From: Tautonia marina
GTDB taxonomy: Bacteria > Planctomycetota > Planctomycetia > Isosphaerales > Isosphaeraceae
Direction: 5' to 3'
Length of the DNA stretch: 64,000 nt
NCBI RefSeq assembly: GCF_009177065.1
Contig: NZ_WEZF01000003.1
Coordinates: 248,001 to 312,000 of the forward strand
Position 1 is the first letter of the stretch; every line of letters starts with the position of its first letter. Shown in pieces: positions 1 to 64,000 of the stretch. The position numbers were made by a program, and so were the translations under genes. Below the pieces are notes generated by a model that saw only the letters and a program-made list of their open reading frames with translations, had not been told where the DNA came from and did not search any database.

Positions 1-277
1 CCTTCCCGTGGAGTCGGGAAAGCTCGGGCTTCGGGTCAAGCAGGTCGACGTGAGACGGTCCACCGTGCATGAACAGCGAGATCATCGCGTTCGCCTTGGG
101 AGCGAACATCGGAGGCCGAGCCGCCAGGTTGAGCGGCAGGTTCTCGTTCGGCTTCTGGGGAGACTCGGCCAGAACGCCGTCCTGCTTGAGCAAGGAAGCA
201 AGGGCGAAGGCCCCCACTCCGAACCCGGTGTTCGCCAGGAAGGCTCGCCGACCCCATCGATCGGAATCAGTCCACAT
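1..277 (-). CDS. DUF1501 family protein, N-terminal part (runs off window start)
   Basis: The frame begins at an ATG at 277 and is open to the window edge (92 codons seen). It starts MWTDSDRWGRRAFLANTG, a twin-arginine-like export signal (GRRAFL), followed by a short hydrophobic stretch and then the motif LFMHGGPSHVDLLDPKP. That motif is the usual opening of DUF1501 (sulfatase-like) proteins in planctomycetes. Its start overlaps the stop of the upstream PSD1 gene by 11 nt, so the two are probably translationally coupled. The PSD1/DUF1501 pairing is a hallmark of Planctomycetes; the substrate is unknown. The C-terminal part lies outside the window. Confidence 0.85.
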   Translation of the reverse strand, partial: MWTDSDRWGRRAFLANTGFGVGAFALASLLKQDGVLAESPQKPNENLPLNLAARPPMFAPKANAMISLFMHGGPSHVDLLDPKPELSRLHGK

Positions 278-2897
278 AGAGAAACTCGTTTGAACTGAGA
301 AGTTGGTGGCAAAGGTTGGCGAGCACTGCCCGCTCCGGCCCCGACTCTACCTGTTCCGGACCGATCACAGCCCGCTGGGCCGTGACAAACTCTCGCGCGA
401 GGTCAAGTTCCTCGGGCGAGATGGATCGCTGATAGGCGAGCGACCAGGCATAGGCGATCATCTGAGCCATTGTGGCTCCCTGCTCTCCTCGGAAGGTGTC
501 GGAATCGTTCCAGGAGGCGGCTTCGACCTGGTCGGTCGCAAAGTCAGCGGGAGTCTCGGCGATGAGTCGATCGGCCATTGCCTCGGCCTCACTGACCACG
601 AACGGGCTATTCATGAGCATCAGCGCCTGGGGGGCCGAGGTGCTGAGCGTCCGACGCTCGCAGTTGACATCCATCAGCGGCGCATCGAAGGCCGTCAGGA
701 ACGAGATCGGCCGGGATCGCCGCACTTCCACATAGATGCTGCGGCGCGTCGAGTTCCCCTCGGGAATCGCCTCGCCAAAGGTGCCCTCGACGGCAGGAAT
801 TGAGGGTCCGAACGGGGTGAGGTCGAGCCGGCCACTGGCGGCCAGGATGCGATCTCGAAGGATTTCCGCGTCGAGGCGACGCACCGGAGAACGGCCGTAG
901 TAGATGTTGGAGGAGTCGACCAGGTCGAGTTCCGGGTTGTGCCGGGAAGACTGACGATAGACCGTTGACGTCATGATCAAGCGGTGCATCGCCTTGAGAC
1001 TCCAGCCCTGTCGCACCAACTCGGTTGCCAGCCAGTCGAGCAACTCAGGATGCGACGGCAACTGACCGAGGAACCCGAAGTCTCCGGGAGTCTCGACCAG
1101 TCCACGGCCAAAGTGGTGCATCCAGATCCGGTTGGCCAGGACGCGACCGACCAGGGGATGCTTTCCACTGACCAGATGACGGGCGTAGGCGAGCCGACGG
1201 CCGGAACTGGGCACGGTCGGGTCGTTGTCGGGGATCTCGAAGCGTTCCCCCTCGGGAGCGAGGACAGTCAGGTCGCCGGGAGAGACCGGATCGAGCGGCT
1301 GTCGGTGGTCGCCTCGATGGAACAGACGGGTTTCGGGCCGAACGTCAGGAATCTCGTCGAGAACGGCGATGAAATCCTCGACCGGTTTCTCGGAGCGTTT
1401 GGCGGCAATCTGTTCGCGATCGGCCTTCAGTTCATCGGCCGCTTTCGGATTGTACTGGTAAAGGTTCCCGGCCGTGATGTTGAGGCTGGGATTGGCGGCG
1501 AGCAGCGCCTTCTGGTCCTCGCTTCGTTGATCGGCGGGCGTTTCGAAGGCGTCGCGAAGGGCGGCACGGCGGTCCTCGGGGAACTTTTGCAATTCCACGT
1601 CGAACGCTGCCGCGATGAAGGCTTGGGTTTTCGCGTCGACCGCGGCCTGGAGTTTCTGGGCCTCTGCCTCGATTACCTGAGAACGCGTTCGCTCCTCCTC
1701 GGTGAAGAGCGAAACCAGACGCTGCGAGGGACGGCGCCACTGCTGAGGGTTGAGGGCGGGCTCGAAGACGGCTCGGAGGCGGAAGTAGTCGGCCTGGGGG
1801 ATGGGGTCGTAACGGTGGTCGTGACACTGGGCGCACCCGACCGTCAGACCGAGCATCGAGGAACCGACGACCTTGAGCGTGTCGGCCACGACCTGATTCG
1901 CGTCGAGGGCCAGGTCGCCCCCGCCGGTTGAGGTGGGGTCGGCAACGGTTCTTAGGAATCCCGTGGCCGCGAGGGTCTCTTGCTGATCGGTGGTCAGGTT
2001 CGCCCAGGGCTTGGGGACGAGTTCATCACCGGCCAGTTGTTCGATGATGAACTGGTCGAGTGGTTTATCGGCGTTGAAGGCTCGAATGACATAATCGCGA
2101 TATTTGTACGCAAAGGCTCGGGGGGTATCCTGAGAGCCATTGCCATCGGAATCGGCATAACCGGCCACGTCGAGCCAGTGGCGTGCCCATCGCTCGCCGT
2201 AGGAAGGGCTGTCGAGCAAGCGGTCGATCATGCGATCGTATGCGCCGGGCTCAGAATCATTCAGATAGAAGTCGATTTGCTCCGAGGTCGGAGGGAGGCC
2301 GGTTAAATCGGCACTGGCCCGGCGGATCAAGGTGAGGCGATCGGAGTCGGGAGCGAACGCGAAGGCGTCTCCCAGGGCTTGAAGCCGGCTGAGAACAAAG
2401 GCATCGATCGGAGTTCGGACGCGATCCTCGGGACCGAAGGCAGGTGGCTCGTGCCGCCGTATGGGCTGGAAGGCCCAGTACGAGCGTTCCTCGGCGGTGA
2501 TGCCGATTCCGGGAGGAATCGATTCGGGTTCCTCGCGATCGGTCGGGGCACCGGCGGCAATCCACTGCTCGATCAGGGCGATTGACTCGGGAGGAACCTT
2601 GACCTCTCCCGGGGGCATCTCCGCGTCTTGCATGCGGATGAGCAGGAGGCTTTCATCGGGAAAGCCTGGAAAGAGCGCCGTTCCACTTCGGCCACCGGCT
2701 TCCGCGAAGCGTTTGAGGCGAAGATCGAGTCCCCCCTTGAGCTCCTCCTCCCCGCCGTGACAGTCGAGGCAGTAGGCCTTCAAGATGGGGCGGATGTCGT
2801 GCTCGAACGTCAATCGCTCGGAAGGCTCCTCCATCGCCATCACCGGCCTGAGCGACAGAAGAAGCACCAGGGCAAGCATCGGGCGGAGGAGGGTCAT
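267..2897 (-). CDS. PSD1 family protein: planctomycete cytochrome c (PSCyt1) + DUF1549 + DUF1553
   Basis: This is an exported protein of 876 residues. I start it at the ATG at 2897, which gives a signal peptide (MTLLRPMLALVLLLSLRPVMA); the frame is open 69 nt further upstream. A PSCyt1 domain follows with the haem-type motif CLDCH at residues 43-47 and the family context DIRPILKAYCLDCHGG. DUF1549 occupies roughly residues 160-370 and DUF1553 the C-terminal third (HPLVGRVLANRIWMHHFG, then SPQALMLMNSPF). The family is expanded in planctomycetes and usually sits beside DUF1501 or sulfatase genes, as it does here. A role in periplasmic breakdown of complex or sulfated polysaccharides is often suggested but not proven. 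No catalytic residues are assigned. Confidence 0.92.
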   Translation of the reverse strand: MTLLRPMLALVLLLSLRPVMAMEEPSERLTFEHDIRPILKAYCLDCHGGEEELKGGLDLRLKRFAEAGGRSGTALFPGFPDESLLLIRMQDAEMPPGEVKVPPESIALIEQWIAAGAPTDREEPESIPPGIGITAEERSYWAFQPIRRHEPPAFGPEDRVRTPIDAFVLSRLQALGDAFAFAPDSDRLTLIRRASADLTGLPPTSEQIDFYLNDSEPGAYDRMIDRLLDSPSYGERWARHWLDVAGYADSDGNGSQDTPRAFAYKYRDYVIRAFNADKPLDQFIIEQLAGDELVPKPWANLTTDQQETLAATGFLRTVADPTSTGGGDLALDANQVVADTLKVVGSSMLGLTVGCAQCHDHRYDPIPQADYFRLRAVFEPALNPQQWRRPSQRLVSLFTEEERTRSQVIEAEAQKLQAAVDAKTQAFIAAAFDVELQKFPEDRRAALRDAFETPADQRSEDQKALLAANPSLNITAGNLYQYNPKAADELKADREQIAAKRSEKPVEDFIAVLDEIPDVRPETRLFHRGDHRQPLDPVSPGDLTVLAPEGERFEIPDNDPTVPSSGRRLAYARHLVSGKHPLVGRVLANRIWMHHFGRGLVETPGDFGFLGQLPSHPELLDWLATELVRQGWSLKAMHRLIMTSTVYRQSSRHNPELDLVDSSNIYYGRSPVRRLDAEILRDRILAASGRLDLTPFGPSIPAVEGTFGEAIPEGNSTRRSIYVEVRRSRPISFLTAFDAPLMDVNCERRTLSTSAPQALMLMNSPFVVSEAEAMADRLIAETPADFATDQVEAASWNDSDTFRGEQGATMAQMIAYAWSLAYQRSISPEELDLAREFVTAQRAVIGPEQVESGPERAVLANLCHQLLSSNEFLYVD

Positions 2898-3153
2898 GCG
2901 GCGTCCCCATCGAGACACGACCGGTGAGGGAGCACTATGTCCAATGGCCAACGATAGCCTCGGCATGCACCAGCCCGGTCGGACATGGCAATCTTGTTTG
3001 ATTCTTGTTCAATTCGGGCCTGAAATACAATCCCGATTCTTCAAAACGGTCTGGCCGAGGGGTTGATCGGCGCTTGCGGGAGGGTGAGGCGTCTTGCGAC
3101 CGCACGGGAGGATTGCGTTTTCCTGGAAGTGATTTGCAACAGGCCGAGGGGCC

Positions 3154-3429
3154 TTACTTCATTCGGGGAGCGACGGGTAAGTGTTGCCGCCAGTCGGTCT
3201 GGTAGGGGTCGGAAAAGAGGAGCTGAACCGCCTCGGCCCGATTCGCCTCTGACTGAAGAAGGGTTTCAATCGCGGTGCGGCACTGGGCCAGGCGAGGGTC
3301 ATTTTCGATCCGATCACGGTTCGACGCGCGGTCGAGGCGGTCGAGGGACGCGGCAAGATCGAGGATCTTGGAGCGAATCTCAAGAAAATCGCGATCGAGG
3401 ACATCAGACGCCGTGCGGGACTGGGACAT
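3154..3429 (-). CDS. Small hypothetical protein (91 aa)
   Basis: This compact soluble protein begins MSQSRTASDVLDRDFLEIRS and is rich in charged residues and leucine, as expected for a mainly helical fold (an N-terminal helix to about residue 40, then a second after residue 45). It has no signal peptide, membrane segment or cysteine pair. Codon use matches neighbouring genes (GC at third positions), which is why I treat it as real and the longer overlapping frame on the same strand as a shadow. The next gene downstream is the PSD1 gene 256 nt away, so it is probably not in that operon. I do not recognise the family. Confidence 0.6.
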   Translation of the reverse strand: MSQSRTASDVLDRDFLEIRSKILDLAASLDRLDRASNRDRIENDPRLAQCRTAIETLLQSEANRAEAVQLLFSDPYQTDWRQHLPVAPRMK

Positions 3430-3563
3430 GAGGGTTCCTCCTCGCGCGCTTCGGTGAACACAGCCGCTCGCAGTTTCTCAAAGGAACACTCGGCACGCAA
3501 TTTGTTCGTTGGTCTTTCTCCCAAGATCACCCCGTCAAAGACGCTTGCGTCGTATCGTACCGC

Positions 3564-3591
3564 TTGTCGTGGTCGATCGGAGTGGTATGGT
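3564..3591 (+). promoter_or_regulatory. Candidate sigma70-type promoter
   Basis: TTGTCG (3564-3569) is followed after 16 nt by TATGGT (3586-3591), in an AT-richer patch upstream of the secreted VVY-repeat protein. Both hexamers are imperfect and planctomycete promoter consensus is poorly defined, so this is only a suggestion. Confidence 0.25.
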
Positions 3592-3681
3592 ATTAAGTAT
3601 AGGATCGGTTGATCAGGCGTCCCCGGCGCGTTGCGTGCGCCGAACCCGGTCGCCGGACTGATTTTCCTGGAGATGACTCCC

Positions 3682-4830
3682 ATGACCCGGTTCCTCCGCC
3701 CACTCACGTTCGTGGGGCTGATGGCCCTGGTGGTGAGCCTTGGGCCGACGACGGCCCAGGCCAATGGACTCGGGCTGTTCGGTCCGAGAGAAACCACCTA
3801 CATCACCCCGATCGAAACCGTCTCGGTGGTTCCGACGGTTTCGTCGTATGTGATCCCGACGACATCGATTGTGTCGACGTCGTACCTGGTTCCGACCTCC
3901 TCGGTGGTGTATCGCCCTGCACGCTACACACTGGCACCGACGATCTACCGATCCGCGTCGACGACCGTTTTGCCGACCAGTTATCTCGTGGGGAGTTCGA
4001 TCCTGCGACCCACGCGCTACTACACGAGCGATGTGGTTGCGACGTCGTACCTTCCGTCCTCGGTGCTGTCGACGACTCGGTTTCTGACGCCGTCGAGCGT
4101 CGTCTACCCGTCGAGTGTCGTCTACCCGTCGAGCGTGGTTTACGATGCCCCGATCATCGAATCGGCGGCTCCGATCTATGTGGATCGTCCCTCGGCCTCA
4201 GCGGCGACCTCTGCGCCTCAAGGGCAGTCGGAACCGGGATTGTCGATCGAGCGAAACCGTCAGCAAGGCAATCCGCCGGGCGTTGGGCGCGCGCCGGCTC
4301 TGGAAAACCAGGCCATCGATCCTCGCCCCGAGCCCGTGCCTCAACCCGAGCCGACCCCGAGTGAGCCGGATCGTTCCATCGAGCCGGAACCGCTCAGCCC
4401 TCCCGATTTGCCGGCTCCGAGTGATGACGGTTCGATCGAGGGAATTGGCCCCTTGCCCTCGCTGCCCTTCGAGGAGCTTCGAGAATCGCGACGCCCCGCC
4501 TTCTCGGGCGGAGTGCCGGGATCGACCCTCGCCGCGGCGACCCGAATGGTTCAAGGTCGTGTCCGCGATGAAGCAACCGGACGACCAGTTGCGGGAGCGG
4601 TCGTGAGGTTCTCCAATACGATTGCGACCTTCGCCGAGCGTCAGGCCGTGACCAACGATCGCGGTGAGTTCCAGCTCGCGGAGTTCCTTCCCGATGGCGA
4701 CTGGTCGATTGTCGTCTCGGGAACCAACGGGGAGGCCCCGACCCGGACCTACCCGCTCATTACGATCATGAGCGGCCGGATTTACGACCGCACGGGTCGT
4801 GATTATTCGAAGCTGGTGCTTGACTACTGA
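3682..4830 (+). CDS. Secreted low-complexity protein with C-terminal carboxypeptidase-regulatory-like domain
   Basis: I take the ATG at 3682, which has GGAG 9 nt upstream; another in-frame ATG lies at 3673. The product is 382 residues. A signal peptide (MTRFLRPLTFVGLMALVVSLG, ending near AQA) is followed by about 140 residues rich in Ser, Val, Thr and Tyr built from loose TSYLVP / SSVVYP motifs. Three exact PSSVVY copies close this block. A Pro/Glu linker (about 175-260) leads to a C-terminal beta-sandwich like carboxypeptidase regulatory or CNA-B domains (VQGRVRDEATGRPVAGAVV, then DRGEFQLAEF). This suggests an envelope or surface protein. No enzyme motif is seen and the function is unknown. 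Confidence 0.8.
   Translation: MTRFLRPLTFVGLMALVVSLGPTTAQANGLGLFGPRETTYITPIETVSVVPTVSSYVIPTTSIVSTSYLVPTSSVVYRPARYTLAPTIYRSASTTVLPTSYLVGSSILRPTRYYTSDVVATSYLPSSVLSTTRFLTPSSVVYPSSVVYPSSVVYDAPIIESAAPIYVDRPSASAATSAPQGQSEPGLSIERNRQQGNPPGVGRAPALENQAIDPRPEPVPQPEPTPSEPDRSIEPEPLSPPDLPAPSDDGSIEGIGPLPSLPFEELRESRRPAFSGGVPGSTLAAATRMVQGRVRDEATGRPVAGAVVRFSNTIATFAERQAVTNDRGEFQLAEFLPDGDWSIVVSGTNGEAPTRTYPLITIMSGRIYDRTGRDYSKLVLDY
4090..4143 (+). repeat. 18-bp tandem repeat, three copies, coding PSSVVY
   Basis: Units at 4090-4107, 4108-4125 and 4126-4143 differ only at synonymous or near-synonymous bases and each encodes PSSVVY in frame. They lie at the end of the Val/Ser/Tyr-rich region of the secreted protein. 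Confidence 0.85.
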
Positions 4831-4939
4831 TTGAGGGCTCTCTGTTCGCCGGCCGATGCGAAGGGACCGGCGTGGTGGCACGACGACTCAAGGACGGCGC
4901 TGGTCTGGGCCAGTGCCGTCTTTTGCGTTTCATCGCTGA

Positions 4940-6100
4940 ATGAAGATGAACGAAACGCCGCTCCGCATCTGTTATCTGCTCGCCTACTTTCATCCCTTCG
5001 CCAGTGGCGCGGAGCGTCAGGCGTTGGCGCAGGGAACTGAGCTCGCGCGCCGAGGCCATTCGGTTCGGGTGGTCACCCAGTCGGTTCGCGGATCGGATCT
5101 CCCTCGGGATGAACTGGTTCAGGGCGTGACAGTGCATCGCTGGATCGACTCAGTCCCGATCGGCCCGCTGTTTGGCCTGAGCTTTGTCTCAGGGGCAGTT
5201 CGCGCCCTGCGAAAACTTCGAGATGAGTACGATCTGGTGCACACGCACCAGGCGCTCTGGGAAGCAGTCGCCAGTGGGGTCGCTCGATCAGCGATCGATC
5301 AGCCAACCCTCGTTCAGCCGGCCAGCTCGGGGTACTTCGGCGAGGCGGAGGAATTGTCGCGGACGCGCGGATTCCCGGTGCTCAAGCGCTTGATTCTGCG
5401 GAACTCGGCGTTTGCGGCGATCTCGCTCGATATCGAAACGCAATGGCGAGCGCTTGGGGTTCCGGCGGATCGGATGGTTCGAATGGCCAGTGGGGTCGAT
5501 TCGTCCCAGTTTCATCCGGGTCCGAGTGAGGTCGAAGCGGCCTTGCCTCCGAGGCCCCGGGTGCTGTTCACCGGTAGGCTTCACCCTCAGAAAAACCTGG
5601 ATTTGTTGGTCGATGCCTGGGCTGAGGTCGCATCGAAACGAGCTGAGGGCCATTTGATCTTCCTGGGTGGAGGACCAGACCACGACCGCCTCTCAGCCCG
5701 AGCCGAGGAGCTGGGGCTGGCCGATCGGGTCCATTTTGTAGGACCGGTCAGTGATCCCGCCGCGTACCTTCGCGCGGCCGACGTGTTCGTCTTGCCGAGC
5801 GTGGCCGAAGGAATGAGTAACTCGTTGCTGGAAGCCATGGCAACGGGGTTACCCTGCATCGCCTCGAAGATCGGTGGGAATGTGGATTTGCTGGAGGACG
5901 GCCCCTCGGGACTTCTGGTTCCCTTGAACGATCCTCGGGGATGGGCAGAGGCAATCCTCCGGCTCCTCGATGACCCTGAATTCGCGAGGTCCCTCGGTCA
6001 GGAGGCCCTGCGAAGGGTCGAATCGGAATTTGCCCTGCCGATCGTGGTGGATCGCTATGAGAGGCTCTACCGGAGCCTGCTCGCTCGATCAGGATGGTGA
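4940..6100 (+). CDS. Glycosyltransferase family 4 (GT-B fold)
   Basis: This protein of 386 residues probably transfers a sugar from a nucleotide sugar to a glycan or lipid acceptor on the cytoplasmic side. The N-terminal Rossmann half opens ICYLLAYFHPFASGAERQA, the typical GT4 glycine/acceptor loop. The donor half shows LFTGRLHPQKNLDLL near residue 208 and the E-x7-E motif EGMSNSLLEAMA near 290. No signal peptide or membrane helix is present. The gene stands alone on this strand and ends in a 12-nt convergent overlap with the symporter gene. The exact sugar and acceptor cannot be read from sequence. An in-frame ATG at 4946 is an alternative start. Confidence 0.9.
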   Translation: MKMNETPLRICYLLAYFHPFASGAERQALAQGTELARRGHSVRVVTQSVRGSDLPRDELVQGVTVHRWIDSVPIGPLFGLSFVSGAVRALRKLRDEYDLVHTHQALWEAVASGVARSAIDQPTLVQPASSGYFGEAEELSRTRGFPVLKRLILRNSAFAAISLDIETQWRALGVPADRMVRMASGVDSSQFHPGPSEVEAALPPRPRVLFTGRLHPQKNLDLLVDAWAEVASKRAEGHLIFLGGGPDHDRLSARAEELGLADRVHFVGPVSDPAAYLRAADVFVLPSVAEGMSNSLLEAMATGLPCIASKIGGNVDLLEDGPSGLLVPLNDPRGWAEAILRLLDDPEFARSLGQEALRRVESEFALPIVVDRYERLYRSLLARSGW

Positions 6101-7513
6101 CGCCGGGGGCAGGGGGTCGAGCAGGTCGGGAGGCTCCAGTTCGGCAGACGTGGAGGATGAGTCGGTCGGTTCATGGCGGTCGATGAGGATGGCCACGGTC
6201 ATGTCGCCGAGCACGTTGACCGTGGTCCGGCAACGGTCGAGGAACCAGTCGATCGTGAGCAAGATCGGCAAGGCATCCACCGGCACCCGGATGGCGGCCA
6301 GGATCAGGGGCATCGTGACGAAGCTACCCGACGGGATTCCCCCCGCGCCGATGCTGGCCAGAAGCGTGGTCATCATTACGACGAGCAGATCCGCGGGGGC
6401 CAGTTCCGCTCCGACGGCCTGGGCAAAGAACAGGGCAGCGACAGCCTGATACAACGCGGTGCCGTCGTTGTTGAAGTTCGTTCCGACACAGGCGGCCAGC
6501 TGGCTCGATGCCCGAGAAATGCCAAGGCGGTCGATCAAGGATCGGAGCGTGATGGGAATGGTCGCGGCCGTGCTCGCGGTGCTGAAGGTCATGGCAATCA
6601 CATCGGCCGATCCGCGCAACAGGCGAAGCGGACCGAACCGAGCCAGCACGCCGAGTTCCACGAGATACCAGACCATTTGCACCGCCAGACCGGCGAGTAC
6701 CACCCCGACAAACCACCCGAGCCTCATGAACAGGCCGAATCCCTCTCGGGCGATACTGATCGCCACGACCCCGAAGACCGCCACCGGAACGAGCGCGACG
6801 ACCCAAAGCAGGATCGTCATCAGGACCTCGAATCCGACCGTCACCAGATCAATCACCGCCTGGTGGTTTTGCAAACCGCTGCGTCGCTGCTGGTCGCGGA
6901 GCTTCGCCAGGGCGATGCCCACGGCGAGCGTCACCAGGACGAGTTGCGCCAGGTTGTTCGTGGCAAAGGCTTCGCCGATGCTCCGGGGGACCATTTCGAG
7001 GACAATCTGTGCGACCGACTTTCGAGGAGCCGGCTCCCGAGGGGCAGGGCGGTCGATCAGGGTGTCGATCAGCCGGGCGTCTCCCGGCTCCACCGTCTGA
7101 CCTGCGTCGAGCAAGGCTCCCTCGCCGGGACGCACGAGCATGGCGATTGCCAGACCAACGATCATGGCCACGGTCGTATTGAAAACGTAGTAGCCCATCA
7201 TCCGGGCCCCTTGAAGACCTCGGATGTCGTTGGTGACGATTGCCGTGAGGATTGCCAGAACAACCAACGGCGCAGCCATCGCGCTCAGTGCCCGGATGAT
7301 CAACTGAGGAGCCAGGTCAAGCCCCGTGGCAAAGGCGCTGAGGAGCACTCGAACCGGCCCTGGGATTTGCTCAGACCAGCTGGCATCGACCCCGAGCAAC
7401 AATCCGGTCGGGATCGCCAGCAGCACCGCCAGGACCACCCAGAAATACAGGGGCAATGTTCGGAATCGTGCTGCCTCTCGGACGACGGGAGAAATGGGCT
7501 TCGGCTCAGTCAT
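6089..7513 (-). CDS. Dicarboxylate/amino acid:cation symporter (DAACS/SDF family)
   Basis: I start at the ATG at 7513 (MTEPKPISPVVREAAR), giving 474 residues; the open frame extends upstream into low-quality sequence that runs to the secretion gene's start. There are eight or more hydrophobic segments. The family signature lies in the C-terminal half: VGTNFNNDGTALYQAV near residue 345 (NxDGT substrate/cation motif), then GAGGIPSGSF and the WFLDRCRTTVNVLGD segment. Members import dicarboxylates, glutamate or neutral amino acids with Na+ or H+; the specificity here is not clear. A long loop around residues 140-170 (rich in Pro, Arg and Glu) is larger than usual. Confidence 0.9.
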   Translation of the reverse strand: MTEPKPISPVVREAARFRTLPLYFWVVLAVLLAIPTGLLLGVDASWSEQIPGPVRVLLSAFATGLDLAPQLIIRALSAMAAPLVVLAILTAIVTNDIRGLQGARMMGYYVFNTTVAMIVGLAIAMLVRPGEGALLDAGQTVEPGDARLIDTLIDRPAPREPAPRKSVAQIVLEMVPRSIGEAFATNNLAQLVLVTLAVGIALAKLRDQQRRSGLQNHQAVIDLVTVGFEVLMTILLWVVALVPVAVFGVVAISIAREGFGLFMRLGWFVGVVLAGLAVQMVWYLVELGVLARFGPLRLLRGSADVIAMTFSTASTAATIPITLRSLIDRLGISRASSQLAACVGTNFNNDGTALYQAVAALFFAQAVGAELAPADLLVVMMTTLLASIGAGGIPSGSFVTMPLILAAIRVPVDALPILLTIDWFLDRCRTTVNVLGDMTVAILIDRHEPTDSSSTSAELEPPDLLDPLPPASPS

Positions 7514-7775
7514 CCGCGATCGGCTCCAGGGCTCACAAACGACGATCGACCTCAATCGGGATGACGTTGGCCGATCGACCGATCGACTGTCAAGAGGGGA
7601 CCCAATCACACGGTTGTCGATCGACAGAAGCCCACGCGGATTCGTCTTCTCCGGTTTCGGGGAGGAAAACCGCTGAGTTGCCAAGGCTCCCGGACAAGGT
7701 CGATAATCGAGAGTGACGAGGAACGCGCGAGGCAATCGCTTCAAGTCTCCCTGGCCTGGCACGACAGGAGTTCGC

Positions 7776-9086
7776 ATGACCACCCCCGACGACGGCATCC
7801 CGAGGCCACCCCGGAGGACCCGCCGAGGTCCTCAGCCGCTTCCTTCGTCGGACGTGGACGATACGCAAAGCACCTTTCGTCCTACTCCTGGTCCCACACC
7901 TGGATCGTCCCCAAGACGAAGTCGAATCCCCGAGGATGAGCGGAACCCGATTGATGCGTCTGAGATGCCTCGATCGCGCAGGGCTGCCCCCTCGGGTCGA
8001 GCGTCCTGGATGGAACGGATCGTGTTCGGCTCAGTCCGATCGACCGACCTGGCAACCTTCTGCCGGCAGCTCGCGGGATATCTCGATGCGGGGGTCGATC
8101 TGCTTCGCGCGCTCGGTGCCCTGGAGAAGCAATTTCGAGCCACGGCGCTGGGACCGGTGATCGCCCGGCTTCAGACCTCGATCCGCCGGGGCGATTCCGT
8201 CTCCGAAGCGATGAACCGGGAGCCGCGAACGTTTGATCGCATGATGCGGAGTATGATGCAGGTTGCTGAAGCTCGGGGAGGGATGCCCGAGGTCCTCAAA
8301 CAGCTTTCCAGAAACTATGAGAACCGGGTCCGGCTGTTCCGCAAGGCCCGCTCGGCGATGATTTACCCGGTTTCGGTCATCCTGATCGCCGCGGGGGTCG
8401 GGTGGCTGTTGACGGTCTTTGTCCTGCCTCAATTTGTCGAGATTCTTCAGGACATGACTCGGGGGCGGGTCGATCTCCCCGCTCCGACCCGAGCCCTGGT
8501 TGCCCTGAGCAACTTCATGCAAGGGGTTGGTTGGTGGCTGGTGCCGGTCCTCGCCGTGGCCGTTGTGTTCGGAGCGATCCGAGCCTACCGAACGTCGACC
8601 GGCAAGGAACTGATGGACCGGCTTGCCCTTCGACTGCCGGTGCTTGGGTCGTTGATGCGTACGCTTGACACCACGCGATTCGCCCGAACACTCTCCACGT
8701 TGCTGGAAGCGGGGGTGGATTATGACACCTCGCTTCGCCTGACGAGCGAGGTCTTGCATGCGGCCCCGATCCGTCGGTCCGTCGATCGGGCTCGCGCTGA
8801 GGTGATGGCAGGGACCGAGCTCAGCGAAGTGCTCGACCGGACTCATCAGTTCAACGTCGATGTGATTCAGGTCCTGTCCTCGGGAGAGGAAACGGGCAAG
8901 CTTCCCGAAGCGCTCGAACACCTGGCCGACGACTATGAGGAGCAGGCCGAGCGCATGGTCTCGAACCTTGGTCAACTGGTGCAGCCAATTCTGACGATCG
9001 GGATCGGCGGGATCGTCTTTTTCATCGTGGTGGCCTTTGTCATGGCATACATCTCGGTGATCACCAACCTGGCGTCGGGGATGTGA
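7776..9086 (+). CDS. Type II secretion system F domain protein (GspF/PilC-like)
   Basis: The start at 7776 has CAGGAG 5 nt upstream. The product is 436 residues with a disordered, Pro/Arg-rich N-terminal tail of about 75 residues and then two T2SSF domains. Membrane segments are near 195-220, 251-268 and 404-429, the standard GspF topology. The first domain contains RQLAGYLDAGVDLLRAL, the second FARTLSTLLEAGVDYDTSL, a clear internal duplication. GspF/PilC is the inner-membrane platform of type II secretion or type IV pili. No ATPase, pseudopilin or secretin gene is next to it, so the rest of its machine must be encoded elsewhere. Confidence 0.92.
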   Translation: MTTPDDGIPRPPRRTRRGPQPLPSSDVDDTQSTFRPTPGPTPGSSPRRSRIPEDERNPIDASEMPRSRRAAPSGRASWMERIVFGSVRSTDLATFCRQLAGYLDAGVDLLRALGALEKQFRATALGPVIARLQTSIRRGDSVSEAMNREPRTFDRMMRSMMQVAEARGGMPEVLKQLSRNYENRVRLFRKARSAMIYPVSVILIAAGVGWLLTVFVLPQFVEILQDMTRGRVDLPAPTRALVALSNFMQGVGWWLVPVLAVAVVFGAIRAYRTSTGKELMDRLALRLPVLGSLMRTLDTTRFARTLSTLLEAGVDYDTSLRLTSEVLHAAPIRRSVDRARAEVMAGTELSEVLDRTHQFNVDVIQVLSSGEETGKLPEALEHLADDYEEQAERMVSNLGQLVQPILTIGIGGIVFFIVVAFVMAYISVITNLASGM

Positions 9087-9186
9087 TGGAACACCGGGCA
9101 GGAGCAGGGGAGGGCTTGGGTTCCTTCTTCGGGTTCCGAGAGCGGTCCTCAGAAAAATCGAAAAGGCGGGGGCCGCGACTCGGGGG

Positions 9187-9561
9187 CTGATCCGGAAGAT
9201 TGGCCTTTACGTCCAGCCGTTTCTCGACTATCTCAAGAACTCGAAGATCGCACCCCGCCGAGTTACGACGACCGCCGACACGGGACAAGGGACCTGTGGC
9301 GTCGATCCGCTCGAATTCGAAATCACTTCTTCGCGACCTGCGCTCCTGATTCGAGGGTTTCTCCGCCCAGCCAATCCCGGCCTGACCCTGACCAAGGTCC
9401 GGCCGGAACGTCCCGGTTCGGTGATCGTCGTTCCGAAGTGGGCCGAAGGATCGGACGCGATCAGCCGCGACCAGGACCGCAAGCCGTGGAGACACGTCCC
9501 GGCGATGCGGAGCCTGTGCGTGAAGACCTTCAAGTTCCGGATCCCCTGGGGTCGATCCTAA
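9187..9561 (+). CDS. Protein-like open frame without ATG/GTG/TTG start (possible frameshifted or CTG-start gene)
   Basis: The frame is open from 9061 to the TAA at 9559-9561 and reads as a plausible protein from about 9115 on, with typical codon use (LIRKIGLYVQPFLDYLKNSK, then VIVVPKWAEG). It contains no ATG, GTG or TTG before 9421. The listed start is a CTG at 9187 preceded by a G-rich run and is only a guess. An ATG at 9086 overlaps the stop of the secretion gene but is in another frame that closes at 9190. A one-base deletion between them would join the two, suggesting either a frameshifted gene or a sequencing error. It lies between the secretion gene and lpxA. The product is unrecognised. 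Confidence 0.35.
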   Translation: MIRKIGLYVQPFLDYLKNSKIAPRRVTTTADTGQGTCGVDPLEFEITSSRPALLIRGFLRPANPGLTLTKVRPERPGSVIVVPKWAEGSDAISRDQDRKPWRHVPAMRSLCVKTFKFRIPWGRS

Positions 9562-9615
9562 ATCTTGCTGGTCGGAAACGCCAGGATGGGCGACCCATGC
9601 GGAGGGCGAGTCACG

Positions 9616-10437
9616 ATGACCTTGGCAGTCTCCGGACTGATCCACCCGACGGCCGTGATCGGTCCCGACGCGGAGATCGCTCCCGACGTCCGGATCGGCC
9701 CTTATGTCATTATCGAAGGTCCGGCGCGGATCGGGCCGGGATGTGTCATTGAGGGCTATGCGTGCCTGAGTGGCCCGCTTGAGATGGGCCGCGAGAATTA
9801 TGTTGGCTACAAGGCCGTTCTCGGCAAGGGTCCTCAATCTCGAACGTATCGGGGAGAACCGACTCGCCTGATCATCGGCGACGGCAACTCGTTCCACGAT
9901 TACGTCACAATTCACCGAGGGACCGTCGAGGGTGGTGGCCTGACGGCCATTGGCAACGGGAACATCCTCAGGCGAGGCGCGCACCTCGGTCACGATGTGA
10001 TCATGGGGGATTCGTGCCTGCTCGAATCGGATGTCTTGCTCGCCGGTCATGTTCAGATTGGCGACTGCTGCGATCTGGCCAGCCATGTCGTCATTCAGCA
10101 GCGGGTCCGGATCGGTCGGCTCGTTCGATTCTCTGGACTCGGCGGCAGCACGAAGGATGTGCCTCCGTTCGTGGTTCAGGAAGGATACAACTGCATCACC
10201 TCGTTGAACTTGCAAGGCTTGCAGCGGATCGGGACGCCGCCCTCGGTGATCGATGCCCTGGGGGAAGCATTCCGAACCTTGTTTCAGGAAGGCCGGAATC
10301 AGGGGGAAGCCCTGGAACGGGTCGAATCTCGCCTGGGTTCGATTCCCGAGGTCCAGGAAGTTCTCGACTTCATCCGAGAAACCCGAATCGGCATTAACCA
10401 TATTCGCAATGAGGAACGGCGGAACTGGTGCGCCTGA
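9616..10437 (+). CDS. lpxA: Acyl-ACP--UDP-N-acetylglucosamine O-acyltransferase (LpxA)
   Basis: This enzyme starts lipid A synthesis by moving a 3-hydroxyacyl chain from acyl-ACP to UDP-GlcNAc in the cytoplasm. The start at 9616 has GGAGG at 9601-9605. The 273-residue product shows left-handed beta-helix hexapeptide repeats from residue 7 (IHPTAVIGPDAEIAPDVRIG), the catalytic-histidine region NSFHDYVTIHRGT and the long C-terminal helical part (FRTLFQEG), as in LpxA. Length is close to the usual 260-270. Other lpx genes are not adjacent. It indicates a Gram-negative-type outer membrane, as known for many planctomycetes. Confidence 0.9.
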   Translation: MTLAVSGLIHPTAVIGPDAEIAPDVRIGPYVIIEGPARIGPGCVIEGYACLSGPLEMGRENYVGYKAVLGKGPQSRTYRGEPTRLIIGDGNSFHDYVTIHRGTVEGGGLTAIGNGNILRRGAHLGHDVIMGDSCLLESDVLLAGHVQIGDCCDLASHVVIQQRVRIGRLVRFSGLGGSTKDVPPFVVQEGYNCITSLNLQGLQRIGTPPSVIDALGEAFRTLFQEGRNQGEALERVESRLGSIPEVQEVLDFIRETRIGINHIRNEERRNWCA

Positions 10438-10459
10438 GGGTTTTCTCAAGCGACACGTC

Positions 10460-10507
10460 AACGCGGGGCTGGGGTTCCGGAGCGCTCCGGAACCCCAGCC
10501 CCGCGTT
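10460..10507 (+). terminator. 48-bp perfect palindrome, probable strong terminator after lpxA
   Basis: Two 24-nt arms (10460-10483 and 10484-10507) are perfect inverse complements with no spacer; the arms are very GC-rich and the right arm ends in GCGTT followed by TTC, giving a short T-run. It begins 23 nt after the lpxA stop, as expected for an intrinsic terminator. Confidence 0.75.
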
Positions 10508-10568
10508 TTCGTTGCCTTGAGCCCCGAATTGATCGAGCCTCGGGATGCTCAGTACGTCGTGCGGCGCG

Positions 10569-10597
10569 TTGACAGTCCGGCCGGTTCTCTCCATGAT
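10569..10597 (+). promoter_or_regulatory. Candidate sigma70-type promoter for the ceramidase-like gene
   Basis: A perfect TTGACA (10569-10574) is followed by a 17-nt spacer and CATGAT (10592-10597, four of six matches to TATAAT). It lies downstream of the lpxA terminator and 112 nt before the start codon. Confidence 0.4.
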
Positions 10598-10709
10598 CAA
10601 GACCGTACTTGACCGCACGGGCACCGACACGCCGCGATCCCCACGAGCGTGACGATGCTCGGTTTCGAATGTTCCGCAGCAGCTTGACGCGACACCTCGG
10701 AGAATCAGG

Positions 10710-12083
10710 ATGGCACGTGTTTTTCGATGGCTTCTCGGAGTCGCCTTCATCGGGTCGGCACTCCTCTCCACCGCAACGGCCTCCGAAAAAAACGCCTGGA
10801 AGGCCGGTCTGGCCAAGGTCGCCATCACCCCCGAACAACCGATGTGGATGGCCGGTTACGGCTCAAGGAGTAGCCCGTCCGAGGGGGTCTTGCATGACAT
10901 CTGGGCCAAGGCCATGGCCCTGGAAGATTCTGATGGAACCAGGGCACTGATGGTGACCCTGGACCTTTGCGGGATTGACCGCGAGTTCTCACTCGGCGTG
11001 CGGCAGACCATTGCCGATCGCTACGCGATCCCGATCGACCGGATCGTCCTGGCCTGCTCGCACACCCATACCGGGCCGGTCGTGGGCACGAACCTGATTA
11101 CCATGTACCCGCTCGATGAAGAACAGAAACATCGGGTCGATTCCTACACCGAATTGCTCGGCAAGATGATCGTGGAACTCTGCGGAGAAGCGATCAAGAA
11201 TCTGACCGAAACGCGACTTTCCTGGGGCCAGGGTGAAGCGGGCTTTGCGGTCAACCGTCGGGAGAATGATCAGAGCAAGGCCGGTGAACTCCGCGCCGAG
11301 ATGGCGCTGAAGGGGCCTGTCGACCATGACGTGCCCGTGCTGTGCATCAAGGATGCCGACGGCACAGTCAAGGGGGTGGTCTTCTCCTATGCCTGCCACT
11401 GCACGACCCTCTCGGAAAATTACTACTCCGGCGACTACGCCGGCTACGCGATGATCGAGCTAGAGCGTTCCTATCCCGATGCCGTGGCCCTGTTTGTGGC
11501 CGGTTGCGGGGCCGACCAGAACCCCTTGCCTCGCCGAACCGTGGAGCTGGCCGAAAACTACGGGAAGCAGCTTGCCGAAGCGGTCCGCCGCACGGTCAAA
11601 GGACCACTGCGCCCGGTCCTTGGTTCGTTGCGATCGGCCTACGAGGAGATCGACCTGCAATTCGCGCCGATTCCAAAGCGGTCGCAGTGGGAAGCCGAAG
11701 CGAACGCCGATCAATTTGCCCTTGCCAACCGAGCGCGAATGTTCCTGGAACGGCTCGACCGCGGGGAGTCGCTTCCCGAAACCTACCCCTATCCGGTTCA
11801 GGTCTGGAAACTCGGTGATCTGACCTGGTTCTTCCTGGGGGGAGAGGTAGTCGTTGATTACGCTCTGAGGATCAAGCGCAACCTTGGCCCCGACACCTTC
11901 GTCTCAGCCTACTGCAACGACGTGATGGCCTACATCCCCTCGCTTCGGGTCCTGCAAGAAGGAGGCTACGAAGGAGCGGGAGCGATGATCTACTACGGTC
12001 AGCCCGGCCCTTGGGCCGAAGATGTTGAGGAACGGATCATTCATTCCGTCAACGAATTGCTCCACGCAACGGATGGTCAGTAA
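10710..12083 (+). CDS. Secreted neutral/alkaline non-lysosomal ceramidase-like protein
   Basis: The 457-residue product starts at 10710 with GGAG 7 nt upstream. A signal peptide (MARVFRWLLGVAFIGSALLS, ending near TASE) shows export. The N-terminal ceramidase domain follows: AGLAKVAITP, then ACSHTHTGP (zinc-binding histidines) near residue 113, and YACHCTTLSENYYSGDYAG near 229, which resembles the catalytic region of the family. It lacks the usual C-terminal immunoglobulin-like domain, as do many planctomycete relatives. Bacterial members cleave the amide of ceramides, but the short forms have no proven substrate. A good promoter candidate lies upstream, so it is probably monocistronic. Confidence 0.85.
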   Translation: MARVFRWLLGVAFIGSALLSTATASEKNAWKAGLAKVAITPEQPMWMAGYGSRSSPSEGVLHDIWAKAMALEDSDGTRALMVTLDLCGIDREFSLGVRQTIADRYAIPIDRIVLACSHTHTGPVVGTNLITMYPLDEEQKHRVDSYTELLGKMIVELCGEAIKNLTETRLSWGQGEAGFAVNRRENDQSKAGELRAEMALKGPVDHDVPVLCIKDADGTVKGVVFSYACHCTTLSENYYSGDYAGYAMIELERSYPDAVALFVAGCGADQNPLPRRTVELAENYGKQLAEAVRRTVKGPLRPVLGSLRSAYEEIDLQFAPIPKRSQWEAEANADQFALANRARMFLERLDRGESLPETYPYPVQVWKLGDLTWFFLGGEVVVDYALRIKRNLGPDTFVSAYCNDVMAYIPSLRVLQEGGYEGAGAMIYYGQPGPWAEDVEERIIHSVNELLHATDGQ

Positions 12084-12192
12084 TCCGTGACGGTCTTGAG
12101 CGGGGGCGAGCACTGTCGAATCCCGATGGGGTTCTGGTGTCTCGCTCCCCGGCCCGGATGGAAGTATTCCCCGTTGGCTCCGATCGCAACGC

Positions 12193-13518
12193 TCAGTCCG
12201 ATGAGATCGCTGCGCTGATGGGTTCTGATTCGATCGCGTGACGACCGAGGCGGTCGAGAATCCGGCTGGAACCGAGGATGATGGCAAGAGTGCCACAGAG
12301 CAAACCCGACGCAACCAGGACCGGTTCCACGCCGAACCATTGCGAGAGCCTTCCCGTGAGCAAGGCTCCCAGGGGAACCGATCCCGAGAACACAACCATC
12401 CAGACCCCCGCCACTCGCCCTCGAAGCTGATCGGGAACGTCGAGCTGAACCATCGTCTGGATCGACGAGCTGAAGGTAATCGCGCCGAAACCTGTCCCGA
12501 GCAGGCAAAGCATTGCCACGGTCATCGGCCACCACGACGGACTCCTGGTGCCAAAGATTCCAGGCAAGATTCCCGCTCCGGCAAGAGCCAGGGCGAACAG
12601 GGCCAGACCTCCGACGATCATGTCTTCTCTCCGGAATCGTCCGCCGACGCGGGCGACGATCAACGCTCCGGCCACCGCTCCCAGGCCGCCACAGGCCAGC
12701 AACACCGAATAGCCGATTTCCTCGGTTCCGATCGAGTCGCGAGCATAGGCGGAGAGCATCGCGTTGTAGCCCATCCCGGCGACCCCAAAGAAGGCCATCA
12801 AGCCAAAGAGGGCGGCGACCCGCCGATCCTTCCGCAGGTAGGCAAATCCGCCGAGCACGTCGGACGGCCCTTGCCCCGACCGAACATGCGGAGAATGCCG
12901 CCTCGGAATCGAGAGAACCGCCGCAATCGCCGCCAGAAAGCTCAACGCGTTGAGAATGAACGGCGAGTTCTGCCCAAACCAGAACAGACAGACCCCTGCC
13001 AGGGCCGGGCCCAGGACCCGAGACGCATTGAACAGCCCGACATTCAAGGCAATGGCATTGCCGAGATGTCGGCGTCCGACCAGTTCGTAAAGGAAGACCT
13101 GACGAGCCGGCATCTCAAACGTGTTTCCGACCCGAGCCAGGGCGAGCAAGGCAACCAGGTGCCAGAGCTGGATCACCCCGGTTGTAAACAGGGTGGCCAG
13201 CGTGATCGCCAACGCGAGCTGGATGAGTTGGGTCGTGAGGACCGTCGATCGCGGATTCGTCCGATCCGCGAGCGCTCCGGCAAACAGGCCGACCGCCAGG
13301 CCCGGCAAGAGATTCGCCGCCTCGACCACCCCCAGCCACATGGCCGACCGGGTCAGGTCGTAGACGATCCAGTTGACCGCCGCCGCCTGCATCCAGGTGC
13401 CGACGAGGCTGACCCCGTGGCCCATGTAGAAGCGCCGATAGTGGGGGTTCTCGACCAGCGCTTCGAAGGTCCTTCCCCGCCGCGTCCGACGTGATTCCGA
13501 GTGGGAGGCGGCGACCAT
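12193..13518 (-). CDS. MFS transporter, EntS/DHA3-like
   Basis: The start at 13518 is chosen for GGAG 5 nt upstream; the frame is open a further six codons. The 441-residue product begins with a basic cytoplasmic tail ending in NPHYRRFYMGHGVSLVGTWM, the opening typical of EntS-like (enterobactin exporter) MFS proteins. About 12 hydrophobic segments follow, including GLFAGALADRTNPRS (motif A between helices 2 and 3). A role in efflux of a small molecule is likely; the substrate is unknown. It is convergent with the ceramidase-like gene (109 nt gap) and is not in an obvious operon. Confidence 0.88.
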   Translation of the reverse strand: MVAASHSESRRTRRGRTFEALVENPHYRRFYMGHGVSLVGTWMQAAAVNWIVYDLTRSAMWLGVVEAANLLPGLAVGLFAGALADRTNPRSTVLTTQLIQLALAITLATLFTTGVIQLWHLVALLALARVGNTFEMPARQVFLYELVGRRHLGNAIALNVGLFNASRVLGPALAGVCLFWFGQNSPFILNALSFLAAIAAVLSIPRRHSPHVRSGQGPSDVLGGFAYLRKDRRVAALFGLMAFFGVAGMGYNAMLSAYARDSIGTEEIGYSVLLACGGLGAVAGALIVARVGGRFRREDMIVGGLALFALALAGAGILPGIFGTRSPSWWPMTVAMLCLLGTGFGAITFSSSIQTMVQLDVPDQLRGRVAGVWMVVFSGSVPLGALLTGRLSQWFGVEPVLVASGLLCGTLAIILGSSRILDRLGRHAIESEPISAAISSD

Positions 13519-13632
13519 GAGGACTCCGGGGGGCACGTCTCAGGGATTCGTCTCTGACCGCGTGAACCCTCATTATCGGCCCGAGGGCTTCATCCGACAA
13601 TCGCTCCTGAAATCATGAACCGGGCCCTGGGC

Positions 13633-15198
13633 TCAGACGAACTCGCTCGGCGAAGAATGTGCGCCGGGATGATCCGAGGTGAAATCGGGGGTCGATCGTC
13701 CTCGGATCGAGCGAATTGCGTGACTCCCCATCATGATCGCCAGGGCGATCAGATAGGCAAGGAGGGCCATCGGGAGCCATCGAACCGAAGCCGCCATCGG
13801 GACCATCCGGGCGAGGATCGGCAACAGGCCGACCATCGAACCGACTCCCCAACCCAGCATGCCATCAAGGCGAACCCCCGGCGCGGGACCAGGCCACGAC
13901 GCGCGATTCCGGAGTACATCGGCCGTCAAGACACCGAGCATCGGCGCGACCAGGCCGGCCGTCAGATCGATGACCAGCGGGAGATTCGAGGCCAGCCCGG
14001 TGACCATCAACGGATACGCCACCACGGCTCCCACCACTCCCCACGCCCAGCGGCGTGGGCGCTTGCGAATTGACTCCAGCCGATTGCTGTAGGCGTAGGC
14101 CGCATACACTGCCGACGCGAGCGACCCGAGGCCGAGCACAATCAAGGCAATCCCACCGGGGATACCGCCGATTCGAGTTTCAAGAACCGTCCCCAGCCTG
14201 TAGGCCTCGGGATCTGCTGGCAAGAGAAAAGGGGGCGGCGAGGGTTCGGAGACATCGGGATCGTCGAGGACGAGGTCATTCGTGCTCGGGAACGCCTCGG
14301 TCCCTTGATCCGTCGCTTCCCGGCCGATCGAGCCGGCCACGATCAACAATGCAATGGTGGCGATGATCGTCGAGGCGAGGCCGATCCCAACAATACCCGC
14401 CTTTCGCACATCGCTTGCCCGGTTCAGTGTTGCCCCCCAGTTCACGGCCTGGGTGGCGACGATCGAGGAGAAGCCAAAGACATACTGGACCATGCCCCAG
14501 AACGCTGGTCCGGTCGATCGACGTGACAGATTGATCGGATCGGTCGAGGCCTCCCGGTAACTTGGCAAGCCGGGAAGCGACCAGATCATCGCCCCAGCAT
14601 AGCTGAGTGCGATGAAGATCGGGTAGACAACCATCAGGGCGGCAATCCAACGGATAAATCGTGTGGAAACCAGAGCCGCCGCAACCCCCCAGAGCATCGC
14701 CGTCGCTGCATAGACGGTGCTTTGGGTGATCGGTGAGCCGATCGGCCCGGCTCGCAAATCCCTCGGGTTGATCAGGCCGGCGGCGAGCAACCCCCGGAGA
14801 TTGAACTCCACGGCATAGTGGACCGCGACGGCGAACCAGACAATTTGCACCAGGCCGAGCAAGAGCCCAGGGACCAATGTCGAGCCTCGGACCCCGAACG
14901 CCGAGGTTGCCACCACCATCAGCGGCTGCCGGGTTCGCAATCCTTGCAACGCAGGGGCAAGGAACAGCAAAACGCACGCCAGCAAACCACCAATCACCGC
15001 CCCCGAGATCGCCGGTTCCAGACCACCGACCGCCAAGCTGGTGGTTGCGATCGAGTCGGTGAATGCCACCCAGAGATAGCCAGAAATCAAGACCCCCGCA
15101 ACCCGGGCCGACCAGGAGTCTCGGACGGTCGATGGGTTCTGGATCGCCCGTTGCAATCGAGGGGGCCAACTCACGGCTCTGAGGTTCATCGGGATCAT
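13633..15198 (-). CDS. NCS1-type permease (cytosine/purine/thiamine family)
   Basis: This is a membrane protein of 521 residues from the ATG at 15198 (an ATG three codons later is equally possible; neither has a strong ribosome binding site). About 12 hydrophobic segments are visible. The segment PLMVVATSAFGVRGSTLVPG followed by a helix with WFAVAVHYA matches the helix 2-3 region of NCS1 transporters such as CodB, and a long loop rich in Asp, Glu and Pro sits near residues 315-350. NCS1 members import nucleobases, hydantoins or vitamins with Na+ or H+. The substrate is not predictable here. It stands 114 nt downstream of an MFS gene on the same strand. Confidence 0.75.
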   Translation of the reverse strand: MIPMNLRAVSWPPRLQRAIQNPSTVRDSWSARVAGVLISGYLWVAFTDSIATTSLAVGGLEPAISGAVIGGLLACVLLFLAPALQGLRTRQPLMVVATSAFGVRGSTLVPGLLLGLVQIVWFAVAVHYAVEFNLRGLLAAGLINPRDLRAGPIGSPITQSTVYAATAMLWGVAAALVSTRFIRWIAALMVVYPIFIALSYAGAMIWSLPGLPSYREASTDPINLSRRSTGPAFWGMVQYVFGFSSIVATQAVNWGATLNRASDVRKAGIVGIGLASTIIATIALLIVAGSIGREATDQGTEAFPSTNDLVLDDPDVSEPSPPPFLLPADPEAYRLGTVLETRIGGIPGGIALIVLGLGSLASAVYAAYAYSNRLESIRKRPRRWAWGVVGAVVAYPLMVTGLASNLPLVIDLTAGLVAPMLGVLTADVLRNRASWPGPAPGVRLDGMLGWGVGSMVGLLPILARMVPMAASVRWLPMALLAYLIALAIMMGSHAIRSIRGRSTPDFTSDHPGAHSSPSEFV

Positions 15199-15312
15199 CT
15201 CGTGCAATGCTCGATCGTCAGCAACGCAGCGAGGGCAGGGGACCAATCACTCCAACCTTGCGGTCGGAGCAACGGACCCTGCCCCCGCGAAGACTCAGGA
15301 GATGGGCACGCG

Positions 15313-16950
15313 TCACATCTCAGACGGACCTTCGGTGCCACCAGTCATCATCTCCGACTCCTCCTGATCGGTCACGAGCATCTGCGGCTTGTACCCGCCC
15401 TGCGACCGATAGTAGAGGATCAGCGCGACGTAGCTCGCAAACATAATGCAGGGGAAGATCGCCACGGTCATCAGGGCGTTTTTCTTGGCCGCCTCTCGGA
15501 TCGAAGCGACCTCGGCCTGCTGCTCGGGCGAAAGCTGGTCGATCTGCTCCTGAATCAGCGGCCGGTAGGTTCCGAAGACACTGATCCGTTCCTCCCCCAC
15601 CACCTGCTCGAACACCTCGGGGTTGGTGGCCTGGAGTTGTTCGACCGCCTCCTTGTCCTGGATGTTCCCGAGCAGCGGGTTCCCCAGCACGCCGACCGAG
15701 AGCATGCCGACGCCGGCGATCGTGTTCAGCGTCATGGCGCCTCCCTTCGGGTACTGCTCGGCCACCACGCCCAGCATCGTCGGCCAGAAGAACGTCTTGC
15801 CGAAGCCGTAGAGCGTGGCCGCGGCAAGGATCATCAGCCCGGACGACTTCGACAGGAAGACCAGGCCGCAGGCAGCCAGCAGGGCGCTGACAGCCAGGAG
15901 ACCCAGCGGGGAGATCCGGTGCACAATCGGCCCGGCGAAGAATCGGAGGATGAGCATGATGAGCGAGGTGTAGACCAGCACCCATCCCGGATTCAGGTTG
16001 AACCGGGTCATCTCCGGTTCCATCAAGGAGGTGATCCAGCTGTCGGTCCCCAGCTCGGTTGTCGCCAGCGGGATCATGATGAGCAGCAGGAAGATGAAGA
16101 TCGGCCGGCCCGGAGCATGGACATAGGCCCCAAACGCCCCGGTCAGCACGGCCACGATCACCAGCCGGGCGATCAGGACCGAGCGGTCGCTCATTCCCTG
16201 GAATAAAACTTCCGATTCCATGAAGACCCGGGTGATCTCCCAGACCAGCATGATCGAGACGATCAAGGCGCCAATGACGCCCACCTGCTGAAGCATCGCC
16301 TTGTACGAGACGCCCGCCGCCACCCGCTCCGACACCGGGAACTTCTGTGGGAGCATCAGCAACCCGTAGGCGATGACCGGCAGAAAGACCAGACCCACCT
16401 TGTATTGCCAGCTGAGGTCTCCCATGGCGATCGTCAAGATCCCACCCAGCACGAGCCCGCCTGGCCAACCGGCGTGCAGGATGTTCAGCCACTTGGTCTT
16501 GGCATTCGGGAAGAGCGTGGCAACCACCGGATTGATCACCGCCTCGACCGTTCCGTTCCCCAGTGCCATGATGAACGAGCCGATGTAAAGGACCCAGTAG
16601 CCTTTGATGCCCAGGCTCTCGGTCAAGGACTTGGCGAAGAAGAGGATCAGGGCCGCCCCCAGGTGGGTGGCGAACGCGAAGGCCATCGCCTTGCCGTAGC
16701 CGATCTTGTCGATGATCAGGCTGAACAGAACGATACTCACCGCGAACGGCCAGAGGCCGACGCCGAAGATTTCTCCCTTCTCCGTCTCGGTCAGGCCGAA
16801 GTCGGCCTGCCACTCGTCCATGATCAGCACTCGGGTGATGAAGGCGAACGCCGTGGCGATTAGCGCGATGAAACAGGACCAGAAGAGAAAGAGGTCCCTC
16901 GACCCGACCTTGGCGGTGCTCGCGGCGTAGGGATCGTCGTGATGGCTCAT
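15313..16950 (-). CDS. MFS transporter
   Basis: The 545-residue product starts at 16950 with GGGAG 8 nt upstream. It has about 12 hydrophobic segments with the first beginning at LFLFWSCFIALIATAFAFIT. Between helices 2 and 3 it has IDKIGYGKAM, a motif-A-like loop. The N-half motif NGTVEAVINPVVATLFPNAKT is typical of a sugar/nucleoside-porter-like MFS group common in planctomycetes and Bacteroidetes. An extra soluble segment of about 75 residues (Glu/Gln-rich, LSPEQQAEVASIREAAKKNA) lies before the last helix, which is unusual. The substrate is unknown. The same-strand NCS1 permease follows after 114 nt, so the two may be cotranscribed. Confidence 0.88.
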   Translation of the reverse strand: MSHHDDPYAASTAKVGSRDLFLFWSCFIALIATAFAFITRVLIMDEWQADFGLTETEKGEIFGVGLWPFAVSIVLFSLIIDKIGYGKAMAFAFATHLGAALILFFAKSLTESLGIKGYWVLYIGSFIMALGNGTVEAVINPVVATLFPNAKTKWLNILHAGWPGGLVLGGILTIAMGDLSWQYKVGLVFLPVIAYGLLMLPQKFPVSERVAAGVSYKAMLQQVGVIGALIVSIMLVWEITRVFMESEVLFQGMSDRSVLIARLVIVAVLTGAFGAYVHAPGRPIFIFLLLIMIPLATTELGTDSWITSLMEPEMTRFNLNPGWVLVYTSLIMLILRFFAGPIVHRISPLGLLAVSALLAACGLVFLSKSSGLMILAAATLYGFGKTFFWPTMLGVVAEQYPKGGAMTLNTIAGVGMLSVGVLGNPLLGNIQDKEAVEQLQATNPEVFEQVVGEERISVFGTYRPLIQEQIDQLSPEQQAEVASIREAAKKNALMTVAIFPCIMFASYVALILYYRSQGGYKPQMLVTDQEESEMMTGGTEGPSEM

Positions 16951-17242
16951 GCAGTCGGCTCCCTGGAGGCTCGGGAGGGCGTGGATCGACCCGGGAGAGG
17001 GCTGGTAATGCCCACCTCGGCTCAGCGGTCACGATGCAGGACGCCCCGGCCCGGCAACGAGTTCGGGAAATTGGTCTGGCTCGGCAACTTCATACCCGAG
17101 CAGGACGGTACAATCAATCGACCACTCAGCTTTCACGCGTTTCGAATGGCCATCTGAACCGATCCGGCAAGCCGACCGGATCTGGCGAGGGCGAGTGGAA
17201 CCGACGATCGTGTCCTGTGGGGTGTGGAAGGAGGAACCTCGC

Positions 17243-17692
17243 ATGAGCCGTACAATGGTCGTCTCATCCGATGCCGAGAATCCCCGTCGCCGCGCTCAAT
17301 GGGCGAAGCGATGCGTCTGCTATGCCTGGGCGTCTCCGACGACCGCGGTCGGACTGGCCGCCGGAGTGCTCACCCTCTGCTCAGGAGGTCGGGCTCAAAT
17401 CCGCTGCGGTGCGATCGAATTTCACGGCGGCTTCTCGCACTGGTATCTGCGACGGTGCGCCGGGGCCGCGGCCATGACGCTCGGCCATGTCATTATCGGC
17501 CGAGACACCGAGTGCCTCGACGGTTGCCGCGATCACGAACAAGCCCACGTCCGACAGGTCGAACGCTGGGGTCCGGCGTTTCTTCCCGCTTACCTTCTTG
17601 CCAGCGGCTGGGCCTGGGCTCGAGGGCAGCACTACTATCTCGACAACTGGTTCGAGCGCGATGCGAGACGAGCCTGCGGCGATCCCTGGTGA
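17243..17692 (+). CDS. Small membrane-associated protein with HExxH motif
   Basis: The start at 17243 has a strong AAGGAGG 8 nt upstream. The 149-residue product has one likely membrane segment (about 28-47), a middle region with paired cysteines, and then CRDHEQAHVRQVERWGP with H98-E99-x-x-H102, followed by FERDA (E139). HExxH with a downstream Glu is the zinc-binding layout of gluzincin-type metallopeptidases, and HExxHxxQ resembles the DUF4157 motif. I recall similar unnamed proteins in cyanobacteria and other bacteria, but the activity is not established. It is isolated: 292 nt from the MFS gene upstream and convergent with the export gene downstream. Confidence 0.75.
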   Translation: MSRTMVVSSDAENPRRRAQWAKRCVCYAWASPTTAVGLAAGVLTLCSGGRAQIRCGAIEFHGGFSHWYLRRCAGAAAMTLGHVIIGRDTECLDGCRDHEQAHVRQVERWGPAFLPAYLLASGWAWARGQHYYLDNWFERDARRACGDPW

Positions 17693-17750
17693 ACAAGCGG
17701 GATAAGGAAGGGCTTACCGATCCAGGGGGATCTCCCAAAGAACCGTCTCC

Positions 17751-18488
17751 TTACCCGCCCAGCAAGGTTTGGAGTAATCCCCGTTCCTTGGTTCCGGGGA
17801 CGACAATCCGGTCGCCGGGGAAGACCTGGTAATTTGTCGTCGTGTCGCCCCGATCTCGGATCGCTTCCCAGTCGATCCGCAACACGACATCGGGCTGACC
17901 AAGCGTCTGGGGTCGGGACAAATAGGCTTTCTCGGGGAGACTGTTCGGACGCAGTCCGGCCTGCAGAATCGCCCGGAGCACGGTTTCGCCACCCATGTAA
18001 GGAATCGGTCCCTGGTTGGAAACCGCACCGATGACGTAGAAAAACTTGCTGCGAGACGCATTCGCCAGGCGGACCGACACCTCGATTGGCTCGTCGGGCG
18101 GGTCGCCCTCGCTCTTGAGACGAGCCGTCAACCGCTCGGCGATGACCGCTTCGGCTTGCTCAAGAGTCAGGCCAACGACGGGAAACACCCCCCCGAAACC
18201 GAGGTCGATGACTCCGTCTGGTTGGACCGTGACGACCCGCTGAGTCAGGTCGATCGACGAGGGTCGAACGATGACTTCCAGTTCATCGGGTGGCTCGATC
18301 ACGTAGGGCGGGAGGATGACCTGATTCAGCTCTCGGGGCTGTCCCAGATCGACAACGCCGTACTGGGGAATCCGCCGCGCTTCCTTGCGCTGCTGCAAGG
18401 AACACCCGGAAACGATTCCCAGCACGACGAGGCCTGTCACCACGCCGAGTACGATGGAAATAAACGGTGCGCCCCCTCGTCCGGTCAT
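17751..18488 (-). CDS. Polysaccharide export lipoprotein (Wza-like, Poly_export/SLBB)
   Basis: The start at 18488 has GGGAGG 9 nt upstream; the longer frame upstream is Arg-rich and unlikely. The 245-residue product has a lipoprotein signal with lipobox VSGC (Cys29). The polysaccharide export domain follows (YVIEPPDELEVIV, then VTVQPDGVIDLGFGG), and then an SLBB-like domain (FFYVIGAVSNQGPIPYMGG). Such proteins form or contribute to the outer-membrane channel for exopolysaccharide. It is shorter than Wza (about 380), with a single SLBB domain. No tyrosine kinase or polymerase gene is adjacent, but a glycan/lipid-type locus lies divergently upstream. Confidence 0.85.
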   Translation of the reverse strand: MTGRGGAPFISIVLGVVTGLVVLGIVSGCSLQQRKEARRIPQYGVVDLGQPRELNQVILPPYVIEPPDELEVIVRPSSIDLTQRVVTVQPDGVIDLGFGGVFPVVGLTLEQAEAVIAERLTARLKSEGDPPDEPIEVSVRLANASRSKFFYVIGAVSNQGPIPYMGGETVLRAILQAGLRPNSLPEKAYLSRPQTLGQPDVVLRIDWEAIRDRGDTTTNYQVFPGDRIVVPGTKERGLLQTLLGG

Positions 18489-18799
18489 CGGACGACGCCT
18501 CCCTGGTCGCGGTGCCAATCCCTCGGCGAGTCTTCTCGGATGCCAGGCGCCATCCCGGCCGGCAATACTCAGGTCTCCTGTGGAGAGAGAATCGGCGCAG
18601 GGACGGCTCCGGCTTGATCGAATCTCGGATTGACCATCGGGGCCAACCGGGATAGGTTGCGACGTCCCTTCCGAATCTCGCCTTCGGTTCCGGCAAGCGT
18701 CTTCGCGGGAACTGCAAGAGCGGCCACTCAGGACGAGTGCCGCTTGAAGGGCATCGGAGGGAGTGGTCCTCCCGGCCAAATCATCGCGAAGGAGTGCGT
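18489..18799. other. Divergent intergenic region (311 bp)
   Basis: This separates the export lipoprotein (minus) from the phosphatase-superfamily gene (plus). It holds the ribosome binding sites of both (GGGAGG near 18500 on the minus strand and AAGGAG at 18789-18794). Promoters for both genes should be here, but no convincing hexamer pair was found. Confidence 0.5.
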
Positions 18800-20344
18800 A
18801 TGCCGGGTCCCGCCTCTCGGGTCGTCTATCTTGGGCTCGACGGCGCCACCGAAGCGGTTCTGCGGCCCGCCTTCGAACGAGGCTGGATGCCGAACCTGCA
18901 GGCACTCTGGCGACGATCGGCGACCGGCACGCTCTGGTCCTCCGAACCGATGGTCACGCCCGTCGCCTGGACCTCGTTTCTGACCGGCTGCCATCCCCCG
19001 ACCCACGGCATCCACGAGTTCCACTATCTCGACCCGGTCGATCGGACCATCTTGCCGAATCATGCCGGTCGGATTCGGGTGCCGACACTCTGGGATACGC
19101 TCTCGGAGCGTGGGCACGAGATCGTCAGCCTCGGCCTGCCCATGACCTATCCGCCGCCCGACGTCAGAGGTCTGGTCGTTGCCGGGTCCGACGCTCCGGG
19201 CTTGCAATGGGCGTTCGCCCAGTGCCCTGATTTCGGCGAGGAGATTCTCCGCGATCTCCCCGGCTACTCGCACAAGGTCCTCTGGAAGCGCCGACCGCGA
19301 TCGATCGAGGAGCTTCGAACCGTTTCTCGACACAATCAGGAGGTCTTTCGCGCTCAGGCCGACGCCGCCGAGCGAGCCGACGCCCGGTGCGACTGGACCG
19401 CCATGATGGTCCACTTCCACAACCTCGACGGCATTCAGCACCGCCTTTGGCCCTATCTCGACCTCGACGAGACGGCCGAACACCAACCCGACTGGACGGT
19501 CGAGGTCGTGAATTGCCTCCGAGAACTGGATCGGGCCGTCGGCCGACTGCTGGAACTGGCCTCTCGGCGAAACGCGGCCATCATCGCGCTTTCCGACCAC
19601 GGATTCGGTCCGTGCCGGGCGCTGGTTGATGTGAATGGCTTGCTCTGCCAGGCAGGGCTGCAGCGGAGACTTCCGTACGGTACGCGCATTTCCTACCGCA
19701 TGCGAAGGCTTCGAGACCGCTTCGATCGCTGGAAGCGACGACGGACCCCAGATGGCACCGCCCGCCGAGGGCCTCGGTCAATCGAAGGAGAGGTCGGCTG
19801 CGACTGGTCGAAAACGGTCGCGTTCGCGCCGTTCGGTCAGCTTTGCGGTTCGATCTTCCTGAACCCGAAGCTGGTCTCCGGTTCTTCGGCAGCGTCTCGG
19901 GTCATTGCGGAAATTATTGATACGTGCCGCGCTGCCGAAGACCCGGACACGGGACAACCGCTCTTTGCCGACGCCTTTGACGTGGCCGAGCGTTACAACC
20001 TTGACCCGGCAGCCGAGGGCCTACCTGACGTCCTCGCTCCCTCGACCGACGGCTACCAGGCGATGGCCAAATGGGATCCATTCTGCCGGTCGTTGCTCCG
20101 ACCCGATCCGAACTTACCGGCCACACACCGAACCGATGGCGTGGTCGCCATCGAGGCCCCCGGCATTCTGCCCGGCACCCGGCTCGACGCCGAGTTACCC
20201 GACATCGCTCCGACCTCGCTCTCGCTGCTCGGCCTGACCATCCCCGAGGTGATGGAAGGTCGGGTCCTTGAGGAGGTTCAAGACCTCTCCCGGATCCAGG
20301 CCGCTGCCGGCATGTCCCTTCCGCACCGGCCAGCCATTGATTGA
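18800..20344 (+). CDS. Alkaline phosphatase superfamily protein (type I phosphodiesterase/nucleotide pyrophosphatase-like)
   Basis: The start at 18800 has AAGGAG 5 nt upstream; the 514-residue product has no signal peptide. It opens VVYLGLDGATEAVLRPAFERG, where D13 of LGLDGA is the first metal ligand. PVAWTSFLTGCHPPTHGIHEF follows, with the Thr/Ser nucleophile region, and later a metal-ligand motif ALSDHGFGPC and, further on, the HRTDGV segment. This is the architecture of phosphodiesterase/phosphonoacetate-hydrolase-like enzymes. Lack of a signal peptide suggests a cytoplasmic substrate. The acyl carrier protein gene starts 63 nt downstream on the same strand, so the two are probably an operon. 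Confidence 0.85.
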   Translation: MPGPASRVVYLGLDGATEAVLRPAFERGWMPNLQALWRRSATGTLWSSEPMVTPVAWTSFLTGCHPPTHGIHEFHYLDPVDRTILPNHAGRIRVPTLWDTLSERGHEIVSLGLPMTYPPPDVRGLVVAGSDAPGLQWAFAQCPDFGEEILRDLPGYSHKVLWKRRPRSIEELRTVSRHNQEVFRAQADAAERADARCDWTAMMVHFHNLDGIQHRLWPYLDLDETAEHQPDWTVEVVNCLRELDRAVGRLLELASRRNAAIIALSDHGFGPCRALVDVNGLLCQAGLQRRLPYGTRISYRMRRLRDRFDRWKRRRTPDGTARRGPRSIEGEVGCDWSKTVAFAPFGQLCGSIFLNPKLVSGSSAASRVIAEIIDTCRAAEDPDTGQPLFADAFDVAERYNLDPAAEGLPDVLAPSTDGYQAMAKWDPFCRSLLRPDPNLPATHRTDGVVAIEAPGILPGTRLDAELPDIAPTSLSLLGLTIPEVMEGRVLEEVQDLSRIQAAAGMSLPHRPAID

Positions 20345-20407
20345 GCGAATTCGCCGATTGCGTTTTCCCTTCGTCTTCCGTAAACCGATCTTCCCAGGAC
20401 CGAGTTC

Positions 20408-20659
20408 ATGGACGCTATCCGAAGCACAATCCGAGATTTCCTCCTGCTGGAATTTCTTCCGGGAGAAGACCCCGACGAACTGACCGACCAGACCCCCCTG
20501 ATCACGGGTGGTGTGCTCGACTCGATCAGCACGCTGCGTCTGGTGGTGTTCCTCGAAGAACAGTTCCAGGTCAGTCTTGAAGCCCATGAGGCCGGCGTCG
20601 ACCATCTGGACACGGTCGAGCAGATTGCCTCGCTCATCTCTCGGAAGAAGGCCGCCTGA
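20408..20659 (+). CDS. Free-standing acyl carrier protein
   Basis: The product is 83 residues, the normal size for an acyl carrier protein. It has the four-helix pattern and the phosphopantetheine site GGVLDSISTLRLVVFLE with Ser39 (DSI in place of the common DSL). An AGGA lies 7 nt before the start. It differs from housekeeping AcpP, which is more acidic and carries DSLDTVELVM, so it is more likely a dedicated carrier. It is cotranscribed with the phosphatase-superfamily gene and convergent with a GH3-family gene, an adenylating family, suggesting that the carrier may receive an activated acyl group from a neighbouring enzyme. That link is inference. Confidence 0.9.
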   Translation: MDAIRSTIRDFLLLEFLPGEDPDELTDQTPLITGGVLDSISTLRLVVFLEEQFQVSLEAHEAGVDHLDTVEQIASLISRKKAA

Positions 20660-20674
20660 ACTCTGGATCAGGCG
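20653..20674 (+). terminator. Weak stem-loop at the end of the acyl carrier protein gene
   Basis: CGCCTGA (20653-20659) pairs with TCAGGCG (20668-20674) across an 8-nt loop, in the 18-nt gap between convergent genes and overlapping the ACP stop codon. There is no T-run, so it is only a candidate bidirectional terminator. Confidence 0.3.
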
Positions 20675-20677
20675 AAC

Positions 20678-22306
20678 TCAATACGGAGGCGTCATCGCCC
20701 CACCGACGGCGCGATCGTCCCGGACGGCTCCCGAATCTCGGAAAAATTCGGCCAGTTCGGCCGTGAGCTGGCCGGTGCCGTCCATGCGCGGCACCTTGTG
20801 CTGTCCTCCAAGTTTTCCCCGCGATCGCATCCAGTCGTTGAACGCTCCGGGACATACTGAGGAGAGCGCTGGCATTGGCAGGCCCACTCCTTCGACCCGG
20901 TGTGCCGCGTAGTCGGCATTACGTCGGCTCAGGTCGGCATCGAGGGCAGATCGGAAGGAATCGAGCGAGGTCGGCGGAGTCGAAAACTCGACCAGGAAGT
21001 GGTGATGGCCGAGAGCTCCCTCAAAGACTGGCCCGGCGTGCCACTCCTGAACGGCCGCCCCAGACTGCTCGGCCGCGAAGGCCATGGCGGCTTCGATTTC
21101 CTCGCTGATGAGATGCTCACCGAAGGCAGAAAGGGTGTACTTGGTTCTCCCGGTGAAACTCAGGAGGGGTGGGTCGAGCGATTCGAACCGCACCGTATCA
21201 CCGACCAAGTGCGCCCACATCCCCGCGCAGGTCGAGAGCACAATCGCATAGTTGACGCCGACCTGAACATTCCCGAGCCAGTGGCGTGACGGATCGGGAC
21301 GATCCAGCTCATCAACCGGGACAAACTCGAAAAACAGTCCGTTGCGTTCCAGGAGCCGGAGGAGGCCGGTTGCCTGATCTCCGTAGGCGATGAAGCCTTC
21401 GGAGCAGGGGTAGGTCTCCTGAAGCGCGATGCGATCGCTCCCGAGAATCCGATCGAACGCAGGTCGGTACGGGTCGAACTTCACCCCGCCGTGGACGACG
21501 ACTTCGAGCGTCGGCCAGACCTCGGCCACACTTCGCGCACCGCTCCGCTCCAGCAGACGCTCAAAGAACATCAGGAGCCAGCTCGGAACACCGCTGATCA
21601 GGGTAATCGGCTCCATACGACTCTGATCGACGAGGGTCGAAAGCTTTCGGTCCCAATCGGTCTCGTGAGCCAGATCGATGGGGGGAAAGGTGTACGGGCG
21701 GAGGATATCACTCACCTCAAGGGATGCGATCGCGCTGAGGTCCCCTTGATGGACTCCGGGAGCGGGTGTTTCCAGGTCGGTCGATCCGCCGAGGAAGAAA
21801 ATCTTTCCCTCGAAGATTCGGGAATCGGGGCGGGAGGCCATGAACGACCCGACCATCGACCAGGCCGCGGCTCGGTTCGAGGCCAGCATCTCACGAGAGA
21901 CGGGAATATATTTGGTCGTTCCCTGCGTCGTCCCGCTGGTCAGGGCGAAATAGGGGATGAGTCCGGGCCAGGTGACATCGCGCAGCGTCGGATACGGTTC
22001 GGCGAGATAATCGTTCCAGAATTGTTCGTATGTCCGAAGTGGAACCGATCGCTGAAAGGTCTCGACCAGCCGATCTTGCGAGGCTTTCCCTTCTCGAAGA
22101 ATGGTCTCGAACAGGTGGTCGCGTCCAAATCGCGTTCGGCGGGCCTTGGAGAGCAATCGATTCAGTTGCCCGGCCTGAGCGGAGGCCGCGTCGACGGTTC
22201 GAGAGGATTCCGAGACGCGGGCCGCGGCACGGATCGCCCGGTTCACGACGGCCTTGATGGGAGGGAGACCAGCGATCCAGGGCAGGGGGGACAATGCTCG
22301 ACTCAT
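20678..22306 (-). CDS. GH3 auxin-responsive promoter family protein (acyl-adenylating type)
   Basis: The product is 542 residues, the usual size for bacterial GH3 proteins. Motifs in order are QLNRLLSKARRTRFGRDHLF, the ATP-binding motif YFALTSGTTQGTTKYIPVS, the middle part ISGVPSWLLMFFERLLERSG, EGFIAYGD, and SFTGRTKYTLSAFGEHLISE near the hinge. In plants GH3 enzymes adenylate carboxylic acids and join them to amino acids; the bacterial proteins are mostly uncharacterised. It is encoded beside a free-standing ACP and upstream of a methyltransferase gene (89 nt) on the same strand. The real substrate is unknown. No strong ribosome binding site precedes the ATG. Confidence 0.87.
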   Translation of the reverse strand: MSRALSPLPWIAGLPPIKAVVNRAIRAAARVSESSRTVDAASAQAGQLNRLLSKARRTRFGRDHLFETILREGKASQDRLVETFQRSVPLRTYEQFWNDYLAEPYPTLRDVTWPGLIPYFALTSGTTQGTTKYIPVSREMLASNRAAAWSMVGSFMASRPDSRIFEGKIFFLGGSTDLETPAPGVHQGDLSAIASLEVSDILRPYTFPPIDLAHETDWDRKLSTLVDQSRMEPITLISGVPSWLLMFFERLLERSGARSVAEVWPTLEVVVHGGVKFDPYRPAFDRILGSDRIALQETYPCSEGFIAYGDQATGLLRLLERNGLFFEFVPVDELDRPDPSRHWLGNVQVGVNYAIVLSTCAGMWAHLVGDTVRFESLDPPLLSFTGRTKYTLSAFGEHLISEEIEAAMAFAAEQSGAAVQEWHAGPVFEGALGHHHFLVEFSTPPTSLDSFRSALDADLSRRNADYAAHRVEGVGLPMPALSSVCPGAFNDWMRSRGKLGGQHKVPRMDGTGQLTAELAEFFRDSGAVRDDRAVGGAMTPPY

Positions 22307-22395
22307 CGGATCAGGAGGTCGCGCGGGTTAAGAGGCCGAATCGCCCGGAATCGCAACGGAGCGCCAAGGCCGTTGAATCGTGCTTTGAGCGCGGG

Positions 22396-22977
22396 TCAAT
22401 CGACGATGGGCTTGACGCCCCGGCAGAAATACGCACCGGCGGGAGGGATGTTTCGCGGTTCGAAGGTGAACTTCACCTCGTCGAAATAACGGCGATAGAA
22501 GCGGAGATAGACCCAGGGCATCTCCGTAATTTGATTGAAGGTTCCCGAAGGTTTCAGCACCTGCCCGACCATCCGGAACAGATCGCGCTGAAGGTCCTTG
22601 GGGAACGAAGGAACGGGTAAGCCCGAGACGATGGTATCCGCCTTTTCGATCCCGCGCTCCTGGAGCATGGCGGGCAGGTCGCGGACATCACCTTCGATGA
22701 TGTCGAGGTTCGGTCGGGGTGGGAACCGTTCGCGGAGGACCTTCACGAAATCGGCGTCGCGTTCGAGCACCACGAGGCGGCAATCCGGGTGGGCTCTCTC
22801 GACCAGTTCATGGGTGATCGGGCCGGTCCCGGCTCCCAGTTCGATCAGGACCCGAGCGTGGTCCCAGTCGATATTCCGCACGGTGGTCCGAGATAACCAG
22901 GGACTGCTGGGAGCAAGGCTGGCGATGGCCGTTCCATGTCGGAGAAACTTGCCAAGAAAGAGAAACGAATCGTTCAT
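22396..22977 (-). CDS. Class I SAM-dependent methyltransferase (phospholipid N-methyltransferase/rRNA dimethylase-like)
   Basis: I start at the ATG at 22977 (MNDSFLFLGKFLRHG), giving 193 residues; a TTG at 23079 overlapping the previous stop would add 34 residues. Motif I is VLIELGAGTGPITHELVER and motif II is VVLERDADFVKVLRERFP. IIEGDVRDLP and IVSGLPVPSFP follow; the latter is like the NLPY-type motif of KsgA and PmtA. The small size and N-terminal helix FLRHGTAIASLAPSS resemble phospholipid N-methyltransferases. It is downstream of an alpha/beta hydrolase gene on the same strand. The substrate is unproven. Confidence 0.82.
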   Translation of the reverse strand: MNDSFLFLGKFLRHGTAIASLAPSSPWLSRTTVRNIDWDHARVLIELGAGTGPITHELVERAHPDCRLVVLERDADFVKVLRERFPPRPNLDIIEGDVRDLPAMLQERGIEKADTIVSGLPVPSFPKDLQRDLFRMVGQVLKPSGTFNQITEMPWVYLRFYRRYFDEVKFTFEPRNIPPAGAYFCRGVKPIVD

Positions 22978-23075
22978 GGAACCCCGAACCAAGGGGGAGT
23001 GGCGGAGTGTTCCGGTCGAAGACAGAAGCTCGACCGAAACACCAGGAGAGTCGATTCCGACGTCGGGGAATCGGT

Positions 23076-23933
23076 TCAAAGAGGCGTGACACCCCGAGGC
23101 TTCTTCAAGACCCGGCGAGCGCTCAGGGTCGGCGGAATGGAGCCGAGCCGGTTCTTGAGGAATCGGATGACCAGTTTATTGACCAGCCCCGCCCGCTCGA
23201 TCTGAGGGGCATGACCGCATCGCGGAATGACAATCTGTCGGGACTGCGGCATGCTGTCGGCCGCTCGAATCGAACCGGGAATGTCGGCGATGATCCGGTC
23301 GTCCTGCCCCCAAATCAAGAGTGTTGGGTGTGGGACCTGACTTAACAGGTTGCCAACCGAGTGGCCAACCGTTCCTCGAAGGGTCCGCAGCACCCCTTTC
23401 TTCCACCGCCGATCCTGAAACTTCTGCTCAATGGCCTCGACCAGCTCGTCTCCGGCAAACTGGGTTTTAAAGAAAACCGAGCGGACGAGGGAGTCGTAAT
23501 CGCTTCGACGCACTCCGTCCATGATCGGCAAGTTCTCCTCGCCGTGCAGACCGGAGGGGCAGATCAGAACCAGTTTCGTCACCTTCTCCGGATACCGAGC
23601 GGCGTAGGTCAGCAGAATCTGACCGCCGAGGCTCGATCCGACCAGGTCGTACGGTGGCTTCTGGACAAACTCGTCGAGGTATCGAGCAAGCCGATCGGTG
23701 AGGTAGTTGATCGTGACCTCGCCACCCGCCTCGATATGGCGATGGAGATCGTCCCCGTCATAGACGAGCAATTCGGGAACTTTCACGTCGAAATGACGTG
23801 ACCAGGAATGCCGGTTGGCAAACCAGCTCTCGGATTGCTCGGCAAGCCCATTGACCAGGACAAGGGGATTGGAACGCCGATAGCTCCGGAGAGCCAGGGG
23901 CATATTGAAGAAATGGCGCCCGTTCGTCTTCAT
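23076..23933 (-). CDS. Alpha/beta hydrolase
   Basis: I start at the ATG at 23933 (MKTNGRHFFNMPLALRSY), giving 285 residues; the open frame upstream is low-quality. The fold is clear: PLVLVNGLAEQSESW (oxyanion-hole loop), YDLVGSSLGGQILLTYAARY with nucleophile Ser101, LLIWGQDDRIIADI (acid), and IPRCGHAPQIERAGLV (His). No signal peptide is seen. Its specificity cannot be told; relatives include esterases and C-C hydrolases. The methyltransferase gene follows it on the same strand, overlapping the stop if the TTG start is used, so the two are probably cotranscribed. Confidence 0.85.
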   Translation of the reverse strand: MKTNGRHFFNMPLALRSYRRSNPLVLVNGLAEQSESWFANRHSWSRHFDVKVPELLVYDGDDLHRHIEAGGEVTINYLTDRLARYLDEFVQKPPYDLVGSSLGGQILLTYAARYPEKVTKLVLICPSGLHGEENLPIMDGVRRSDYDSLVRSVFFKTQFAGDELVEAIEQKFQDRRWKKGVLRTLRGTVGHSVGNLLSQVPHPTLLIWGQDDRIIADIPGSIRAADSMPQSRQIVIPRCGHAPQIERAGLVNKLVIRFLKNRLGSIPPTLSARRVLKKPRGVTPL

Positions 23934-24263
23934 CGGATCGGTCGACTCTCGGATGCACAAGGGGAAATCCGGCCGGGAAAGGGCCGAGCGTCCTGGGCAA
24001 TTGAAGGGGAATTCCCGAATATTCCCAGACTCAACTCCCAGGACTGAAGTGGCAAGTCTACCATACGATCTCTGAGGCTCGACACGCTTTCCCCTCCTAA
24101 CATCCATGACTTTTTGGTGAAGAATTCCCGCCCCCGCGACTCTTGCTTCGGAGAGGTGCCGCGTATGATCCCTGACGGAGCCAGATCCACGGGGTCCTCG
24201 GCTGCGTTGAGGTCTCGATCATCACACCCTCCCGAACCGTTTTGAGAGAAAGGCTCTGGTCTG
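23934..24263. other. Divergent intergenic region (330 bp)
   Basis: This separates the alpha/beta hydrolase (minus) from the TIGR01777 epimerase (plus). Reading frames here are short and of poor coding quality. An AT-richer patch at about 24045-24125 is the likely promoter area, but no clear hexamer pair was identified. Confidence 0.4.
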
Positions 24264-25238
24264 ATGCGCGTGTTTCTTGCGGGGGGAACCGGATTGATCG
24301 GTTCCCGATTGATTCAGGAGCTGCTCAACCGAGGCGATCAGCCCGTGGTCCTCACCCGTCGGGCATCCTCTGTGCAAGATCGGCCCGAGTTCCGACAGGT
24401 TGACGTGGTGCAGGGGGACCCAACCACGAGCGGCCCCTGGCAAGAGAAGGTCGACGGCTGTGAAGCCGTGGTCAATCTCACCGGTCACAATCTGTTTGCC
24501 AAGCGATGGTCGCCCGAGGTGAAACGCCTGATCCGAGACAGCCGGGTTCACTCGACCGAGCATCTCGCCTCGGCCGTTGACCAGGCAACGAAACGCCCCT
24601 CTGTCTTCGTACAAGGGTCTGCCATCGGCTATTACGGCATGACCGGTGATGAGGAGCTGACCGAATCGAGCCCCTCCGGCACGGACTTCATGGCGGTCAT
24701 CTGCCGAGAGTGGGAAGATGCCTCCCGATCGGTCACCGATCGGGGAACGCGCCTGGTAATCCTGCGGACGGGGATCGTGCTGGCGAAGGGAGAAGGGGCG
24801 CTTGGGGTGATGACCCCCCTGTTCAAATGGCTTCCCGGCGGGGCGGCCCCCGTCGGAAGCGGCTCGAACCCCTTGATGCCAGGGACCGGAAACCAGTGGA
24901 TGAGCTGGATTCATCTGACGGACATCGTCGGCCTGATCTTGCTCGCGATCGACTCGAAGGACGCCCAGGGACCGATCAACGGCACCGCTCCGAACCCGGT
25001 ACGGAATGTCGAGTTTTCCAGGGAACTCGCCCGGGTGCTGCACCGTCCGTTTTTACCAATCGGACCGCCCGATTTCCTTCTACGAACCGTTCTCGGAGAG
25101 GTCGCTCAGACAGTCACCAAGGGGCAGCGCGTCGTGCCGGCCAGGGCCATCGAACTTGGCTATCGCTTCGCGTTCCCTGAACTGACCGGAGCGCTTCAGG
25201 ACCTGCTCGGCTCCAAGGCACACTCGGCAGCCTTCTGA
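24264..25238 (+). CDS. TIGR01777 family NAD(P)-dependent epimerase (YfcH-like)
   Basis: The product is 324 residues. It opens MRVFLAGGTGLIGSRLIQEL (NAD(P)-binding Rossmann motif GGTGLIG), then VVNLTGHNLFAKRWSPEVKR and the YxxxK-like region SAIGYYGMTGDEELTE typical of the family. RTGIVLAKGEGALGVMTPLF and MSWIHLTDIVGLI follow, and the C-terminal DUF1731 part (RVVPARAIELGYRFAFPEL) closes it. Length and order match YfcH/SULA-like proteins, whose reaction is not established. The gene is monocistronic and convergent with the kinase gene (22 nt gap). Confidence 0.92.
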   Translation: MRVFLAGGTGLIGSRLIQELLNRGDQPVVLTRRASSVQDRPEFRQVDVVQGDPTTSGPWQEKVDGCEAVVNLTGHNLFAKRWSPEVKRLIRDSRVHSTEHLASAVDQATKRPSVFVQGSAIGYYGMTGDEELTESSPSGTDFMAVICREWEDASRSVTDRGTRLVILRTGIVLAKGEGALGVMTPLFKWLPGGAAPVGSGSNPLMPGTGNQWMSWIHLTDIVGLILLAIDSKDAQGPINGTAPNPVRNVEFSRELARVLHRPFLPIGPPDFLLRTVLGEVAQTVTKGQRVVPARAIELGYRFAFPELTGALQDLLGSKAHSAAF

Positions 25239-25260
25239 AGCCGGCAAGAACCTGCAGAGC

Positions 25261-26553
25261 TCATCCTCCGGCGAGCATTCCCACGATCACCCCCGCGCCG
25301 AACGCAAACCCGAGCAACCCCAGGAGTACAAGCAAGGCCCCAATGGCTGATCGCTCTGCCAGCCGGGCGATCGGCTGAAACCAGGCCGGGTAGCTGGGGG
25401 CAACCTTCACATATTTCGTCTGGGGCGGCGGTGGAGGTGTGGGAGGCGATGGTGGAGCCGGAGCGGGCTTCACTGTCGGAGATGCCGCCACGGCTTGACT
25501 CGCCGATCGTTTGCGCACGAGTGATTGAAGGGCCTCGGCAGCGGCGGCCGCAGTGGGATACCGTTCCGAAGGTTGTCTCGCCATCAGGCGACAGAGTACC
25601 TCGATCACCCGATCAGGTAAGTCGGGACGGAGTTCCTTCACCGGCACCGGTTCCTGATTGATCCGAGCGAACATCCGATCGAGCGGGGAGGTCCCCGGAT
25701 ACGGCAAGCGGCCGGTCAGGAGGTGATACATCGTGCAGCCGAGGCTGAACAGGTCACTCACTGGCGACAATTCCTTACCCATCGCCTGCTCGGGAGACAT
25801 GTAATCCACCGTCCCGACTGCGACCCCGTCGGCCGTGGCGAAGGCTGATTGATCGTCGGCCTCCATCAAGGTTGCCAGGCCAAGGTCGAGGACCTTGATC
25901 GTTCCATCTGAGCCGAGCAGGAGATTGGAGGGCTTGATGTCTCGATGCACGATCCCCTGATCATGGGCGTGCTGCAATCCCAGAGCGGCTTGAGCGATGT
26001 AACCCACCAGTTCGGCCGCGGGAATCCTTCCTTTGGACCGAAGCCGCTGCCCAAGACTATCTCCGGCGACGTACTCCATGGCGATGTAAAGGATGCCACG
26101 ATCCTTATCTGCATCGAAGGCGCGAACCACGTTCGGATGATCGAGTTTGCCGACCAGTCGCATTTCCCGCTGGAACCGGGCAACCACCCGCTCGTTGTTG
26201 CTGATCTCAGGTGCAATGATCTTCAAGGCTGAGATCCGGTCCATCATCCGGTGCTTCGCCTTGTAGACCCGGCCCATCGAGCCGGCGCCAAGCTTCTCCA
26301 GAATCACATACCGCCCGATGGACAACGACCCGGGCCGGTTGGCGAGAAGGCGCTTCGCCTGGTACTCGGTCAGCATCTCCTCGCTGATCAGTTGCTGGGC
26401 CAGTTCGCTCGAGTCCATCGGGTAGTCACCGGCCAGGACTTTGGAACGAATGTCAGCCAGGCGATTCTCGGAGACAATGGCCGCCCGTTTGAGCGTGTCG
26501 AGAAACTCGACGGGGACATCGCTCTCAGATCGTGGCCGATCGCTCGTTGCCAT
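25261..26553 (-). CDS. Membrane-anchored Ser/Thr protein kinase
   Basis: The start at 26553 (MATSDRPRSES) gives 430 residues. An N-terminal helical region of about 75 residues (LAQQLISEEMLTEYQAKRLL) resembles the planctomycete kinase leader. The kinase domain follows: glycine loop LGAGSMGRVYKAK, Lys111 (SALKII), catalytic HRDIKPSNLLL with Asp205, DLGLA (Asp223) in place of DFG, and APE-region YMSPEQA. A Pro-rich linker and one C-terminal membrane helix (GALLVLLGLLGFAFGAGVIV) end the protein, so the kinase faces the cytoplasm with almost nothing outside. All key catalytic residues are present. The substrate is unknown. Confidence 0.93.
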   Translation of the reverse strand: MATSDRPRSESDVPVEFLDTLKRAAIVSENRLADIRSKVLAGDYPMDSSELAQQLISEEMLTEYQAKRLLANRPGSLSIGRYVILEKLGAGSMGRVYKAKHRMMDRISALKIIAPEISNNERVVARFQREMRLVGKLDHPNVVRAFDADKDRGILYIAMEYVAGDSLGQRLRSKGRIPAAELVGYIAQAALGLQHAHDQGIVHRDIKPSNLLLGSDGTIKVLDLGLATLMEADDQSAFATADGVAVGTVDYMSPEQAMGKELSPVSDLFSLGCTMYHLLTGRLPYPGTSPLDRMFARINQEPVPVKELRPDLPDRVIEVLCRLMARQPSERYPTAAAAAEALQSLVRKRSASQAVAASPTVKPAPAPPSPPTPPPPPQTKYVKVAPSYPAWFQPIARLAERSAIGALLVLLGLLGFAFGAGVIVGMLAGG

Positions 26554-26865
26554 GACGCGGAATCCCCGGCTGGTTTTCGTCGATGGTCGCCTTGACCTCA
26601 CACCCCTCAAGCACTGTCAAGACACTAACATACGACTCAGGTCGAAACAATCGATTCGGGTGACGCGCACGCCGACCGTGCCCCCTTGTTCCCGATGGTC
26701 CCGATCGAGTAAAACGCTGTTTCACGAGCCATTCCAGTCAACCGGGCGGTTCGAACCGCTGAGTGGTTGATCGCCGGCTCCAGAACCTCCTCGGCTCGAC
26801 GGCTCCCGACCCCGGAAGTGCCGAGCCTTTCCCGCGTTGTGACGTAGCCAAAGAGAGAGACGCCC
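26554..26865. other. Divergent intergenic region (312 bp)
   Basis: This lies between the kinase (minus) and the HAD hydrolase (plus). Only short poor-quality frames are present. A TTGACA-like site occurs on the minus strand near 26615-26620, but no matching -10 element is convincing. Confidence 0.4.
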
Positions 26866-27768
26866 ATGTCGGCCGCTGCCGATCCCCAGGCCGCCCTGAG
26901 AGACTTCGTTAAGACCCACGATTTCTTCGTCGGGATCGACAGTGACGGCTGCGTGTTCGACACAATGGAGGTCAAGCACAAGGAGTGCTTCATCCCCAAC
27001 ATCATCAAGTACTTTGGCCTGGCAGCAGTCTCAAAATATGCTCGGGAAGCCGCGGAATTCGTTAATCTGTACTCGAAGCATCGCGGGATCAATCGGTTCC
27101 CGGCCCTGACCGGAGCGCTCGATCTGCTCGAACGACGGCCCGAAGTCCAGCGCCGAGGGGTCAAAATTCCCGAACTGCGAGGACTGCGCGACTGGATTGC
27201 CCGGGAGTCGAAGCTGGGGAACCCAGTTCTGAAGGCTGAGGTCGAACGAACCGGCGACCCCGACCTGACGCTCTGCCTGAAGTGGAGCGAGGCGGTCAAC
27301 CAAACCGTGGGAGAGATCGTCCACAACGTCCCGCCGTTTCCGATGGTTCGGGAGTCGATGGAGGCGCTGAAGGGGAAGGCTGACGTGATGGTCGTTTCGG
27401 CCACCCCGGTCGAGGCCCTGACCCGAGAATGGGAGGAACACGATTTGGCCCAGTACGTCGGCCTGATCGCCGGGCAGGAGCTTGGGTCGAAGAAAGAACA
27501 CCTGGGAATGGCCGCGGGAGGCCGTTATGCCCCCGACCACATCCTGATGGTGGGGGATGCCCCCGGTGACCGCAAGGCCGCCGAGGCCAACGGGGTCCTC
27601 TTTTACCCGATCAACCCGGGCTTCGAAGAGCAGTCTTGGCAGCGCTTTCATGACGAGGCGCTTCCTCGGTTCTTCAACGGCACCTATGCCGGGGCGTACA
27701 TGGCCGAGCGGATCGCCGAGTTCGAGGCGTTGCTCCCGGAGCATCCACCCTGGGAGTCGGCGTCCTGA
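26866..27768 (+). CDS. HAD family hydrolase
   Basis: The 300-residue cytoplasmic product has HAD motif I as FFVGIDSDGCVFDTMEVK (D25xD27), motif II as VMVVSATPVEAL, and motif IV as ILMVGDAPGDRKAAEANG. The cap region between about 60 and 150 is large and helical. This is the phosphatase/phosphoglycolate-like branch; the substrate is probably a small phosphorylated metabolite. It precedes the phosphofructokinase and 6-phosphogluconate dehydrogenase genes on the same strand, separated from the former by 214 nt with a tandem repeat, so it may belong to sugar-phosphate metabolism. The link is by position only. Confidence 0.88.
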   Translation: MSAAADPQAALRDFVKTHDFFVGIDSDGCVFDTMEVKHKECFIPNIIKYFGLAAVSKYAREAAEFVNLYSKHRGINRFPALTGALDLLERRPEVQRRGVKIPELRGLRDWIARESKLGNPVLKAEVERTGDPDLTLCLKWSEAVNQTVGEIVHNVPPFPMVRESMEALKGKADVMVVSATPVEALTREWEEHDLAQYVGLIAGQELGSKKEHLGMAAGGRYAPDHILMVGDAPGDRKAAEANGVLFYPINPGFEEQSWQRFHDEALPRFFNGTYAGAYMAERIAEFEALLPEHPPWESAS

Positions 27769-27888
27769 GCCGCTCACCGATCCGGACTGACTGAGAGCCG
27801 GTCGCACGCGACGCTCTCGACCGCGACTTGAGCAAACGCAAATGTGACGTCTCCCGAGCCCATGACTCCCCAAGCTTCCCGGCTTCCA

Positions 27889-27958
27889 GGTCGGGACCGC
27901 GATGCGATCCCCGAGGAACGGTCGGGACCGCGATGCGATCCCCGAGGAACGGTCGGGG
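27889..27958 (+). repeat. 31-bp tandem repeat in the phosphofructokinase leader
   Basis: Two exact 31-bp copies (27889-27919 and 27920-27950) are followed by about 8 nt of a third. Each copy contains GCGATGCG and CGAGGAACGG, so each carries an ATG and a weak purine-rich run. The repeat ends 24 nt before the chosen start codon. Confidence 0.9.
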
Positions 27959-27982
27959 ATCGCCACACTCCGAGGTACTCCC

Positions 27983-29275
27983 ATGCCCGCGTCCAACGTC
28001 GTCGTGGCCCAGTCCGGCGGCCCGACCTGTGTGATCAATAACAGCCTCCGCGGGATCGTCGAGACCTGCTTCCGCATGCCGGATCACTTCGGCAAGGTCT
28101 TCGCAGGCCGGTTCGGGATCGAAGGGGTGCTCAAGGAAGAGTTGATCGATCTCTCGGCCTCGCCGGCCGAGGAGATCGCCCTCTTGCGTACCTCTCCTGC
28201 CGCCGGTGGCATCGGGACCTGCCGATACAAGCTCAAGCCGGGGCAGGATGAAGATTTCGCCCGTGTCGTTGAGGTATTGAAGGCCCACAACGTCGGCTAC
28301 TTTTTCTACATCGGTGGCAACGACTCGCAGGACACCGCCCACAAGGTTGCCCAGCTTGCTCACGAGAAGGGGCTCGACCTCATCGCCACCGGCGTGCCGA
28401 AGACCATCGACAACGACCTGGGAGACAGCGAGTTCACCCTGCTCGACCACTCCCCCGGCTACGGTTCGGTCGCCCGGTACATGGCCCAGTACGTCCGGCA
28501 GGTGAATGAGGAAAACGCCGGGAGTTGCCCGGCCGATCCGGTGATGGTCATTCAGGCGATGGGCCGGAAGATCGGCTATATCCCCGCCGCCGCTCGCCTG
28601 GCCGACCCGAACCGAGAGATGCCGCTCCAAATCTACATGGCCGAATCGAAGGTCAGCCTCGAACAACTCGGTCAGAATGTTGTCGAGACCCTCCGCGAGT
28701 TCGGCCGCTGCATCGTGGTCGTCTCCGAAGGCTTCGACGTGGGAGAGTTGGGTGCCTCGCGCGACACCTTCGGCCACGTCCAGTTCAGCGCCAGCCAGAC
28801 GACCGTCGCCCAGGTCGTCACCAACTACATCAACTCGCTCGATCTTCCCGTACCCGGCAAGGCCCGCTTCCAGATTCCGGGAACCGACCAGCGTAACGCC
28901 ATCGCCTACGCCAGCGTGGTCGATCTCGACGAAGCCTACCGGGTCGGCTGCCACGCCGTGGCTGTTGCCCGGAATGATGGCAACGGCTACATGGCGACCA
29001 TCCTCCGCGACCGGACGCGAGGGGGTTACAGCGTGACCTACAATAAGGTCCCGCTCGAACAGGTCGCCGCCAAGGATCGCTCGTTCCCGGACCACTGGAT
29101 CGCCCCGAACCGCATTGACGTGACCGACGAGTTCGTCGAGTACGCTCGCCCCCTGATCGGGGACGACTGGGTCAGCGTCCCACAAGTTGACGGGCTCGCC
29201 CGGTTCGCCAAGATTTCCCAGGTTCTCGCCCCGAAGAAGCTCTCGACCTACGTTCCCCAGACCTACCGTCGATAG
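27983..29275 (+). CDS. pfp: 6-phosphofructokinase, pyrophosphate-dependent type
   Basis: I start at the ATG at 27983 (MPASNVVVAQSGGPTCVINN) with GAGG about 7 nt upstream; an in-frame extension runs back through the 31-bp repeat. The 430-residue product shows GGNDSQDTA at 111-119 and PKTIDNDLGDSEF at 139-151. Asp114 in GGxDS and Lys140 in PKTIDND mark PPi-using enzymes, where ATP-type PFKs have Gly and Gly/Ser-type residues. It would interconvert fructose 6-phosphate and fructose 1,6-bisphosphate with PPi, reversibly. gnd follows after 68 nt, probably in one operon. Confidence 0.9.
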   Translation: MPASNVVVAQSGGPTCVINNSLRGIVETCFRMPDHFGKVFAGRFGIEGVLKEELIDLSASPAEEIALLRTSPAAGGIGTCRYKLKPGQDEDFARVVEVLKAHNVGYFFYIGGNDSQDTAHKVAQLAHEKGLDLIATGVPKTIDNDLGDSEFTLLDHSPGYGSVARYMAQYVRQVNEENAGSCPADPVMVIQAMGRKIGYIPAAARLADPNREMPLQIYMAESKVSLEQLGQNVVETLREFGRCIVVVSEGFDVGELGASRDTFGHVQFSASQTTVAQVVTNYINSLDLPVPGKARFQIPGTDQRNAIAYASVVDLDEAYRVGCHAVAVARNDGNGYMATILRDRTRGGYSVTYNKVPLEQVAAKDRSFPDHWIAPNRIDVTDEFVEYARPLIGDDWVSVPQVDGLARFAKISQVLAPKKLSTYVPQTYRR

Positions 29276-29343
29276 CCCCGGCCCGATCGTCGTTCGCCCA
29301 TACTCACAGACCCCGATCGACCCGACAGACAGAGAAGATTCTG

Positions 29344-30807
29344 ATGTCCACTCCCACCGCCGACATCGGCCTGATTGGCCTCGCCGTCATGGGCGAGAAC
29401 CTCGTTCTCAACATGGAGGACCACGGGTTCACTGTGGCCGTCTACAACCGGACCACCAGCCGGGTTGACGAGTTTCTGGCCGATCGGGCAAAAGGGAAGA
29501 AGATCATCGGGTGTCACAGCATCGAGAAGCTGGTCGCGTCTCTCAAATCACCGCGCAAGATCATGATTATGGTCAAGGCGGGCGCGGCGGTCGATGCAGT
29601 GATCGACCAGCTTGTCCCCCATCTGGAGAAGGGGGATATTCTGATCGACGGCGGCAACACCCATTACCCCGACACAACCCGGCGGACCCGAGCCCTGAAG
29701 GAAAAAGGGCTCCAGTTCATCGGCACAGGGGTTTCGGGTGGCGAGGAGGGAGCACTCAAAGGCCCCTCCATTATGCCCGGAGGCGACCCCGAAGCCTGGC
29801 CACCCGTCAAGCCGATCTTCCAGTCAATCGCCGCGAAGGTAGACGACGGCACCCCGTGTTGTGACTGGGTCGGCCCCGAGGGCGCGGGCCATTACGTGAA
29901 GATGGTCCACAACGGGATCGAATATGGGGATATGCAACTGATTTGTGAGGCATATCACCTGCTTCATTCGCTCCTTGGATTCAACGCCGAGGCGCTGCAC
30001 GAGGTCTTCGATCGCTGGAACTCGGGTCCGCTCGATAGCTACCTGATTGAGATTACCCGCGATATCTTCGGCTACCGTGATCCCGAAACCGGCAAACCGA
30101 TGGTCGATCTGATCCTCGACACCGCGGGTCAGAAAGGAACGGGCAAGTGGACCGTCGTTTCCTCGGCCGACCTCGGCGTGCCACTGACCTTGATCGCCGA
30201 GGCCGTCTATGCGCGATGCCTCTCGGCCCTGAAGGATGAACGCGTTCGAGCCTCGAAGATTCTCAAAGGTCCGGCCGACGAGAGTTTTTCAGGAAACATT
30301 CAGCAGTTCGTTGATGATGTCGAGATGGCATTGTATGCCAGCAAGATTATGTCCTACGCCCAGGGCTTCGCCTTGATGAACGCCATGGCGAAGGAGTCTG
30401 GCTGGACGATCGACAACGGCAAAGTCGCGCTCATGTGGCGCGGCGGTTGCATCATCCGGAGCGCGTTCCTGGGCAAGATCAAGGAAGCGTTCGATCGTAC
30501 CCCCGATCTCGACAACCTGATGCTCGACCCTTATTTCCATCATGAGATCGAGCGTGCCCAGAACGGTTGGCGACGGGTCGTCTCTGTCGCGGTGAGCCGC
30601 GGGATCCCGGTCCCTGCCATGAGTTCGGCCCTCGCCTACTACGACGGCTACCGTTCCGATCGTCTTCCGACCAACCTCCTGCAGGCTCAGCGCGACTATT
30701 TCGGTGCTCACACCTACGAGCGCATCGACCGATCCCGCGGTGAGTTCTTCCACACCAACTGGACCGGACGAGGAGGAACCACCGCCTCGACCACCTACAA
30801 CGCCTGA
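29344..30807 (+). CDS. gnd: 6-phosphogluconate dehydrogenase (decarboxylating)
   Basis: The 487-residue product oxidises and decarboxylates 6-phosphogluconate to ribulose 5-phosphate in the pentose phosphate pathway. NADP-binding motif GLIGLAVMGENLVLNM is at 9-24, followed by VYNRTTSRVDEF. The substrate-binding signature GVSGGEEGALKGPSIMPGG and catalytic VKMVHNGIEYGDMQL are present. The C-terminus carries YFGAHTYERIDRSRGEFFHTNW as in long-chain (about 470-480) dimeric enzymes. It follows the PPi-type phosphofructokinase after 68 nt and ends at a clear terminator, so the pair probably forms a small carbon-metabolism operon. Confidence 0.96.
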   Translation: MSTPTADIGLIGLAVMGENLVLNMEDHGFTVAVYNRTTSRVDEFLADRAKGKKIIGCHSIEKLVASLKSPRKIMIMVKAGAAVDAVIDQLVPHLEKGDILIDGGNTHYPDTTRRTRALKEKGLQFIGTGVSGGEEGALKGPSIMPGGDPEAWPPVKPIFQSIAAKVDDGTPCCDWVGPEGAGHYVKMVHNGIEYGDMQLICEAYHLLHSLLGFNAEALHEVFDRWNSGPLDSYLIEITRDIFGYRDPETGKPMVDLILDTAGQKGTGKWTVVSSADLGVPLTLIAEAVYARCLSALKDERVRASKILKGPADESFSGNIQQFVDDVEMALYASKIMSYAQGFALMNAMAKESGWTIDNGKVALMWRGGCIIRSAFLGKIKEAFDRTPDLDNLMLDPYFHHEIERAQNGWRRVVSVAVSRGIPVPAMSSALAYYDGYRSDRLPTNLLQAQRDYFGAHTYERIDRSRGEFFHTNWTGRGGTTASTTYNA

Positions 30808-30833
30808 GCCCCCCGTCATCGGAGTTCGAATTT

Positions 30834-30867
30834 CGGGACAGCCTTCGCGGGCTGTCCCGGCTTTTTT
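30834..30867 (+). terminator. Intrinsic terminator after gnd
   Basis: A perfect 10-bp stem (CGGGACAGCC at 30834-30843 with its complement at 30850-30859), a 6-nt loop TTCGCG and then GCTTTTTT form a textbook rho-independent terminator 26 nt after the gnd stop. The rest of the 309-nt gap to the next gene (to 31116) holds no recognised gene; a TAGAAT at 31050-31055 is a possible -10 element for the downstream gene. Confidence 0.92.
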
Positions 30868-31116
30868 CAGGCTCCTGTCCGGGAAAACCTGGATTGAGGA
30901 TCTGCTCTCCTTTCGGAGGTCGACCGCCACACGATCGCAAGGAAGCCCCACCTTGGCTCAATTCACCGATCCGAGCCCCAACGCCTCAGGCTCGACATCA
31001 GTTGCGTGAAACCGGTCGTCATCTTCATCAAGCGTTCATCGATCCCGAATAGAATGAAATAGTTCACGAGTCGTTGTCTGTCGCGTGCCAACCGGCATTG
31101 AGAAGGGGCATCGTTC

Positions 31117-32421
31117 ATGTGTCGGTCATCCTGGATTCTGGTGATTGCCATCGCGTTGGGAGTTGCCGGAGCAAGTTCGGCACGGGGAACGGAGGCCAGG
31201 GCCGGCTCGGATCACTCGAAGACGGTGGTGGTCTGGATCAGCCTTGATGGCTGGCGTTCGGATTATCTGGACCGTGGTGCGTCTCCCTTTTTGAATGAGT
31301 TGGCGCAACAAGGAGCGAGCAGCCGAGCCTTGATTCCAGTCTTCCCCTCCCTGACATTCCCGAGCCATGTCTCACAGGCGACAGGAGTGGGAGTCGAGAA
31401 ACATGGAATCCCAAGCAACAGTTTTTATGATGATGAGACCGGATTATTCTACCGATACCCGGGTGATGCCGCTCTGCTGGAGGCCGAGCCCATCTGGCTG
31501 ACGGCCGCTCGCCAAGGCTTGCGGGTGGCATCACTCGACTGGACCCTCTCACATAACCAGCTTGGTCCCATTCGAACGGCCTATTTCGACCCTGCGTTCG
31601 ATGGCAAGCTCTCCGACGCCGAGCGACTCAATCGCCTGCTCTCCGTTTGGAGAGAGGATCGCGGCAAGGAACCGCTGCAGCTCTTGCTCGGCTATGCAAG
31701 TGGCCTTGATAAGGCTGGCCACTCCAACGGTCCCGACGCGCCCGAAGTGGTCGATGCGATCCGAGAGATCGATGGCCTTCTCAAACACTTTCATGGCGAA
31801 TTGCTTGAACTATGGCACTCGAAGATGAAGCCGGAGGACCAGCTTATCGTGCTCCTCACGACCGATCACGGCATGTCGACCGTTTCGACGATGGTGGATC
31901 TCGATCGGTTGGCCGGAGTCGAGCGGGCTCCGGGAGTCGTCCGTCTGACCAGTGGCAACATCGGACATCTCTTCTTCACCGAACGCAATGATCCGGAACG
32001 TGAGGCGAAGATCGACAAGGCTATCGAACGCGTGAACACGTTTGACTTCGCACGTGCGTTCCGTCGTGAATCGCTACCACAAGCCTGGGAGTACCGTCAC
32101 CCGACTCGGGTTGGCGACGTCGTCGTCGTGCTTGAGACTGGCTTCGCCTTCTCGGGGAGAGGGTTTGAATCCGCCGATGGCCGTGCCACCGCTGCCGTTG
32201 AGGACGTTGACGGTCCACTGGGAATGCATGGCTACGACCCCGTCACAAACCCCGAGATGCTCGGCGCGGCCATCGTTTGGCGCTTTCCCGAACCGATCGG
32301 CGGCCTCGACCTCGGCCCTGTTCACTCCCTTCAGCTTCATGCCACCGTGGCCCGATTCCTGGGCATCGCCCCCGCCGAAGGGGCTCGGCAGGATGGAATC
32401 GAGCTTCCAAGTCCAGAGTGA
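31117..32421 (+). CDS. Secreted type I phosphodiesterase/nucleotide pyrophosphatase (Npp-like)
   Basis: The 434-residue product begins with a signal peptide (MCRSSWILVIAIALGVAGASSARG). The alkaline phosphatase superfamily core follows: VVVWISLDGWRSDYLD (first Asp ligand), PVFPSLTFPSHVSQATG with the Thr nucleophile in the PSLTFPSH motif, GLDKAGHSNGPD, and VLLTTDHGMS with the second metal site. These match ectonucleotide pyrophosphatase/phosphodiesterases, which cleave phosphodiester or pyrophosphate bonds outside the cytoplasm, probably for phosphate scavenging. Its stop codon abuts the topB stop with no spacer (convergent). A terminator upstream isolates it from gnd. Confidence 0.9.
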   Translation: MCRSSWILVIAIALGVAGASSARGTEARAGSDHSKTVVVWISLDGWRSDYLDRGASPFLNELAQQGASSRALIPVFPSLTFPSHVSQATGVGVEKHGIPSNSFYDDETGLFYRYPGDAALLEAEPIWLTAARQGLRVASLDWTLSHNQLGPIRTAYFDPAFDGKLSDAERLNRLLSVWREDRGKEPLQLLLGYASGLDKAGHSNGPDAPEVVDAIREIDGLLKHFHGELLELWHSKMKPEDQLIVLLTTDHGMSTVSTMVDLDRLAGVERAPGVVRLTSGNIGHLFFTERNDPEREAKIDKAIERVNTFDFARAFRRESLPQAWEYRHPTRVGDVVVVLETGFAFSGRGFESADGRATAAVEDVDGPLGMHGYDPVTNPEMLGAAIVWRFPEPIGGLDLGPVHSLQLHATVARFLGIAPAEGARQDGIELPSPE

Positions 32422-34845
32422 TTACGCCTCGAACTCCAGGCGCACCTCTCCCTCATCGAGTTTCAAGCGAGCCGCGAACGGTTTGCCAGCCCTGGACTTG
32501 AACCCCTTGAGCGTGGCGGTTTTTCCCTGCGTGAGCAGTGTCCTGGCAGTGCGGGCCGTGATTCGCTTCCCCGAAATCGATTTCCAGAGAGCGAACGAAC
32601 AACCAGATTTCCACGCCCGGCAACTGAACGATTTTGGTTGTTCCACCACATCTGCACCGCATCGAGGGCAGGGGCCAAGAGCAATCGGGGCGAACGCCGA
32701 CTTTGATTCTTCCCCTGACACCGTTTCCGGAGCCTTCCGGCGCTTCGAGGACTTCGATCGCGGAGCACCCATCGTTCGAGACGGTTGGCTCTTGGAAGCA
32801 CCAAACCGCCTCGGAAGCGCATGAGGAACCGGGATCGGAAGGAGGTCTCCCGAATCGGCCAGCCGCAGCAGGCATGGACCGGAGGAGGGCAGGGCGATCG
32901 CCCGAGCCAGCACCCTGCGCTGGAGGAGTTCGCGAATCTGATGGTCGGTCAAGGGAACCCCTTCATATTCTCTCCAGAGGACGAAGCTGCAACCGTCTTT
33001 CCATGCCGAGCATCCGAACCCCCGCTTCCCAGCGATGACCGGACGGCCGCATCGGGGGCAGTCGCCAAGGCGATCCGGGTCGATCGGCTGGTCCGGTTCA
33101 TCACCGACGATCGCTTGGGTGAATTGGGCAATCTCGTTCATGAAGTGCTCCGGGGCGAGCCGACCGCGCTCGATCTCTCGGAGTTTGGCCTCCCAGTCAC
33201 CGGTCAGTTCCGGCGAAGTCAGAGGCCGTGATCGGATTGAAGCGATGAGAAATCGCCCCAGATCGGTCGCGGCCAGCGTCTTCTTGTCGCGGACGACATA
33301 GCCTCGGGTCAACAAGGTTTCAATGATCGACGCCCGCGTGGCGGGAGTTCCCAGCCCGCGCTCTTTGAGGGCGTCACGAAGCTGCTCGTCCTCAACGAAC
33401 CGGCCCGCGGTTTCCATCGCGGCAAGCAAGGTCGCTTCGGTGTACGGCTTCGGCGGGGTGGTCTCTCCGCGCCGGACAAACGGGTCGTGTGGTCCGGATT
33501 CTCCCGCGACGAACTCAGGAAGTTCCTGTTCCTCCTCTTTCGTGTCGTCGGTCTTACGGGGATAGAGCGTGGTCCAGCCAGGATCGACGACTCGTACACC
33601 TCGGGCCCGAAAAGGAATCTCGGCGGAAACCGCATTGACGGTCGTGACTTCCTTGATGCACGGAGGAAAGAACGCGGCGATCAATCGGGTGACGACCGCG
33701 TCGAAGACCTTCGCCGCGGCAGGAGCAAGTGATCCGGGAGCCTTGCCGGTTGGGATGATGGCGTGGTGGTCGCTGACTTTTTTGTCGTCGATGATTCGAC
33801 CGCTGAACGGGAGCGATGAACAGTCGAGCGATCCGACGGCATCTGGCTTCAGCACTTGAAGCTTTTCCAGGATGGCGGGGAGCTTCCCTTTCATGTCGTT
33901 GCCAAGGTATCGAGAGTCGGTTCGGGGATAGCTGATGAGCTTTGCTTCGTAAAGCGATTGGGCGGCCTTGAGCGTGTCGTCGGCGGAAAGGCCGAATCGG
34001 CGGTTCATGTCACGCTGCAGGTCGGTTAGGTCATAGAGCTGGGGAGGTAGGACTCGCTCTCGTTTTCGATCCACCCCCAAAAGATGAAGGGGTTGATCCC
34101 TGACACGGTCAAGAAGCGCGTTGGCGTCCTCCTCGGTCTTGAAGCGGCCGCCCGTGTAGGAAAACGTCACCTTCCGGTAGCGGGTCATCAGCTCCCAGAA
34201 CGGTTCGGGCCGAAAGATCCGGATCTCTTCATCTCTCCGAACGATAAGTGCCAGAACGGGAGTCTGCACACGGCCAACGCTCCAAAGAATTCCCGTCGAT
34301 CGCTGCCGAACGGTCTGGGAGCGGGTGGCGTTGAGGCCGACGAGCCAGTCCGCCTCGCTTCGGCAGCGGGCGGCTGCATAAAGGGAGTCGTAGTCGGACA
34401 GGGGACGAAGGCGATCGAAGGCGTCTCGAATGGCCTCTCGGGTCAATGAACTGAGCCAGAGCCGACGGACTGGTTTGCGGGTACAGCCGGTCAGTTCGAG
34501 GATATAACGGACAATCAGCTCGCCTTCCCGACCGGCATCGGTCGCGGCGATGATCTCATCAGCCGCTCGAAGGAGCTTGCGCACCGTGGCCAGTTGCGTA
34601 CCGGCTCCGCGTTCGGTGACGGGTTTCAGTTCAAAGCGATCGGGGAGAATCGGTAGCGTCTCAAGCGACCATTTTTTCAACAATGGATCGTAATCTTCCG
34701 GTTCCTTCAAGGTTGCCAGATGCCCAAGCGCCCAGGTCACCTGATAGCCGTTGCCTTCGAGGTAACCATCTCGACGGCTCGATGCGCCAAGGAAGGCGGC
34801 CAGATCACGAGCGACCGACGGTTTTTCGGCGATGACGACGATCAT
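32422..34845 (-). CDS. topB: DNA topoisomerase III (type IA)
   Basis: The start at 34845 has GAGGGGG directly upstream; the frame runs 147 nt further with no support. The 807-residue product opens MIVVIAEKPSVARDLAAFLG (Toprim). The Toprim acidic motif ATDAGREGELI is at 101-111 and the catalytic Tyr306 is in ISYPRTDSRYL. GRVQTPVLALIVRRDEEI is the DNA-binding signature. Two C-terminal zinc-ribbon repeats follow (CPRCGRPVIAG, then CPRCGADVVEQ), each with a CSF(V/A)LW tail. It relaxes negative supercoils and resolves single-stranded links. Length is longer than E. coli TopB (653) because of the C-terminal repeats and a long linker. Confidence 0.94.
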   Translation of the reverse strand: MIVVIAEKPSVARDLAAFLGASSRRDGYLEGNGYQVTWALGHLATLKEPEDYDPLLKKWSLETLPILPDRFELKPVTERGAGTQLATVRKLLRAADEIIAATDAGREGELIVRYILELTGCTRKPVRRLWLSSLTREAIRDAFDRLRPLSDYDSLYAAARCRSEADWLVGLNATRSQTVRQRSTGILWSVGRVQTPVLALIVRRDEEIRIFRPEPFWELMTRYRKVTFSYTGGRFKTEEDANALLDRVRDQPLHLLGVDRKRERVLPPQLYDLTDLQRDMNRRFGLSADDTLKAAQSLYEAKLISYPRTDSRYLGNDMKGKLPAILEKLQVLKPDAVGSLDCSSLPFSGRIIDDKKVSDHHAIIPTGKAPGSLAPAAAKVFDAVVTRLIAAFFPPCIKEVTTVNAVSAEIPFRARGVRVVDPGWTTLYPRKTDDTKEEEQELPEFVAGESGPHDPFVRRGETTPPKPYTEATLLAAMETAGRFVEDEQLRDALKERGLGTPATRASIIETLLTRGYVVRDKKTLAATDLGRFLIASIRSRPLTSPELTGDWEAKLREIERGRLAPEHFMNEIAQFTQAIVGDEPDQPIDPDRLGDCPRCGRPVIAGKRGFGCSAWKDGCSFVLWREYEGVPLTDHQIRELLQRRVLARAIALPSSGPCLLRLADSGDLLPIPVPHALPRRFGASKSQPSRTMGAPRSKSSKRRKAPETVSGEESKSAFAPIALGPCPRCGADVVEQPKSFSCRAWKSGCSFALWKSISGKRITARTARTLLTQGKTATLKGFKSRAGKPFAARLKLDEGEVRLEFEA

Positions 34846-35170
34846 GGCCCCCTCGATTCCAACGTCCCCCGGCGTCCGGAGCGTATTCGTTCCGAATGCC
34901 TGACACGCGAATTGTCTGACCGATTGTACAAGCAAGCCTCGTGTGATCGAAACCGGACGCTTCGACCTTCGACGCGAGCATTGGTCGATCAAGCTTCATG
35001 GTCGATGACGAATCACACGCGGTGAAAGGAAGCATCGGCGGTCAATCGCCATTACAATCGGGGGGTCCGGGACGGTCACCCACGATAAAGTCGTGGAGGC
35101 AATCCCCGGGGCGCATGGGAACCGTGCGTCGACTCGAATCGGAATTCCTAACGGTGCAACTGGAGGAATC
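34846..35170. other. Divergent intergenic region (325 bp)
   Basis: This separates topB (minus) from the sugar isomerase-like gene (plus). No protein-quality frame is visible. A TACAAT at 35053-35058 is a possible -10 element for the plus gene, without a good -35. The ribosome binding sites GAGGGGG (minus, beside 34846) and GGAGGA (35162-35167) are clear. Confidence 0.45.
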
Positions 35171-36043
35171 ATGATCCGCAACGCGACCCTCTCTCGCTGG
35201 CTCGTCATGCCCGCGGTCGTCCTGCTAATGAACTCCGCGGCGCAGGCTCAGCCGCAGATTCCCGACGACGCCAAGATCGGTGGCTTCGCGATCGGTTGCC
35301 AGGCCTATACGTTCAATCGCTTTACGGCCTTCGAGGCGATTGAGAAAACCGCCCAGGCAGGCGGCAAGGTGATCGAGTTCTATCCCGGCCAGGCCCTCAG
35401 CCCCGATGAGCGCGACCTGAAGGTCGGCCACGACCAGCCGGAGGAGGTCACCGCCAAACTGAAGTCGAAGCTCGATGAGCACGGGCTGATCGCGGTCAAC
35501 TACGGCGTGGTCGGCGTCCCGAACAATGAGGACGAGGCTCGGAAGATCTTCGAGTTCGCCAAGGCGATGGGAATGCGAGCGATCACGACCGAGTCGGTCG
35601 ACGCCATCGATGTCCTTGAGAAACTGGCAAAGGAATATAACATCGGCGTGGCCTTCCACAACCACCCGAGCCGTCCGGACAATCCCGATTACAAGGTCTG
35701 GGACCCGAATTACATCGCCGAGCTGGTGAAGGACCGTGATGAGCGCATCGGGGCCTGCGCCGATACGGGTCACTGGGCTCGATCGGGGCTCAACCCCGTG
35801 GAATGCCTGAAAATCCTCAAGGGGCGCATCATCAGCTCGCACCTGAAGGATCTCAACGAGATGGGTCGAGCGGGACATGACGTCCCCTACGGAACCGGCG
35901 TGTGCAACATTGCCGGCGTCCTCGATGAGTTGAAGGCGCAAGGGTTCGAGGGAAACATCTCGATCGAGTACGAGCACGACTGGGAGAATAACGTCCCGGG
36001 CGTCGCTCAGTGCATCGGCTTCGTCCGAGGTTACACCCGCTGA
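35171..36043 (+). CDS. Secreted sugar phosphate isomerase/epimerase-like TIM barrel
   Basis: The start at 35171 has GGAGGA a few bases upstream. The 290-residue product begins with a signal peptide (MIRNATLSRWLVMPAVVLLM, ending AQAQ). The xylose-isomerase-like TIM barrel follows: AIGCQAYTFNRFTAFEAIEK, then VAFHNHPSRPDNPDYKVWD (metal ligand region), GACADTGHWARSGLNP and IISSHLKDLNE, with NISIEYEHDWE at the last metal site. Many exported planctomycete members of this family occur near sugar-degrading genes; the substrate is unknown. The gene is monocistronic and ends at a stem-loop shared with the convergent ACT gene. Confidence 0.87.
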   Translation: MIRNATLSRWLVMPAVVLLMNSAAQAQPQIPDDAKIGGFAIGCQAYTFNRFTAFEAIEKTAQAGGKVIEFYPGQALSPDERDLKVGHDQPEEVTAKLKSKLDEHGLIAVNYGVVGVPNNEDEARKIFEFAKAMGMRAITTESVDAIDVLEKLAKEYNIGVAFHNHPSRPDNPDYKVWDPNYIAELVKDRDERIGACADTGHWARSGLNPVECLKILKGRIISSHLKDLNEMGRAGHDVPYGTGVCNIAGVLDELKAQGFEGNISIEYEHDWENNVPGVAQCIGFVRGYTR

Positions 36044-36083
36044 GCGGGCTCGCTCCAAAACCGCCGAACCCTCAGCGGATGCT

Positions 36084-36118
36084 CCGAAGTGGCCGCACCA
36101 CCAGGCCGGCCACTTCGG
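36084..36118. terminator. Stem-loop between convergent genes, probable bidirectional terminator
   Basis: CCGAAGTGGCC (36084-36094) pairs perfectly with GGCCACTTCGG (36108-36118) over a 13-nt loop. It sits midway between the stops of the sugar isomerase-like gene (36043) and the ACT-domain gene (36134). There is no T-run. Confidence 0.5.
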
Positions 36119-36133
36119 GAACTGACGATGACC

Positions 36134-36670
36134 TCAATCCTCGGGCTCTGGAGTCACGCGGACATCCAGGTTCATCTCGTTTCCAATGGCAAACAAACCG
36201 TCGCTCCAGGAGGTTTCGGCAAGCTCGGGAGGAACGACAACACTTGCCGACATGTTAAAGAGAGGGGCACCACCAAAGGGAGCTGAGGTCGTCTCGGTCT
36301 CCATCGACTCGATGTTGATTCCCTGGCTCGACAGATGACGGGCAACCCGATGGACGATCCCTTCATCGTCAGCCCCTTCAACCTCAATTCGAAACGCCTG
36401 CCAGCCGGGATGGACTTCGGCGTAGGGGCGTTCGGTTGGCGTGACGGTAAGCTTGTAGCCGAGAGAGGCCAGCCCCTCCAACCCTTGACTTAGATCCTCT
36501 TGCCGAGCCTCTGGCAAGCTCACAAGCATCAGGACGGCAAACTCACCGCCGAGCCTGGCCATTCGGCTCGTCTCAACGTTCCCATCGCGTTCGAGCAAAA
36601 TCCGGGTCAACTCCTCGACAATGCCGATCCGGTCGGCGCCGGTTAGGGTGAGAATGACATGCCTGCTCAT
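36134..36670 (-). CDS. Tandem ACT domain protein (GcvR-like)
   Basis: The 178-residue product has two ACT domains and nothing else: MSRHVILTLTGADRIGIVEE (first, 1-80) and FRIEVEGADDEGIVHRVARH (second, about 90-165), each with the DRxGIV / DxEGIV ligand-binding turn. This layout matches GcvR, the glycine cleavage regulator, and related amino-acid-sensing proteins. It has no DNA-binding domain, so it would act through a partner or as a sensor. No gcv genes are nearby, and the name GcvR should not be used without more evidence. It is divergent from the isochorismatase-like gene. Confidence 0.88.
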   Translation of the reverse strand: MSRHVILTLTGADRIGIVEELTRILLERDGNVETSRMARLGGEFAVLMLVSLPEARQEDLSQGLEGLASLGYKLTVTPTERPYAEVHPGWQAFRIEVEGADDEGIVHRVARHLSSQGINIESMETETTSAPFGGAPLFNMSASVVVPPELAETSWSDGLFAIGNEMNLDVRVTPEPED

Positions 36671-36822
36671 CGACCGTCCCCCGTCGCAATCTTGCCTTCG
36701 CCTCGATTCTCGGCCACCATTCCATGAGCTTAACCCGCTCGTCGCCAGGAACGAAACGGGATGGGAACGATTCCCGTCAACTTCTCAACGCAAAACTTCC
36801 TGGGAATGCCTGGAGCCTCCTG

Positions 36823-37908
36823 ATGCAACTCGTTCCGATTCGCGTGGCGTTGCTCCTCGCCCCCTGGCTGTTGTGTGTTGCGGAAGCGGCGCCACAGGAA
36901 CTGACCGGTGAGACGCGCACGTATTCCAACCGACTGACCCCGATCGACGATCCACAGCCGATTCTTGCCGATTTTCCCGAGTTCGTGGCCCCGATCGAGG
37001 AGACGGCTCGCTTCGAAGCACCGGTCCTCGTGGACGATCCCGAAGCCGATCTTGAGGTTCGAGCCTGGCGGTTCTCCTACAACGCCAGAGGAATCATCGA
37101 GATCCCCAACCGCCTTCGGAGCGACCGTACCGCCATTGTGGTCGTTCATCCCTGGGGAATCGACGACGGTCAGGGGTGGGATACCCCTGAGCCGGCCGGT
37201 GCCGCGTTCCAATGTACGCCGGTCAAGAATGCAATCGCACTCGACCATGCAACAGCAGTCATCAATCCCTTCCTGAACGCCTGGCGAGATCAAGTCGGCG
37301 CGGTCGTCTACAGCCTTCCCGGCACCGAAGACCCGATTCGGGGCAAACTCTACCGATCCGTCCGCAGCACTCCCAGCCCGGAGGATCGAGTGAACGGTCA
37401 GCGGGAATTGACCGAAGCACTGCGCTCCTTTACGTACCAGGGCGATGCCTTGCCACAACAACTCGAGGTCTCGACTGAAACACCAACCATCGACTACTTC
37501 CGCAACTTTCGGGGCCTTGACGCTGGGCCGACCTACGACCCGCCGGGATTTTGGGAACTCCCCATCCCGGTTATGAAACCCATCGAAGTCGCTCCCGAAG
37601 ATGTGGTCATCTATGACGGCGAAGGATACGACCTACTCCGCGAGTTCCTCCAATCGCAAGGCATCCGGCACGTACTCCTGGCAGGTTACAACACCGACAT
37701 GTGTGTTTGTTCCACCACAGCCGGATATGAGAACCTGCGAAAAGACTTTAACGTCTTCCTGATCGGCGATGCAACGCTCGCCACGTTCCCTGCAAATCCC
37801 CGGCCCAGCCTGGCGACGAATGCCGCCGTCTCGTTCGCCGCACTTGATCTGTTCATCACTCAGGTCTCCTGGATCCGACCTCGGCAAAACACCCGTTCAA
37901 CCGATTGA
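36823..37908 (+). CDS. Secreted isochorismatase-like cysteine hydrolase
   Basis: I start at 36823 (MQLVPIRVALLLAPWLLCVA, a signal peptide) with GGAG about 7 nt upstream, giving 361 residues; a longer frame begins at 36724. The C-terminal part has GIRHVLLAGYNTDMCVCSTT, where TDMCV holds the nucleophilic Cys of the isochorismatase fold, followed by VFLIGDATLATFP. The N-terminal half has TAIVVVHPWGIDDGQGWDTP, a wider active-site loop than in small cytoplasmic members. Export is unusual for this fold but occurs in planctomycetes. The deacetylase gene follows after 37 nt, so the pair may be cotranscribed. Confidence 0.82.
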   Translation: MQLVPIRVALLLAPWLLCVAEAAPQELTGETRTYSNRLTPIDDPQPILADFPEFVAPIEETARFEAPVLVDDPEADLEVRAWRFSYNARGIIEIPNRLRSDRTAIVVVHPWGIDDGQGWDTPEPAGAAFQCTPVKNAIALDHATAVINPFLNAWRDQVGAVVYSLPGTEDPIRGKLYRSVRSTPSPEDRVNGQRELTEALRSFTYQGDALPQQLEVSTETPTIDYFRNFRGLDAGPTYDPPGFWELPIPVMKPIEVAPEDVVIYDGEGYDLLREFLQSQGIRHVLLAGYNTDMCVCSTTAGYENLRKDFNVFLIGDATLATFPANPRPSLATNAAVSFAALDLFITQVSWIRPRQNTRSTD

Positions 37909-37945
37909 GCTGGATTCCATGCAATCCTTCCTCCAGAGAGAAGTG

Positions 37946-38941
37946 ATGATTGACCGACGGCAATTCCTGGCCAAAACCACGGCCCTCTCCACCCTTGCGA
38001 CCACCTTGCCGAGGGCCATAGCCCGTGGCCAGGACGACGAGACGAAACCCGCGCAGATCGCGATCACGCTTGACCTGGAAATGTCTCGCCAGTACCCGAC
38101 TCGTGACCAGTTTCATTGGGATTACGAGAAGGGGAATCTGGACCGGGACACGAAACGATACGCCGTGGAAGCCGCCCGGCGGGTCGCCGATCGCGGAGTC
38201 AGGATCCACTTTTTTGCCCTCGGCCGCACCATGGAGCAAGAGGACGTTTCCTGGCTCCAACAGATCGCCGAAGCCGGTCATCCAATCGGCAACCATACTT
38301 ACGATCATGTGAATGTTCTCGCCACGGAACCAGGGGCCATTCAGTTTCGATTTGAACGCGCTCCGTGGCTCATTGAAGGTCGAAGCATCAAGGAAGTTCT
38401 CCGCGAGAATATTCGGCTGGCCGATCGAGCCTTGCAAACTCGGCTCGGCATTGATGTGGCCGGATTTCGAACCCCGGGCGGGTTCCACGAGGGCATCTCA
38501 CCACGCTCTGACATCCAGCAATTGCTCATCGACCAGGGCTATCACTGGGTCAGCAGCAAGTATCCTGCGCATCCCTCAAGCAAGCCCGGGACAGCCCCCG
38601 ATGACGCACTGCTCGACGCGATCGTCGCGGCCCAGGCCGAGGCTCAGCCGTTTCGTTATCCTTCGGGACTGATCGAGGTTCCCATGAGCCCGATCAGCGA
38701 TGTCGGGGCGTTTCGAACCAGCCGGTGGCCGCTGGAGGCCTTCCTCGAATCCATCCGACGCTGCATCACCTGGGCGATCGACCGGGGGGCGGTCTTTGAC
38801 TTCCTTGCGCATCCCTCGTGCCTGCTGGTCGAAGATCCCGAGTTCCGCTCGATCGACTTGATCTGCGATCTGGTCGACAACGCGCAGGATCGGGCCGCCA
38901 TCGTCGATCTGGAGACGATCGCCCGACGCGTCTCGGAGTGA
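37946..38941 (+). CDS. Tat-exported polysaccharide deacetylase
   Basis: I start at the ATG at 37946, where the product (331 residues) begins with a twin-arginine-type signal (MIDRRQFLAKTTALS). An ATG at 37919 would add nine residues. The NodB homology domain follows: IAITLDLEMS (DLE in place of the usual DDG), HPIGNHTYDHVN (metal-binding H-x3-H), FRTPGGFHEG, and a late HPSCLLVEDPEFRS. It would remove N- or O-acetyl groups from a glycan in the periplasm. The DLE motif is shared with a group of atypical deacetylases, so activity is likely but not certain. The isochorismatase-like gene lies 37 nt upstream. Confidence 0.85.
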   Translation: MIDRRQFLAKTTALSTLATTLPRAIARGQDDETKPAQIAITLDLEMSRQYPTRDQFHWDYEKGNLDRDTKRYAVEAARRVADRGVRIHFFALGRTMEQEDVSWLQQIAEAGHPIGNHTYDHVNVLATEPGAIQFRFERAPWLIEGRSIKEVLRENIRLADRALQTRLGIDVAGFRTPGGFHEGISPRSDIQQLLIDQGYHWVSSKYPAHPSSKPGTAPDDALLDAIVAAQAEAQPFRYPSGLIEVPMSPISDVGAFRTSRWPLEAFLESIRRCITWAIDRGAVFDFLAHPSCLLVEDPEFRSIDLICDLVDNAQDRAAIVDLETIARRVSE

Positions 38942-39104
38942 GGAGGTAAGCCAGTCCAGCTCGGTGTTTTCCCGAAGCGGATTCTCGTGGTAACCTGAAT
39001 CGTGAGTATACAAGGCCCCTGGGAGTTCATGTCCCCGGGTCAAGCACTGCCCTTCGAATGTCGCGACGACCTCCCGTCTTGGTCACAGAGGAGCAAAGGG
39101 CATC

Positions 39105-39944
39105 ATGGATTACATCGACCCGCATATCCACATGGTCAGCCGGACCACCGATGACTACAAGCGCATGGCCCTGGCCGGATGCGTCCTCATCAGCGAGCCG
39201 GCCTTCTGGGCCGGGTTCGATCGGTCGGGGCCGGAAGGATTTCGAGACTATTTCCGGCAGCTCACGGCGTTTGAGCGGAAGCGATCGCTGGCCCACGGAA
39301 TCGAGCATCGAACCTGGCTTTGCATCAATGCGAAGGAGGCCGAGGACGTCGAGCTTGCCCGAGCCGTGATCGCCATGATTCCGGAGTTCATCGACAATCC
39401 CGAAGTACTTGGCATCGGCGAGATCGGCCTGAACAAGAATACGCCGAACGAGGCGACCGTCTTCCTGGAACATCTCGACGTCGCCGCGAAGCTTGATGAG
39501 CTGGTGCTCGTCCACACGCCCCACCTGGTGGACAAGTACAAGGGGACCCGGATGATTCTCGACATGGTTCGAGAATACCGCGACGCCATCGCTCCCGAAC
39601 GGGTTTGCATCGACCACGTCGAGGAGCACACGATCAAACCCGCACTCGACGCCGGCCACTGGGTCGGCATGACACTCTACCCCACCACCAAATGCACCCC
39701 CGCGCGAGCCGCTGATCTGATCGAGGTCTACGGCACCGAGCGCATCATGGTCAACTCGGCCGGTGACTGGGGCCACAGCGATCCCCTGGCCGTCCCTGAG
39801 TTCATCTTCGAAATGCGTTCCCGCGGTCACGACGATGCGACCATCAAAATGGTCGTCTACGACAATCCGCTGACCTTCTTCTCTCAATGTCCGAGGTTCT
39901 CGTATACCCCAAGGGCCACGGAGGGGGAACCGTCGGTCGTGTGA
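39105..39944 (+). CDS. eboB: TatD-family metal-dependent hydrolase (EboB-like)
   Basis: The 279-residue cytoplasmic product is a metal-dependent amidohydrolase-type TIM barrel. Motifs are DPHIHMVSRTTDDYKRM (HxH), GEIGLNKNTPNE (Glu), LVHTPHLVDKYKG (His), CIDHVEEHTI (His) and NSAGDWGHSDPLAVPEF (Asp). The pattern HMVSRTTDDY and the LYPTTKCTPARAADLI segment resemble the EboB proteins of ebo clusters rather than housekeeping TatD DNases. It is convergent with a minus-strand set of an EboF-like phosphodiesterase, an EboC-like UbiA prenyltransferase and a TIM barrel. The assignment rests on this context and should be checked by search. Confidence 0.8.
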   Translation: MDYIDPHIHMVSRTTDDYKRMALAGCVLISEPAFWAGFDRSGPEGFRDYFRQLTAFERKRSLAHGIEHRTWLCINAKEAEDVELARAVIAMIPEFIDNPEVLGIGEIGLNKNTPNEATVFLEHLDVAAKLDELVLVHTPHLVDKYKGTRMILDMVREYRDAIAPERVCIDHVEEHTIKPALDAGHWVGMTLYPTTKCTPARAADLIEVYGTERIMVNSAGDWGHSDPLAVPEFIFEMRSRGHDDATIKMVVYDNPLTFFSQCPRFSYTPRATEGEPSVV

Positions 39945-39996
39945 CGATCCTGGCGGCCTCGGAATTGTGTCCTCTGGGTCACCGCGACAAAAGCGA

Positions 39997-41283
39997 TCAA
40001 TCGGATCGTGCCGCACGCGGCCGCTTCAGAAGGTCGAGCACCAGGCGAACGACCTCGGAGCTGGAGCTGGGCCGCTCCTCATTCCCCTTGATCATTCCCG
40101 GTTCGGAGCAGATGAGGACGCCGATGTAGAGGTCGCTGGGCGGAGGAGCACCGAGCGATCCTCGGACGTGGTCCGGGTTGAGCAAGGTGGAGTCTCCGAT
40201 CGGAATGGACGACTCGGTGACGACGACAGGGCGTTCGTCTTCGGAGATCCACCACGACGGCGCAAACCAGGAATCCGGACAGGCCACGAGGACAACATCC
40301 CCCGCCCTCGGGTGATCGAGTCCCAGAAGATTCCGCTGTTCATCCGAGGCGACTACCAGCGCCACGCCGTCGCTCTGTGCTCCTGAAAAGGTCGAGGCCA
40401 CGGTCCCCGCCACCGAGGGATCATTAAAGTAGATGTGGCAAAGCTGATGGTCGGCCAGGGCAAAGGCCGGGGAATGGGAGAGATCGACCCCGATCCCGCC
40501 TGAGGGCAAGGCCACCGTCTTGAGCAAGCCGAGATCGCGCAGAATGCGATTCGGAAAAATCGTCTCGGTGACCGGCGTAACAATCGACTCGGTCACGGCG
40601 ACAACGGCGGTGCCCTCAGGCAGCGTCTTGAGAAAGTCGGCGAGCATCGCGTCGAGCGTTCGGATGGCCCGACCTGCGTGGCGACCATCGGGTCCGTAGC
40701 GACGGGCGATTTGCCCAAGGTACGGCACGCGAATGACGGCCAGGTCGGGCCGTTCTTCCTGGATCATCCGCGAGGCGCTTTGAAGAATCCAGGTACTCGG
40801 CGGTTCGAAGGTGGGCTCGTCGGTCTGCTCTTCCTTCGGGAAAGGGCCAAGCTCAAGTTCGAGTCGGTTTTGCAGATCCTCGGGGACGGTGTGTAGCAGG
40901 CGAGGGCGATCAACCCATGCCATCAATTCCACGTCAGCGCCTCGAGTATCGGGCGTGAACCAGAGCATCACCCTCGCACCGGGTCGTTCTTCGCGGGCCA
41001 TGTGCCAGAGTTTCTGCCCCAGCACCGCCGAGTCGGGCAGGGGGACCGTTACCACGTTCCGGGCAACGCGGTCCAGGAAGACATTCCCGATCAGTCCATG
41101 CTCGCGAGGTTCAAGCCCCGTCATCAGGGTGGCAAAGGCCGAGGAGGCCAACCCCGGAAAGGGTGGCACGGCCGAGGTCATTGAACCTCGGGAGGTCAGG
41201 CGTTCCAGCGATCCGAGTCCGCCGGGGGTCACATCCCGACACCGAAGCTGGGGAATCGTCAAGAGAACGACACGGTCAGACAT
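39997..41283 (-). CDS. eboF: Alkaline phosphatase superfamily protein (EboF-like phosphodiesterase)
   Basis: The start at 41283 has GAGG 5 nt upstream, giving 428 residues without a signal peptide. It opens VVLLTIPQLRCRDVTPGGLG, and PFPGLASSAFATLMTGLEPREHGLIGN is the nucleophile region of the type I phosphodiesterase family. AIRTLDAMLADFLKTL and VTESIVTPVTETIFPNR follow, where the usual TSDHGM metal site is replaced by TESIV, so some metal ligands look altered. In ebo clusters EboF is this kind of protein. It is the last gene of the minus-strand set, 105 nt after eboC-like. Confidence 0.78.
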   Translation of the reverse strand: MSDRVVLLTIPQLRCRDVTPGGLGSLERLTSRGSMTSAVPPFPGLASSAFATLMTGLEPREHGLIGNVFLDRVARNVVTVPLPDSAVLGQKLWHMAREERPGARVMLWFTPDTRGADVELMAWVDRPRLLHTVPEDLQNRLELELGPFPKEEQTDEPTFEPPSTWILQSASRMIQEERPDLAVIRVPYLGQIARRYGPDGRHAGRAIRTLDAMLADFLKTLPEGTAVVAVTESIVTPVTETIFPNRILRDLGLLKTVALPSGGIGVDLSHSPAFALADHQLCHIYFNDPSVAGTVASTFSGAQSDGVALVVASDEQRNLLGLDHPRAGDVVLVACPDSWFAPSWWISEDERPVVVTESSIPIGDSTLLNPDHVRGSLGAPPPSDLYIGVLICSEPGMIKGNEERPSSSSEVVRLVLDLLKRPRAARSD

Positions 41284-41388
41284 CGGTACCTCGGCATCAT
41301 GCTCAGAACGCGCTCGACGCCCAACGGTGAACCCAATCAACCCCCAAGGAATCCTCAAAGCCCTGGAGGTTCCAGGGAACGCTCCTCA

Positions 41389-42306
41389 TCAGGTCGAGTA
41401 AATCCATCGGGCCGTCAGGGAGGCCGGAATCCAGAGCGCAGCCACGGCAAGAGCCGAGGTCGGCTCTCGAACGCAGGCAACGACCCCAACATGCAGCCAG
41501 ATCAACGAGAGGACCCCAACCTTGACCGCCCGTTGCAACGTCTCGGGCCTCGGTTCGCGCACCGCTCGACCACTGGCCCAGAGAATTCGAGACGAGACGA
41601 GGATGAGGATCACGATTCCAAGGATGGGAACACTCGGACGATCGGTCCAAGGACTTGGGAACGATCCTCCGGAAATCCCCGCGCCGAACAGGGCCGCGAT
41701 CCCGATTGCTTGAAGCACCAGGCCCGAGGCAGGGGCCGCTCGACGGCCGACTTCCGTCTCGAAGCGGCTGATCCAGGTCACTCCGGCAATGAACACGGCC
41801 ATTGCCGCCGCGACCGTCCAGGCAGCCGGGCCGCCGAACTCAGGGGCAAGGCTCATGCCGAGCAGGACATTCAGGCCCCGGCAGAGTCCCATCAATTCCG
41901 GCCCGAGGATGGTTCGACGCACTCCCGCATCGTATGCGACGACGGAGGCAATCAAGGCCCCCGCCACCATCGCCGATCGCAGACCGGCGAAACTCGCCGA
42001 GGCGAATCCGACCGCAAGCAAGGCCACCGCCATGCTCACCGCGAACGTCACGGACACCTTCCCGGAAGGCAAAGGGCGACCGGGCCGTTCGCCTCGGTCG
42101 ACGTCCAGGTCAAACACATCATTGAGGGCGATCCCCGCGGCATAAATCGCCATCGAGGCGACGACCAGCGGCAGCCAGGCCCTTGCACCCACCAGAAGTC
42201 CACCGACAAGCAACCAGCCACTCAGACTATCGGCGGCGGCCGTGAAGACGTTCGGGAGTCGAACCAGTTGAAAATACGGTTTCAATCGCATGGAAACGCG
42301 GTTCAT
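41389..42306 (-). CDS. eboC: UbiA-family prenyltransferase (EboC-like)
   Basis: The start at 42306 overlaps the stop of the TIM barrel gene by 4 nt (ATGA), showing tight coupling. The 305-residue product has about nine hydrophobic segments. YFQLVRLPNVFTAAADSLSG is the N-terminal signature and ALNDVFDLDVDRGERPGRP the first Asp-rich motif (NDxxDxxxD) of UbiA. YDAGVRRTILGPELMGLCRG holds the second part. UbiA enzymes transfer prenyl or other lipid chains in the membrane. EboC proteins are UbiA members whose role in metabolite export is not chemically defined. Neighbours support EboC but ubiquinone/heme types cannot be excluded. Confidence 0.82.
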   Translation of the reverse strand: MNRVSMRLKPYFQLVRLPNVFTAAADSLSGWLLVGGLLVGARAWLPLVVASMAIYAAGIALNDVFDLDVDRGERPGRPLPSGKVSVTFAVSMAVALLAVGFASASFAGLRSAMVAGALIASVVAYDAGVRRTILGPELMGLCRGLNVLLGMSLAPEFGGPAAWTVAAAMAVFIAGVTWISRFETEVGRRAAPASGLVLQAIGIAALFGAGISGGSFPSPWTDRPSVPILGIVILILVSSRILWASGRAVREPRPETLQRAVKVGVLSLIWLHVGVVACVREPTSALAVAALWIPASLTARWIYST

Positions 42307-43160
42307 CCGGCGTCGGCGGGGGTCTCGACCAGGGGTCGCAGGTGTTCGATCGCCTGTCGAGCTGCCTCGTCGGGGTCGTCGACAAAGGGGTAGAGTTCGA
42401 CCGTGACCCAACCGTCGTAGCCGGTCTTGCGGATCGCGTCGAAGACTCCCGGGAAATCGATCGCCCCCGTGCCGGGGACGAGGTGATGATGCACTCGGGA
42501 GGCCGCGATGTCCTCGACGTGATAATGGTTGGTCAAATGCGCGAGCTTGGCAATCTGAGCGGGCAAATCCTCGGCCATGCAGTAGGCGTGTCCCACGTCG
42601 AAGTTGAGGCCAAGCGAGGGGGCATTCACACGTTCGGCAACTTCAAGATACTGATCGGTGGTTTCGAGCAAGAGGCCGGGTTCCGGCTCAATCAGGAGCA
42701 ACACCCCGCGTCGATCGGCATGCTCGGCCAGGGGTTTGAGGACTTCAACAAACAGATCAATGGCCTCTTGCCGCGACTGTCCGGGAGCGATCGGTCCCCC
42801 TGGTTCAGTCGTAATGTGAGGAGCGCCCAGTTCGGCACACAGGTCAAGCGATCGCCGGGTGTGATCGATCCGGACACTGCGATAACCTTTGTCGGGCTCG
42901 ATGAACGAAGGATACCAGTACGGTTGCCGAGCGTCGGCAATGGCGTTCATCATGAACGCGTTGACGTTCGAGAACCGGAGCGCATGCCGCTGCATGCTCT
43001 GAGTGATCGCCTGCTTTATCCCGTCGAGCAGCCCCGCCGGCCAGGCGTGGGGCACATCGGCCATGAGTTCAAGCCCTTCGTAGCCGATTGCGGCAATCCG
43101 CTCGGCGGCCTCGTCGAAGGGGAAACGCATGTACGCATTGGTGCTGAACGCCAGTCGCAT
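42303..43160 (-). CDS. Sugar phosphate isomerase/epimerase-like TIM barrel (possible EboE counterpart)
   Basis: The 285-residue product starts at 43160 with GAGG 5 nt upstream and is cytoplasmic. It is a xylose-isomerase-like TIM barrel: MRLAFSTNAYMRFPFDEAAE, GYEGLELMADVPHAW, LLLIEPEPGLLLE (Glu ligand), LNFDVGHAYCMAED (Asp/His), NHYHVEDIAASRVHHHLVPG and VTVELYPFVDDPDE (final Glu). It heads the minus-strand operon with eboC-like and eboF-like genes. Ebo clusters also include a TIM barrel protein (EboE), which is usually longer; whether this is the same protein needs comparison. Confidence 0.85.
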   Translation of the reverse strand: MRLAFSTNAYMRFPFDEAAERIAAIGYEGLELMADVPHAWPAGLLDGIKQAITQSMQRHALRFSNVNAFMMNAIADARQPYWYPSFIEPDKGYRSVRIDHTRRSLDLCAELGAPHITTEPGGPIAPGQSRQEAIDLFVEVLKPLAEHADRRGVLLLIEPEPGLLLETTDQYLEVAERVNAPSLGLNFDVGHAYCMAEDLPAQIAKLAHLTNHYHVEDIAASRVHHHLVPGTGAIDFPGVFDAIRKTGYDGWVTVELYPFVDDPDEAARQAIEHLRPLVETPADAG

Positions 43161-43416
43161 CGACGCCTCGCTCGGCCGGTTTTGCGATCCGGGCCTGGGT
43201 GGCCGGTCATCGAGCGGCTATTATGACCAGGGTCCAGGTCGGCTTCAACCAGAGCCCCGGTCGAGTTGAGGGGATTCGGTGGAGTTTCTCATGCATTGCT
43301 CACCAATTCGCGGGAAACGTCGCTCCGAAGGCGTTTGAGTTGCAGCCTCTTGATGGATCGGAGCGCGTTTCACCGTCGATTTCGATCGTGCCACCCTCTG
43401 TCCCGCTCGGAATCTT

Positions 43417-44136
43417 ATGGATATTACCGCTCATGTCGTCTCTCGAATCCGGCCGTGCAGCTACGTGCCGTCGCAGGCGTCTCGCATGGAATTCGAGGTC
43501 GTCAGAACGATGGACCCGGACGATTATCTTCGACGGCTCCAGGCCGGCTGGCGGCGGTTTGGTCGGACCCTGTTCCGGCCTCGGTGTCTGGGATGCTCGG
43601 AATGCCGATCGCTTCGTGTCGATGCCCGTCGGTTTCGCCCCGATCGAAGCATGAAGCGTGTGCGTTCCCGGAACCTTGGCATTCTGGAGTGGACCGTTCA
43701 GGAGGCCTCCGGTCCACCCGATCCGGAAGTGCTCGACCTCTACGATCGCTACCATTTCCGTCAGAAAGAACTGCGAGGATGGCCCAGCCACGAACTCGAC
43801 GCTCCCGAGGACTTTTACGACGCCTTTCTCGACAACCCGATTCCGACCGAGCAATGGTCGTATCGACTCGACGGCCGATTGATCGGCGCGGGGTTCGTCG
43901 ATGTCCTTCCCGGAGCCTTCTCAGCCATTTATTTTGTCTACGACCACGCGTTTCTCGACCGGTCCCCGGGAACTTGGAACATTCTCTGCCTGCTTGATCG
44001 AGCAGCCGAACAGGGAAGGCAACACGTTTACCTCGGATACTTCGTGGCCGAGTGCCGATCGCTGTCTTACAAGGCTCGGTTTCAGCCCAACGAAGTGCTC
44101 GATTCGAAGGGAAACTGGGTCCCCTTTGTGAGTTGA
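43417..44136 (+). CDS. Aspartate/glutamate leucyl- or arginyl-tRNA-protein transferase (Bpt/Ate type)
   Basis: The 239-residue cytoplasmic product matches bacterial aminoacyl-tRNA-protein transferases. RPCSYVPSQASRMEFEVV and FRPRCLGCSECRSLRVDARR carry the conserved cysteine cluster, followed by DLYDRYHFRQKELRGWP. YVYDHAFLDRSPGTW and YLGYFVAECRSLSYKARFQP match the C-terminal domain. The enzyme adds Leu (or Arg) to N-terminal Asp/Glu of proteins, marking them for ClpS/ClpAP degradation. The gene is monocistronic and divergent from the TIM barrel gene. Length (about 240) and motif order are normal. Leu versus Arg specificity cannot be read with certainty. Confidence 0.9.
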   Translation: MDITAHVVSRIRPCSYVPSQASRMEFEVVRTMDPDDYLRRLQAGWRRFGRTLFRPRCLGCSECRSLRVDARRFRPDRSMKRVRSRNLGILEWTVQEASGPPDPEVLDLYDRYHFRQKELRGWPSHELDAPEDFYDAFLDNPIPTEQWSYRLDGRLIGAGFVDVLPGAFSAIYFVYDHAFLDRSPGTWNILCLLDRAAEQGRQHVYLGYFVAECRSLSYKARFQPNEVLDSKGNWVPFVS

Positions 44137-44267
44137 GGGCCCCTCCCTTGTCGGACAAAAGTCGGATTCGAACTGTTCCTGCCCAGCGTGTCGTATAGAA
44201 TGACCTGCGGGATGACCGCCGATCCGGATGCAAACGATCTGCTCGTCGGAGAAAGGGAGGCAGCGCC

Positions 44268-47200
44268 ATGGCCCTGGGCACCGAGCCGCAACAGCAAGGC
44301 AGGATGCTTGACTACGAGCAGTTCGTGGATCATCAACTGCATCTCACCCGGTCTCGCATCCGAGCGACCGAAGTCTTCACCGCCTTGGTGGTGATGGTTA
44401 CGGGCATCCTCGGCTTGTTGTTGTTGGAGATCGTGCTCGACCACTGGATCGGTCTCCCCTGGGCGGTGCGCGCGGTGATCTTGTTCGCGGCCTTGCTGGT
44501 TGGGGGGTACGCCTTTCTCCGGTATGTGGTGCGCCCACTGCTCTCGTCGGTCAACAGTTTCTACGCGGCTTGCACGATCGAGTCATACGATCCTCGCTTC
44601 AAGAACAGTTTGCTCAATTATATTGACCTGCGTCGACATCGTGCGGAATTACCTCCCGCGATTCTCCGGACGCTGGAGGCCCGTGCCGTCCGCGACCTGG
44701 CCGAGGTGCAGGTGGAAGCGGCGGTCGATCAGCGGTATCTGACGAAGTCGTTCTACGCCCTCGCCGCCGTGGTGGTCCTGTTCTGCCTCTATGTGGTCCT
44801 GACGCCGAAAAACGTGCTCGACTCGGCGCGGCGGGCGCTGCTGGCCGATGTCGCCCGGCCGACGAACACCCGTCTCATCAATATCAAGCCCGGCGACGAT
44901 GAGACGCTCTCCCGGGTGGTCTCCGGCTCGAATGTCACCTTCGAGGCCGAGGTCGATTACCGGGGGATTCGCCCCGACGAGGTCCGGCTCCATTACAGCA
45001 GCGACGGCGGCGAGTACTTCGCCTCGACCAGCCTGGATGAGGGCGAGCAGCGCTACGACCCCTGGTCGGTCACGCTCCGCAATGTCCAGCAAGACCTGAT
45101 CTACTACCTCTCCGCCAACGACTTCGAGACCAAACAGTACCGCCTGACCGTGCTGCCCGCGCCCCGGGTCGTCTCCGTGGTCCACGACCTCGATTTCCCG
45201 GATTACACGGGCGTTCCCGATCGGGAAGGGGTGGAAGGGGGCAACGTCCGGGCGCTCGCAGGCACGATGGTGACGGTCCGCGCCACCACGAACCAGTCCG
45301 CCCGGAACGGCAACCTGGACCTCGGCGCCCTGGGCACGGCCCGGCTCGTCGTCTCACGGGGCAATCCCCAGGAATTGACCGGCCGGTTCAGGGTCGACGA
45401 GAACGGCTCGTACTCCATCAAGTTCGAGACGACCGAGGGTCAGTTGAATCCGGAGCCGGTCGTCTACGACATCGAGGCCCTCCCCGACCGCGTCCCCGAG
45501 GTCCGCTTCATCCAGCCCGAGCCCGACCGGATCGAGGTCCCGAGCAATTCCCGGATCGCGCTCGCGCTGACCGCCTCCGACGACTTCGGCCTCTCCTCGG
45601 CCATGCTCCACCTCGAACGCGAGGGGGCCCCGGTCTTCGACCCTCGGGATTTGCTTGAGGGCAAAGAGGCTTCCCGGTCGCTCGATCACGTCGAGCCGCT
45701 CGATCTCGAGGCGATCGGCGCCCGCCCTGGCGATCGGCTGACCTACTGGGCCGAGGTCCGCGACAACCGTTCCCCGACGGCCCAGGATGCCCAGACCAGC
45801 CGCCGCATCCTGGAGATCATCGATCCGATCGAGGAACCCGAGGAAACGCCCCAGCCTGACCAGCAACCGCCTCCTCCGGAGGATCAACCTCCTCGCGACG
45901 GCTCCACACTCGACGAGCCCCCCCCACAGGATGCGACTCCTCCCCGGGACGGCCAGGAGCAGCAGGCCGGCAACCAGCCTCCCTCCCCCGAGGGCAACCC
46001 TCCCCCCGACCAGCAGGCTCCTCCAGAAGGCCAGGGTCAGCAGGGTCAGGGCCAGCAGGGCCAAGGGGCGCCTGGAAATGAGGGGGCAACTCAGACCGAT
46101 CCCTCACTAGCCAACAACGCTGACGGCTCCCCCCGCGACGAACAATCCCGTCCCGACGACCGCCCGCTCTCCCCCGAAGAGCAGGAAAAGCTCGACCGCA
46201 TGCTCAACGCGCTCGACCAGGATCGTCAAGAACCACCCCCCAACCAACGCCCTCAAGATCAGCCCCAGCAGGACAACCAACAGCGCCAGGGCGAAGGCCA
46301 GCAGCGCCAGGGCGAAGGCCAGCAAGGCGACCAGCGCCAGGGCGAAGGCCAGCAGCGCCAGGGCGAGGGTCAGCAAGGCGACCAGCGCCAGGGCGAAGGC
46401 CAGCAAGGTGACCAGCGCCAGGGCGAAGGTCAGCAAGGCGACCAGCGCCAGGGCGAAGGTCAGCAAGGCGACCAGCGCCAGGGCGAGGGTCAGCAAGGTG
46501 ACCAGCGCCAGGGCGAAGGCCAGCAGCGCCAGGGCGAAGGTCAGCAAGGTGACCAGCGCCAGGGCGAAGGCCAGCAGCGCCAGGGCGAAGGCCAGCAGCG
46601 CCAGGGCGAAGGTCAGCAAGGTGACCAGCGCCAGGGCGAAGGCCAGCAGCGCCAGGGCGAAGGCCAGCAAGGTGACCAGCGCCAGGGCGAAGGTCAGCAG
46701 CGCCAGGGCGAGGGTCAGCAAGGTGACCAGCGCCAGGGCGAAGGCCAGCAGCGCCAGGGCGAAGGCCAGCAGCGCCAGGGCGAAGGCCAGCAAGGCGACC
46801 AGCGCCAGGGCGAAGGCCAGCAAGGTGACCAGCGCCAGGGCGAAGGCCAGCAAGGCGACCAGCGCCAGGGCGAAGGCCAGCAGCGCCAGGGCGAAGGCCA
46901 GCAAGGTGACCAGCGCCAGGGCGAAGGCCAGCAGCGCCAGGGCGAAGGCCAGCAGCGCCAGGGCGAAGGTCAGCAAGGTCAGCAGGGCCAGCAAGGCGAT
47001 CAGCGCCAGGGCGAAGGTCAGCAAGGCCAGCAAGGTCAGCAAGGCCAGCAAGGTCAGCAAGGCCAGCAAGGCCAGCAAGGCGATCAGCGCCAGGGCGAAG
47101 GCCAGCAAGGTCAGCAGCGATCCGGCGAGTCTGGCGAAGGCATGGGTGAACCCGAAGGAGAGGTCGGCCAGGCGAAATTGCCTCAGAGACTGCCGGATGC

Positions 47201-47708
47201 AGAGGATCTGAGCGAGCCTCCGCCGAAGCCAGATGGCCCGCCGCAGGTCGGCCGTGAGGCCCCCATTCCCGAAAACCTCCAGGCAAGGGACCAGAAACTC
47301 CGCCGGATTCGGGAAGCACTTCAAGATGAGGACCAGACGCGCAAGCTCGAAGACCTCACGGGCATGACCCGCGAGGAAATGTCTCAGTTCGTCGAACGCT
47401 TCTCCGGACCTCCCGAAGGCCCGTCACGTGAGGGGCAAGAGTTGGAGGTCGACCTCGATTCTGAATCGGCGCCTCTCGACCCAAACCGAGTCGTTCCCGA
47501 CCCTCTCTCCGGCGTCCGACAGAGCGAAGGGGCCAGACGATCTCAGGGGACCGGCGTCAACGATGGCCTCGGCATGAGCCGTCAAGGCGGTGGAACGCCT
47601 CCGCCTCCCCAGCTCCGGAAACTCGTCGAGGCTTACCAGCGCCGGCTTTCTGACACCAATCCCCCCACCACCCCGCCCTCTCGGCCCTCGGGCGGTCCCC
47701 CCAAGTAA
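44268..47708 (+). CDS. Large membrane protein with DUF4175-like N-terminal region and a Gln/Gly/Arg-rich repeat
   Basis: The start at 44268 has AAAGGGAGG 7 nt upstream, giving 1146 residues. Two membrane helices (about 36-58 and 66-88) and a third (about 159-179) precede a long extracytoplasmic beta-rich part with ALPDRVPEVRFIQPEPDRIE and repeated Asp/Pro loops, as in DUF4175/TIGR02302 proteins. Residues about 520-670 are Pro/Gln-rich. Residues about 671-945 form the tandem repeat, and a charged C-terminal part (LPQRLPDAEDLSEPPP) ends it. The protein is probably anchored in the envelope. Its function is unknown. The repeat makes frameshifts and length changes likely between strains. Confidence 0.85.
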   Translation: MALGTEPQQQGRMLDYEQFVDHQLHLTRSRIRATEVFTALVVMVTGILGLLLLEIVLDHWIGLPWAVRAVILFAALLVGGYAFLRYVVRPLLSSVNSFYAACTIESYDPRFKNSLLNYIDLRRHRAELPPAILRTLEARAVRDLAEVQVEAAVDQRYLTKSFYALAAVVVLFCLYVVLTPKNVLDSARRALLADVARPTNTRLINIKPGDDETLSRVVSGSNVTFEAEVDYRGIRPDEVRLHYSSDGGEYFASTSLDEGEQRYDPWSVTLRNVQQDLIYYLSANDFETKQYRLTVLPAPRVVSVVHDLDFPDYTGVPDREGVEGGNVRALAGTMVTVRATTNQSARNGNLDLGALGTARLVVSRGNPQELTGRFRVDENGSYSIKFETTEGQLNPEPVVYDIEALPDRVPEVRFIQPEPDRIEVPSNSRIALALTASDDFGLSSAMLHLEREGAPVFDPRDLLEGKEASRSLDHVEPLDLEAIGARPGDRLTYWAEVRDNRSPTAQDAQTSRRILEIIDPIEEPEETPQPDQQPPPPEDQPPRDGSTLDEPPPQDATPPRDGQEQQAGNQPPSPEGNPPPDQQAPPEGQGQQGQGQQGQGAPGNEGATQTDPSLANNADGSPRDEQSRPDDRPLSPEEQEKLDRMLNALDQDRQEPPPNQRPQDQPQQDNQQRQGEGQQRQGEGQQGDQRQGEGQQRQGEGQQGDQRQGEGQQGDQRQGEGQQGDQRQGEGQQGDQRQGEGQQGDQRQGEGQQRQGEGQQGDQRQGEGQQRQGEGQQRQGEGQQGDQRQGEGQQRQGEGQQGDQRQGEGQQRQGEGQQGDQRQGEGQQRQGEGQQRQGEGQQGDQRQGEGQQGDQRQGEGQQGDQRQGEGQQRQGEGQQGDQRQGEGQQRQGEGQQRQGEGQQGQQGQQGDQRQGEGQQGQQGQQGQQGQQGQQGQQGDQRQGEGQQGQQRSGESGEGMGEPEGEVGQAKLPQRLPDAEDLSEPPPKPDGPPQVGREAPIPENLQARDQKLRRIREALQDEDQTRKLEDLTGMTREEMSQFVERFSGPPEGPSREGQELEVDLDSESAPLDPNRVVPDPLSGVRQSEGARRSQGTGVNDGLGMSRQGGGTPPPPQLRKLVEAYQRRLSDTNPPTTPPSRPSGGPPK
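46278..47102 (+). repeat. In-frame coding repeat, about 29 units of QQRQGEG / QQGDQRQGEG
   Basis: About 13 short units (QQRQGEG, 21 nt), 14 long units (QQGDQRQGEG, 30 nt) and two expanded units with extra QQG triplets can be counted. Units differ only by a few silent changes (gaa/gag, ggc/ggt). All three plus-strand frames and at least two minus-strand frames stay open through it, giving long spurious reading frames on both strands. Confidence 0.95.
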
Positions 47709-47712
47709 GTTC

Positions 47713-47742
47713 AATCTGGTACCAGCTTCCTGGTACCAGATT
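47713..47742. terminator. Nested palindromic stem-loop after the DUF4175-like gene
   Basis: A 13-bp stem (47713-47725 with 47730-47742) closes a CTTC loop, beginning 5 nt after the stop codon. Each arm holds the palindrome CTGGTACCAG. There is no T-run, so a terminator or a protein or RNA site are both possible. The rest of the 280-nt gap to nadB shows nothing else. Confidence 0.55.
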
Positions 47743-47988
47743 CGTCTCGGCTCGATCACCTGCTCCTTGCGGTCCAGTCATGACGACAGCCCCGCAAGGA
47801 GCATCGAGTTCGGACGAATCTCAAGAAGAACTCCCTCGATCCACTCGCCAATTTCTGGAACCGATCCCATGATGAGCGGTTCGTGTTACCATGGAGAATC
47901 TGGGAGCAACGAATCTCCTCTCGATGAGATTGGCTCCCGTCCTCGCCCGTAATCCTCCTCCGCCCCCGACATCGGAAACCCTCCCCCG

Positions 47989-49647
47989 ATGATCGATTCG
48001 CTCGACCTCCCCCGTCGTTACCTCATCCCGTTCGACCCCCGGGATCTGCCGCACCACTTTACAGACGTGCTTGTCATCGGTGGCGGTCTGGCCGGACTTC
48101 GGACCGCGCTCGGAGTCGATCCGTCGGCTCGGGTACTCGTGGTGACCAAGGACCAGATCCGAGAAAGTAACAGCACCTACGCCCAGGGAGGCATCGCCTC
48201 GGTCCTGGATCCCGAAGACAACTTCGATGACCACGTTGCCGATACCCTGGCCGCCGGCAAGGGACTCTGTGATCGCTCCGTCGTCGAAACGGTCGTACGA
48301 GAGGCTCCCGGACGAATCGCCGAACTGATCGACTGGGGAACCGCGTTCGACCAGATTGACGGTCAGGTCGCCCTCGGACTCGAAGGCGGGCACTCCCATG
48401 CCCGCATCGTCCACGCCCTGGGAGACGCCACCGGCCGAGAGGTAATGCGGGCCGTCGTCGCACAGGCCCAGTCTCGCCCGAATGTCCGGATCTGGCAGAA
48501 CAGCTTCACCATCGACCTGTTGACCTTCGAGGGCCGATGCCGAGGGGCGATCGTCTGGGACCGTCGCCGAGGACCCTCGTTGATCTGGGCCAGGGCCACC
48601 CTCCTGGCCACCGGAGGGGCCGGCCAGCTCTACCGCGAATCGACCAATCCCCCCATCGCCACCGGAGACGGCCACGCCCTCGCCTACCGCGCCGGGGCCG
48701 AACTCCGCGACATGGAGTTCATCCAGTTCCACCCGACGGTCCTGTACATCGCCGGATCGTCTCGCCATCTCCTGACCGAAGCCATTCGAGGCGAAGGGGC
48801 CTACCTCCGCGACTGCAACGGCCACCGCTTCATGCCTGAATATCACCCCGACGCCGAACTCGCCCCCCGAGACGACGTCTCGCGCGCTATCGTCGCTCAG
48901 ATGGCCAAAACCCAGCACCCCTGCGTCTTCCTCGACCTCTCACACCTCGATCCCGCCCTGGTCCGACGACGGTTCCCCAGCATCGACTCCCTCCTACACG
49001 GCTTCGGCCTCGACATCACCCGCGACCAGATTCCCATCCGACCCGGCGCCCACTACATGATCGGAGGCATCACCGTCGACCTCGACGGCCGGACCGACGT
49101 TCCCGGCCTCTGGGCCGCGGGCGAAGTCACCAGTTCCGGCCTTCACGGCGCCAACCGCCTGGCCTCGAACAGCCTGCTCGAAGGGCTCGTCTTCGGAGCC
49201 CGAGCCGCCGAGGACATCAATCGATCCCTCAACGGTTCCATCCCCTCGCTGCTCGAAGTCCCCCCCATCGCCGTCGATCGCCACGATACTCCTCACGAAC
49301 CGCTCGACCTGGCCGACATCCGCAATTCCCTTCGCGCCCAGATGTGGCGCAACGTCGGGATTACCCGAGACGCCCGAGGGCTCGACGAAGCCGCCCGCCA
49401 GGTCGCCTTCTGGTGCCGCTACGTCCTCGACCAGAGCTTCGATGACCCCGAAGGCTGGGTTCTCCAGAACATGCTCACCGTTGCCCACCTGATCATCGCC
49501 GGCGCTTCCCTCCGCGAGGAATCGCGAGGCACCCACACCCGCCGCGACTTCCCAAATCCCCGAACCGACTGGGAACGACCCGTCAGTTTTCGACGCCCCC
49601 GACTTCCCGAAGACTCCGCCCCGATCGATCCGGCCCTCGTCTCCTGA
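47989..49647 (+). CDS. nadB: L-aspartate oxidase
   Basis: The 552-residue product oxidises L-aspartate to iminoaspartate, the first step of de novo NAD synthesis, with FAD. The FAD motif DVLVIGGGLAGLRTAL is at 26-41, followed by NSTYAQGGIASVLDPEDN, the flavoprotein family signature with the covalent-type region replaced, as in NadB. EFIQFHPTVLY and HYMIGGITVDLDGRTDVPGL, then SGLHGANRLASNSLLEG are all typical. The C-terminal helical domain ends near 520. nadA and nadC are not nearby. No clear ribosome binding site precedes the ATG. Confidence 0.94.
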   Translation: MIDSLDLPRRYLIPFDPRDLPHHFTDVLVIGGGLAGLRTALGVDPSARVLVVTKDQIRESNSTYAQGGIASVLDPEDNFDDHVADTLAAGKGLCDRSVVETVVREAPGRIAELIDWGTAFDQIDGQVALGLEGGHSHARIVHALGDATGREVMRAVVAQAQSRPNVRIWQNSFTIDLLTFEGRCRGAIVWDRRRGPSLIWARATLLATGGAGQLYRESTNPPIATGDGHALAYRAGAELRDMEFIQFHPTVLYIAGSSRHLLTEAIRGEGAYLRDCNGHRFMPEYHPDAELAPRDDVSRAIVAQMAKTQHPCVFLDLSHLDPALVRRRFPSIDSLLHGFGLDITRDQIPIRPGAHYMIGGITVDLDGRTDVPGLWAAGEVTSSGLHGANRLASNSLLEGLVFGARAAEDINRSLNGSIPSLLEVPPIAVDRHDTPHEPLDLADIRNSLRAQMWRNVGITRDARGLDEAARQVAFWCRYVLDQSFDDPEGWVLQNMLTVAHLIIAGASLREESRGTHTRRDFPNPRTDWERPVSFRRPRLPEDSAPIDPALVS

Positions 49648-49777
49648 TCGTTCGAGCAAAGAGTTTCAAGCGCGTGCCTTGAATTTCGATCAATCCGTCG
49701 GTATCTTGGTCGTTTTGCCATGCCGGTCTTCACCGTCCGGTCACGTGCTTCGACCTACGACTTGGGTCACTCCGACC

Positions 49778-50449
49778 ATGATGAAGTGTTATCAGGCCAA
49801 GGCCAACGAACTGGCCCCTCAGTGGTACGTCATCGACGCGACCGATGCCGTCGTCGGCCGACTGGCCGCGCAGATTGCCCCCATTCTGATGGGCAAGCAT
49901 CGCCCGACCTACACCCCCCACATCGATACGGGTGACTACGTCATCGTCACCAATGTCGACAAGGTTGTCTTCACCGGCAACAAGTGGCAACAGGTCGTCT
50001 ACCAGCGCTATAGCGGCTATCCCGGCGGCCAGAAAGAAGAAGTCGCCTGGAAGCTCTTCCAGCGCCACCCCGAACGCATCCTTTACGAAGCCATTCGCCG
50101 CATGATGCCGAAGTCCAAGATGGGCCGGCACATGATGTCGAAGCTCAAGCTCTACGTCGGCGATCAGCACCCGCATCAGGCCCAGCAGCCCATTCCGCTG
50201 GAGCCGAAGCTCGGCCGCCCGACCGCTTCGGGAGCCATCCTCGCCCCCGAGCCCGCTCCGCCCAAGCCGAAAGCCCGAAAAGCTCCCAGGCCCAAGGCCG
50301 AGCAACCGGAACTTGAGGCCGAGGCCACCCCGACCGCAACTCAGGCGGCTCCCGTCGCGTCCGCTGCTCCTTCGGCTGAGGAAGCAACCCCGGCGCCCGA
50401 GTCGCCCGACACCGCCGAACCGACCAAGACCGACGAGAAGGCCGAGTAA
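49778..50449 (+). CDS. rplM: 50S ribosomal protein L13 with a long Ala/Pro-rich C-terminal tail
   Basis: The start is at the ATG at 49778 (MMKCYQAKANELAPQWYVID), with an ATG one codon later. The 223-residue product has the L13 core: WYVIDATDAVVGRLAAQIAP, YVIVTNVDKVVFTGNKW, LFQRHPERILYEAIRRMMPK and LKLYVGDQHPHQAQQP. Beyond residue 148 there is a tail of about 75 residues rich in Ala, Pro, Lys and Glu; typical L13 is about 142-150. It is followed by rpsI, as in most bacteria. Confidence 0.95.
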   Translation: MMKCYQAKANELAPQWYVIDATDAVVGRLAAQIAPILMGKHRPTYTPHIDTGDYVIVTNVDKVVFTGNKWQQVVYQRYSGYPGGQKEEVAWKLFQRHPERILYEAIRRMMPKSKMGRHMMSKLKLYVGDQHPHQAQQPIPLEPKLGRPTASGAILAPEPAPPKPKARKAPRPKAEQPELEAEATPTATQAAPVASAAPSAEEATPAPESPDTAEPTKTDEKAE

Positions 50450-50551
50450 GCTCGGCCCTCGCGTCTCACTGTTTGTTGTCTTACTGATCCGAATCAACGG
50501 AGCATATCGCCCCGGAATCTTCCCGGGGGATCGCCGAGGAACCCCGAGACG

Positions 50552-50953
50552 ATGGCCACGGTTAATAATCCGTACACCTGGGGCACCGGTCGCCGCAAGA
50601 CGGCTGTCGCCCGCGTTCGTATCCGAGAAGGCTCGGGCCAGTATCTCGTCAACGGTCTGCCCGTCGACGAGTACTTCAATACCGAAACCGAGCGCGCCGA
50701 CGCCCGAGCGCCGATCCATGTCGCCGATCTTGGCGGACGGCTCGATGTGTTCGTCAACGTCGGCGGCAGCGGCAAGAGCGCCCAGGCCGGTGCGGTGATG
50801 CTCGGCCTCGGTCGCGCCCTCTCCGCCTACCGGACCGACCTTGAGCCGCAACTGCGCGACCACGGCTTCCTCACCCGAGACGCCCGTATGGTCGAACGCA
50901 AGAAGTACGGCCACAAGAAAGCCCGTCGCAGCTACCAGTTCTCCAAGCGTTGA
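50552..50953 (+). CDS. rpsI: 30S ribosomal protein S9
   Basis: The 133-residue product has the S9 signature WGTGRRKTAVARVRIREGSG and the C-terminal ERKKYGHKKARRSYQFSKR tail that reaches into the P site. GGGxxGQAxA is replaced by VGGSGKSAQAGAVMLGLGRA as in some planctomycetes. It is downstream of rplM (102 nt) on the same strand, the conserved L13-S9 pair. Confidence 0.97.
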   Translation: MATVNNPYTWGTGRRKTAVARVRIREGSGQYLVNGLPVDEYFNTETERADARAPIHVADLGGRLDVFVNVGGSGKSAQAGAVMLGLGRALSAYRTDLEPQLRDHGFLTRDARMVERKKYGHKKARRSYQFSKR

Positions 50954-51078
50954 TCGAGTCCTTCCCAGCTCGATCTTCCGCGTGTACCGACTTCCTCAAC
51001 GGCCTCGGCGATCCAATCATGGTTCGCCGGGGTCGTTGTTCGTTTGATCAAGTTTCGCTCATTTCCCTCTCCAAGGCA

Positions 51079-51339
51079 TCACAAACCATCGCGCCACCTG
51101 AGGAGGACAAGGATCGGGATGATCGCCGCCATTGCCAGGAGAATGGCAATGCCCAGCCATGATGGCACATGCAGATGCCCATGCCGCTCGGCGACGGCCA
51201 CGATCACCGAGCGTACCCCGGCGGCAGTCATTGCCGCGCTGGGGATCAGGAGCCAAACCGGATCAGCCACGGGTCTGAGGAGCGTCGCGGCCAGCGACAG
51301 CGCCAGCCCGACAAGCATCAGGACAATGGGAAACCTCAA
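51079..51339 (-). CDS. Small membrane protein (86 aa)
   Basis: The product has three hydrophobic segments (MRFPIVLMLVGLALSLAATL, the VWLLIPSAAMTAAGV part and WLGIAILLAMAAIIPILVLL), with a polar loop RHGHLHVP between the second and third. It lies 49 nt downstream of the ABC permease gene on the same strand, so it is probably the last gene of that operon. I do not recognise the family and no motif suggests an activity. Confidence 0.6.
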   Translation of the reverse strand: MRFPIVLMLVGLALSLAATLLRPVADPVWLLIPSAAMTAAGVRSVIVAVAERHGHLHVPSWLGIAILLAMAAIIPILVLLRWRDGL

Positions 51340-51388
51340 GGGAAGTACTCCAAGAGCCTGGCAGTCGCCCTCATGACCTCCGGCCGAC

Positions 51389-52915
51389 TTACTGCTTCAG
51401 CCTGAAGCGCTGATTGAAGCCAACGGCCAGGACCACCACCACCCCAAGCACCAGCCCTTCGATCTGACTCGGTTCGATCCCTTCGACCACCAAGCCGGTC
51501 CCGTTGATGACGATCCGGATGAGAACCAGACCGAGGACCGTCCCTCGGATCGAACCGACACCCCCGGCGAGGCTACAGCCTCCCACGACAGCCGCCGTAA
51601 TGGCCGACAGCTCATAGGCAAAGCCCATCGTCGGATTGGCCGATCCGGTGTTGCCCAGAAACAGCACCCCGCCCAGGGCCGCAAGAAGTCCTGAGATGGC
51701 ATACGAAACGGTCTTGAGCCTCCTCGTCGGCAAGCCGCTGAGCCGAGCGGCCGACTCGTTCCCTCCCAGGGCATAGAGGTGTCGTCCGAGAACCGTCTTG
51801 CCCATCATCAGACTCAGGAGCCCGGCGACGACCAGGAACAAGGGAATCGTCACCCAGTACTCACTCCCGAGTACCCGAAACGTTCGGTCCGAAACCGTGA
51901 TGCTCCGATTCTCGCTCAAGATCATCGCCAGGCTGCGCAACCCCGCCAGCGTTGCCAGCGTGGCGATGAACGGCGGGAGCTTGAACGCGTTGATCAGAAA
52001 GGCGTGACCGGCTCCGACTGCCAGCCCCAGCAAGAGGGATAGCGTCACCGAGGCGACCAACGTGCCGATCGGAACGTTGGCCGAGGAACTCTCACCTGAG
52101 GAGATTCCCCAGAGAACGGCTGCCCCAACCAGCACACCGAAGACCACCGCCCCTTGCCGAAGGTGAAGCACCACGCCGATCAGGATGGCCAGGCTCGCTG
52201 CGGCCACCACCAGCGCGATCGAGGCGATCGACCCATTGCCGCTCGATCCCCACCCGGCCAGCGATCCCGCCGCCAGCCCCCAAACCAGGGCCGCCGCCGA
52301 CGCACCCGCCTGTTCATCGGCCCCGCGACGAAGGCCCAAGACCAACGTGATCAGTAGTCCGATCTCAACCAGAGCCACCACAAACGAGCCCGGATCCCTC
52401 GGCCCGGAAACGACCCCGACCCCCGCCGCAATGACCGCGGCCGGAATCGCCCCGATGACCAGGATGTTCGCCCAGCGACCCCCGGCCCCAGTCAACCCGA
52501 TCCACCCGATCAACGTCACGGAAGCCGCGACCAGGATTCCGGTCGTCAAGGGGCCGGCCTCGCCAATACCGGGCAGCCACGAGGTCATCAGCTTCGCCGC
52601 GACCACCGCCGACAGCGCGACCATCGCGCCGATCGACAGATCAATCCCTCCCGCGATGATCACCACGGCCACCCCCACGGCGAGCACACCGTAGAGGGCG
52701 GTCACATGGAAAAGGGTTTGCAGGTTGTACGACGTGAAAAACGCCCGAGGAGTGCCCGGCTCAAACAGAAAGCTCGGACCCGGCGCCACCACGTAAATCA
52801 AACCCACAACCGCAAGGATCGCCCCGACCAGCCCAGCCTCCGAGTCCCTCAGCCAGGCCAGGAACCTCAAGCCGGTCGGGGAAGCGTCCGGGGACGGTTT
52901 CGCCTCGTCGCTCAT
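51389..52915 (-). CDS. ABC transporter permease, sugar (RbsC) type, enlarged
   Basis: The start at 52915 overlaps the stop of the binding-protein gene by 4 nt (ATGA). The 508-residue product is an RbsC-like permease: GVAVVIIAGGIDLSIGAMVA in the N-terminal half and TLATLAGLRSLAMILSENRS, then AITAAVVGGCSLAGGVGSIRG in the C-terminal half. RbsC is about 320 residues; here an additional region of several hydrophobic segments (about residues 125-270, Gly/Ala/Val-rich) lies between the halves. It would form the membrane channel for a sugar or related solute. No ATPase gene is next to it. Confidence 0.85.
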   Translation of the reverse strand: MSDEAKPSPDASPTGLRFLAWLRDSEAGLVGAILAVVGLIYVVAPGPSFLFEPGTPRAFFTSYNLQTLFHVTALYGVLAVGVAVVIIAGGIDLSIGAMVALSAVVAAKLMTSWLPGIGEAGPLTTGILVAASVTLIGWIGLTGAGGRWANILVIGAIPAAVIAAGVGVVSGPRDPGSFVVALVEIGLLITLVLGLRRGADEQAGASAAALVWGLAAGSLAGWGSSGNGSIASIALVVAAASLAILIGVVLHLRQGAVVFGVLVGAAVLWGISSGESSSANVPIGTLVASVTLSLLLGLAVGAGHAFLINAFKLPPFIATLATLAGLRSLAMILSENRSITVSDRTFRVLGSEYWVTIPLFLVVAGLLSLMMGKTVLGRHLYALGGNESAARLSGLPTRRLKTVSYAISGLLAALGGVLFLGNTGSANPTMGFAYELSAITAAVVGGCSLAGGVGSIRGTVLGLVLIRIVINGTGLVVEGIEPSQIEGLVLGVVVVLAVGFNQRFRLKQ

Positions 52916-53988
52916 GTCGATTGCAGTCCCTTGCTCTCCAGCCACGAATTCATCTCGTCGATGGTCAGGACCTCCAGGCCATCGTCTCGAAGCTCAGAGA
53001 CCGGAGACTCCGTCTGCGGGACGACGATCCTCACCCCGGTATCACGGTACTTGCCATCCGGAAGAATCTCGGCCACCGTGGCGTCGTCCTTCTCGATCAA
53101 CGCCTTGAGCAACTGCACACCGAGACGTCCCATCTCATACGGATTCTGGCAGATCGTTGCATCGATGTTCCCGAGATTCAGGTGCGGGCGGGCCGCCTCG
53201 TCGAGGTCGAAGGTCACCACCGTCACCCGCTCCCGAACCTGCGGCGAGTTGGCCATCTCCTCGGCAATTCCGGTCGCGTTATACGAATACAGCCCAACCA
53301 GAGCACCGAGGTCCGGCGTCTTCGACAACGCGCTCTGCACATTCTGCCGGGCCCGGCTGTGGTCGCCGCTGTCTTCCCAGGTCTGGGTCCGCTCGAAGGC
53401 ATCTCCGGCCCCTTCAAGCACTCCTTCTTCCCGAGCCCGAGCATTCGCCGCCGAGGCAGCCCCGACGAACATCGCCATCTTTCCACCTTCCGGGCGAAGC
53501 AAGGCCAGGGCCTGACCGGCAACCCGACCGGCCTCGGCGTTGTTCGTGCCGATGTACGCCCGCCTGGCATCGGCGTGGGCCGCGTCGACATCCGAATCGA
53601 TGGTGATGACAACCTTGCCTGCCTTCTGCAGGTCGTTCATCGCGTCGATCACTCCCGGGGCATTGGCCTCCAGGGCTGAAATCGCCACGCCGTGAACGTC
53701 CGGCATGCTCAGAACTTCCCGGAGCTTGTCGATCTGCCCCTGCACCTGCCCATCATTGCGCCGAAGGCTCACCTCGGCACCGAACTCGGTTCCGCCGTCC
53801 TGCATCCCTTTCTCGACGGCGCTCCACCAGTCGGAATTGGTGTTCGAGATGAAGATCAAGCGGGGGCCTTCCGGACCGATCTCCGCGGTCGTTTGGCCTC
53901 CGGAACCCGCTCCACCACAGCCTGAAACCAATCCTCCGAGGGTGACCAGGGCCACCCAAGCGAGGCATCGCCGCGGGATGCCGTTCAC
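52912..53988 (-). CDS. ABC transporter substrate-binding lipoprotein, sugar type
   Basis: I start at a GTG at 53988 with GGGGAGAG 6 nt upstream, giving 358 residues; a TTG at 54015 is the longer option. The signal ends in lipobox LVSGC (Cys24). The periplasmic-binding fold type I domain follows: RLIFISNTNSDWWSAVEKGM, VHGVAISALEANAPGVIDAM, VITIDSDVDAAHADARRAYI and ATICQNPYEMGRLGVQLL, typical of ribose/galactose-like binding proteins. The permease gene overlaps it by 4 nt. The ligand is probably a sugar or sugar-like molecule. A dedicated ATP-binding protein is missing in the window. Confidence 0.88.
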   Translation of the reverse strand: MNGIPRRCLAWVALVTLGGLVSGCGGAGSGGQTTAEIGPEGPRLIFISNTNSDWWSAVEKGMQDGGTEFGAEVSLRRNDGQVQGQIDKLREVLSMPDVHGVAISALEANAPGVIDAMNDLQKAGKVVITIDSDVDAAHADARRAYIGTNNAEAGRVAGQALALLRPEGGKMAMFVGAASAANARAREEGVLEGAGDAFERTQTWEDSGDHSRARQNVQSALSKTPDLGALVGLYSYNATGIAEEMANSPQVRERVTVVTFDLDEAARPHLNLGNIDATICQNPYEMGRLGVQLLKALIEKDDATVAEILPDGKYRDTGVRIVVPQTESPVSELRDDGLEVLTIDEMNSWLESKGLQST

Positions 53989-54203
53989 GAGTTTCTCTCC
54001 CCTGCCAGAACCCAATCGAGATGTGCGAAGGACTGCTCATCGGCGAGTCCCTCCGTTGCCTCATCTTAGCCGCGCCGGGGAACCGGCGAAACGGCTCGCC
54101 GCCAGTCGGGCTTGAAATCGCGAAGGGTACAGAAGATCATCGTTCCATGAGACGATACGGGGATCGTGACCAAATTCCGCGCGGGGTTCGGGGGTCGGAC
54201 GCA

Positions 54204-55097
54204 ATGCATTGGACGGATCGGGTCTACGGGGAATCGGCCATTACCGACCCCGATCTGCTGGCACTCATCGCCTGTCCGACCGTGCAGCGTCTCAAGGGAA
54301 TCCGGCAAGCCGGCCCTTCGGCCCTGGCCTTTTCCTTCAAGGCGGTCACCCGGTTCGAGCACAGCCTCGGAGTCCACCTTCTCTTGCGCCGCCTCGGGGC
54401 CGACCGCCGTGAACAGGTCGCCGGGCTGTTGCACGACATCTCTCATACGGCGTTTTCCCACGCCGTTGACTTCCTCTACGAATCCGACGAGCAAAACCAT
54501 CACGAACTGATCAAGCCCTCATTTCTGCATCGACCCGATCTGGTCGAGGCGATCAACCGCCTCGGGTTCGCTCCCGAAGACTTCTACGACGACGCGATCT
54601 ACCCGCTCCTCGAACGCCCCTTGCCCTGGCTCTGCGCCGACCGCATCGACTATTTCTTTCGCGATAGCCTGGCCTGTGGCGTGTCGAACCCTGCGGTCGT
54701 TTCCCGGATGCTCGCGGCCCTTGATGTCGTCGATCAAACCATCGTCTTCACCAGCGTTTCCGCCGCCCGAGAAGCAGTCAGCCTCTTTGAGGTCATGAAC
54801 CGCGAATGGTGGGCTAGCCCCACCGAGGCCTACATCTACAACGAGTTCGCCATCGCCCTGCGGACCGCGTTCGATTCCGGACTTCTCGTCGAAGACGACC
54901 TCCTGGCCGACGACGCCCACGTGCTGGCCAAACTCCGCGACTCGGGTGACCCGACCATCACCGACGCCCTCGACCGGATCGCTCATTTCGACATCGACTG
55001 CCTGGTCGATTACATCCCCAAGGTCACGCCGAAACTTCGATGGCTCGATCCGCCCGTCAAGGTCGGCTCATCCTTCCAACGGCTTTCCCAACTCTGA
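54204..55097 (+). CDS. HD domain phosphohydrolase
   Basis: I start at 54204 (MHWTDRVYGESAITDPDLLA), giving 297 residues; the frame runs further upstream (ATG at 54147) with weak support. RLKGIRQAGPSALAFSFKAV and TRFEHSLGVHLLLRRLGA hold the first His, VAGLLHDISHTAFSHAVDFL the HD pair, and LPWLCADRIDYFFRDSLACG the last Asp. This is the dNTPase-like HD family, of the type seen in hypothetical bacterial HD proteins. It would hydrolyse a phosphate or nucleotide substrate with two metals; which one is unknown. It is divergent from the ABC binding-protein gene. Confidence 0.85.
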   Translation: MHWTDRVYGESAITDPDLLALIACPTVQRLKGIRQAGPSALAFSFKAVTRFEHSLGVHLLLRRLGADRREQVAGLLHDISHTAFSHAVDFLYESDEQNHHELIKPSFLHRPDLVEAINRLGFAPEDFYDDAIYPLLERPLPWLCADRIDYFFRDSLACGVSNPAVVSRMLAALDVVDQTIVFTSVSAAREAVSLFEVMNREWWASPTEAYIYNEFAIALRTAFDSGLLVEDDLLADDAHVLAKLRDSGDPTITDALDRIAHFDIDCLVDYIPKVTPKLRWLDPPVKVGSSFQRLSQL

Positions 55098-55131
55098 GCC
55101 TCTCCCAACCCCCCAACGGTCGCGAGTGGGT

Positions 55132-56265
55132 TTACTCCTCTTTGGTCTTCTCGAAGACCTCGACCAGATCCGCGATGCTCTCGTAAGCAGACGTCGCGGC
55201 AAACACGAATTTGATGTTTCGGGCGACCGCCTGAAAACTCTTGCTCACCCCCTGACGCATCGGCGACGCAGCCGCGTTCAACCGTTCCATCTCCGCCGTA
55301 TGCGTCCCGATTCGACGATTCAGAATCGTCGCCTTTCGGTGGCCCTTCCCGACAAGTTCCTTCTGATACCGATCGATCAGATCCTGCTTCTCCAGAATCC
55401 TCGCCTCGGCATCCCATCGGTCGATCCCCTGAAGGGCGGCCGGAATGGCAACACCCGCCGCGGCCTTGCTTCCGGACTGGATTCCTTGCTTGGCGGCCTC
55501 CTTGCCAACCTCGGACGCAACGACCAGCCCGACCCCCTTGGCCTCCGACCCCTTGGCCCAGTCCGTCACAACCGAGTACGTCACCCCCGTCACAAACGGC
55601 GTGATGAAACCCAAACCACTCACCAGCCCGGCCCCGATCATGAACAGGTCAGACCCGGTCTTCACCGTGGCGAAGAACCTGATCCAATAATTGGCAAGAT
55701 TGATAACCTCCTGATTGATTTCCTTCGAGGTTTGAATCGTCTGTTGAATGTGAGTCAACGCCGTGTCACGAATCCGCTTTTGCTGGTCGAGATACGTTAA
55801 GGCAGGTTCTGGCCCCTCGGCACACTTACGAATAAACGTTGTCATCAAGCGATCGACATGCTCATCCGCCCTTGCCTTGATGTCGACCGGGTTGCCCTGA
55901 ACAACCACGGCCATTCCGGGCTGATTCCAGAACATGAGAACATTCAACAAGGTGCTCTCGTCGTACTCCTTCCACTCGACTCTCGTGAAGGACTCCTCGG
56001 CCATTGCGACCCCAACGCTCCTGAGAAAGCGGGCCACGCGATCGAGGTCGAACAGGAGCAACGGCACGTTCTTCGGCGGCAACCTCGTCTGAAAGGGTTC
56101 CGGGCAGGCAAGATCGGCGTGTGTCCCCAGAGCCCCGGGCGTGTCGCCCGCCATGCACATCGGCACGTTGGGGTCGGCCGCGTCGAAACGCCCCAAAGGC
56201 CCCGGCGTCCGAGACGCCGGGTACCTCCCATGCAAGCCAATCATCTTCCGCTGAGATGTGGACAT
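55132..56265 (-). CDS. Unknown protein with central Gly-rich hydrophobic hairpin and helical ends
   Basis: The 377-residue product (ATG at 56265) has a GC-rich, Pro-rich start of about 60 residues that covers two palindromes, so the true start may be later (an ATG at 56004 or 56160). Residues about 62-170 are mixed. Around 215-240 a hydrophobic Gly-rich stretch (FMIGAGLVSGLGFITPFVTG) is followed by a small-residue helix with AKQGIQSGSKAAAGVA. The C-terminal third is charged and helical, perhaps coiled coil (ILEKQDLIDRYQKEL). It has no signal peptide and no known enzyme motif. I do not recognise the family. It is flanked by an HD protein gene and alaS, convergent with the first. Confidence 0.65.
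   Translation of the reverse strand: MSTSQRKMIGLHGRYPASRTPGPLGRFDAADPNVPMCMAGDTPGALGTHADLACPEPFQTRLPPKNVPLLLFDLDRVARFLRSVGVAMAEESFTRVEWKEYDESTLLNVLMFWNQPGMAVVVQGNPVDIKARADEHVDRLMTTFIRKCAEGPEPALTYLDQQKRIRDTALTHIQQTIQTSKEINQEVINLANYWIRFFATVKTGSDLFMIGAGLVSGLGFITPFVTGVTYSVVTDWAKGSEAKGVGLVVASEVGKEAAKQGIQSGSKAAAGVAIPAALQGIDRWDAEARILEKQDLIDRYQKELVGKGHRKATILNRRIGTHTAEMERLNAAASPMRQGVSKSFQAVARNIKFVFAATSAYESIADLVEVFEKTKEE
56136..56221. repeat. Two GC-rich inverted repeats at the start of the unknown gene
   Basis: CGGGCG/CGCCCG around a TGT loop (56136-56150) and CCCGGCGTC/GACGCCGGG around a CGA loop (56201-56221) lie 50 nt apart. They fall inside the first 45 codons of the annotated frame, in a GC-richer stretch than the rest of that gene. 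Confidence 0.75.
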
Positions 56266-56345
56266 GAGCGTGGTTCCAGGTTGCCTGATCGACGAACGCC
56301 CCGTTCTCTCGAACAGGGCGTCTGAACCCGCCGGCCCCTCTCGAA

Positions 56346-58952
56346 TCAGCCGCCCAGCGTCTCTCTCGCCACCTGAAGCGCCTTCTCGATTGCTTGAGGA
56401 ATCGCCTGAGGATTCTTCCCTCCGGCCTGGGCGAAATCCGGGCGACCGCCACCACCACCACCGACCACCGGAGCCACCTGCTTCAGCCAGTTTCCGGCAT
56501 GAAGACCACGCTCGACCAGGTCGGGCGTCAGCCCCGCGGCGAGGATGACCTTCCCCTCCGAGGCGGTGATCAGCAAGGTGGCCAGCCCCGACTCGACCTT
56601 GCGGCGTGCCACGTCGATCAACTGACGAAGTTCGTCGGGCGCAACCCCCTCGACCGCCGCGGCGATCACCTTTGCTCCACCAATCTCTTGAACCTGTTCA
56701 AGCAGGGCATCGGCCGAGACTTTCGGCGATTCCCGACGCTGGCTGGCCTGTTTCTTAAGGGTCTTGATCTCCTCCAGTAACGCGGCCACCCGGTCGGCCG
56801 CCTGTTGCACAGGGACCTTCAACGTACTGGCGACGGCCGCGAGCGCCTCCTCCTCCTGCCGCACGTAGTCGAGTGCCGCCTTGCCCGTCAGTGCGACCAC
56901 ACGCCGAGTACCGGCCGCGACCGACTCCTCGCCGACAATCTTGAACAGACCGATCTGCCCGACGCTGGCCAGGTGCGTACCACCGCACAGTTCTCGGGAG
57001 AATTCGCCCATTTCTACGACCCGCACAACATCCGGGTACTTCTCCCCGAACAGCGCCATGGCGCCCAGTTGCTTGGCCTCGTCCAGCGGCATCGTTCGCC
57101 ACTGGATTGTCTCACCCCGCAGGATCCGGTCGTTGACCGTTTCCTCGATGTCTCGAAGTCGCTCTCGCCCCACGGACTCGGGGTTGGAAAAGTCGAACCG
57201 CAGCCGATCGGGCTCCACCTTGCTGCCCGCCTGTTGCGCATGCTTGCCAAGATGTTGGTGCAACGCATGATGGAGAACGTGCGTTGCCGAGTGCGCCCGT
57301 CGGATCGCCTCGCGACGAGGGGCATCCACGCGGGCTTTCACGTGCTGATTGACGGAAACCGTACCGTCATCAACCCGGCCGATGTGGAGAATGAATCCAC
57401 GATCGCGCTGGGTGTCCTCGACATGAAAGCGGAACCCGTCCCCTTCGATGAGTCCGATGTCGCCAATCTGCCCGCCCGACTCCCCGTAAAACGGCGAGTG
57501 ATCAAGCACCAGAGCGACCGGATCGCCACTTCCGGCAGTTTCTCGATCGACCAGGCGCCCCTGGGCAACAATACCGATGACGGTCGCATCGGCCTCGGTG
57601 GTTTCGTAGCCAAGGAACTCACTGCCGGCGTGATAGTCCTGCTTCAGTGCATCGAGTGGTCCTGTCGCGAAGACGGCTGCGGCGGAGTCTTGACCGGAGG
57701 TCTCGGCATGCTTCTGACGCTCGCGCTCGAACTCCGGCATATCGACGGCCAGATCCTGCTCGGCGGCAAGGCTCTCGGTCATCTCGATCGGGAAGCCATA
57801 GGTCGAGTGCAGACGGAAGGCCGCCGCGCCGGAGATCACGTCCGAGCCGGCCGACTTGGTCTTGCGAACCGTGTCGTTATACAGTTTCAAGCCGGTGTCG
57901 ATGTTGCGGAGGAACTGCTCCTCCTCCTCGCGGACGACTGTTTGAATTCGGCGAACGCTGTCGGTCAGCTCGGGGTAGGGCCGCTTCATCACCTCGGCGA
58001 CGAGCGGGATGATCTCGAACAGGTACGGCTCCCGACGCCCCATCAGGTAGGCGTCGAGCACCGCTCTCCGCAGCAAGCGACGGACGACATAGCCTTGCTG
58101 GTTCGGTCCCGGCTGCACGTTTTCAAAGATCGTAAACGTGAGGGCACGGGCATGATCAGCGGCACGTCGGATGCGGATCCCGTCAAGTGATTCGGCGTCG
58201 TACTTCTGCCCGAGCACGTCGGCCACCGCGGCCACAAGCGGGGAGAAGATGTCCGTCTCGAAGTTCGTCTGCACGCCTTGCAAGCACGAGGCGGCCCGTT
58301 CCAGACCCATCCCCGTATCAATATTCTTGCTCGGGAGAGGTTCGAGCTGATTCGCTCCCACGCGATTAAACTGCGTGAACACAAGGTTCCAGATCTCGAC
58401 CTCTCGACCGTCATCGTAGTGGTAGAAGATCTCGGAGCAGGGGCCGCAGACACCGTTCGGACCGTGGGACGGGGCACCGGCGGGCCAGAAGTTGTCGTCC
58501 TCCCCCATCCGGGTGATCCGGTTGGCCGGGACCTTCACCTCGTTGTGCCAGATGTCGTACGCTTCGTCGTCATCAAGGTAGACTGTAATCGTCAGGCGAT
58601 CCTTCGGAATCGAGAGTGTCTTGGTCAGGAACTCCCAGGCCCAGTGGATCGCTTCTTTCTTGAAGTAGTCGCCGAACGAGAAGTTCCCGAGCATCTCGAA
58701 GAACGTCATGTGCCGGCCGGTCTTGCCGACGTTCTCGATGTCCCCCGTGCGAATGCACTTCTGGCAGGTCGTGGCGCGCTTGAAGCTCGGGTCGCCCAGG
58801 CCCATGAATTCACGCTTGAACTGGTTCATCCCGGCCGGCGTGAATAAGACGGTCGGGTCGTCCCGCGGCACGAGCACATCGCTCGATCGGCGCTCGCACC
58901 CTTTGGAAACGAAGAAGTCGAGGTAGGCTTCGCGGAGGTCGTCGGTGGTCAT
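56346..58952 (-). CDS. alaS: Alanine--tRNA ligase
   Basis: The start at 58952 (MTTDDLREAYLDFFVSKGCE) gives 868 residues; a longer frame to 59033 is Arg/Pro-rich and unlikely. Class II motifs are FTPAGMNQFKREFMG and GKTGRHMTFFEMLGNFSFGD. The editing-domain metal motifs HSATH (near residue 552) and CGGTH (near 654) are both intact. The C-terminal C-Ala domain ends GGGGGGRPDFAQAGG. Length matches the usual 870-880. The enzyme charges tRNA-Ala and clears misactivated Ser/Gly. It stands alone; the next gene upstream on the strand is the protease 194 nt away. Confidence 0.97.
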   Translation of the reverse strand: MTTDDLREAYLDFFVSKGCERRSSDVLVPRDDPTVLFTPAGMNQFKREFMGLGDPSFKRATTCQKCIRTGDIENVGKTGRHMTFFEMLGNFSFGDYFKKEAIHWAWEFLTKTLSIPKDRLTITVYLDDDEAYDIWHNEVKVPANRITRMGEDDNFWPAGAPSHGPNGVCGPCSEIFYHYDDGREVEIWNLVFTQFNRVGANQLEPLPSKNIDTGMGLERAASCLQGVQTNFETDIFSPLVAAVADVLGQKYDAESLDGIRIRRAADHARALTFTIFENVQPGPNQQGYVVRRLLRRAVLDAYLMGRREPYLFEIIPLVAEVMKRPYPELTDSVRRIQTVVREEEEQFLRNIDTGLKLYNDTVRKTKSAGSDVISGAAAFRLHSTYGFPIEMTESLAAEQDLAVDMPEFERERQKHAETSGQDSAAAVFATGPLDALKQDYHAGSEFLGYETTEADATVIGIVAQGRLVDRETAGSGDPVALVLDHSPFYGESGGQIGDIGLIEGDGFRFHVEDTQRDRGFILHIGRVDDGTVSVNQHVKARVDAPRREAIRRAHSATHVLHHALHQHLGKHAQQAGSKVEPDRLRFDFSNPESVGRERLRDIEETVNDRILRGETIQWRTMPLDEAKQLGAMALFGEKYPDVVRVVEMGEFSRELCGGTHLASVGQIGLFKIVGEESVAAGTRRVVALTGKAALDYVRQEEEALAAVASTLKVPVQQAADRVAALLEEIKTLKKQASQRRESPKVSADALLEQVQEIGGAKVIAAAVEGVAPDELRQLIDVARRKVESGLATLLITASEGKVILAAGLTPDLVERGLHAGNWLKQVAPVVGGGGGGRPDFAQAGGKNPQAIPQAIEKALQVARETLGG

Positions 58953-59146
58953 CGGCGGTGGGCCTTGGGCCGGATCGGGCCGCGGAAAAGACGGGGAGCG
59001 GGGCTCCGTCGCGCGGCGGCCAACGTCGCGCAAGGCCCCGACCGCGCCGGTCCATCGTCAGGCGGCGCGTCTCGATCTGCACCAGAATACCCGAAAGCAC
59101 GGCTCGGAGGCAGCGTCAGCCTGCCCCCGTTGAGCAACGATTCGGA

Positions 59147-60622
59147 TCAGTCGATCTCGGACCCAGCATCCGGCTCGATCATGATCGGCCCCCGGTCGGT
59201 GCTGAGCCGAACGGCCTTGCCGTCGAGATCCTTGACCACCTCTCGAAAGGCCCGAGGGGTCCGAACCGCCTTCCCATCGACCTGCGTAATGATCTGGCCA
59301 ACCCGAAGGCCGGCTTCTTCGGACGGAGTCCCGGAAACGACCTCGACCACGCCAACCCCTCCCCGAGCCATCGCGGTCAACAGCTCATCTCGGGGAGAAA
59401 TCACGCTCGGGAAGTCGATACGGATGCCTCGCCATGCCTCGCTCTTGGTCGTGGCGATGATTTCCCCCTCGATCGGGAATTTCGAGAGGACGACTTCCTT
59501 GGTCAACACCCGACCATCGCGACGGATGGTCAACTCGACCGGCTCGCCGACCGGCAGCGGGTTGACGGATCGGACCAGGCCATCGAAGTCAGTCACCGGC
59601 TGCCCAGCGACCTCCTCGATCGAATCTCCCTGGAGCAATCCCCCCTCACCGGCCGGCGTTCCCGGCTGAACTTCTCGGATGATATTCGAGGGGCTGCTTA
59701 ACGAGATGCCAAGAAAGCCGTATTCGACCTCCTTGCCTTCGATCAGAGCGTCAAGCGCATGGCGGCCGAGTGAATCCATCGGTATGGCGTAGCCGGCCCT
59801 CGGGTCATACCCAACCGCGTTGGCCGAGGCGGTCGTAATCGCCATCAACTCGCCTTTCAGATTCACGACCGCGCCGCCGCTCATCCCAAGGTTCAGCTTC
59901 GAGTCGAGCTGAAAGAGAGTCGAATAGTGCTGGAGCATGGTCGGCACGACCTGACCGAAATCATTGCTGGGCGCGATCAATCGGCGAGCCGAATTCGCGA
60001 GAATCCCAAAACTCGCCGACGCCTGCCCGTCTCTCGAAACATTGTGCGAATTGCCGAGCGCAACCAGAAAGGACCCCGGTCGAAGCAACGACGCATCTCC
60101 AATCGGGATCGGATCGGGAAAGGCCCCTTCGGCAAACGGCGCCAGCCCTCCGACCGGAGCAATCACGGCCAGATCGCTCCTCGGATCGGCGGCGATGATC
60201 TCCGCCTCGAAGGGTTCAAGCCCTTGAACCCTCACAAACAGATTGGCCGCGCCCGCCACCACGTGATACGTCGTCAGAATTTGCCCCTCGTCGCCGACAA
60301 TCACTCCCGAACCGAAGTCGTACGAGACGTAATCCGCCGAGGCCGGACCATCATTACGCATTCCGAAGCCGTCAATGAAGACCACCCCGTTCGGGTTATT
60401 GGGCGCTCGCATCGCGTTCCGTCCGCGAATGGCGAGCGTCTCTCCATCGTCCGATTTCACGCGGTCGATCGTCACGACCGCCGGGCGGGCGTGTTCGATC
60501 GCATCAGAGACTGCCTGTTCGAGCGCCGAGATCACGTCGATCGGCTCTGGGCCGTCTTCGACCATCGAGACGAACGTCACAGGGAGGGCAAGCAGGGCGG
60601 AGGCAAGCAGGTGGGTCATCAT
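59147..60622 (-). CDS. Trypsin-like serine protease with two PDZ domains (HtrA/Deg-like)
   Basis: The start is at tandem ATGs at 60622/60619, giving a signal peptide (MMTHLLASALLALPVTFVSM) and 491 residues. The protease domain has catalytic His120 (TTYHVVAGA), Asp150 (DPRSDLAVI) and Ser248 in LNLGMSGGAVV, where Met replaces the common Asn of GNSGG. The two PDZ domains follow (GFLGISLSS to about 380, and VVEVVSGTPSEEAGLRVGQI at the C-terminus). HtrA proteins degrade or chaperone misfolded envelope proteins. The first PDZ is separated by an extra beta-rich segment. It lies between alaS and recA on the same strand. Confidence 0.92.
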   Translation of the reverse strand: MMTHLLASALLALPVTFVSMVEDGPEPIDVISALEQAVSDAIEHARPAVVTIDRVKSDDGETLAIRGRNAMRAPNNPNGVVFIDGFGMRNDGPASADYVSYDFGSGVIVGDEGQILTTYHVVAGAANLFVRVQGLEPFEAEIIAADPRSDLAVIAPVGGLAPFAEGAFPDPIPIGDASLLRPGSFLVALGNSHNVSRDGQASASFGILANSARRLIAPSNDFGQVVPTMLQHYSTLFQLDSKLNLGMSGGAVVNLKGELMAITTASANAVGYDPRAGYAIPMDSLGRHALDALIEGKEVEYGFLGISLSSPSNIIREVQPGTPAGEGGLLQGDSIEEVAGQPVTDFDGLVRSVNPLPVGEPVELTIRRDGRVLTKEVVLSKFPIEGEIIATTKSEAWRGIRIDFPSVISPRDELLTAMARGGVGVVEVVSGTPSEEAGLRVGQIITQVDGKAVRTPRAFREVVKDLDGKAVRLSTDRGPIMIEPDAGSEID

Positions 60623-60775
60623 GCGATCCGATCGGCAGGGAGGAACGTCGTCCAAACCCGGGGATGATGGCGGTCGGGTCGGCCTTCATCCCCCATTGTT
60701 CCCGCCTCGTCCCGGATCGACAAGACAAAGGCCGAGCTTGTGCCAAGCGAACCAAGCCCGGCCCCGGTCGGTCGG

Positions 60776-61888
<1,113 letters not shown>

Positions 61889-61981
61889 GGCATCGCCTCC
61901 CCTTGGAGATCGTCGTTACGGACCTCACCCCATCATTCCTGTACGCAAGGACACCAATCTATCGCGCCGAAGGGGGAGAAG

Positions 61982-62560
61982 TCAAGTCGATGTCGCGGCC
62001 AAAGGCGCAGATCGCAAGACCCGGTAAATCGGTCCCCTGGGCGTCAGCTCCGAGGCCATCAGCAGAACCGCCTCGACGGGAAACGCTCCTGCCTTCCACG
62101 TCTCATACCGATCACACAGCGCCACCAGATTCGGCGACGGTCCTCGGCCCGTCTTCGACCGCGCCATCGTGACGTGAGGGTGGAACCGATGGTCCGCCGG
62201 CGGATGCCCAGCCGACGAGGTCGCCTCAACAACGGATCGCTGCAACGCCTCCAGCAACGTCAGCGCCTCGCCCACGATCCCGACCCAGAGGACCCGAGCC
62301 CGGCCTGGGCTCGGAAACGCCCCCAACCCCTGGAGTTCCAGAGCGAACCGGGGGATGGACCCCACGGTCCCGTCAAGAGCGTCGCCAAGCCGATCAATCT
62401 CGTTCGTCGGCACGTCACCGAGGAAGGCGAGGGTCAGGTGGAGCTGTTCGGGGGCGGTCCACCGAAGGCCGGGCCACGACGCTCGCAGCTCTCCCTGGAG
62501 GCACTCAATGGCCGTGCGGGTCGGATCGGGCAGAGCAACCGCCAGAAACGTCCGGGTCAT
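61982..62560 (-). CDS. thpR: RNA 2',3'-cyclic phosphodiesterase
   Basis: I start at 62560 (MTRTFLAVALPDPTRTAIEC), giving 192 residues; a longer Arg-rich frame exists upstream. The family's two HxTx motifs are present: HLTL (His41, Thr43) and HVTM (His129, Thr131). The 2H phosphoesterase fold hydrolyses 2',3'-cyclic phosphates at RNA ends (ThpR, formerly called 2'-5' RNA ligase). Its location just upstream of recA on the same strand may reflect cotranscription. Confidence 0.92.
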   Translation of the reverse strand: MTRTFLAVALPDPTRTAIECLQGELRASWPGLRWTAPEQLHLTLAFLGDVPTNEIDRLGDALDGTVGSIPRFALELQGLGAFPSPGRARVLWVGIVGEALTLLEALQRSVVEATSSAGHPPADHRFHPHVTMARSKTGRGPSPNLVALCDRYETWKAGAFPVEAVLLMASELTPRGPIYRVLRSAPLAATST

Positions 62561-62658
62561 CGCTCCCACCGCTCGCCTCCCCTTGATGGCCCCCAAGGAA
62601 GGGACGATTCTGCGTGGAGAGGGCCGGAAGATGCCCAGCCCTCCCGAGACCGTGGCGA

Positions 62659-63618
62659 TTATTTCAGGAGCGTCTCGACCTCGTCCGAGGCTCCGTAATT
62701 CGCCCGATAGCGCTCGACGAACTCGGCGATCGAGTAGGAATGCTCCTGCGGTCCCATATGCTCGACGGCGTGAACGGCCGTCAGGGCGGCGATGCGGCCG
62801 GCGGTCGGCCACGAGAGGCCGCGGGCCATGCCGGTAATCAGGCCCGCGCGGAAGGCATCGCCCGCTCCGGTCGGGTCGACAACCTGATTCGGCTTCGCGG
62901 GGGGAATGTCGAAGCTCTGGCCGTCGGCCACGATCGTCGCACCGGCTTCCCCCTTGGTCACAACCGTGATCGGCACCCGCTGGTGCAGTTCCTGTTCGGC
63001 CACACCGAGCTTCTCGGCCATCATGCCAAACTCATAGTCGTTGCCGATCAGGACCTTCGCCCCCTTACAGCCTTCTTCAAACTCCTCCTTCGACATCCGA
63101 GGAATCTGCATCGAGGGATCGTACAGATACGGGATTCCTCGCTCGGTGCATTCGGCGGCATACCGGGCCATCGCCTTCGGATCGTTCGGCGCGATGACCA
63201 CCAGGTCTCGATCCGAGGCTCCGAACTCGATCGGCGAGACCGCCGCGGCATGAACCATCGCGCCGGGATAGAAGGCCGTGATCTGGTTGTCTTGCAGGTC
63301 GTTATTGATGAAACACGAGGAGGTAAATTCTCCCGAGTGCGTCTTCACGCCCGACAAATCCACGCCGTGCTGTTCGAGCCACTTGTGATACTCGCCGAAG
63401 TCTTCACCCACGGCCCCGACCAGCATCGGCCGGTTCCCGAGCAAGGCGAGGTTGTAGGCAATGTTTGCCCCGGTCCCGCCGCGCTGCCGCTTGAGCGAAT
63501 CCACCAGGAATGAGACGCTCAACACATGCATCTTCTCCGGCAAGATGTGCTCGCGGAACTTGCCAGGGAAAACCATGATGTAATCGTAAGCGATGGAACC
63601 GGTGACGAAGGTGCGCAT
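62659..63618 (-). CDS. PfkB family carbohydrate kinase (adenosine/ribokinase-like)
   Basis: The 319-residue product opens MRTFVTGSIAYDYIMVFPGK and has QRGGTGANIAYNLALLG (PfkB signature 1) and the C-terminal anion-hole motif DPTGAGDAFRAGLITGMARG with catalytic Asp. KGEAGATIVADG matches the nucleotide-binding region. It resembles bacterial adenosine kinase-like and ribokinase-like enzymes. The substrate could be adenosine or a sugar and cannot be fixed from sequence. It is on the minus strand between gltX and thpR, 77 nt after gltX. Confidence 0.9.
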   Translation of the reverse strand: MRTFVTGSIAYDYIMVFPGKFREHILPEKMHVLSVSFLVDSLKRQRGGTGANIAYNLALLGNRPMLVGAVGEDFGEYHKWLEQHGVDLSGVKTHSGEFTSSCFINNDLQDNQITAFYPGAMVHAAAVSPIEFGASDRDLVVIAPNDPKAMARYAAECTERGIPYLYDPSMQIPRMSKEEFEEGCKGAKVLIGNDYEFGMMAEKLGVAEQELHQRVPITVVTKGEAGATIVADGQSFDIPPAKPNQVVDPTGAGDAFRAGLITGMARGLSWPTAGRIAALTAVHAVEHMGPQEHSYSIAEFVERYRANYGASDEVETLLK

Positions 63619-63695
63619 GATTCGATGTTCGGCCTTGGTGCAACACGAGCAGCGGGAAACGAGAGAAACGTCGTCTCAAGAAACACAATTGACGG

Positions 63696-64000
63696 TCAGG
63701 ATTCGGCCAGCATCGCCCGGGTCTGGGCAATCCGGTCGATGCAGGACTCTCGGCCGAGAATGACCAGGCAGTCGTACAGGCCCGGTCCCACTCCCTGGCC
63801 GGTCGTGGCCACCCGAACGGCGTTGACCACCTTGCCGATCCCTTCCCCTTGAGATTCGGCGTACCCTTTGATCCGAGCTTCAAGGGTCTCCAGGTCGAAC
63901 GGCTCGACCTCGGCCAAAATCCCCTGGATCGCTTCGAGGATTTCGGGCACCCCTTCCTTGCGGAGCCGCTTCTTCACGGCGTCGGGGTCGTAGCTGATCT
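63696..64000 (-). CDS. gltX: Glutamyl-tRNA synthetase, C-terminal end (runs off window end)
   Basis: The frame enters from the window edge and ends with a TGA at 63696-63698. The 101 codons seen read ISYDPDAVKKRLRKEGVP, then FDLETLEARIKGYAE, GIGKVVNAVRVATTGQGVGP and GLYDCLVILGRESCIDRI. These match the C-terminal anticodon-binding helices of class I glutamyl-tRNA synthetases (LRVALTG...SPGL motif region). The catalytic HIGH and KMSKS parts lie outside the window, so GluRS versus GlnRS-like variants cannot be fully resolved. Confidence 0.85.
   Translation of the reverse strand, partial: ISYDPDAVKKRLRKEGVPEILEAIQGILAEVEPFDLETLEARIKGYAESQGEGIGKVVNAVRVATTGQGVGPGLYDCLVILGRESCIDRIAQTRAMLAES

Follow-up and report, generated by a model that had tools for sequence, protein, structure and literature searches.

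Here we surveyed and analyzed the ebo-type genes of the planctomycete Tautonia marina (family Isosphaeraceae) in a stretch of 64,000 nucleotides (NCBI RefSeq assembly GCF_009177065.1, contig NZ_WEZF01000003.1, positions 248,001 to 312,000), which is called the window, together with the rest of the genome and related genomes. The gene set at 39105-43160 of the window probably belongs to an ebo-type pathway that is complete but scattered, and whose cyclase would be swappable between lineages. The window would supply EboB (a TatD protein), EboC (a UbiA prenyltransferase), a TIM barrel (TIM1) for EboE and EboG for EboA, and two further contigs would complete the pathway, C23 with EboD and C2 with an intact EboF.

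The open reading frame listing and Pfam searches confirmed four genes: a TatD-like metal hydrolase on the plus strand (39105..39944, 279 aa; PF01026 TatD_DNase, 34.5 bits) and, convergent with it on the minus strand (39997-43160), a phosphodiesterase (39997..41283; PF01663 Phosphodiest, 103.1 bits), a UbiA prenyltransferase (41389..42306, 305 aa; Pfam UbiA, 60.9 bits) and the xylose-isomerase-like TIM1 (42303..43160, 285 aa; PF01261 AP_endonuc_2, 157.2 bits). Genes of these types in this orientation had been named in an earlier, sequence-only reading, with which the frames, strands and Pfam matches agree. The phosphodiesterase frame extends to 41358, the ATG at 41283 being the likelier start by alignment, and the UbiA frame extends to 42411, with 42306 taken as the likely start; with this chosen start the last 4 nt of the TIM gene (42303-42306) are also the first 4 of the UbiA gene, which suggests that TIM, UbiA and phosphodiesterase form one operon. 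The same three genes face TatD in all three other genomes of the genus. Since this layout is kept and a TatD match was found in 43 of the 45 genomes of the order, among them all 26 good ones, with 76-97% identity where full length, the arrangement is more than chance. The sequence-only reading had staked its proposal on co-occurrence in relatives, and there the four genes are indeed conserved together.

The TatD protein aligns at 37-58% identity with EboB proteins encoded in ebo clusters and in clusters of the MIPS type (MIPS being an inositol-phosphate synthase), namely those of Deinococcus, Aureibacter, Mycetohabitans, Streptomyces, Halobaculum and Gemmatirosa (alignment of 9), and by this identity to EboB of named clusters it was classed as EboB-type. 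No dedicated EboB model among the NCBIfam models matched it, and the TatD subfamily model TIGR00010 gave 23 bits, below its cut-off of 206. For the UbiA protein the best NCBIfam model is EboC with 201.4 bits; the cut-off of 250 is reached by none of the 246 genomes of the phylum, true ebo clusters included. The SCO3242 model gave 177.7 bits, below its cut-off of 260, and the NDxxDxxxD motif is retained. It is hardly credible that the genes are unrelated neighbours, with TatD as a nuclease, UbiA as a quinone or heme enzyme, and a phosphatase and a sugar isomerase next to them: every one of them comes from a large superfamily and the EboC cut-off is missed, but the quinone, heme and chlorophyll UbiA models stay below 40 bits against 201 for EboC, the canonical TatD of the genome is a different gene (254 bits), and the TatD-UbiA-type set is found again in other families, other phyla and haloarchaea. 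Generic neighbours were rejected on the best UbiA model and on the recurrence of the set in relatives.

The four genes had been read as EboB, EboF, EboC and perhaps EboE; the first and third assignments stood, EboC as best model but below cut-off, and the other two did not. The EboE model gave only 23 bits on TIM1 against a cut-off of 250, and TIM1 appears from its sequence and linkage to be a family that takes the place of EboE. It is linked to UbiA in relatives, and TIM1 and EboE occur together in none of the 89 loci compared, among the matches listed and at thresholds set for this analysis. The best EboE match in the Tautonia marina genome has an E-value of 1.2e-4; meanwhile 155 of the 246 genomes pass the cut-off. 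Two genomes (G257 and G258) have EboD and EboB and lack TIM1.

The phosphodiesterase had been suspected of lacking the TSDHGM metal site; this was borne out, and the threonine nucleophile is lost as well. In an alignment of 24 the nucleophile is changed from Thr to Ala, PHLDY to PYLGQ, SEYG to TESI and GSHG to GSLG, and the DIHxKPGYDP loop is absent, so that the protein lacks the Thr nucleophile and metal ligands expected of an active Type I phosphodiesterase; the roles of these motifs are presumed to be those of the alkaline phosphatase superfamily. All 5 of the close relatives in the alignment show identical losses, the sequences form one clade (support 100/100), Ka/Ks is 0.06-0.18 in three pairs, and a search for solved relatives returned none at E 0.001. 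The gene product is thus predicted to be a conserved pseudoenzyme (pseudo-EboF), with the catalytic threonine and most metal ligands gone, which perhaps keeps a structural role. As a pseudoenzyme it prevents the four-gene cluster from being read as a working core.

The remaining parts were found outside the four-gene set. A frame of 91 aa on the minus strand at 3154..3429, 36 kb from the other window parts, was identified as an EboG homologue by two profiles, one built on the small gene that several relatives carry a short way upstream of TatD (E 1.9e-34) and one of Deinococcus-type EboG (E 1.2e-19); the two profiles match each other with 98.7% probability, the frame itself has no match in Pfam or NCBIfam, and a copy stands at a corresponding distance in genome G286. 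EboG is described as an alternative to EboA, the two being mutually exclusive (PMC5133447), and among the matches listed they occur together in none of the 89 loci compared. The absence of EboA is taken mainly from the presence of EboG, as the EboA model search of the genome gave no match with its control also empty. As had been stated earlier, the window itself has no EboA-like or EboD gene: profiles run on its frames of at least 60 aa matched neither.

The genome-wide search for EboD found it on contig C23 (G000:C23:82910-84040) with 482 bits, above the cut-off of 333. In a small tree of 12 rows, with the Paenibacillus row on a very long branch, it joins the EboD proteins of named ebo clusters in a clade separate from AroB (support 100/99). 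An intact EboF, with all motifs kept in the alignment, lies on contig C2 (G000:C2:391672-392781) and groups with EboF of five named clusters (support 100/98). EboD lies unlinked to the other ebo genes, and the ebo parts do not form one cluster. A reduced or minimal ebo core, in which EboB, EboC, EboF and a TIM barrel would be enough, had been proposed for the four genes; they do remain together across the genus, but the reading is very improbable and was rejected, since EboD, intact EboF and EboG are present in the genome and the cluster is therefore not reduced to a core. The missing catalytic residues of the cluster phosphodiesterase and the TIM barrel that is not EboE also count against it.

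The case for a swappable cyclase comes from the distribution of EboD, a sugar phosphate cyclase, and MIPS. Of the 246 Planctomycetota genomes, 51 have EboD and 138 have MIPS, the Pfam MIPS model counting all MIPS, including those away from UbiA; they occur together in 2 genomes where 28.6 are expected (p 7e-19). By family the counts are 20 and 51 of 87, with 2 having both against 11.7 expected (p 5e-7). Within the order, 14 of the 45 genomes have EboD, 31 have MIPS, 1 has both and 1 has neither; among the 14 genomes lacking MIPS 13 carry EboD, against 1 among the 31 MIPS genomes. In the phylum-wide EboD count, a half-length match of 234 bits at a contig end in G221 may be EboD and was scored as absent. 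MIPS lies within 3 kb of TIM1 in 28 of the 31 MIPS genomes of the order. Neither PF07994 nor the MIPS from a relative's cluster had a match in the Tautonia marina genome.

The second TIM barrel (TIM2) comes and goes with MIPS. Among the matches listed, it lies within 5 kb of TIM1 in 23 of the 31 MIPS genomes of the order, in 7 further ones a match, weak in two cases, lies on a different contig, and the 1 without a match has a contig that stops there. None of the 14 non-MIPS genomes has a listed match at E <=1e-18, a narrow call as the next match is at 3.1e-17.

The same exclusion was seen on plasmids: of 51 EboB records (a looser limit gave 52), 16 have EboD within 10 kb, 32 have MIPS, none has both and 3 have neither. 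These records span 8 genera with EboD and 7 with MIPS, Streptomyces and haloarchaea included; 38 of 53 plasmid MIPS rows were entered, and the 15 omitted do not include any of these EboB records. In the phylum, 64 genomes score at least 120 bits with the EboC model, and 12 of these have neither cyclase. Nor was either cyclase found nearby in 9 of the 46 loci with TatD and UbiA among the matches listed; that survey covered the best 80 of 174 loci, many of which stop at contig ends, so absence from a locus is not absence from the genome. The TatD tree of the order has low resolution, with stars on 10 of its 36 inner branches; supported branches force only 2 cyclase changes, too few for a sign test, and the best tree has 5. 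These few changes, the genomes and loci with neither cyclase, the genome G252 with both, the unlinked EboD, the two EboD genomes without TIM1 and the UbiA score below the EboC cut-off weigh against the overall reading. We infer that relatives replace EboD by MIPS and that both would fill one cyclase slot feeding a cyclitol to EboC.

Ino1 (1u1i) and 2-deoxy-scyllo-inosose synthase (2d2x), enzymes of inositol and aminoglycoside pathways, are the nearest solved relatives of the cyclases that would replace EboD. The cluster MIPS matches 1u1i at E 5.5e-81 and retains the stretch that contains the lysines known from the active site. In Paenibacillus phytorum (one locus) a cyclase lies 0.9 kb downstream of the phosphodiesterase and its best match is 2-deoxy-scyllo-inosose synthase (301 bits, the next 146). 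Among the open-access papers searched, none tying MIPS to ebo was found.

It is rather improbable that the window holds a decaying remnant, in which the genus lost MIPS and TIM2 from a MIPS-TIM1-UbiA-TIM2-phosphodiesterase/TatD cluster, the rest has another job and EboD belongs to an unrelated pathway. In its favour, EboD is unlinked, the genome lacks MIPS and TIM2, which 31 and about 30, respectively, of the 45 genomes of the order possess, the cluster phosphodiesterase is catalytically dead by prediction, and G252, which has both cyclases, carries a MIPS-type cluster in addition to an EboD that leads another gene set. However, the genes left at the locus are strongly constrained (Ka/Ks 0.02-0.18), TatD identity is high across the order, EboD tracks the lack of MIPS, and EboD, EboG and intact EboF are all retained.

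Homologues of EboB, EboC, EboD, EboF and EboG of the ebo (EDB) cluster, as described with EboA-F and EboG (PMC5133447; PMC6282210, the latter a Nostoc scytonemin study dealing with the ebo gene cluster), are all present in Tautonia marina, whereas here they are spread over at least three contigs, with TIM1 for EboE and an extra EboF copy predicted to be dead. The 2016 study of Yurchenko et al. describes three Planctomycetes without clustering, two of them without eboD (PMC5133447); in the present set EboD scores above cut-off in 51 of 246 Planctomycetota genomes, and clusters occur in several.

The Streptomyces plasmid NZ_CP108294 has the order MIPS-UbiA-TIM-EboA-TatD-EboE-PDE and reads as an ebo cluster with MIPS at the position of EboD. 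This MIPS-type cluster (SCO3242 family prenyltransferase) resembles the window in its EboB-type, EboC-type and xylose-isomerase-like proteins, but it has MIPS, EboA, EboE and an intact phosphodiesterase, and Tautonia marina neither has MIPS nor reaches the SCO3242 cut-off. Plasmid clusters of Halobaculum and Natronococcus share TIM-UbiA-TatD-PDE and, like most Isosphaeraceae, have neither EboA nor EboE annotated, but they carry MIPS and a second TIM barrel, both lost in the genus of the window.

In the proposed pathway, which would be of a membrane-lipid type, a sugar-phosphate cyclase would produce a cyclitol or cyclitol phosphate, which EboC would couple in the membrane to a polyprenyl chain. 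Isomerisation or epimerisation of the ring, or of a sugar, may fall to TIM1 or EboE, and removal of phosphate or another group to EboF and EboB; EboG or EboA may aid assembly. The cyclase slot would be filled by EboD in the Tautonia lineage, by MIPS with TIM2 in most relatives and perhaps by a 2-deoxy-scyllo-inosose-synthase-like enzyme in one Paenibacillus. These reactions and their order are deduced from gene families. A different account, unlikely though deserving some weight, is that the prenylated compound of MIPS-type clusters differs from that of EboD-type clusters and that the exclusion only reflects lineage-specific products. In its favour, the product of MIPS retains a phosphate, and TIM2 presence tracks MIPS. 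Sugar phosphate cyclases near EboD, by contrast, are described as using sedoheptulose 7-phosphate with loss of the phosphate (PMC5133447). Against this, orthologues of EboB, EboC and TIM1 are common to both cluster types within one family, which argues for one downstream chemistry.

At slightly short of an even chance, ebo would be a general polyprenyl-linked cyclitol pathway across bacteria and haloarchaea with swappable parts, namely EboD, MIPS with TIM2 or a 2-deoxy-scyllo-inosose-synthase-like enzyme, EboE or TIM1, and EboA or EboG. If MIPS, whose reaction is known, fills the slot of EboD, the EboD product would be interchangeable with an inositol-type ring and the class of the building block would be narrowed; the EboD ring may then come from glucose 6-phosphate and not from the sedoheptulose 7-phosphate proposed in 2016. 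As ebo would be complete here without clustering, surveys by gene cluster only would overlook it, and planctomycete ebo genes that seem missing may sit elsewhere in the genome or be replaced.

The four open reading frames named in the sequence-only reading were found at their places and strands, each backed by Pfam: a TatD-like protein of EboB type (39105-39944, plus strand) and, convergent with it, genes for a phosphodiesterase (PDE), a UbiA prenyltransferase and a xylose-isomerase-like TIM barrel (TIM1, 42303-43160) at 39997-43160 on the minus strand. The stop of TIM1 overlaps the likely UbiA start by 4 bases, which suggests an arrangement as in an operon. The UbiA protein was scored highest by the NCBIfam model EboC (201 bits, cut-off 250) and next by SCO3242 (178 bits, cut-off 260), and the quinone, heme and chlorophyll models all gave below 40 bits. 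An arginine-tRNA-protein transferase gene (43417-44136) adjoins TIM1, and a 1146-aa protein with a long stretch of GEGQQ/RQGEGQQGDQ repeats is encoded at 44268-47708. Genes for a secreted-looking TIM barrel, an ACT-domain protein, an isochorismatase-like protein and a polysaccharide deacetylase (35093-38941) are also neighbours of the cluster in two of the three genus genomes and, in part, in the third.

The TatD protein was matched in 43 of the 45 genomes of the order, including all 26 good ones, at 76-97% identity for full-length matches. All three further genomes of the genus retain the TIM1-UbiA-PDE run opposing TatD; elsewhere in the family, genera carry TIM1-UbiA and TatD, often with an inositol-phosphate synthase gene (MIPS) upstream and a second TIM barrel (TIM2) downstream, and in G272 one contig carries MIPS-TIM1-UbiA-TIM2-PDE and TatD. 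Outside the family, TatD-UbiA-PDE, UbiA-TIM-PDE and TIM-UbiA-TIM-PDE recur in other Planctomycetota. Because the arrangement recurs in this way, the genes belong together.

The sequence-only reading saw no EboD in the window. An EboD query located one in the own genome at G000:C23:82919-84028 (324 bits; AroB-type match 110), and this gene scores 482 bits (cut-off 333) with the EboD-type model NF004852, which is labelled 3-dehydroquinate synthase but with which EboD from a genuine ebo cluster reaches 530. In a tree it joins EboD proteins from four named clusters and is separated from AroB (branch support 100/99); none of the genes around it are ebo genes. The metal ligands typical of the superfamily are conserved in EboD. 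A second PDE (G000:C2:391672-392781) has every motif intact and falls into a group with EboF from five named clusters (100/98). EboA gave no match by its model in the own genome, in a search run without a positive control. Yurchenko et al. (PMC5133447) report a short gene, eboG, from Deinococcus and some other organisms, and state that it and eboA exclude each other. In Deinococcus sp. QL22 a short gene between EboD and EboB is taken as EboG from its position. Its profile matches, at 98.7%, that of a small gene which several Isosphaeraceae have shortly upstream of TatD; the two profiles find this EboG-type gene in the window at 3154-3429, with E 1.9e-34 for the Isosphaeraceae one and 1.2e-19 for the Deinococcus one, and G286 has a copy at matching distance. 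With EboD, EboF and EboG located, the own genome has B, an EboC-type protein, D, F and G, and E alone is replaced. The ebo-type pathway is probably complete in this genome, though dispersed and with some parts exchanged, and the idea of a minimal core is given up.

TIM1 had been offered as a possible EboE, yet the EboE model gives it only 23 bits; its family replaces EboE. Among 89 named loci around EboB (the best 80 of 174 from genomes and 9 from plasmids; presence thresholds set by us, many loci ending at contig ends), EboE occurs in 43, TIM1 in 8 and both in none, while EboA and EboG occur in 25 each and never together. EboE is over its cut-off in 155 of the 246 genomes of the phylum, and in none of the four where TIM1 was seen (own, G167, G080, G012).

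The damage noticed at the metal site of the window PDE was borne out in an alignment of 24 proteins, and the nucleophile is gone as well: Ala stands where the others have Thr, PYLGQ replaces PHLDY, TESI replaces SEYG or variants, GSLG replaces GSHG or variants, and the DIHxKPGYDP loop is absent. Motif roles are presumed from the alkaline phosphatase superfamily. Five relatives (three of the genus, G272 and G251) form a clade with it (100/100) and have likewise lost the nucleophile, PHLDY and GSHG. Ka/Ks was 0.06-0.18 in three pairs, with Ks saturated in two, so the gene is not decaying; on its motifs the protein is predicted to be a pseudoenzyme.

The cyclase appears to be exchanged between genomes. 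In the order, MIPS-like genes occur in 31 of 45 genomes (28 of the 31 within 3 kb of TIM1) and EboD in 14, with both in one (G252) and neither in one (G262, 89% complete; p 2.6e-9). Across the phylum, 51 of 246 genomes have EboD, 138 MIPS and 2 both, against 28.6 expected (p 7e-19), the two being G106 and G153 (a broken fragment); by family the figures are 20, 51 and 2 of 87, against 11.7 expected (p 5e-7). All these p values leave deeper relatedness out of account. Within the class, one family (f2) includes genera of each kind. Of 51 plasmid EboB records, 27 of them from Streptomyces, 16 have EboD within 10 kb, 32 MIPS, 3 neither and none both, over 8 genera with EboD and 7 with MIPS. Streptomyces NBC_00028 has MIPS-UbiA-TIM-EboA-TatD-EboE-PDE, and the archaea Halobaculum and Natronococcus have MIPS, PDE, TatD, TIM, UbiA and TIM; EboD is present in Mycetohabitans, Deinococcus, Roseivivax and Aureibacter, and Haladaptatus has neither nearby. 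The Streptomyces cluster adjoins a ScyD/ScyE family gene (L311 1880-3079), an echo of the cyanobacterial scytonemin link. In several families of the phylum, for instance in G007, G059, G078, G085, G096 and G203, one contig carries a weaker UbiA match and, some 13-15 kb away, a MIPS match; this is perhaps another conserved region.

Several results stand against such an exchange. EboD is unlinked in the own genome, G252 has both cyclases, and G257 and G258 have EboD and EboB without TIM1. Neither cyclase was found in 12 of 64 genomes scoring at least 120 bits with the EboC model, nor within the extracted stretch in 9 of the 46 loci that carry both TatD and UbiA (among the best 80 of 174 and 9 plasmid loci), and the TatD tree is poorly resolved. 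In G252, EboD is followed by seven more same-strand genes (L302 490-9529), another run like a biosynthetic operon.

The cluster MIPS aligns with the Ino1 structure 1u1i over almost its full length (E 5.5e-81) and retains the lysine-bearing segments, whose lysines we take to be catalytic. At one locus in Paenibacillus phytorum (L387 1152-7889), TIM-TatD-TIM-UbiA-PDE has a cyclase 0.9 kb downstream which falls below the EboD (160 bits, cut-off 333) and AroB (225, cut-off 305) cut-offs; its best match is 2-deoxy-scyllo-inosose synthase with 301 bits, against 146 for the one after it.

The apparently replaceable cyclase is the new point, and it was not found in print in the open-access literature searched. 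In a Nostoc study, scytonemin precursors need ebo genes to reach the periplasm and a lipid-carrier role is suggested (PMC6282210). In vitro, an EboC homologue from Flavobacteria transferred a farnesyl group to an aromatic acid (PMC9235831), which counts against a strictly cyclitol acceptor. The 2016 proposal is that ebo makes an isoprenoid-cyclitol compound (PMC5133447). Orthologues of EboB and EboC are retained whether the cyclase is an EboD or a MIPS, and the simplest reading would be that either enzyme provides the membrane prenyltransferase with a cyclitol ring. This reading would agree with the 2016 proposal and, since MIPS converts glucose 6-phosphate into one defined product, would narrow it.
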